From: a virus
Reading direction: 5' to 3' (one strand)
Length of the DNA: 24,099 nucleotides
IMG/VR virus record: IMGVR_UViG_3300031963_000058
Coordinates: 1-24,099 of that record
A program made the translations under genes and the position numbers. Below, in pieces: positions 1 through 24,099 of this stretch; the stretch's first letter is position 1; every line of letters starts with the position of its first letter. Under the pieces are notes generated by a model. That model worked only from the letters and a program-made list of their open reading frames with translations, was not told the origin of the DNA and ran no database searches.

Positions 1-1
1 G

Positions 2-148
2 TCATCAGGCTCTTCTGGCACATCTGGCTCATCTGGTTCGAGTGGTTCAAGCGGGTCATCAGGCTCTTCTGGTACATCTGGCTCATCTGGTTCGAGTGGT
101 TCAAGCGGGTCATCAGGCTCTTCTGGCTCATCTGGTTCGAGCGGTTCG
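2..148 (+). repeat. 54-bp tandem repeat in the GXY stalk
   Basis: Copies start at 2, 56 and 110. The first two are 54 bp (18 residues, six GXY triplets) and differ at one base. The third lacks one 9-bp triplet and then degenerates. The unit keeps the reading frame. Confidence 0.85.
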
Positions 149-982
149 TCAGGCTCTTCTGGTACTTCTGGCACATCCGGTAGGTCAGGATCTTCTGGTA
201 CATCAGGATCTTCTGGCTCTTCAGGTTCAAGTGGTTCATCAGGGTCTTCTGGCTCAAGCGGATCATCAGGTTCGAGTGGTACATCAGGCACATCCGGTAG
301 GTCAGGATCTTCTGGTACATCAGGATCTTCTGGCTCTTCAGGTTCAAGTGGTTCATCAGGGTCTTCTGGCTCAAGCGGATCATCAGGTTCGAGTGGAACA
401 TCAGGTACATCCGGTAGGTCGGGATCTTCTGGTACATCAGGATCTTCTGGCTCTTCAGGTTCAAGTGGTTCATCAGGGTCTTCTGGCTCAAGCGGATCAT
501 CAGGTTCGAGTGGAACATCTGGCACTTCGGGAACATCACCAGCACTTACAGGTATAACCTCAATATACCCAATTTCAACAGGAACAACAGGCTCTGCGGG
601 TTGGGGTATGATAACCAGATTTACTGCTGGTGAATCATTAGCGTTTGGTGATGTTGTATATATTGACGCAACACTTGGTCAATTTAAAAAAGCTGACGCA
701 GATACGGGCTCTACAGCTCCTGCAATAGCTTTATGTCTTGAAACAAGCTTAAGTAGTGGTGCAGCAGGAAACTTTTTGATGCACGGGTTTGTAACAAAAG
801 TGTCTTCAGGTGTTGGAGCATATGGTGGTCCTAATACTATTTGGTATTTAAGTACTACAGCAGGAAATATAACTACAACACCGCCATCAGCCAAAGATGA
901 CGTAGTACAGATAATTGGCGTAGCTTTAAGTGAATATACATTATATTTCCATCCACAATTAGTTTTCACTATATTATCATAA
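2..982 (+). CDS. Collagen-like (Gly-Ser-Ser)n phage fibre protein, 5' end missing
   Basis: The reading frame is open from base 2 to the TAA at 980-982, giving 326 residues with the N-terminus outside the window. Residues 1 to about 178 are almost entirely G-X-Y triplets of the type GSS and GTS, with one Arg per 39-residue repeat and no Pro. A C-terminal beta-rich domain of about 125 residues follows (from about base 608); it has the Ala/Gly/Thr-rich look of domains that end many phage fibres or decorate capsids. The likely role is a trimeric tail or head fibre whose stalk is the GXY repeat. A different frame over 42-557 is also open only because the repeat lacks stops; the GXY frame is the real one because it runs uninterrupted into the C-terminal domain. 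The convergent glycosyltransferase operon next door makes this Ser/Thr-rich stalk a plausible substrate (inference). Confidence 0.85.
   Translation, partial: SSGSSGTSGSSGSSGSSGSSGSSGTSGSSGSSGSSGSSGSSGSSGSSGSSGSSGTSGTSGRSGSSGTSGSSGSSGSSGSSGSSGSSGSSGSSGTSGTSGRSGSSGTSGSSGSSGSSGSSGSSGSSGSSGSSGTSGTSGRSGSSGTSGSSGSSGSSGSSGSSGSSGSSGSSGTSGTSGTSPALTGITSIYPISTGTTGSAGWGMITRFTAGESLAFGDVVYIDATLGQFKKADADTGSTAPAIALCLETSLSSGAAGNFLMHGFVTKVSSGVGAYGGPNTIWYLSTTAGNITTTPPSAKDDVVQIIGVALSEYTLYFHPQLVFTILS
170..520 (+). repeat. Three 117-bp tandem repeats in the GXY stalk
   Basis: Near-identical units begin at 170, 287 and 404. Each is 117 bp, encoding 39 residues or 13 GXY triplets, and each holds a single Arg codon (AGG) near its start. 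Copies differ at only a few third-codon positions, which points to recent duplication or active homogenisation. Length change by recombination would keep the frame and alter stalk length. Confidence 0.9.
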
Positions 983-1018
983 AAAAAATGTGGCAGTTAA
1001 TTCTGCCACATTTTTTTT
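981..1018. terminator. Bidirectional intrinsic terminator between convergent genes
   Basis: A perfect 16-bp inverted repeat (981-996 pairs with 1003-1018) encloses a 6-base loop TTAATT. It is A-rich on the left arm and T-rich on the right, so it makes a hairpin plus U-tract on either strand. Its arms overlap the TAA stop of the fibre gene (980-982) and touch the stop of the minus-strand gene (1018-1020). Confidence 0.92.
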
Positions 1019-1383
1019 TATTTGTAAGATTTTTCTTCAACAAATAATGAGTTATATTTTATATTTATTTCTTTTTTTATAACGGATCTTTTGTCGTTTG
1101 TAATATAAACTTTTCTAGCTAAATCGATAAACTCATCATCGAATGATTTATCGATTTCTTTTTTTCGTATATGATCTTCAATATCCCACAAGCTTTTATT
1201 AATAATTAAAAGATTATAATAATCGTCATCACTGATTTTAAGCTCATTGAATACAATATCATGTAAATAACTAAATTCATTATTTACGTTATACAATTTA
1301 TTAACATCGGATATATTTTCTTTTTTTATTTGTAAAATAGATAACTTATCTACAATTTCTCCAATTGATACCTCAATTTTCAT
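1018..1383 (-). CDS. Small DUF6165-like protein downstream of glycosyltransferases
   Basis: This 121-residue, charged, probably alpha-helical protein has no signal peptide or membrane segment. The start (MKIEVSIGEIVDKLSIL), a central LWxIEDxIRxxE stretch, a FIxLARxVYxxNDxR stretch and the ending EEKSYK match my memory of the small family annotated DUF6165, which is often found beside sugar-handling genes. No biochemical role is known to me. Its ATG (1381-1383) overlaps the end of the upstream glycosyltransferase gene by 11 bases, so the two are co-transcribed and probably translationally coupled. It is the last gene of the minus-strand operon and ends at the shared bidirectional terminator. 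The family assignment is from recollection and needs a profile search. Confidence 0.75.
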   Translation of the reverse strand: MKIEVSIGEIVDKLSILQIKKENISDVNKLYNVNNEFSYLHDIVFNELKISDDDYYNLLIINKSLWDIEDHIRKKEIDKSFDDEFIDLARKVYITNDKRSVIKKEINIKYNSLFVEEKSYK

Positions 1384-4300
1384 ACTTAAATATGTCTTTT
1401 TTTATTCTTTGAAACACCATATCTGGCGTTATAGATTTATGGCATTCAAATTGCCTAGGAGTATTTTTATGTTCTGGACACCAGTTCCAATCTGATTTGT
1501 CGAATTTAAATAATGGGTTATTCCAACAACTGTTACATACTGATTTATTAATAATTCTAGTACAATTTGATTTAAATTCTTGGTCCTCATCCGTGAAATT
1601 AGCGATCATAACAACATGTTTATCTAATGCCCAAGCAAGCCATGATAGACCGCTAGATAAACCGATTAAAAACTCACTATGATGAATCACATTCATAGTA
1701 TTTTCTATTGATGTATCGGATAAGTTTATAACCCCATTAATTTTAGACGCTTCTTTTGAGACAGAGATAACTTTATATCCGCAATTTTGAAGATACTCAC
1801 AAAGTATTTCCCAACCTCTAGGATAATTCCAATATTTTAGTTGGGCTGTAGAATCTGTTGCTATGGTAACGTATCTAGATTCAATAGGTCTTTTCCCCGG
1901 ATTAAATTTAATCCTTGGAGAAATTTCATGGTAATTTAATCCTAAAATGTTTGTTGCCACCTTTTGCAAGGGTATTATTTGAGGGTTTTCTGGGGCACTA
2001 TTATTATCATAATAATATCCTATGTTATACATCGCGTATAAGTCATAAACAATATCACCAGGAGTTACGAACTCAATTTCAGGGTAAACATCAACAAATA
2101 ATTTATTCCAAAATGTTGATACAATCAAATAACAATTGTGTTTTTTCTTAAATTCTAAGCAATATGGCATCCAAGCAATTGTATCGCCTAACGAGTTACT
2201 ATCGAATGCGATATAAACTCTTTCATTTTTTAATGATAATGTTTTTGAATATATAATTTTATCATCAATAGATACATTAGTTTTCCATTTTGTATAATAT
2301 TTTCGGTTAAGTCTTATCCAAGTATTTGTGGTGATATTTTCAGAATAAACAAGTGTGTTATTTTCATCAATAAATTCTACGTGATATGTGTTATTATCCT
2401 TTCCTTTTATTTCAAAATAAGGTTGACCAACAAATGATTGAGCTATATCTAATTTATATTTGGATTCTTTGTTTTTTAAATTTAGATATAAATTAACATG
2501 TTTTTCCGCAAAAGAATTCTGTTCATTAGTTGCTGTATATGAAAATAATTTTGAATTTACAATTTTTTCTAATTTATTTTTTGTGTCTAAAATATTATCA
2601 TCTATTGGTATAATATATTGTGAGTATGTGTCTAAATAAACATTTAGATCTCTTGCTAATATTTTCAATCCAAAAGATATAGCTTCTTTTAGAGTTATTG
2701 GGTTACACTCAAATGTTGAGTTAAATATTAAAACATCAGAAGCTGCCATAAATGCATGAACGTCATTTCTTTCACCCCATACAGTTATGTTCTTAGGTAA
2801 ATTTTCAACAATTGGGCCCCAATAGTCTTCAAAATTAGGTGCTAAGGAACCAATAGCATGAAAATGTAAATTGTTATTGTTTTCAAACAATTTTGCAATT
2901 TCTACGAATTCTTTTTGATTTTTACCTGGTGTCCAAATACCGACATTTAATACGTGTCTTACTTCAGGATCTAAATTTAAACTTAATTGCGCTTTTAATT
3001 TTTCAGCTTTTGTTTTTTTGAAATTTTCAATCGGATATTCAATTAACTCTAAAATTTCTTTTTCATCAGCAAAAGTTACATTTTTATGATATTTTGAGCA
3101 TAAAGCATATGCGTCAGGATGAAATTCTTTTGATTGTTTAGGATTAAATACAACATTATGGCATGTTTCGACAATATTCCAAGATCTGTCCTCAGAATAT
3201 AGTAGGTTAATTAAATCTCTTGGCACAGGATTAAATGAGTCAAAGCCTTCAATTGGTTCATCAATATGTACTACGTCTATATTATTATATTTAATAATAT
3301 CCAATAACTTGTATTTATTATCAATAGGTTCACCTAAATATCCTAAGGAATAAAACTTATCAGAATCGATCATAGTTTTTATCATATCTTTTTGCACTGA
3401 AAATGCATCGCCATAATTTGTATATTCAACAACAAAAATATTAAATTCGTCATTATAGTATTTTTTTATGGCCTCAATTCTTTTTAGTAGAAAAGCTGGC
3501 ATACCACCTGTTGATAAATGAGGGGCTAAATACAATATATTTGTTTTTTTTCCGCTATCTCGGTTTTTTATTTCATCAATTTTATTTATCATATCCATAA
3601 TAATATTTGGTCTTTTTTCACCATGTATAAAATACACAGAATTTTTCTGGGGAGGTAGTTTAAACCATTCTTGTATTTCGTTTTCAATACCTAAATAATT
3701 TTTGTTATCATTGATAATATCAATTCTATCTAACGATCCGTTAACATATATTAAAGGCAAACCCTTATCTATTTTATATTTCCATAATAAGCAGTTTAAT
3801 ACGGTTTCTTCGTTATAAGGGGCATAAATTGCATGGTTCCTAAATATTATATCCATTCCGCAAGTAATATACCATTCATTTAAAAATGGTATACTCTTCT
3901 GGCCTGATATATAATAACCAGATTGCCTATAACTTGTATTTAGCCTAAATGATTGATCAATATTCAATAATTCGCATAATTTGTGTTCAACGGTATTTTC
4001 TAAACCGTCTTCATGACCAATTTCGTTATATGCTAAAAAATCATAAATGCCTTTGGTAAAATAAGGAATATTTTCATTTTCTGGATATAAATCAAAAAAA
4101 ATGTCAATATTGTTGAATATAACTGAGTCGGCATCAATAAAGAATACTGTTTTAGCATAATTTTCTAAGGCATGTATTGTTATAAATGGTTTTTGGATTA
4201 ATATTGAATATATGTGAGGGTTTTCTCTTTTAATATAAAAATTAGATTCATCCAATCCTTTAATGTATAAATCATCATTATTTTTATGCCTTAAATGTAT

Positions 4301-4483
4301 ATTATACATTACTTCACAATATACGTCATTATTAGATGTTTCAAATTTTTTATTTATAGAATAAACTATTATCGGTAATTTAGAGAACTTCCTAATACTA
4401 GTTATAGTACATTCTATTACTGGAAAATAATTTTCGGTTGCATACAAAATATACGCTTTATCAAATTTAAGTTTATTATTCAT
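1373..4483 (-). CDS. Three-module glycosyltransferase with C-terminal TibC/Aah-like (BAHT) O-heptosyltransferase
   Basis: This is a 1036-residue cytoplasmic-type protein. Residues 1 to about 300 look like a GT-A fold sugar transferase (GT8-like) with a DxD motif, D117-A-D119, after a hydrophobic strand. Residues about 313-650 look like a GT4-type GT-B enzyme, with a GG loop near 326-327, NVGIWTPGKNQ around 513-523, and an E-x7-E motif at E592/E600. Residues about 675-755 form a beta-rich linker. Residues about 756-1030 closely resemble the autotransporter strand-loop-strand O-heptosyltransferases: SLGDTIAWMPY (764-774), DSTAQLKYW (877-885), GLSSGLSWLAWAL (941-953), and four C-terminal cysteines C983, C986, C1002, C1014. 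In TibC such cysteines bind iron. It starts in a 4-base ATGA overlap with the upstream GT9 gene. The probable role is building a glycan on protein Ser/Thr; donor and acceptor are unknown, and the adjacent Ser/Thr-rich fibres are the obvious candidates. Confidence 0.85.
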   Translation of the reverse strand: MNNKLKFDKAYILYATENYFPVIECTITSIRKFSKLPIIVYSINKKFETSNNDVYCEVMYNIHLRHKNNDDLYIKGLDESNFYIKRENPHIYSILIQKPFITIHALENYAKTVFFIDADSVIFNNIDIFFDLYPENENIPYFTKGIYDFLAYNEIGHEDGLENTVEHKLCELLNIDQSFRLNTSYRQSGYYISGQKSIPFLNEWYITCGMDIIFRNHAIYAPYNEETVLNCLLWKYKIDKGLPLIYVNGSLDRIDIINDNKNYLGIENEIQEWFKLPPQKNSVYFIHGEKRPNIIMDMINKIDEIKNRDSGKKTNILYLAPHLSTGGMPAFLLKRIEAIKKYYNDEFNIFVVEYTNYGDAFSVQKDMIKTMIDSDKFYSLGYLGEPIDNKYKLLDIIKYNNIDVVHIDEPIEGFDSFNPVPRDLINLLYSEDRSWNIVETCHNVVFNPKQSKEFHPDAYALCSKYHKNVTFADEKEILELIEYPIENFKKTKAEKLKAQLSLNLDPEVRHVLNVGIWTPGKNQKEFVEIAKLFENNNNLHFHAIGSLAPNFEDYWGPIVENLPKNITVWGERNDVHAFMAASDVLIFNSTFECNPITLKEAISFGLKILARDLNVYLDTYSQYIIPIDDNILDTKNKLEKIVNSKLFSYTATNEQNSFAEKHVNLYLNLKNKESKYKLDIAQSFVGQPYFEIKGKDNNTYHVEFIDENNTLVYSENITTNTWIRLNRKYYTKWKTNVSIDDKIIYSKTLSLKNERVYIAFDSNSLGDTIAWMPYCLEFKKKHNCYLIVSTFWNKLFVDVYPEIEFVTPGDIVYDLYAMYNIGYYYDNNSAPENPQIIPLQKVATNILGLNYHEISPRIKFNPGKRPIESRYVTIATDSTAQLKYWNYPRGWEILCEYLQNCGYKVISVSKEASKINGVINLSDTSIENTMNVIHHSEFLIGLSSGLSWLAWALDKHVVMIANFTDEDQEFKSNCTRIINKSVCNSCWNNPLFKFDKSDWNWCPEHKNTPRQFECHKSITPDMVFQRIKKDIFKYEN

Positions 4484-5421
4484 ATGATTTTCATAATTGT
4501 TTCGTAAACATCAATTACCGATGGGTGGCATTCAAATTCAGGTTTATTTTCTAAGCAGCCAATTAATGGGGGAACACCATGTATTGTACCCCATTCTCTA
4601 ACACCATATTTCATGTCTGAAGCACAAAATATTCCACAAGGACCTGAGATATAATGGTATTTGTAATCTTGTGACATATATCTATATGGGGCTCTAAATT
4701 CGTTATTTATGGAGCTTCCGAGTTGAATTATTTCGGCATCTGTTGTTCCTGCTAAATGCAGCAGTCCTGAATCCATTGTTACAAAACAAGAAGATTTATC
4801 AATTAAGTGCCAGGTTTGCGATATATTACTTTTGTTTGATAAATCTAAAACCAAGTCTTGTTTTATGCTAAATATTTTTTTTGTAATGTGAAAAAATCCA
4901 TATTCCTCGGTGTTTTTACCTGTAATAACAACATTTATATTATTTCCGCATAATAAATTAACAAGATCGGCCCATTTGTCTTTATCCCAGGTTCTTGAGG
5001 GCCAATTTTCTGCGGGATGGATTAAAACGAATTTTTCTGGTAGTCCATCAATTGGTATATATTCATCGGGTTCATATTCTGTATACAAATCATCTTCAGA
5101 TAATTGAAAGCCAAGCGTCATAGCATGATATTGTCTTATATCACATACATTACTTTTAAATTCAACACCAAACTCATTTTTCTTACCAACATTATTGAAT
5201 GATGAATGATATATCTGTGTTGATTTTACATTTTCTATATTAATTGCATTTACATAATAAGCTTTTTCAACATTTCTGTTATTATGGAATAACTCAGGAT
5301 AATTCGTTATGACATATATTTTGGAACCATATGATTCTTTTAATTTCCTAATAACAGGGGTTGCTGATAGCGTATCACCTAAGCCTTTTGCTTCGGATAA
5401 ATCTAGGAATACTTTTTTCAT
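4480..5421 (-). CDS. GT9 (heptosyltransferase)-like glycosyltransferase
   Basis: This 313-residue protein resembles the ADP-heptose:LPS heptosyltransferase family (GT9, GT-B fold). The N-terminal domain has KGLGDTLSATPVIRKL (12-27), matching the family's GDxLxxTPxxxxL start. The C-terminal domain has LIHPAENWPSRTWD (133-146) for donor binding and the signature MDSGLLHLAGT (216-226). It ends with four cysteines (C262, C266, C289, C298), the last in an EFECHP context that echoes QFECHK at the end of the neighbouring BAHT-like enzyme. It is the first gene of the minus-strand operon and overlaps the next by 4 bases (ATGA). The transferred sugar cannot be read from sequence: heptose is the family default, but GT9 members use others. 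A role in modifying fibres or host surface glycan is inferred from context. Confidence 0.85.
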   Translation of the reverse strand: MKKVFLDLSEAKGLGDTLSATPVIRKLKESYGSKIYVITNYPELFHNNRNVEKAYYVNAINIENVKSTQIYHSSFNNVGKKNEFGVEFKSNVCDIRQYHAMTLGFQLSEDDLYTEYEPDEYIPIDGLPEKFVLIHPAENWPSRTWDKDKWADLVNLLCGNNINVVITGKNTEEYGFFHITKKIFSIKQDLVLDLSNKSNISQTWHLIDKSSCFVTMDSGLLHLAGTTDAEIIQLGSSINNEFRAPYRYMSQDYKYHYISGPCGIFCASDMKYGVREWGTIHGVPPLIGCLENKPEFECHPSVIDVYETIMKII

Positions 5422-5451
5422 TTTTTGTTAAAAAAATAATGTTTTTTAATT

Positions 5452-5459
5452 CAAAATTA
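5452..5459 (-). promoter_or_regulatory. Possible Bacteroidota -7 box (TAATTTTG) for the glycosyltransferase operon
   Basis: Read on the minus strand this is TAATTTTG, matching TAnnTTTG, about 30 bases upstream of the minus-strand ATG at 5421. I see no convincing -33 TTTG at the right spacing. The short intergenic region (5422-5537) separates divergent genes, so a promoter for each direction is expected here. Confidence 0.35.
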
Positions 5460-5513
5460 AATAAATTAGCTTATTATTTTTCATTGATTTTATCAAAAAA
5501 ATTAAATTCTAGT

Positions 5514-5528
5514 TATTTATAGTATAAA
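5514..5528 (+). promoter_or_regulatory. Candidate late-type promoter motif TATTTATAGTATAAA
   Basis: The motif begins 24 bases before the ATG of the fibre gene at 5538. A very similar arrangement (TATTTATA then TATAAA) lies at 24073, again 24 bases before an ATG. It lacks the host TAnnTTTG box. Assignment as a phage promoter is inference from the shared layout; AT-rich sequence makes chance matches fairly likely. Confidence 0.35.
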
Positions 5529-5537
5529 ACATTATTC

Positions 5538-7328
5538 ATGGCTTGTCTATCTGGTGTAACTAATTCTAGCTCCTGGCAATATACAGATTGTTGCGGTTAT
5601 TTCCAAAGCGGATCTACTATTGGTACACCAATTTGTTTAAATGACGATTACTCATATTCTGGAATAACATTAACTGACATGAGTTGTAGTCCAGCCTGTG
5701 CTAGTTATCAATACAATTTTACGGATTGTTGTGATAGTGGCATAACATTTACAGTTAGTGGTATTCCGGCACAATTAGTTTCTAACTTTTATCACGTTAC
5801 TGTTTCAGGATATACTGGTTGCACCTATATAGATAATTTAGGTGGAGGAACAGTATATGATGGGACAACAGGTATATTTGTCCAGCAAGTTAGTTGTGAA
5901 GGCTGCATAACATGCCCTACACCTACACCAACACAAACGCCTACACCTACACCATCACCAACACCGACACCTACGTATATAGGGCCTGAATGTCCGATTA
6001 ACCAATATTGCTTAGATACTAATAATTATTTTGATAATGATGGGACCTATAATAAAGTTGGTAACTATAATGGATATGCGTATTATACTGGGGGTACAGA
6101 TCAAATAGGGTATTTATATAATACAGGGTATAAATGGTGTTTATCTGATAGTTTGGGTGGAGATTGTTTTTTATTTGGTAAAGTTCCTTGTTACGAAAAT
6201 TGCCCAGACATTTCATTATCTGAATTAACAGAAGGAGTTTGTGTTGTAACACCAACGCCAACACCTGCAATATGCGACGATTTTGATTTTAATGCGTATT
6301 TTAATTGTGAGATAATAACACCAACACCAACAGCAACAATAAGCCCTACACCGACATCTACTCCAACACCAACACCGACACCAACGCCGACATCTGATTG
6401 TTCGTTATCTAGTATTTCTTTAAGTGCTACAACATTACCTACACCAACACCTAGTGCGACACCTACGGCAACACCAATAACGGGTTATAGCGTTTGCTTT
6501 AGTGGTGATGTAACATATACTTTAGTTGATGATACATTTACAGATACTAAAACAAAAAAACTAGTTGATTGTATATCAGGAGACACATACTATGTTGTTG
6601 ACTCATTGGTATTTTCAGGATTATCAATTGAGACTGGAGTTACATTTAATTGTGTAATAAATGGCGTTTCAAAATGTGTAACATACGAGTCATTATCAAG
6701 TAATTCGTCAAATGCTATCCTCAATGACATAATATGGGTTTTAGGTCCAGGTTGTGATAACTGTTCAATAACTCCAACGCCAACACCTACACCGACAATA
6801 ACACCAACAAGCACGATATCACCAACACCTACATTATCTCCAACGGCAACAGGCCCAACTTCGACACCTGCTCCGGCACCAACAAGCACTCCTACGAATA
6901 CACCGACTTCAACACCAACACCAACACCGACAGACGTTATCCCAACATTATATTTAACAATGGACAATATATCTAGTTCATCGTTCCCAATATTTGTTGC
7001 GGAACTAAATACACCTATAACAGGTAACTTAACAGTTTCAACAGTTTTTGGTGATGGTTATGATGATATAGGTTGTACATCAGGTGTTGCTGGTGCTCAA
7101 TATAATAATCTGAGCAGTCTAGTAACATTTAACACTGGTAATTCTGGGATAGTATCTTTAACTCCAGACACTAAAACAGGTTATTGGAATTCAGGAGGAG
7201 GAGGCACTCCGATTAGATACACATTATATAATGTAAAAATAAATGGAACATCCATACCGTCTAGTGGGTCAACAATATTAATAGGATCTACTGTTGTGAC
7301 AATAGTTTGGGGAACATGTGTAAGTTAA
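5538..7328 (+). CDS. Modular Cys-rich fibre/adhesin-like protein with Thr-Pro linkers
   Basis: This 596-residue protein is built as beads on a string. Cys-rich, Thr/Ser/Gly/Tyr-rich beta-type domains (about 1-126, 147-237, 314-411 and 467-596) are separated by low-complexity (Thr-Pro)n linkers at about 127-146, 238-244, 261-286, 301-313 and 412-466. The linkers are spelled with varied ACA/ACG/ACT/ACC and CCA/CCT/CCG codons, so the repeat is kept at protein level. There is no signal peptide, which fits a virion part released by lysis rather than a secreted protein. Such Thr-Pro stalks are classic O-glycosylation targets and extended spacers. It heads a same-strand run of fibre-like genes and starts at ATG 5538 after the divergent intergenic region. 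Likely role: receptor-binding or decorating fibre. I recognise no catalytic domain. Confidence 0.75.
   Translation: MACLSGVTNSSSWQYTDCCGYFQSGSTIGTPICLNDDYSYSGITLTDMSCSPACASYQYNFTDCCDSGITFTVSGIPAQLVSNFYHVTVSGYTGCTYIDNLGGGTVYDGTTGIFVQQVSCEGCITCPTPTPTQTPTPTPSPTPTPTYIGPECPINQYCLDTNNYFDNDGTYNKVGNYNGYAYYTGGTDQIGYLYNTGYKWCLSDSLGGDCFLFGKVPCYENCPDISLSELTEGVCVVTPTPTPAICDDFDFNAYFNCEIITPTPTATISPTPTSTPTPTPTPTPTSDCSLSSISLSATTLPTPTPSATPTATPITGYSVCFSGDVTYTLVDDTFTDTKTKKLVDCISGDTYYVVDSLVFSGLSIETGVTFNCVINGVSKCVTYESLSSNSSNAILNDIIWVLGPGCDNCSITPTPTPTPTITPTSTISPTPTLSPTATGPTSTPAPAPTSTPTNTPTSTPTPTPTDVIPTLYLTMDNISSSSFPIFVAELNTPITGNLTVSTVFGDGYDDIGCTSGVAGAQYNNLSSLVTFNTGNSGIVSLTPDTKTGYWNSGGGGTPIRYTLYNVKINGTSIPSSGSTILIGSTVVTIVWGTCVS
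6771..6935 (+). repeat. Longest (Thr-Pro)n linker-coding stretch
   Basis: About 55 residues made almost only of Thr and Pro with some Ser, Ala, Ile and Asn (residues 412-466 of the fibre protein). The antisense reading gives a spurious open Val-Gly-rich frame. Codons vary, so it is a protein-level repeat rather than a perfect DNA repeat. Confidence 0.8.
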
Positions 7329-7334
7329 AATAAT

Positions 7335-7553
7335 ATGAAAGAGATAACTATTACAGACTTAATCGGAACACAACCATACACAGTATATATTTGTGACAAT
7401 ACATATAACATGTGTGCATACGTTACAACAATAAATGATGCTGACATACCATATTCTTTTTTAGTTCCAGAACCATACAATAATTTAAGTGAAGTTGGTA
7501 TCCGGGTATTAGATGGGAATAATTGTGTGATAAAATCTTTAATTGTAATATAA
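7335..7553 (+). CDS. Small single-domain fibre-like protein
   Basis: This 72-residue protein is a single beta-type domain with alternating hydrophobic residues and three cysteines (in VYICDN, MCAYV and NNCVI). The style (PYTVYICD, then a VPEPY turn, then a VLDGNNC ending) resembles domains repeated inside larger Bacteroidota phage fibre proteins, here as a stand-alone gene. It starts 6 bases after the preceding TAA in the same frame, with the A/T-rich start context AATAATATG. It could be a free-standing chaperone, tip or decoration module, or a remnant of a longer modular fibre split by a stop codon. The neighbours on both sides are fibre-like. No specific function can be assigned. Confidence 0.65.
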   Translation: MKEITITDLIGTQPYTVYICDNTYNMCAYVTTINDADIPYSFLVPEPYNNLSEVGIRVLDGNNCVIKSLIVI

Positions 7554-7558
7554 ATTAT

Positions 7559-8473
7559 ATGAATTTAAGTAGCTATGTTACAGGATGCTGTGATAATCAA
7601 ATATATAAAATAAAATCAGGAACAAAATACACTGTTGGTAATTTATTAATCAGCAAGCCAATTAATTTTTGTTACAAAGTTATTGAAGAGCCAGATATTA
7701 AGGTATATTTTACCATTCTAAATGATGATATACCTTTGGTTGATGCTGGATCTGGTATGACATGTTCATATTCAGGATGCTTGCCATGTCCAGGGCCAGA
7801 GCCAACGCCATTACCTCCACCTCCGATACCAGGGGTTTCATATAACGAATGTGAACCAATAACATTATTTCCATTAGGTGCTCAGTGTATTGCAATAAAT
7901 CCTGACGTTAATAGTCCTAATAGTGGAATATTATCTTTAGCAATAACTGGGGGTACAGCACCATATTATGTTGTATGGTCATTACCTAATAATACCACAG
8001 CTACTGGTACAACAATATATAACTTGAGTGCAGGTACATATAATGCCACAATTACTGATAAATATTATGACTTTATAACAACCGTTAGCTGCGAATTAAT
8101 AGAACCATTAGATTGTATTTTTTCTGGCTCTGTTAGTGAACTTAACTATTTGTTATTAGGTAGCGGAACAACTATCTTGTCATCATGTTCTGGTGAAACA
8201 AAAGAATACTGGTCAACAGTTTCACAAATATTTGAAATGCAAAGTGGGGATATCATTTATTATGATTATGAATTAACAATGCCTGTAGTTGAAGGGTATT
8301 ATTCAAACGGTATTTATTGGATACAAACAAATTCTTTGGGGTCTGTTTTAAATATTGGCACTTGTTCAATACCAACAATATCTCCTAGCCCGACACCAAC
8401 ATCAACACCAACACCTACAGTTAGTCCTACTCCGACATCAACACCAACACCTACGCCAACTCCGACACCATAA
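7559..8473 (+). CDS. Fibre-like protein with an SprB-like domain and a terminal Thr-Pro tail
   Basis: I chose the ATG at 7559 (5 bases after the upstream stop, AATTATATG context) over an upstream non-ATG start at 7523 that would overlap the previous gene. The product is 304 residues. Residues 1 to about 75 form a Cys-containing beta domain, a Pro-rich hinge (PTPLPPPPIPG) follows near 84-93, and about 97-180 resembles the SprB-type repeat (…SGILSLAITGGTAPYYVVWS…LSAGTYNATITD…), an Ig-like module known from the flavobacterial gliding adhesin SprB. About 90 more residues of beta-type sequence come next. The last ~32 residues are (Thr-Pro/Ser-Pro) repeat running straight into the stop, which is odd because such linkers elsewhere connect two domains. 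The next gene starts one base after its TAA. Confidence 0.72.
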   Translation: MNLSSYVTGCCDNQIYKIKSGTKYTVGNLLISKPINFCYKVIEEPDIKVYFTILNDDIPLVDAGSGMTCSYSGCLPCPGPEPTPLPPPPIPGVSYNECEPITLFPLGAQCIAINPDVNSPNSGILSLAITGGTAPYYVVWSLPNNTTATGTTIYNLSAGTYNATITDKYYDFITTVSCELIEPLDCIFSGSVSELNYLLLGSGTTILSSCSGETKEYWSTVSQIFEMQSGDIIYYDYELTMPVVEGYYSNGIYWIQTNSLGSVLNIGTCSIPTISPSPTPTSTPTPTVSPTPTSTPTPTPTPTP

Positions 8474-8474
8474 T

Positions 8475-9851
8475 ATGAATAGGATATTTAATATAACAAT
8501 AACAGCAGGAACTCCTGACGGAACTTTTTCGGTGTATTATGATAATATATCATCTAGTAGTTTGGCTACTAAATATTTAACAACAGAATTTGCTACAGGA
8601 TTAACTTTTTCGGAGTTAATAACAGGGGTTTTAGTTGTAGTCCCAGATACAAGTAAAAAAATATTATTATATAACAATTTATGTGGCTTGTATAATACAA
8701 TAAACATTTCAGATCCAATTAAAACATATCCTTGTTTTTGTTTATCAATTACAAATTCAAGAACAAATACGCTTAAAAGATATACATTTTGTTATAACGG
8801 CAACTCTTATAATGGTAAACCTGAGTATTTTACGACAATAAATCTGATAAACTATTATGCCAGATGGAATTTTATAAATCAATATTGGGAGCTAGACCCA
8901 ATACCTGATTATCCTAGCTTAATTATACGAAGCTCAGACCCGAAAGATACCCCATTGACAGGATGGTTTGTCTTTGGTAATAACGCTCAATTTTTTAGTT
9001 GTAAATCAACAGAGGGTCAATGTCAAAGTGCAGATAAGACATATAGTATAAAGTGTAATTTTAATAGTCCATCATGTGTAAACGAAAATGATGGGTCAAT
9101 AACTTCGGTGGCAACTGGTGGTAATCCTCCTTGGCAATATTCTTTAGATAATGTTAATTTTATTAATGTTGGGATATTTAATGGGTTATTTTCTGGGGCA
9201 TATACAGTCTATGCTAAAGATTCATCAGGTAATACAACTAGTTGTGACGTTACACTATCACCATCTCAACCAAAAACTTATGAATTACCGATGGTTGTTA
9301 CTGCTGGCCCGGATAGAGTTGGTACAACTATAAATGACTTAACAAAATACAAAATCGACTTTACTATTGATACATCATTATTGCCTGTAGGTGTTAATAT
9401 TGAGTTTGATTATGTTGTAACATACACTAAAACCTATTCTGAGCCTGGAACAGTTAGTTTTATAACAACAGGGCATAGTATTAGTGTGAATAATATTCAA
9501 AAAACAATGTCAATAATAGATAGTGGGCCATTCATCAATATATCTACGTCACAATGTAATCCGATACATGATGTATATGCTGCATATGATATATATTCTG
9601 CTACAGCCATAACAGGTAATAACACATCAAATATTGTTGGTTACATTGAATATACAATAGATATTGATCCTGGCTTCACATTCGATCCATTATGTTATAC
9701 AAGAGGTACGGTTGGGATAAATGCTTATTTGTCAAATATTACGGTGGATAATGATTGTGTTATAATTCAACCAACAACAATAATTGAGAGTACCACGCAA
9801 ATACCTCAACAAATACCGCAGCAAGACCCTAATAACCCACCTAGTGGCTAA
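8475..9851 (+). CDS. Fibre/adhesin-like protein with an SprB-like repeat
   Basis: Start chosen at ATG 8475 (TAATATG, one base after the previous stop), giving 458 residues. The frame is also open back to 8355, but that part is an out-of-frame reading of the Thr-Pro codons. Residues 1 to about 90 form a domain with DNISSSS, a string also found in the last domain of the 596-residue fibre. The middle contains a Cys-rich segment, and about 200-275 resembles an SprB repeat (NSPSCVNENDGSIT, GGNPPWQYSLDN, LFSGAYTVYAKDSSGNTTSC). The rest is beta-type and ends in a Gln/Pro/Asn-rich tail. No signal peptide or transmembrane segment is seen. Likely a receptor-binding or tail-tip component. SprB-like Ig modules in a phage fibre suggest binding to host surface glycan or mimicry of host adhesins (inference). 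Confidence 0.7.
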   Translation: MNRIFNITITAGTPDGTFSVYYDNISSSSLATKYLTTEFATGLTFSELITGVLVVVPDTSKKILLYNNLCGLYNTINISDPIKTYPCFCLSITNSRTNTLKRYTFCYNGNSYNGKPEYFTTINLINYYARWNFINQYWELDPIPDYPSLIIRSSDPKDTPLTGWFVFGNNAQFFSCKSTEGQCQSADKTYSIKCNFNSPSCVNENDGSITSVATGGNPPWQYSLDNVNFINVGIFNGLFSGAYTVYAKDSSGNTTSCDVTLSPSQPKTYELPMVVTAGPDRVGTTINDLTKYKIDFTIDTSLLPVGVNIEFDYVVTYTKTYSEPGTVSFITTGHSISVNNIQKTMSIIDSGPFINISTSQCNPIHDVYAAYDIYSATAITGNNTSNIVGYIEYTIDIDPGFTFDPLCYTRGTVGINAYLSNITVDNDCVIIQPTTIIESTTQIPQQIPQQDPNNPPSG

Positions 9852-9881
9852 TAATTTACATTAAATAGGATATTTATCGTT

Positions 9882-12089
9882 ATGGCATATATAATAAAAA
9901 ATACATCAGGTCTATTAAATACAAGGTTTACAGATACCGGTAGATTAAAGCTATCTAAAGGTAAACTAGATATTCGTTATTTCCAAATTGGGGATAGTGA
10001 AGTGCTATATAATCAGATACCAGGTTATAATCAAACAAACAATAATATAATAGAGGCCGCATATAATGCTCAAAATTCTAGTCAGAATCCAGAGACAAAT
10101 AAAATGCATATAAAATATCCATATTATGTATCTGGTTCATCTGGCAATACATATGGTTTAGCGTTTGAGGACTCACAAATTTATTCGGTATTCAACACAG
10201 CAGCACCAAGAGGCTTTTTTAGTGGTTCGGCTAATTCATGGACGGCAAAAACTTCTTCAGCATACACTATTAGTTCTAATTACATTTTGGACCTTTGTTC
10301 AAATAGTGGTAATACTATAACATTAACAGACGATTTTTGTTCTACAACAACAGGAGTAACATTTTCCGGTCATTTTGCTACGATTTATTATGATGGGGTT
10401 GGTTCATGTAATAGTGGGTTAACTGCAAACTTTCCAATTTTAACTTATAAAATACAATCAGTATCAGGTAATACACTAACTTTGGATAGGAATATACCTA
10501 ATTATTCTGAGTCGGGTTGTTGTGGAACGGCTAGAGTATTAATATACCCTTCAGGTATGACTGAGTTATATGATTACAATACGCCTGAAGGATACTGGCC
10601 ACCTGATGTTATTAACTTTGAATCTATTTGTGATTTAGGTAACACCGATGTTAAAATTTGGAATATGAATATTCCTTGGTCAGTAAGTCCGGCAGGTGTG
10701 GTTTCTACTTTGAATGAAGATTTCACAAAATATAATTCACGAACATATCTTGGTAGTAAAGAATATTTTGGCTATCAAGAACTAAGCGGTCAAACATTTT
10801 GGGTTTCACCTGCATTAACTGCTGAAACAACAGATACTTATTATTTTAATTCATATCAAAAACCTGTTTATCAAAATCCTAATGAGCAAAAGGCTATTGC
10901 TATAGTTCATTATACAAACAATGCTATTGATAGTTTTTATGGTGAAAAATTTGCGTTAAGACCATTCGATCCGCAAAGTTTAGAGACGACTGGTTTTGCT
11001 AGAAACTTTAAAGTTTCAATACCTTGGCTAATGTGGCATAAGTCATCTACCGGTCAAATGGGGGAGACTTTTTATGTTGATCCGGATGTTGGGGTTCAGG
11101 GATTATTCCAAGTCAAATATATGAAATCTGCTGTGGATAATGATATGAATAATCCAGGGCTAAGATACTATCATTTGTGGGATACACATGTAAATAACTT
11201 AGGTACACCAAATAGAGTAGGAAAAGTATTTCCTGATATAAAAACTATTGTGTTTGACGATGACGAAATCGTAGCAGCCTTATCGTATAAATCAAATAGA
11301 AACTGGACATTACCTGCACCATCTTTGTCTTTGGTTGCCCCCAATTTGTGTGATGCTGACGTTGATGACTTTGGTGTTATAGGTAATAACCAAGAGTACA
11401 TGTATATTACGTATAGATTTAATTCAACATTTGGATTTACTGACTCATTGCATTGTAATTATTATTCTAAAGTGCAAGGTCCTAGTGATGAGTGTAATCA
11501 AGACAGGCAAAACGTTGCTATTAAATTTGGTGAGGAATTTCCTTTTATGAATTCTGGTTGCACTTGTTTTAGTGGATTTAATGCGAATGAATTTATGGTA
11601 TTAGCTCAGTTGGTTTCTGGTTCTACAACACAACCTTCGCCTGGAGCTTGGAAAAAAATTGATTTTACTTATAGGGTGAGCGGTGATACTTGCAATGGAG
11701 CAATTTCGCCTTCTGCTATGACATCAAATACATTCATTATTAGCTACGATATGTATAATAATGCCGATACATATGATTTAGCAGATTATTTACCTTTACC
11801 AGAACCATCAGGGCAAGAAGATCTTTTGAATTTTGGTGAGGAGTATTTTTTTTATGGAAATATCGAGACAGATATTGAGGCAACTATTTATGAAATGAGG
11901 TTTTTATGTAATTTAGTTTCAACACAATTTACAAACACAACTAACCCAACATGGGTTCCAGGAACAAATAGTTTTATAACTGAAGTTGGTTTGTTTGATG
12001 TCGATAAAGATTTGGTTGTAATAACAAAGTTGCAGTCACCTATACAAAGGCAAGGTACTCAGCAATTTGCAGTAAGATTGGATTTTTAA
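9882..12089 (+). CDS. Large tail/baseplate-associated structural protein
   Basis: This 735-residue protein has no signal peptide or membrane helix. The N-terminus (LLNTRFTDTGRLKLSKG then YFQIGDSEV near 35-43) follows a pattern I associate with phage fibre-attachment and baseplate proteins: a short helix with TxxGRxxL, then a GD-S/A motif. The C-terminus (ITEVGLFDVDKDLVVITKLQ … VRLDF) also has a common phage tail-protein ending. The body is beta-rich with many Tyr, Asn, Ser and Thr, several Cys pairs, and likely multiple domains. It is the last gene of the structural run and is followed by a 51-base AT-rich gap before the replication genes. Its place next to the fibres suggests that it joins fibres to the baseplate or is itself a fibre. 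The precise role is unknown. Confidence 0.65.
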   Translation: MAYIIKNTSGLLNTRFTDTGRLKLSKGKLDIRYFQIGDSEVLYNQIPGYNQTNNNIIEAAYNAQNSSQNPETNKMHIKYPYYVSGSSGNTYGLAFEDSQIYSVFNTAAPRGFFSGSANSWTAKTSSAYTISSNYILDLCSNSGNTITLTDDFCSTTTGVTFSGHFATIYYDGVGSCNSGLTANFPILTYKIQSVSGNTLTLDRNIPNYSESGCCGTARVLIYPSGMTELYDYNTPEGYWPPDVINFESICDLGNTDVKIWNMNIPWSVSPAGVVSTLNEDFTKYNSRTYLGSKEYFGYQELSGQTFWVSPALTAETTDTYYFNSYQKPVYQNPNEQKAIAIVHYTNNAIDSFYGEKFALRPFDPQSLETTGFARNFKVSIPWLMWHKSSTGQMGETFYVDPDVGVQGLFQVKYMKSAVDNDMNNPGLRYYHLWDTHVNNLGTPNRVGKVFPDIKTIVFDDDEIVAALSYKSNRNWTLPAPSLSLVAPNLCDADVDDFGVIGNNQEYMYITYRFNSTFGFTDSLHCNYYSKVQGPSDECNQDRQNVAIKFGEEFPFMNSGCTCFSGFNANEFMVLAQLVSGSTTQPSPGAWKKIDFTYRVSGDTCNGAISPSAMTSNTFIISYDMYNNADTYDLADYLPLPEPSGQEDLLNFGEEYFFYGNIETDIEATIYEMRFLCNLVSTQFTNTTNPTWVPGTNSFITEVGLFDVDKDLVVITKLQSPIQRQGTQQFAVRLDF

Positions 12090-12140
12090 TAATTCACAAT
12101 TACAACATATTTAACTATTATTGTATCAATAATTTATTAT

Positions 12141-12743
12141 ATGAGTGAAACTATTGTAAATAACCCAAAAATTCTAGGATTGGACGTTTCAACTAAAACT
12201 ATTGGGATCGCATTATTTGATATTGCGACTAAAGAATTATTAGAATTAACGCATGTATCCCCCAGGCCAAAACCTGAAGTTGGAAATAAACTGGAAGAAC
12301 TAATATTAAAATCTAATATGTTTAGATCAAAGTTAGAAGCGTATTCTAGTTTAAATATCACACATGTTGTTATTGAAGAGCCGTTATTGAACTCTAATAA
12401 TGCATATACAATAGGTACGCTACTTAGGTTTAACACTCTAATATTTAGAGAGGTTTATGAAGTATTAGGTATTGTTCCTGATTTTATCACAACATATGAA
12501 TCCAGGAAAAATGCCTTTCCTGAACTTTTACAGAAAAATGATAAGGGTAAAAATGTCTTGTTTGGTGGGTATCCAAAGGATGTTGATAAAAAAATGGTAA
12601 TATGGGAATTAGTCTCTAAACGTGAACCGCAAATTCAATGGTTATTTACTAAAAATAATACGTTGAAAAAAGAAAATTTCGATAGTACTGATGCGTATTG
12701 TTGTGCGTTAGGGTTCCTAAAAAAGGAAGGCATTTGGAGTTAA
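12141..12743 (+). CDS. RuvC-like Holliday junction resolvase (RNase H fold)
   Basis: This 200-residue protein shows the acidic motifs of RuvC-type nucleases. LGLDVSTKTIGIALFD (12-27) supplies the first Asp (D15), VVIEEPL (76-82) supplies the catalytic Glu, and DSTDAYCCALG (181-191) supplies the last acidic pair (D181/D184) on a C-terminal helix. In the family these bind two metal ions and cut four-way junctions symmetrically. Length is close to bacterial RuvC (about 170-190). The likely job is to resolve branched replication and recombination intermediates before packaging. Next come a primase, a PD-(D/E)XK nuclease and SbcCD-like genes, a fitting setting. It starts at an ATATG in an AT-rich leader with no Shine-Dalgarno. 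Strict junction specificity versus general flap cutting cannot be judged from sequence. Confidence 0.85.
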   Translation: MSETIVNNPKILGLDVSTKTIGIALFDIATKELLELTHVSPRPKPEVGNKLEELILKSNMFRSKLEAYSSLNITHVVIEEPLLNSNNAYTIGTLLRFNTLIFREVYEVLGIVPDFITTYESRKNAFPELLQKNDKGKNVLFGGYPKDVDKKMVIWELVSKREPQIQWLFTKNNTLKKENFDSTDAYCCALGFLKKEGIWS

Positions 12744-12776
12744 ATTTATTTCTTGTTTTTTTTATTGAAATTAATT

Positions 12777-12787
12777 TATTACCTTTG
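12777..12787 (+). promoter_or_regulatory. Host-type promoter -7 box (TATTACCTTTG) for the primase operon
   Basis: TACCTTTG at 12780-12787 fits the Bacteroidota TAnnTTTG box. The 11-base string TATTACCTTTG recurs exactly at 18938-18948. A TTG at 12753-12755 could serve as a weak -33 element, though 24 bases is a long gap. The box ends only 4 bases before the ATG at 12792, so the mRNA would be leaderless or nearly so. Confidence 0.65.
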
Positions 12788-12791
12788 TTCT

Positions 12792-13706
12792 ATGGAAGAG
12801 CATGATGTAATAATAACCTTGTTGGATGATCTGTTGGGTCAGCATAAAGCTCACTATCCCAACAAATCCCAGATATCATATGATTGTCCAAATTGTTCAG
12901 AATTAAAAGGATTAGAATCTGGGGATGGGAAAGGCAACCTAGAAATATCGTATTCTAAACATTTATTTCACTGCTGGTCTTGTGGGGATTATAGCAAAAT
13001 GCATGGTCCTCTGGGTAAGCTATTTGAATTATATGGTGATAAAAGGCTAAAAAAACTTTACAATTTAATAAGACCGAAAGATTCGGAACAAGTTACGCAT
13101 TTTAGGAAGAAAATAAAACTACCTGAAGATTTCGTGTTATTAAGTGAATCAAATAAACGGTATCCTCCGTATCTTGAGGCTATAAATTATTTGAAGTCTA
13201 GAGGTATTACAGAAGAAATAATAAACAAATATAAAATAGGTTTTGCGGCCAAAGGAGATTACAAAGGTAGAATTATAGTACCGTCATACGATAGTAACAA
13301 TGAATTAAATTATTATATTGGAAGATCTTGGAACACAAAATCACGAGCAAAATATAAAAATCCTGAGGCTGAAAAGGAGTTGATTATTTTTAATGAACAC
13401 CTTATTAATTGGTCCGATGATATTTTTTTAGTTGAGGGGGTGTTCGACTCTTTTTTTCTAAACAATAGCATTCCCTTGTTAGGTAAACATTTACCAAATA
13501 TTCTTTTTGAAGCATTATATAACAAGGCAAAGGGTAATATTACTATATGCCTCGATGGAGATGCTTTTGATAACGCACTAAAACTATATCATGAGCTAAA
13601 TGGGGGGGTATTATACGGTAAGATTAGGGTTTTAAAACTACCGGCAGATAAAGATGTCTGCGATTTGAGGGGAAAAATAAACGAATATTATTATGAAATA
13701 AAATAA
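12792..13706 (+). CDS. DNA primase, zinc-finger plus TOPRIM
   Basis: Start set at ATG 12792; an in-frame TTG at 12753 would lie upstream of the promoter box. The product has 304 residues. A zinc-binding domain lies at about 28-66 (C32-P-N-C35 and H60-C61-W-S-C64), like the CHC2-type fingers of DnaG primases. A helical segment and an RNA-polymerase-like core with GRIIVPSYD (159-167) follow. The TOPRIM domain has FLVEGVFDS (E215, D219) and ICLDGDAFD (D255, D257), then PADKDVCDL (284-292), where the acidic residues bind catalytic metal. Like gp4-type or short DnaG-type phage primases, it should make RNA primers for lagging-strand synthesis. No helicase domain is fused. It is directly followed, with no gap, by the PD-(D/E)XK nuclease gene. 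Confidence 0.88.
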   Translation: MEEHDVIITLLDDLLGQHKAHYPNKSQISYDCPNCSELKGLESGDGKGNLEISYSKHLFHCWSCGDYSKMHGPLGKLFELYGDKRLKKLYNLIRPKDSEQVTHFRKKIKLPEDFVLLSESNKRYPPYLEAINYLKSRGITEEIINKYKIGFAAKGDYKGRIIVPSYDSNNELNYYIGRSWNTKSRAKYKNPEAEKELIIFNEHLINWSDDIFLVEGVFDSFFLNNSIPLLGKHLPNILFEALYNKAKGNITICLDGDAFDNALKLYHELNGGVLYGKIRVLKLPADKDVCDLRGKINEYYYEIK

Positions 13707-14564
13707 ATGATGAATATAAATGACACGGCTAATGAGCTTAGAAAAGTTTTTGAAACAAAAAGAGAGGAACTTTCACTAAAGTTTTTTGAAGATACACACA
13801 TCTACCATATGATAGATTCTAATGGTAATATACGTGATAATTATCCTTCCGTTACTAAAGTTATTAAAAAATTTTATGACGAGTTTGATGCCGAACAAAT
13901 TTCTGAACAAATATCAAAAGGTAATACACAGAAAAAGAATGAACTATTACTTAAATGGAAAGAATCAGGAGATAAAGCTGTCAATCTTGGTAATCGTGTA
14001 CATTATTTTTTAGAGCAAACTTCTGTAGATCTTTTTAATTTAAGAAAAACTCTTAGAGAACCTGTTTTTGAATGTGATAGATACCAGTTATTAGCTAGTG
14101 ATAAAATGATATCCGCCGGTAACAAATATCTTAAACTTATGAAAGAACGTGGTGGTATATTATTGGATACTGAGATGGTAATAGGTCATCCTGAATTGGG
14201 GTACGTTGGTCAACCAGATAAAGTATGGTTATTTGAATCTAAATCTAGAGGTGAAATTGGAATTGCTATCACAGACTGGAAAACGAATCAATCTAAGAAT
14301 TTTGTTCCTAACAAATATACTAAAAAGTTAAAACCACCTTTTGACGATATAGACGATACTGCTTTAGGGCACTATTATTTACAGTTGCCATTATATGGGA
14401 AATTGCTTCTAAAAATGCTTGAAGGAACTGAATTTGAAAATACAAAATTATTAGGTTGCATTGTGGTTCATTTGAATGAGGACTCAATGTATTCTGAGTA
14501 TAGGGTTCCTCAAAACATAACAAATCGTGTTTTACAATACGATTTTAAATTACACAAAATTTGA
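13707..14564 (+). CDS. PD-(D/E)XK nuclease, RecB/Cas4-like exonuclease
   Basis: This 285-residue protein (284 if the second of two adjacent ATGs is used) carries the RecB-nuclease motif order: GNRVHYFLE (95-103) with the conserved His, GQPDKVWLFE (168-177) with the catalytic Asp D171, ITDWKT (188-193) with the D-x-K pair (D190, K192), and YLQLPLYG (224-231) with the Q-x3-Y-like motif. Such enzymes degrade or resect DNA ends with a metal ion. No cysteine cluster for a Cas4-type iron-sulfur centre is evident: only C123 and C251 are present. The ATG follows the primase stop directly. With the SbcCD-like genes downstream it probably works in recombination-dependent replication or host-DNA breakdown. 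Confidence 0.85.
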   Translation: MMNINDTANELRKVFETKREELSLKFFEDTHIYHMIDSNGNIRDNYPSVTKVIKKFYDEFDAEQISEQISKGNTQKKNELLLKWKESGDKAVNLGNRVHYFLEQTSVDLFNLRKTLREPVFECDRYQLLASDKMISAGNKYLKLMKERGGILLDTEMVIGHPELGYVGQPDKVWLFESKSRGEIGIAITDWKTNQSKNFVPNKYTKKLKPPFDDIDDTALGHYYLQLPLYGKLLLKMLEGTEFENTKLLGCIVVHLNEDSMYSEYRVPQNITNRVLQYDFKLHKI

Positions 14565-14593
14565 CAATAAACTAAAAATAAATTAAAATTACT

Positions 14594-14845
14594 ATGGATT
14601 CAAAAATTGATTTAAGATCACAACCTAATATATCTTGCGAAAAATGCGGATCGAAACTCTTCAAAGAAGCTTTTATACTGAAAAAAGTGTCTAGGATTAT
14701 GCTTGGGGAGAGTCAAGATGCTATTGCACCTATTAGCGTTTATTGTTGTAATCAATGCAACCACATAAATAAAGAATTTAATATTTTTGACACACAAGAA
14801 TCTAATGATAAAGAAAATAATTCACTTCTCGGACTTACACCTTAA
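14594..14845 (+). CDS. Small zinc-ribbon protein
   Basis: This 83-residue protein has two cysteine knuckles, C15-E-K-C18 and C52-N-Q-C55 (C51 also present), spaced as in a zinc ribbon. Between them is a basic stretch, ILKKVSRIMLG. The acidic, Asn/Ser-rich tail follows. Similar small zinc-ribbon proteins sit among replication genes of T4-like phages, but I know no assigned role; a nucleic-acid or protein adaptor is plausible. Its 3' end overlaps the start of the SbcD-like gene by 41 bases, so the two are coupled. Confidence 0.75.
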   Translation: MDSKIDLRSQPNISCEKCGSKLFKEAFILKKVSRIMLGESQDAIAPISVYCCNQCNHINKEFNIFDTQESNDKENNSLLGLTP

Positions 14846-15584
14846 AATATATAAAGATCACGAATTATATCGTTTATTATTAAATAAAGCCTTTTCTGAG
14901 TGGCGTGGACATAATCCTGATAGAATTGTTTTTTCTGGTGACTTGGTTCATTCTAAAAACCAAATGTCACCAGAATTGATAGACATGATTGCTTGGGTAT
15001 TGGTGGAATGTTCTAAAATATGTAAAACAATTATCATACCAGGTAATCATGACTTTTTGGAGGCAAATATGGGTCGACTAGACGCTATAACTCCTGTTGT
15101 TGAATCTTTAAATAATAAAAATATTGTTTACTACAAAAATAGAGGCATCTATGAAGATTCCAATGTTAATTGGTGTGTATATTCATTAATGGACCATAAT
15201 ATACCACCTGACTTTGTTTTTTCAGATAAAAAAAACATAGGTATATTTCACGGTGCGGTTCATGGGTTAAAAACAGATGTTGGCCACGTTTTTACTGAAG
15301 GTTATGATACTAATAAATTTTCAGGCTGCGACGTAGTATTATGTGGCGATATACACAAAAGACAAGTTTTTAATATTCCTAATAATAAGAAAGCATATAT
15401 GGTTGGCTCTTTTATTCAGCAAGATTATGGTGAGTCAGTTAGTTATCATGGCTATGGCCTTTATGATCTAGAAATTGATGAATATACGTTTTTTGACATT
15501 AAAAACCCCAGGTCTTATCTTTCTTTTAAAATTACTAGTATTGATGATATAATTAATGGAGATGAAAAACTTATCAATTCATAA
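14805..15584 (+). CDS. SbcD/Mre11-like metallophosphoesterase (T4 gp47 type)
   Basis: The ATG at 14805 gives MIKKIIHFSDLHLK, the usual tight N-terminus of the family; a TTG at 14787 would add six residues and is less likely. The 259-residue product has all phosphoesterase motifs: D10-x-H12, G45-D46, G80-N81-H82-D83, H149-G, and G181-D182-x-H184. These bind two Mn ions and support exonuclease/endonuclease activity. At 259 residues it is shorter than E. coli SbcD (about 400) and T4 gp47 (about 340), so the capping region is reduced. The partner ATPase is encoded 1 kb downstream, with three small genes between. Together they should process DNA ends for recombination-dependent replication. Confidence 0.9.
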   Translation: MIKKIIHFSDLHLKIYKDHELYRLLLNKAFSEWRGHNPDRIVFSGDLVHSKNQMSPELIDMIAWVLVECSKICKTIIIPGNHDFLEANMGRLDAITPVVESLNNKNIVYYKNRGIYEDSNVNWCVYSLMDHNIPPDFVFSDKKNIGIFHGAVHGLKTDVGHVFTEGYDTNKFSGCDVVLCGDIHKRQVFNIPNNKKAYMVGSFIQQDYGESVSYHGYGLYDLEIDEYTFFDIKNPRSYLSFKITSIDDIINGDEKLINS

Positions 15585-15990
15585 TGAATTGTATTCTACA
15601 ATTCAGGAATATTGTCACTTAAATTCAATATCTGATATTGAAAAGTTTTTACTTCAATGTTTAAAACAAGGTTTTGATATTAAAAAATATGGATTATTAG
15701 GTGGATCAGAGCCTGAAAAACAAATCGAGATAATAGAAAAGGAGGTTATTAAATATGTAGACAGGGAAATTATTAAAGAGGTGTCGGTGATTCAAGATAA
15801 AGATTGTAGTGAGCTTGTCGAAAAAGAAACGTTAGACTTACGAGATAAAATGTCTAAGTTGTCAAATACATTACAAACCCTGAGATCTGAATTGCAAGCT
15901 AAAGAAGATGAGCTATCGGCAATAAAAACTAAATCAATATCTCAATCAGCAACGTTTTTGAGAACAACAAATTTAAAAGATCAATTATGA
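15556..15990 (+). CDS. Coiled-coil protein between sbcD-like and sbcC-like genes
   Basis: 144 residues if started at ATG 15556; an alternative ATG at 15562 would remove two residues. The N-terminal ~50 residues look like a small helical domain. Residues about 55-85 are rich in Glu, Ile, Val and Lys, and about 85-130 form a heptad-like coiled coil (LVEKETLDLRDKMSKLSNTL…LQAKEDEL). The final stretch is Ser/Thr/Asn-rich. It overlaps the SbcD-like gene by 29 bases and the next gene by 4 (ATGA). I do not recognise a family. Its location suggests an accessory factor of the nuclease complex or a loader, but nothing in the sequence proves it. Confidence 0.75.
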   Translation: MEMKNLSIHNELYSTIQEYCHLNSISDIEKFLLQCLKQGFDIKKYGLLGGSEPEKQIEIIEKEVIKYVDREIIKEVSVIQDKDCSELVEKETLDLRDKMSKLSNTLQTLRSELQAKEDELSAIKTKSISQSATFLRTTNLKDQL

Positions 15991-16355
15991 TTAAATTACT
16001 TATTTGGATTTTTATCGCATACGGTTGTACAAACATTTTGGTATACGGTTCCATTTTTAATGGATTTAAAAACTTTTTAAGGGAAAATAGGATACCTGTT
16101 ATATCAAATATTAGTACCTTTGTGCTTCAGCTACTAAGCTGTGTTATGTGTACATCAACATGGGTTGGGTTCTTCTTATCATTCGTATTGTTCTCACCAT
16201 ATATTTCTTATATTGATGAATACAGACATTTTGGTAGTGGAATCGATTCTATACTGAAAGAAAGCCTTGTCGTCTTTGTTGATGGCTTATTCGCCTCAGG
16301 AAGCGTTTGGGCATTAAACAGTGTAATCGAATGGTTCGAAGAAAATAAAAAATAA
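15987..16355 (+). CDS. Small inner-membrane protein with a CxxC motif (DUF1360-like)
   Basis: This 122-residue protein has a hydrophobic N-terminus (about 1-22), a central hydrophobic segment (about 43-70) and a weaker C-terminal one (about 92-115), so two or three membrane passes. The centre has C52-V-M-C55-T-S-T-W-V-G-F. The CxxCxxxWVG pattern resembles the DUF1360 family of small membrane proteins (from memory). The CxxC could be redox-active or bind metal. It starts in an ATGA overlap with the coiled-coil gene. A membrane protein inside a recombination operon is unexpected; it might tether replication to the membrane or alter the host envelope. Function unknown. Confidence 0.75.
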   Translation: MIKLLIWIFIAYGCTNILVYGSIFNGFKNFLRENRIPVISNISTFVLQLLSCVMCTSTWVGFFLSFVLFSPYISYIDEYRHFGSGIDSILKESLVVFVDGLFASGSVWALNSVIEWFEENKK

Positions 16356-16369
16356 AAAAAACTAAAACT

Positions 16370-16576
16370 ATGGCAAAATCAAAAAACAGAAAAGGTCACA
16401 AACAACGTGTTCAAAGTAGGAACCAAAGAATTTCAGAGGATATTAATCGGCAGCGTAAGGCATTTAAAACTCTTCTAGAGTCAATTGAAAAGAATAAAGC
16501 CTCGGCTGAAACAGAGCTAACTTCAGAAGTTGAGGAACAACCCTCACCCCAAATAAACGTCCAGCAAAACCTTTAA
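16370..16576 (+). CDS. Small basic protein with acidic tail, unknown function
   Basis: 68 residues. The first ~35 are strongly basic (KSKNRKGHKQRVQSRNQR), the middle is helical, and the tail is Glu/Pro/Gln-rich. No family is recognised. The basic start suggests nucleic-acid binding. The leader AAACTAAAACTATGG resembles the leader of the gene at 20307 (AAACTAAAACTTT). It ends 9 bases before the SbcC-like gene. Confidence 0.65.
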   Translation: MAKSKNRKGHKQRVQSRNQRISEDINRQRKAFKTLLESIEKNKASAETELTSEVEEQPSPQINVQQNL

Positions 16577-16585
16577 TTAAGAAAA

Positions 16586-18922
16586 ATGAGCAGCGAAGTA
16601 ACTGATATTGAGGAAAAATATACACCTAACGTACAAGTTATTTGGGAAGATGAACCACATAACTTCACACAAGAACGCATAAAAAGCGTTAAGCAATACT
16701 TTTCTAAAAAGTATGGTACAACAAATATAAATGTTATCACAGTGGACTCTAGTCAGGACGATGAGATGACCATGCAAACAATTGATGTATCATACAATAT
16801 CATGGATAAGAATTATCAGAAGTCGTTAATTGATATGTATTTGGACTCTAAATCATACAATGATTTCGCTGCTGACGTTTACTTATTGGATAAACAAGTA
16901 GAAGATCTACTCATTTCTAGGTATGAAGACATCTCCGCATTTAAAAAATGGTCATTAAAAAGAATTGAATTTTCTAATTTTATGTCCTTCGGTGAGAATC
17001 AAGTTATTGACTTTACCAAATACAATGGTATTACAGTTATAACCTCGAATCCACCTAACTTTGGGGGTAAAACAGTCCTGGCGGTAGATCTTCTGCTTTT
17101 TCTATTCTTCAATACGACAACTAAAACGACAAAAAATGAGGATATATTCAATAAGTTTACAGACAAAAACAAAGTAGTTGTTAAAGGTGAGGTTACTATT
17201 GATGGCGATGATTATTTTATTATTAGGACTCTTGAGCGTAAAAAGAACAAGAGTGGGGATTATTCAGTAAAAGCGGAATTAGATTTTATAAAGAAAAATA
17301 AAGACGGATCTTTGCAAAGTTTAACAGGTGAGCAACGTCGTGAAACAGAAAAATTCATAAAATCATCGATTGGAGAACAAGAGGACTTTTTGATGACAAT
17401 CCTTACGACAGGATCAAATCTAGAAGATTTGATTGAGTCTAAACCAACAGCCAGAGGACAAATTTTAAGTAAGTTTTTAGGGTTAGAATTCTTAAAAAGA
17501 AAAGAAGAAATCGCCAAAGAAATATACTCTACATTCTCTAAGGGATTAATCTCCAATATATATAACAAAGAAACTCTAAAACAGGATATTGAAAAAAACT
17601 TAGAGTTTATCGATACATTTCAAGAATGTCTAGAAATAGACAAAAATGCTTTATCTGAAATTGAGGAAAAGATTAAAATAGGGACATCATATAGGGAGGA
17701 GTTGATGGCTTCTAAACACACAGACATTGATTCGGTTTTGGCTGCAACAAATTTGGATACATTAAATTCTGAGTTAGAAAAACTAAATATCCAATATAGC
17801 AATACAATTAAAGAAATGTCTAATCTTTACCTTGTTAAACCTGATCAGTTTTATGATGAACAGGTTTACGATAAATTGAATGATGCGTGTAATGATATAT
17901 ATGTTGAGTTGACAACTATTGATTCTAAGATATCAGAGTTAGAGGAGTTAAAAAACTCTGTTGATGGTGGTATAAAGTGTGAACATTGCGGTATTGATAT
18001 TATTAATGCCATTCTTGTTAAAAACAAATTGATGGATTTGGAAAAACTCTATCAGAAGAAAAACTCTTTAGTTCTTGAACTTGAAACATGTAAAAAAGAA
18101 AAAAAAGCTCTTATTGTATTAAGAGAAAAGTTTGATCTTTATGAAAAAAATTCATTAATTTATTCAAAATATGAGATAACAAAAGAATCTTTAGAGCTAA
18201 AAATAAATTCAGCTAAAGAAAAAATTTCGGATTACCTTGAAATCCAGGAAAAAATTAACAAAAATAATGAGATAGAGTCAAAACTTTTGAAAGCTAAATA
18301 TCGTTTAGAAGAACTTACGCAAGCTAAAAGGAAACTTGATGAAAAAATAACATTTGCAATAGTGCAAATTAAAAATCATCATGATAAAATAGACTCTAAT
18401 TACAATTTTATCCGGCAAATAGAAGAGGAAGCTGAGAAAGAAAAAATATATAAAATATATCTAGAGTTGTTTGGCAAACATGGTATTAGTAAGTATATAA
18501 TGAAAACTATGTTACCAATAATAAACAATGAGCTTCAAAGATTGTTAAAAGATAGTGCACCATTCAAAGTTGAAATCAAGATTTCAGATAAGAATGATGT
18601 TGAGTTCTACATGATAGACAATTCTACGGGAATTGAAAAATTGCTTAATAGCGGGTCTGGATACGAAAAGACAATTTCATCTCTAGCCATAAGATCCGTT
18701 TTGTCTAAAATATGTTCGCTTCCAAAACCAAACATTATAGTAATGGATGAGGTGTTTGGTAAAATATCAAATGACAATTTAGAATTAGTTGGCAATTTTT
18801 TCTTCAAGATTAGAGAATATTTTGAAAAAATATTTGTTATCTCGCATAACCCAATGATAGACAATTGGGCAGACAATATCTGCCAGATTAAAAAATCTGA
18901 AAATATTAGTGAATTAATTTAA
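16586..18922 (+). CDS. SbcC/Rad50-like SMC-family ATPase (T4 gp46 type)
   Basis: 778 residues. An unusual ~120-residue N-terminal extension precedes the ATPase start SLKRIEFSNFMSFGENQVIDF (123-143). The Walker A region is NPPNFGGKT (155-163), with Pro where the first Gly of GxxGxGKT normally sits. Two coiled-coil arms flank a zinc hook, C465-E-H-C468. The C-terminal lobe has the signature SGSGYEKTISSL (689-700), Walker B NIIVMDE (716-722), and a switch His in VISHNP (H754). Longer than T4 gp46 (about 560) and shorter than E. coli SbcC (about 1050). It should form an ATP-driven clamp with the SbcD-like nuclease. It is preceded by small genes in the same operon and followed by a new promoter at 18938. 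Confidence 0.9.
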   Translation: MSSEVTDIEEKYTPNVQVIWEDEPHNFTQERIKSVKQYFSKKYGTTNINVITVDSSQDDEMTMQTIDVSYNIMDKNYQKSLIDMYLDSKSYNDFAADVYLLDKQVEDLLISRYEDISAFKKWSLKRIEFSNFMSFGENQVIDFTKYNGITVITSNPPNFGGKTVLAVDLLLFLFFNTTTKTTKNEDIFNKFTDKNKVVVKGEVTIDGDDYFIIRTLERKKNKSGDYSVKAELDFIKKNKDGSLQSLTGEQRRETEKFIKSSIGEQEDFLMTILTTGSNLEDLIESKPTARGQILSKFLGLEFLKRKEEIAKEIYSTFSKGLISNIYNKETLKQDIEKNLEFIDTFQECLEIDKNALSEIEEKIKIGTSYREELMASKHTDIDSVLAATNLDTLNSELEKLNIQYSNTIKEMSNLYLVKPDQFYDEQVYDKLNDACNDIYVELTTIDSKISELEELKNSVDGGIKCEHCGIDIINAILVKNKLMDLEKLYQKKNSLVLELETCKKEKKALIVLREKFDLYEKNSLIYSKYEITKESLELKINSAKEKISDYLEIQEKINKNNEIESKLLKAKYRLEELTQAKRKLDEKITFAIVQIKNHHDKIDSNYNFIRQIEEEAEKEKIYKIYLELFGKHGISKYIMKTMLPIINNELQRLLKDSAPFKVEIKISDKNDVEFYMIDNSTGIEKLLNSGSGYEKTISSLAIRSVLSKICSLPKPNIIVMDEVFGKISNDNLELVGNFFFKIREYFEKIFVISHNPMIDNWADNICQIKKSENISELI

Positions 18923-18937
18923 TTATCAAAAAAAAAA

Positions 18938-18948
18938 TATTACCTTTG
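18938..18948 (+). promoter_or_regulatory. Host-type promoter -7 box (TATTACCTTTG) for the sigma-factor operon
   Basis: TACCTTTG (18941-18948) fits TAnnTTTG, and the 11-base string is identical to that at 12777. It lies right after the SbcC-like stop and ends 9 bases before the ATG at 18958. I see no good -33 TTTG upstream. The transcript would have almost no leader. Confidence 0.65.
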
Positions 18949-18957
18949 CAGAACGAT

Positions 18958-19446
18958 ATGACTAGATACTACTTAATTTGTAATAAGACTGGCATTACGC
19001 AAAATGAAATCATGCAAACATTTGGTGAAATTGTTGAGATTATTGCACCAAAATTTGATATTACAAAACAAGATATTACGTTCTATAGGACTAGAGATTC
19101 AATCATGTTTCATTTTATGAGCGAGATGAATTGTCAACATATTGATAGTAAACTACGTGAGCCTCTAAATTCTATTTATAATGTTTATTTTTTGACTGTT
19201 GTAGATGATTCATCTGTGTTAAGCTTCCGTGATAAAGAAGAATATGAATTATTTATCAATATAACTAATCCAACAATCTTTGATTATTATGATGATGAAG
19301 ATGATGAGGATTATGAGTATAATACCATTTGTAACAACAATTTTACCGATGGTGTGTTCAATATGGATACTATCTTGGACAAGATAAATGAACAAGGCAT
19401 ATCCTCTCTCACAAATGAAGAAAAAAAATTTTTGGAACAAATATGA
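18958..19446 (+). CDS. Acidic protein with a 'DxILDKINExGxxSLTxEEKxFL' C-terminus
   Basis: The ATG at 18958 is chosen; a TTG at 18946 falls inside the promoter box. 162 residues. The first ~100 form an alpha/beta-like domain I do not recognise (MTRYYLICNKTGITQNEI…). About 104-119 is a run of Asp, Glu and Tyr. The end (MDTILDKINEQGISSLTNEEKKFLEQI) matches a short C-terminal motif (DUF6576-like) often seen on Bacteroidota rhomboid proteases and other proteins, here without any protease domain. Its stop overlaps the sigma-factor start (ATGA), so the two are translationally coupled. That position makes an anti-sigma or sigma-modulating role worth testing, but no direct evidence exists. Confidence 0.8.
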   Translation: MTRYYLICNKTGITQNEIMQTFGEIVEIIAPKFDITKQDITFYRTRDSIMFHFMSEMNCQHIDSKLREPLNSIYNVYFLTVVDDSSVLSFRDKEEYELFINITNPTIFDYYDDEDDEDYEYNTICNNNFTDGVFNMDTILDKINEQGISSLTNEEKKFLEQI

Positions 19447-20243
19447 AAGAAAAGAAAACAACAATTCCATTTAATCAAGCTGAAATTTCCTCATATCTTA
19501 AAGATCTTAGAAAGATCGAAGTTATGACAACTGAGCGTGAAAAAGAAATTGCAGATTTGATGCGTTCAGGTACACTTACGCCTAGCCAGGTTTCAAAGAT
19601 TAACGAAGAGCTTGTTCGTGGTAATCTTAGATTTGTTATTACAATTGCTAAGCAATATCAGAACCAAGGTCTTGATCTTCCAGATTTGATCGCTGAAGGC
19701 AATATAGGTCTAATGAAAGCAGCTCAAAATTTTGACTGGAATAAAAACCTTAAATTTATTTCTTATGCTGTTTGGTGGATTCGCCAGTCAATCCTTTACT
19801 CTCTCAATGAAAATGCTAGAACGATAAGGCTTCCTGTAAATGTCGTACAAGATGTTCAGAAAGAAAAAAAAGCAATAGAGAACGGTACTGGATTTAAATC
19901 TGATAAATATGCTAACTTACCTAGCATGATTTGGCTTGATAAGCCAATAAATGAAGATGGTGATACTCTGGTTGATGTCATTTATAATAATGATGCTAGT
20001 AGACCGGATGAATCATTCAATAGTACCAAGGTTCTCAGGGATAAACTTTTTGAGCTTCTCGGTAGCTTGGATGACAGGGAAAGAACCATAATTGAAGATT
20101 ATTACGGACTAACAGGTTCATGTAGAACTCTTGAAGAGATTGGACAAGACTTTGATCTAACAAAAGAGCGTATTCGTCAGATTAAGGAGAAAGGATTGCG
20201 TAAACTTAGGAATGGTACGGCAATTCTTTTTGACTATATATAA
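19443..20243 (+). CDS. Phage-encoded sigma-70 family RNA polymerase sigma factor
   Basis: 266 residues, close to the short primary sigma (RpoD) of Bacteroidota. Region 1.2-like sequence (YLKDLRKIEVMTTEREKEIADLM) is followed by region 2 with NLRFVITIAKQYQNQGLDLPDLIAEGNIGLMKAAQNFDW and the -10-contact helix KFISYAVWWIRQSILYSL (about 102-119). Region 3 is NARTIRLPVNVVQDV plus a shortened linker. Region 4 is a helix-turn-helix, RTLEEIGQDFDLTKERIRQIKEKGLRKLR (about 228-256). It should bind host core polymerase and redirect it to phage promoters. It starts in an ATGA overlap with the acidic protein gene, behind a host-type promoter. Its own target motif is unknown; the TATTTATA elements at 5514 and 24073 are candidates. 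Confidence 0.93.
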   Translation: MKEKKTTIPFNQAEISSYLKDLRKIEVMTTEREKEIADLMRSGTLTPSQVSKINEELVRGNLRFVITIAKQYQNQGLDLPDLIAEGNIGLMKAAQNFDWNKNLKFISYAVWWIRQSILYSLNENARTIRLPVNVVQDVQKEKKAIENGTGFKSDKYANLPSMIWLDKPINEDGDTLVDVIYNNDASRPDESFNSTKVLRDKLFELLGSLDDRERTIIEDYYGLTGSCRTLEEIGQDFDLTKERIRQIKEKGLRKLRNGTAILFDYI

Positions 20244-20253
20244 AAATAAAAAA

Positions 20254-20276
20254 TAGACTATTTATGTGATAGTCTA
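20254..20276 (+). terminator. Hairpin after the sigma-factor gene, possible weak terminator
   Basis: TAGACTA (20254-20260) pairs with TAGTCTA (20270-20276) around a 9-base loop. It lies 10 bases after the sigma-factor stop and is followed by ATAATTTTCT, a poor U-tract. It may terminate, stabilise or separate the sigma and lysis transcripts. Confidence 0.45.
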
Positions 20277-20306
20277 ATAATTTTCTAAACTAAAACTTTA
20301 AAAAAA

Positions 20307-20582
20307 ATGAGGCAATTCATTAAAAACTATTTTACAGAGATTGTGCTTGCGTTTATGATTATGACACTGCTTAGTGTTTGTTCGACGAAAGGTCAAATAT
20401 CTAAAATAAATAAAGATATTGGCAGGATAAAAGACTCAACTTACACTAAAGTTGAACTGGATAAAAAATTGACCATAATGGGCCTTGAATCTGAAAAAAG
20501 AATGATCCAAGCAACAGATAGAACACTTCTAGATGTTTCTCGTCAAAACGCGATTGACGAAGAGTTAAAAAAACTAAAGTAA
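20307..20582 (+). CDS. Small membrane-anchored protein with coiled coil
   Basis: 91 residues. A short basic start is followed by one hydrophobic segment (about 10-25, EIVLAFMIMTLLSVC). A polar, probably helical region comes next, with charged heptads to the C-terminus. C25 in LLSVC is lipobox-like, but the -1 Val is not typical, so an uncleaved anchor is more likely. It sits just ahead of the putative holin and endolysin, so a lysis accessory or holin-regulator role is possible. No family recognised. A long A-rich leader precedes the ATG (AAACTTTAAAAAAAATGA). Confidence 0.65.
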   Translation: MRQFIKNYFTEIVLAFMIMTLLSVCSTKGQISKINKDIGRIKDSTYTKVELDKKLTIMGLESEKRMIQATDRTLLDVSRQNAIDEELKKLK

Positions 20583-20584
20583 TT

Positions 20585-21367
20585 ATGAGTTGGATTAAAA
20601 GAAATTTTAAATCAATAATATATTTTTCGTTCATAGTACCAATAATCCTGGTAGCTTTGGTTTCAATATCACATGTCACAAATTGGTATGGTGTAACCAA
20701 TCCGGCTAGTTGGTCAATCTATTTATCTGTTGCTGTAGAAATTGCTGCCTTAGCTGCTTTGGCAGCAATTTCTGCTGAGATGGGTAGTAAGGTATATTTT
20801 CCGTTTGCTATTGTAACAATAATCCAATTCGTAGGAAATATCTTCTACTCATACACATACATTAATATAGAGAGTAAAGAATTTAAAGACTGGATTGACC
20901 TAATAACCCCTATTGCGGAGTTATTTAATATTGAAAAAACAGATATTGTTGGTCATAAAAGAATACTTTCTATGTTCTCAGGTGGAATGCTACCTTTGAT
21001 ATCGTTGTCATTCCTACATATGTTGGTTAAATTTAGATCTAGTAAAATGGAGCCAGCAGAAGTTGTTGAAGAAAAACAAAACGATGATGTATCTGGGTTA
21101 ATTGATAAAATTAAAGAGCTAGAAAAAAAATTATCTGAGTTGAAACGAGTCCCAAACCCAACAGAACCCGAAATTAAACCAGAACCAACGCCAGAGCCAA
21201 CACCAGAGCCGACTCCAACAGAAACTGAACAGGTATCCGTAGTTGATGATATACCATATACATCCGAAACAACACCTGAAGTTACACAACAGGAATTAGA
21301 GGTCCCTAAAGAGGATCCTCTTATACCAAAAATAAAGCGTTTAAGTTATACTAGGAGGAATGGCTAA
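20585..21367 (+). CDS. Four-helix membrane protein with Pro-rich tail, holin candidate
   Basis: 260 residues. Four hydrophobic segments lie at about 10-29, 41-63, 70-92 and 129-149, after a basic N-terminus. The C-terminal ~110 residues are soluble: a short coiled coil (about 165-188), then EPTP repeats (about 195-212) and an acidic end with a final basic patch. It directly precedes and overlaps (8 bases) the amidase gene, which is the usual place for a holin. It is larger than most holins (60-150 residues), and the long tail is unusual, so it could instead be another host-membrane protein. Holin is a context-based guess. Confidence 0.7.
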   Translation: MSWIKRNFKSIIYFSFIVPIILVALVSISHVTNWYGVTNPASWSIYLSVAVEIAALAALAAISAEMGSKVYFPFAIVTIIQFVGNIFYSYTYINIESKEFKDWIDLITPIAELFNIEKTDIVGHKRILSMFSGGMLPLISLSFLHMLVKFRSSKMEPAEVVEEKQNDDVSGLIDKIKELEKKLSELKRVPNPTEPEIKPEPTPEPTPEPTPTETEQVSVVDDIPYTSETTPEVTQQELEVPKEDPLIPKIKRLSYTRRNG

Positions 21368-21953
21368 TATCGTTGAAAACTACGTTTCTAACAATTACCA
21401 AAAGAGTAAAACTAAGAAACAGATCATATTAACACACACCTCCAGGAATATTACGGATTATCTCAATTCGGTACTTTATCGTAATAATGGCGATTACGAT
21501 AAGGTACCGAATTTTGTTATATCAAGGAATGGTGATGTATACAAGTTATTACCCGATAATGCATATACCAATTTTTTTAAAAAAACGGATATGAATAAAA
21601 ACTCTGTTATAATAACTCTAGAAAATTTAGGGTGGCTTGAAAAAATTCCCATAGAAACAGGATTTGTTAATTGGATTGGAGATATTTATAATGGAGACAT
21701 TTATGAGAAAAAATGGCGTGACTACTTTTATTGGCAGCCATACACACAAGATCAAATTAATTCTTGCATAGATGTCATAAGAGAAGTAACAAATAGTTTA
21801 AACATAAACCAAAAATTTATAGGCCATAATACAAAAATAGATTATGCCGAAAAATATGAGGGGGTTATAACGTATAGTAATTTTAGTATGGAAGTTACAA
21901 GTTTAAGCCCTGCTTTTGATTTTAAATTTTTAAAAAACCAATTAGAAAAATGA
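21360..21953 (+). CDS. N-acetylmuramoyl-L-alanine amidase family endolysin (Amidase_2-like)
   Basis: 197 residues. The Amidase_2 layout is visible: IILTHTSR (22-29) with H26 as the first zinc ligand, YDKVPNFVISRNGDVYKLLPD (46-66) as the substrate strand region, VIITLENLGWL (83-93) with E88, FIGHNTKI (153-160) with H156, and a final SLSPAFDF (181-188). In typical members the last motif begins with the third metal ligand (DPGPAFD or a Cys); here that position appears to be Ser. It would cut the bond between MurNAc and the peptide stem in host peptidoglycan. No signal peptide is present, so export would need the holin candidate just upstream. The AGGAGG before the ATG is probably coding coincidence. 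Confidence 0.82.
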   Translation: MANIVENYVSNNYQKSKTKKQIILTHTSRNITDYLNSVLYRNNGDYDKVPNFVISRNGDVYKLLPDNAYTNFFKKTDMNKNSVIITLENLGWLEKIPIETGFVNWIGDIYNGDIYEKKWRDYFYWQPYTQDQINSCIDVIREVTNSLNINQKFIGHNTKIDYAEKYEGVITYSNFSMEVTSLSPAFDFKFLKNQLEK

Positions 21954-22564
21954 GCGACTCAAGGTATGAAGAAATACGCGGTCTTTTATCTGCATCAAAA
22001 AGATTATTAGGTAAAGACAGAGTAAGCGAAAGTAATGAAATTCTTAGTAATTACTTATTGACAGAGCAAGACTCTTCAGATTTAAGACAAAGAATTAATC
22101 CTTTAAAAAGCATAAAAAAAAGCTTTAAAAAGGAAAAAGGTGATGAAGATACTGAAGATAAAAAAGGAGACAAACAGCAATCCTACAGAATTTCTGGTGG
22201 TATATTAACTATGCATGGAACTGATCGTTCGCAGTTGGAACTTACAACAGACGAGAAAATTGCGTTCCAGGAGACAATGGATGAATTTATAGAAGACGTT
22301 TCATCATTAGTTAATTTTGATGCCTTACATATTTATCAGAATGATGTAGAATGGGGGGGTAAGATTATTGATTTTGATTTAGATTTCTATTTTACGATAG
22401 GGGAAAATAATGGAATTTACATAAATGGAGATATGATCAAAATTGATGAAGAGTTCTTAGGTATGATAAATGACTTACAATCTTACTATGAAAAATTTAA
22501 AGCTAAGTGGTCAAAAGTAACTGCTGCTAGAAAAAGAACATCGCCTAAAAATATGGGAGTATGA
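21950..22564 (+). CDS. Hypothetical protein, charged N-terminus plus folded C-terminal domain
   Basis: 204 residues, no membrane segment. Residues 1-45 are helical; about 46-75 are Lys/Asp/Glu-rich and probably disordered. Residues about 77-200 appear to be a folded domain: SYRISGGILTMHG, then an acidic helix, then LHIYQNDVEWGGKIIDFDLDFYFTIGENNGIYING, a beta-rich stretch, then a C-terminal helix. It sits in ATGA overlaps with the endolysin gene before it and the coiled-coil membrane gene after it, so it is co-translated with lysis genes. No family is recognised; it could be virion-associated or a lysis regulator. Confidence 0.7.
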   Translation: MSDSRYEEIRGLLSASKRLLGKDRVSESNEILSNYLLTEQDSSDLRQRINPLKSIKKSFKKEKGDEDTEDKKGDKQQSYRISGGILTMHGTDRSQLELTTDEKIAFQETMDEFIEDVSSLVNFDALHIYQNDVEWGGKIIDFDLDFYFTIGENNGIYINGDMIKIDEEFLGMINDLQSYYEKFKAKWSKVTAARKRTSPKNMGV

Positions 22565-22947
22565 AATTAAAATCTGCTAGCAATCTGCTAAATATAATAA
22601 TATATACTGTTGTTATTTTGAGCCTTTTATATACTGTGTATCTGCTACGCAAAATGAATAACGATAGTGTTGACAGTGCTGATGAAATAAAAAGAATCAA
22701 GACAGAATTGGATTCAATTCATTCTGAGAACAAGCACTTACTAACTAAGATTGAAACTTATAATTCTGAAATTACAGAGATAAATAACAAAATTGTTAGT
22801 ACATATTCTAAAATCGACATAATAAACAAAGATATATCAACAATAAAAACAAACACAAGTGAAAAAATTAATTCTATCGATAGTTTTAATAATTCAGACA
22901 TTTATATGTTTTTCTCAACCAGATACGAATACGATAAAAATAAATGA
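22561..22947 (+). CDS. Membrane-anchored coiled-coil protein, possible inner-membrane spanin
   Basis: 128 residues with one N-terminal transmembrane segment (about 10-28, LNIIIYTVVILSLLYTVYLL) flanked by basic residues, then a long coiled coil (about 33-105: IKRIKTELDSIHSENKHLLTKIETYNSEITEINNKI…). The likely topology is N-in with the coil in the periplasm, as in inner-membrane spanins of the Rz type. It starts in an ATGA overlap with the gene upstream. Its last 89 bases are overlapped in the +1 frame by another envelope protein gene, as in Rz/Rz1 nested pairs. The spanin role is inferred from topology, overlap and location after the endolysin; there is no sequence family match in hand. Confidence 0.72.
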   Translation: MKLKSASNLLNIIIYTVVILSLLYTVYLLRKMNNDSVDSADEIKRIKTELDSIHSENKHLLTKIETYNSEITEINNKIVSTYSKIDIINKDISTIKTNTSEKINSIDSFNNSDIYMFFSTRYEYDKNK

Positions 22948-23263
22948 GCAGACAGCAAAATTAATAATTAAAGAACTGATCGAGAAAGATTCTACCGAGA
23001 AAATATTAGGTAAATATGAAGATAAGATTTTAGTTCAGCAAGAAATTATCGGTTTGAAAGATAGTGTTATATTCATGATGGATAGTATTAATACAAACTA
23101 TTTAAAAGTTATAACAAATAATAAGGCACAAATGGCTCAGTATAAAGAAATAAATGAAATCGCATTTAATCAGCTAGAGCAACAAAAAAAGAATATGTTT
23201 TGGTACCGGCTTTCAGCTTTTTTTAACGTGGTTAGTACATTTGTGATTTTAATTATAAAATAA
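22859..23263 (+). CDS. Signal-peptide protein with C-terminal transmembrane segment, spanin candidate
   Basis: 134 residues from a GTG start inside the previous gene, +1 frame. This start yields a clear signal peptide, MKKLILSIVLIIQTFICFSQ, with the ..FSQ ending common in Bacteroidota; no ATG lies upstream of it in frame. Cys17 could make it a lipoprotein, but the lipobox (TFIC) is not canonical. The middle (about 25-110) is charged and helical, with coiled-coil character. Residues about 114-133 form a hydrophobic segment (LSAFFNVVSTFVILII). An N-terminal outer-membrane or periplasmic anchor plus a C-terminal inner-membrane helix is the topology of a unimolecular spanin. It ends one base before the next gene. 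Confidence 0.68.
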   Translation: MKKLILSIVLIIQTFICFSQPDTNTIKINEQTAKLIIKELIEKDSTEKILGKYEDKILVQQEIIGLKDSVIFMMDSINTNYLKVITNNKAQMAQYKEINEIAFNQLEQQKKNMFWYRLSAFFNVVSTFVILIIK

Positions 23264-23264
23264 T

Positions 23265-23510
23265 ATGGCATTAACAAATAGTGACATAAAAGATATTGAA
23301 GTGATCGTCCGCAAAGAAGTTAAAGATTTCTTAGGGCAGAATACTATTAAGCAATATGAGGATAGGCTTTTGGATACCATCTCAAAAGAAATTCGTGATG
23401 GGAAACTGGAGGGGGATGTCAAAGACATCATAATAAAAGTTTTTCGTGAGTTCTACTACCAAATGTGGGCTAATAGAGGTCAATGGGAGCCAAGATTAAA
23501 AAATGCGTAA
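23265..23510 (+). CDS. Small helical hypothetical protein
   Basis: 81 residues, no membrane segment, mostly alpha-helical, with a basic/acidic mix (IVRKEVKDFLGQ…YEDRLLDTISKEIRDGKLEGDVKDIIIKVFREFYYQMWANRGQWEP). The FYYQMWANRGQWE stretch is aromatic and could bind a partner. It starts at AATAATATG, one base after the preceding stop, and its TAA shares one base with the next ATG (TAATG). Short proteins of this style occur among structural genes of Bacteroidota phages, but I cannot name a family. Confidence 0.65.
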   Translation: MALTNSDIKDIEVIVRKEVKDFLGQNTIKQYEDRLLDTISKEIRDGKLEGDVKDIIIKVFREFYYQMWANRGQWEPRLKNA

Positions 23511-24070
23511 TGTCAAATTTACTACAAACATTTAGTGATACGTTAAGGGAGAAAATATCTAATTCTGGGGCGTTATCCACGCCTGAGGGAGCCGGAATGT
23601 ATAACTCAATAACATCTAATCTATCTGAAAGAAAATTAGACTGTAAAGATCCTAAGAATAAAAAAGCCTGTGCTAAGAAAAAGTTAGAAAGTAAAGAAGC
23701 TACCGCTAGTGGGGGTTCTGGCCAATATTCTGCGCCTATAAATTTTGAATCGAAAAAAACTGAAGCGAAAGAAGCTGTAGGGGCGTCATCCTCTGGTTCA
23801 TATGAAACACCGGCAATGTGGGCTAAATCTACCAGTAAAAAAGATTGGAGGGGGGCTAAGAAACCTTTATATCCTGGGGGTAAATTTGTTACGGTTAAAA
23901 AGAAATGTAAAAAATATCCATACTGTAATCAAGGAGATATTAACGCATTAAAACTAACAGAAAGAAAACAATTAGTTAATATTTTGAATCGAATTTCAGA
24001 AGAAAATCAGATTAATTTTTTTCAACTGTATAAATTAGTAGAGAAAAATTTGAATAAAATATATCTATAA
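23510..24070 (+). CDS. Basic protein with SGxY repeats and a KKKCKKYPYC motif, probable virion-associated
   Basis: Start set at ATG 23510 (TAATG overlap with the previous stop) rather than the in-frame ATG at 23483, which would overlap by 28 bases; this gives 186 residues. It has a Ser-rich N-terminal helix, a Lys/Cys-rich stretch (KLDCKDPKNKKACAKKK, about 45-61), then two similar low-complexity segments: GGSGQYSAPINFESKK (about 69-84) and SSGSYETPAMWAKSTSKK (about 95-112). PGGKFVTVKKKCKKYPYCNQGDI (about 122-144) follows, then a helical end that reads like a small DNA- or protein-binding domain. I recall similar GGKFV-KKKCKKYPYCNQGDI proteins in Bacteroidota phage genomes without a named function. 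Four cysteines could bind metal. Confidence 0.68.
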   Translation: MSNLLQTFSDTLREKISNSGALSTPEGAGMYNSITSNLSERKLDCKDPKNKKACAKKKLESKEATASGGSGQYSAPINFESKKTEAKEAVGASSSGSYETPAMWAKSTSKKDWRGAKKPLYPGGKFVTVKKKCKKYPYCNQGDINALKLTERKQLVNILNRISEENQINFFQLYKLVEKNLNKIYL

Positions 24071-24072
24071 AC

Positions 24073-24088
24073 TATTTATATATAAATA
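24073..24088. promoter_or_regulatory. Perfect 16-bp palindrome TATTTATATATAAATA upstream of an ATG at the window edge
   Basis: The palindrome lies 3 bases after the last stop and starts 24 bases before the ATG at 24097-24099, which may begin the next gene. It contains TATTTATA on each strand; TATAAATA is also the T4 late-promoter core. The TATTTATA..TATAAA layout matches the element at 5514. It could be a promoter or an operator for a dimeric protein. Confidence 0.4.
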
Positions 24089-24099
24089 ATTAATTGATG

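What the first reader, a model, noticed from the sequence alone, without database searches (positions are those of the whole stretch)
1373..4483. Three glycosyltransferase modules in one phage protein, ending in a BAHT-type protein O-heptosyltransferase
One 1036-residue phage protein joins a DxD GT-A module, a GT4-like module with an E-x7-E motif and a module closely resembling TibC/Aah autotransporter heptosyltransferases, including the four C-terminal cysteines. TibC/Aah enzymes glycosylate Ser on repetitive surface proteins. Here the operon sits between a (Gly-Ser-Ser)n fibre and (Thr-Pro)n fibres. A self-contained phage system that builds O-glycans on its own fibres would be new to me, and could protect fibres, change receptor binding or hide the virion.
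Basis: partly seen in the sequence, partly recalled or inferred. Interest (0 to 1): 0.82.

Follow-up and report, generated by a model that had tools for sequence, protein, structure and literature searches.

The report
Phage enzyme likely glycosylating its fibres
A large aquatic phage carries one protein that joins three sugar-attaching enzymes, the last one an unmistakable relative of the bacterial enzyme TibC that puts heptose on surface proteins, and relatives of this gene in dozens of other phages sit near very long Gly-Ser/Thr repeat fibres, so these phages probably build sugar chains on their own fibres.

Summary
In detail: the ORF at 1373-4483 is real (minus strand, 1036 aa). It joins a GT-A-fold module with an invariant DxD, a GT4 module with E-x7-E, and a C-terminal module scoring 307 bits against TIGR04414 (Aah/TibC; cut-off 200). 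The catalytic Asp, Thr226, Lys230, Trp305 and all four iron-finger cysteines are kept. It is not a canonical BAHT: across 44 distinct phage homologues the beta-hairpin thumb needed for the TibC dodecamer is deleted (43) or reduced (1), and Arg286 is lost (Thr in 40). They branch apart from the stand-alone bacterial enzymes.

28 of 44 phage loci carry Gly-X-Y runs within 10 kb, against 0 of 100 random viral loci and 1 of 78 bacterial-homologue loci. X and Y are 84-89% Ser/Thr, almost no proline. Four relatives carry heptose-kinase, adenylyltransferase and epimerase-like genes beside the enzyme; others carry APS kinase and a sulfotransferase.

Best reading: the phage O-glycosylates its own Ser/Thr-repeat fibres, the TibC-like module adding a first, heptose-like sugar. 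Chemistry class is well supported; acceptor and donor are inferred. Host LPS modification, the published reading of comparable phage genes, is the main rival.

The parts
1373..4483 (-). 1036-residue protein with three glycosyltransferase modules (P0001)
3554..4483 (-). GT-A-fold module (residues 1-310), DAD at residues 117-119
   Evidence: AF2 pLDDT 88, Foldseek GT-A hits, invariant Asp117 and Asp119
2504..3553 (-). GT4-like GT-B module (residues 311-660), E592-x7-E600
   Evidence: PF00534 35.1 bits against 26.4; E-x7-E; Foldseek BshA/MshA/WaaG
1376..2461 (-). TibC-like O-heptosyltransferase module (residues 675-1036)
   Evidence: TIGR04414 307 bits; 4RAP E 1.3e-54
2240..2449 (-). predicted beta-rich N-terminal part of the TibC-like module (residues 679-748), where TibC has its beta-barrel
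   Evidence: strands in the AF2 model; Foldseek alignment of about 370 columns with TibC
2183..2185 (-). Asp767, equivalent of TibC catalytic base Asp110
1442..1537 (-). iron-finger region, Cys983, Cys986, Cys1002, Cys1014
4480..5421 (-). GT9-family glycosyltransferase, first gene of the operon, itself ending in four conserved Cys
   Evidence: PF01075 55 bits against 22; relatives about 60% identical; Cys pattern
1018..1383 (-). DUF6165 protein, last gene of the operon; fused to the TibC-like protein in L033 and L038
   Evidence: PF19662 32.8 bits against 27; fusions
981..1018 (.). hairpin with A and T runs between the convergent operon and fibre gene, possible two-way terminator
   Evidence: 16-pair stem
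2..982 (+). collagen-like (Gly-Ser-Ser/Thr)n fibre protein, cut by the contig start; proposed acceptor
   Evidence: PF01391 E 9e-26, PHROG tail-fibre families, 125 Ser/Thr in the first 202 residues
5538..7328 (+). Thr-Pro-array protein, possible second acceptor
   Evidence: 38 TP dipeptides
7523..8473 (+). ORF ending in a Thr-Pro array (start codon uncertain)

Best explanation
The protein is a multi-module glycan-assembly enzyme of a large, probably lytic phage. In the infected cell its C-terminal TibC-like module (Asp767 as base, iron-finger scaffold) transfers a heptose-type sugar from a nucleotide donor to Ser/Thr hydroxyls of the phage's own repeat fibres, above all the Gly-Ser/Thr-Ser/Thr collagen-like protein whose convergent gene ends 35 bases from the operon. 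The GT4 and GT-A modules and the co-transcribed GT9 protein extend the sugar; DUF6165 assists in an unknown way. Shown: three GT modules, TibC-like fold and catalytic residues, overlapping genes, clade-wide conservation, statistical association with fibres. Inferred: donor, acceptor, order of transfers, oligomeric state and benefit to the virion.
For: TIGR04414 above cut-off, TibC by sequence and structure, catalytic and iron-finger residues kept in 44 phage homologues. Gly-X-Y runs near 28 of 44 such genes, 0 of 100 random loci, 1 of 78 genome-record homologue loci, with 84-89% Ser/Thr at X and Y. In reverse, TIGR04414 in 13 of 36 records with (G[ST][ST])x8, 2 of 27 with (GPX)x8, 0 of 22 random. 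Neighbouring repeat proteins include some with Peptidase_S74. Heptose-pathway-like genes beside the enzyme in four relatives. Module fusion and fission.
Against: No direct test of glycosylation. Arg286, which contacts the ADP adenine in TibC, and the thumb are lost, so donor and assembly may differ. No heptose kinase in this record or three near-identical ones. 23 of 36 GSS-pattern records and 16 of 44 TibC-like loci lack the partner, though most records are fragments; two huge-phage relatives have no Gly-X-Y run within 10 kb. GTs and fibres may share a variable host-recognition region for other reasons. The heptose-model hits stay below equivalog cut-offs.
Confidence: 0.6

Rival explanations
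1. The operon modifies host LPS or another surface polysaccharide, blocking superinfection or changing receptors; the fibre genes are neighbours only because both sit in the host-recognition region.
For: GT9 and GT4 are LPS-type families. GTs and rfaE in the host-recognition clusters of pelagimyophages are read this way in PMC7029224. In four relatives heptose-pathway-like genes stand next to the enzyme.
Against: The module is closest to enzymes that act on protein Ser, not to LPS heptosyltransferases (307 bits for TIGR04414 against 20 for WaaC). Enrichment is with Ser/Thr-type rather than Pro-type collagen fibres, and GT4 genes show no clear enrichment. Integrases in only 1 of 32 records argue against lysogenic conversion, though not against change during lytic infection.
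Confidence: 0.22
2. The TibC-like module glycosylates a host surface protein, such as an adhesin or S-layer protein, rather than a phage fibre.
For: TibC and AAH act on bacterial autotransporters (PMC4358343).
Against: No autotransporter-like gene was found near it, and phage loci, unlike bacterial ones, carry Ser/Thr-rich Gly-X-Y proteins.
Confidence: 0.08
3. The GT modules glycosylate hypermodified phage DNA bases, as T4 alpha/beta glucosyltransferases do.
For: Phage GTs often modify DNA (noted in PMC12619734); the phage has T4-like replication genes.
Against: No thymidylate-synthase/hydroxymethylase-family gene in this record or its 148 kb relative, and only in 3 of 26 records; the TibC module and fibre association stay unexplained.
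Confidence: 0.03

Closest known systems
TibC/Aah bacterial autotransporter heptosyltransferases (BAHT, TIGR04414; PMC4358343)
   Same: Fold, catalytic Asp, Thr226, Lys230, Trp305, four-Cys iron finger; Ser at TibC position 300, as in AAH
   Different: Thumb deleted, Arg286 replaced by Thr, C-terminal part of a multi-GT protein, phage-encoded, no autotransporter partner seen
Mycobacteriophage virion glycosylation (Freeman et al. 2023, as cited in PMC12619734; original not read)
   Same: Glycans on virion proteins
   Different: Reported there at C-termini of capsid and tail-tube subunits; no TibC-type enzyme or collagen-like repeat mentioned in the passage read
Mimivirus L230 collagen lysyl hydroxylase/glycosyltransferase (PMC9614988)
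   Same: Virus-encoded enzyme shown to modify a viral collagen-like protein
   Different: Glucose on hydroxylysine, eukaryotic virus, unrelated GT
Pelagimyophage host-recognition clusters with GTs and rfaE (PMC7029224)
   Same: Aquatic phages; GTs and a heptose gene near tail fibres
   Different: Interpreted there as LPS O-chain modification; TibC-like enzymes not mentioned in the passages read

Membership tests
BAHT / TIGR04414 | score above the curated cut-off | tested here: met
   307.2 against 200 bits
BAHT / TIGR04414 | catalytic base Asp110 | tested here: met
   Asp767; 44 of 44 homologues
BAHT / TIGR04414 | donor-site Thr226, Lys230, Trp305 | tested here: met
   all kept here; 44, 44 and 43 of 44 homologues
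BAHT / TIGR04414 | donor-site Arg286 (adenine contact) | tested here: not met
   Thr929 by alignment; Thr in 40 of 44 phage homologues, Arg in 60 of 65 genome-record homologues
BAHT / TIGR04414 | four-cysteine iron finger | tested here: met
   Cys983, 986, 1002, 1014; iron binding itself not testable here
BAHT / TIGR04414 | beta-hairpin thumb (Phe265/Val266) | tested here: not met
   deleted in 43 and reduced in 1 of 44 phage homologues
BAHT / TIGR04414 | N-terminal beta-barrel | tested here: inconclusive
   strands at residues 679-748 in the model and Foldseek TM 0.80 to TibC; Pfam TibC_1st did not match this protein
BAHT / TIGR04414 | partner autotransporter | tested here: not met
   no such family among scanned neighbours; fibre-type proteins instead
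BAHT / TIGR04414 | ADP-heptose transfer and dodecamer | not testable with these tools
   needs biochemistry
GT4 (middle module) | Glycos_transf_1 profile and E-x7-E | tested here: met
   35.1 against 26.4 bits; E592-x7-E600
GT-A fold (N-terminal module) | GT-A fold with DxD | tested here: met
   Foldseek E about 1e-8, TM about 0.5; DAD 117-119; CAZy family not assigned
GT9 (ORF 4480-5421) | Glyco_transf_9 profile | tested here: met
   55 against 22 bits

The most novel reading that the evidence does not exclude
A widespread phage pathway in which nearly proline-free Gly-Ser/Thr-Ser/Thr fibres are densely O-glycosylated by a thumbless TibC-like enzyme, in some phages with a phage-made nucleotide-heptose and with methyl and sulfate decoration, the glycan replacing proline/hydroxyproline in stabilising a triple helix or forming the outer coat of the fibre.
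Probability: 0.3. Interest if true: 0.87.

Novelty: new variant of a known kind. Interest (0 to 1): 0.74.

Why it matters
If right, many glycosyltransferase and heptose genes in aquatic phages that are now read as tools for changing host LPS would instead be virion-decoration machinery, and phages would join giant viruses in glycosylating their own collagen-like proteins. It makes a concrete prediction, glycans on fibre Ser/Thr, that can be tested on a cultured phage. It also supplies a thumbless TibC variant for asking why the bacterial enzymes need a dodecamer.

Tried and rejected
GmhA (sugar-7-phosphate isomerase) search in 44 records: none. Reading the Mel-JY01 'cytidylyltransferase' (L086:11243-13162) as HldE: only a weak generic CTP_transf_like hit and no TIGR02198/TIGR02199 match in that record, so not claimed. 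PHROGs gave nothing for the GT proteins. Two huge-phage relatives (L513, L514) have no Gly-X-Y run within 10 kb, so the fibre link is not universal. A general GT-with-fibre effect was checked with GT4 genes in TibC-negative records: 5 of 23 (GSS) against 3 of 25 (GPX), no clear enrichment. DNA-base glycosylation and lysogenic conversion were tested by searching for thymidylate-synthase and integrase families. No paper on DUF6165 in the held library.

Full report
WHAT IS THERE. The window is bases 1-24099 of an 88,099-base virus record. The ORF named in the finding lies at 1373-4483 on the minus strand and encodes 1036 residues. It overlaps an upstream GT9 gene (4480-5421, minus) by 4 bases and a downstream DUF6165 gene (1018-1383, minus) by 11 bases, so the three are probably one operon. 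A 16-pair hairpin with A and T runs (981-1018) separates it from the convergent plus-strand gene at 2-982, a collagen-like (Gly-Ser-Ser/Thr)n protein cut by the contig start (PF01391; PHROG tail-fibre families). On the other side, plus-strand genes carry Thr-Pro arrays (5538-8473). Replication and transcription genes such as SbcCD, primase, RuvC and a sigma factor mark a large phage with T4-like functions.

THE THREE MODULES. Residues 698-1029 match TIGR04414 (Aah/TibC O-heptosyltransferase) with 307 bits against a cut-off of 200, TibC 4RAP with E 1e-54, and TibC by structure (E 1e-29, TM 0.80; AF2 model of the whole protein, pLDDT 81.6). Residues 503-622 match Glycos_transf_1, with E592-x7-E600. 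Residues 1-310 match no family by sequence, but a separate AF2 model (pLDDT 88, pTM 0.89) has a GT-A fold, and both Asp of its DxD are invariant in 21 homologues.

FINE CHECK AGAINST TIBC. Using the residues defined experimentally in PMC4358343, Asp110, Thr226, Lys230, Trp305, Phe368 and the four iron-finger cysteines are all kept; Pro300 is Ser, as in AAH; Arg286 aligns with Thr; the thumb is missing. In 44 distinct phage homologues (clustered from the 80 best loci kept of 157 confirmed in IMG/VR, plus the window and Mel-JY01), Asp110, Thr226, Lys230 and the four Cys are invariant, Trp305 is kept in 43, the thumb is deleted in 43 and reduced in one, and Arg286 is Thr in 40. Homologues in bacterial and archaeal genome records keep Arg286 in 60 of 65, and most keep the thumb region. 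In a quick tree 43 of the 44 phage sequences form one clade (SH-aLRT 99) inside a group (100) that also holds Mel-JY01 and eight divergent multi-module proteins from MAG contigs, apart from the stand-alone bacterial enzymes and TibC. The phage enzyme is therefore TibC-like in chemistry and scaffold, but not a canonical BAHT.

MODULE SHUFFLING. Homologous ORFs run from 355 to 1599 residues, some cut by contig ends, and add methyltransferase, FkbM, Gly_transf_sug, GT2 or GT25 domains. DUF6165 is a separate neighbour in 13 loci but is fused to the TibC-like protein in L033 and L038. In L019/L020 the modules lie in separate adjacent ORFs. Fusion and fission of the same parts argues that they work in one pathway (inference).

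ASSOCIATION WITH FIBRES. Perfect Gly-X-Y runs of 12 or more triplets occur in 28 of 44 TibC-like loci, in 0 of 100 loci drawn by an arbitrary 14-mer (854 kb against 760 kb), and in 1 of 78 genome-record homologue loci. X is Ser/Thr in 89% and Y in 84% of 7056 triplets; proline is 0.1-0.2%. In the reverse direction, TIGR04414 is above cut-off in 13 of 36 records of at least 30 kb that hold (G[ST][ST])x8, 2 of 27 with (GPX)x8 and 0 of 22 random ones (Fisher p 0.015 and 0.0009). GT4 genes in TibC-negative records are not clearly enriched in the GSS group (5 of 23 against 3 of 25). I picked C-termini of ten neighbouring repeat proteins by eye, five of them because their ends looked like an endosialidase chaperone; those five matched Peptidase_S74, a domain known from phage tail fibres and spikes, and the other five did not. 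That fraction is not an estimate.

DONOR AND DECORATION GENES. Searches of 44 records with heptose-pathway models found kinase-like genes in 6, adenylyltransferase-like in 7 and strong epimerase-like hits in 5. In L049, L062, L064 and L065 these lie together beside the TibC-like gene, with a HAD phosphatase and a cupin. The heptose model is the best family hit for each representative scanned (162, 119 and 94 bits) but all stay below the equivalog cut-offs. Sulfotransferase and APS-kinase families recur in 13 and 12 loci. No GmhA was found. This record has no kinase, adenylyltransferase or epimerase match, and no kinase was found in L002-L004, so a host-made donor must be assumed here.

INTERPRETATION. 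I favour O-glycosylation of the phage's own fibres, begun by the TibC-like module (0.6). The steps shown are enzyme class, conserved active site, overlapping genes and fibre association. Donor, acceptor, order and benefit are inferred. The main rival is host LPS modification, the published reading for pelagimyophage GTs and rfaE (PMC7029224); the rarity of integrases (1 of 32) argues only against lysogenic conversion, not against LPS change during lytic infection. DNA glycosylation is unlikely. Viral collagen glycosylation has a precedent in mimivirus L230 (PMC9614988) and phage virion glycosylation in mycobacteriophages (cited in PMC12619734). In the open-access library searched I found no report of TibC-like enzymes in phages; most subscription papers are not in it.

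Noticed in passing
window 4480-5421: The GT9 protein and six phage relatives also end in four conserved Cys with an FECHP motif resembling TibC's iron finger: a second, shorter iron-finger-like enzyme.
   Followed up: partly
L049:8276-11163, and L062, L064, L065: Phage gene cassette resembling nucleotide-heptose synthesis (epimerase, kinase, adenylyltransferase, HAD phosphatase, cupin) beside the TibC-like gene.
   Followed up: partly
L065:11504-12322 and L049:10726-11163 (clusters C3, C4): Sulfotransferase and APS kinase families recur in 13 and 12 TibC-like phage loci, suggesting a sulfated product.
   Followed up: partly
L086:4750-8430 (Mel-JY01): Gene annotated 'methyltransferase FkbM' is a GT4 plus TibC-like protein, and a 1016-residue Gly-X-Y ORF at the record's start is not annotated as such.
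   Followed up: partly
L087-L093, L095: TibC-like multi-module proteins on MAG contigs of mixed phyla, including an archaeal bin, group with the phage clade; they may be phage contigs binned by mistake.
   Followed up: no
record 43,325-52,700 (L082-L083): About ten consecutive ORFs of 225-313 aa, several with similar starts, looking like a tandem paralogous family of unknown function.
   Followed up: no
window 1 and the ends of L002-L004: This contig begins inside the Gly-Ser-Ser repeat gene and the three near-identical contigs end shortly beyond the operon, so assemblies seem to break at the repeat.
   Followed up: no
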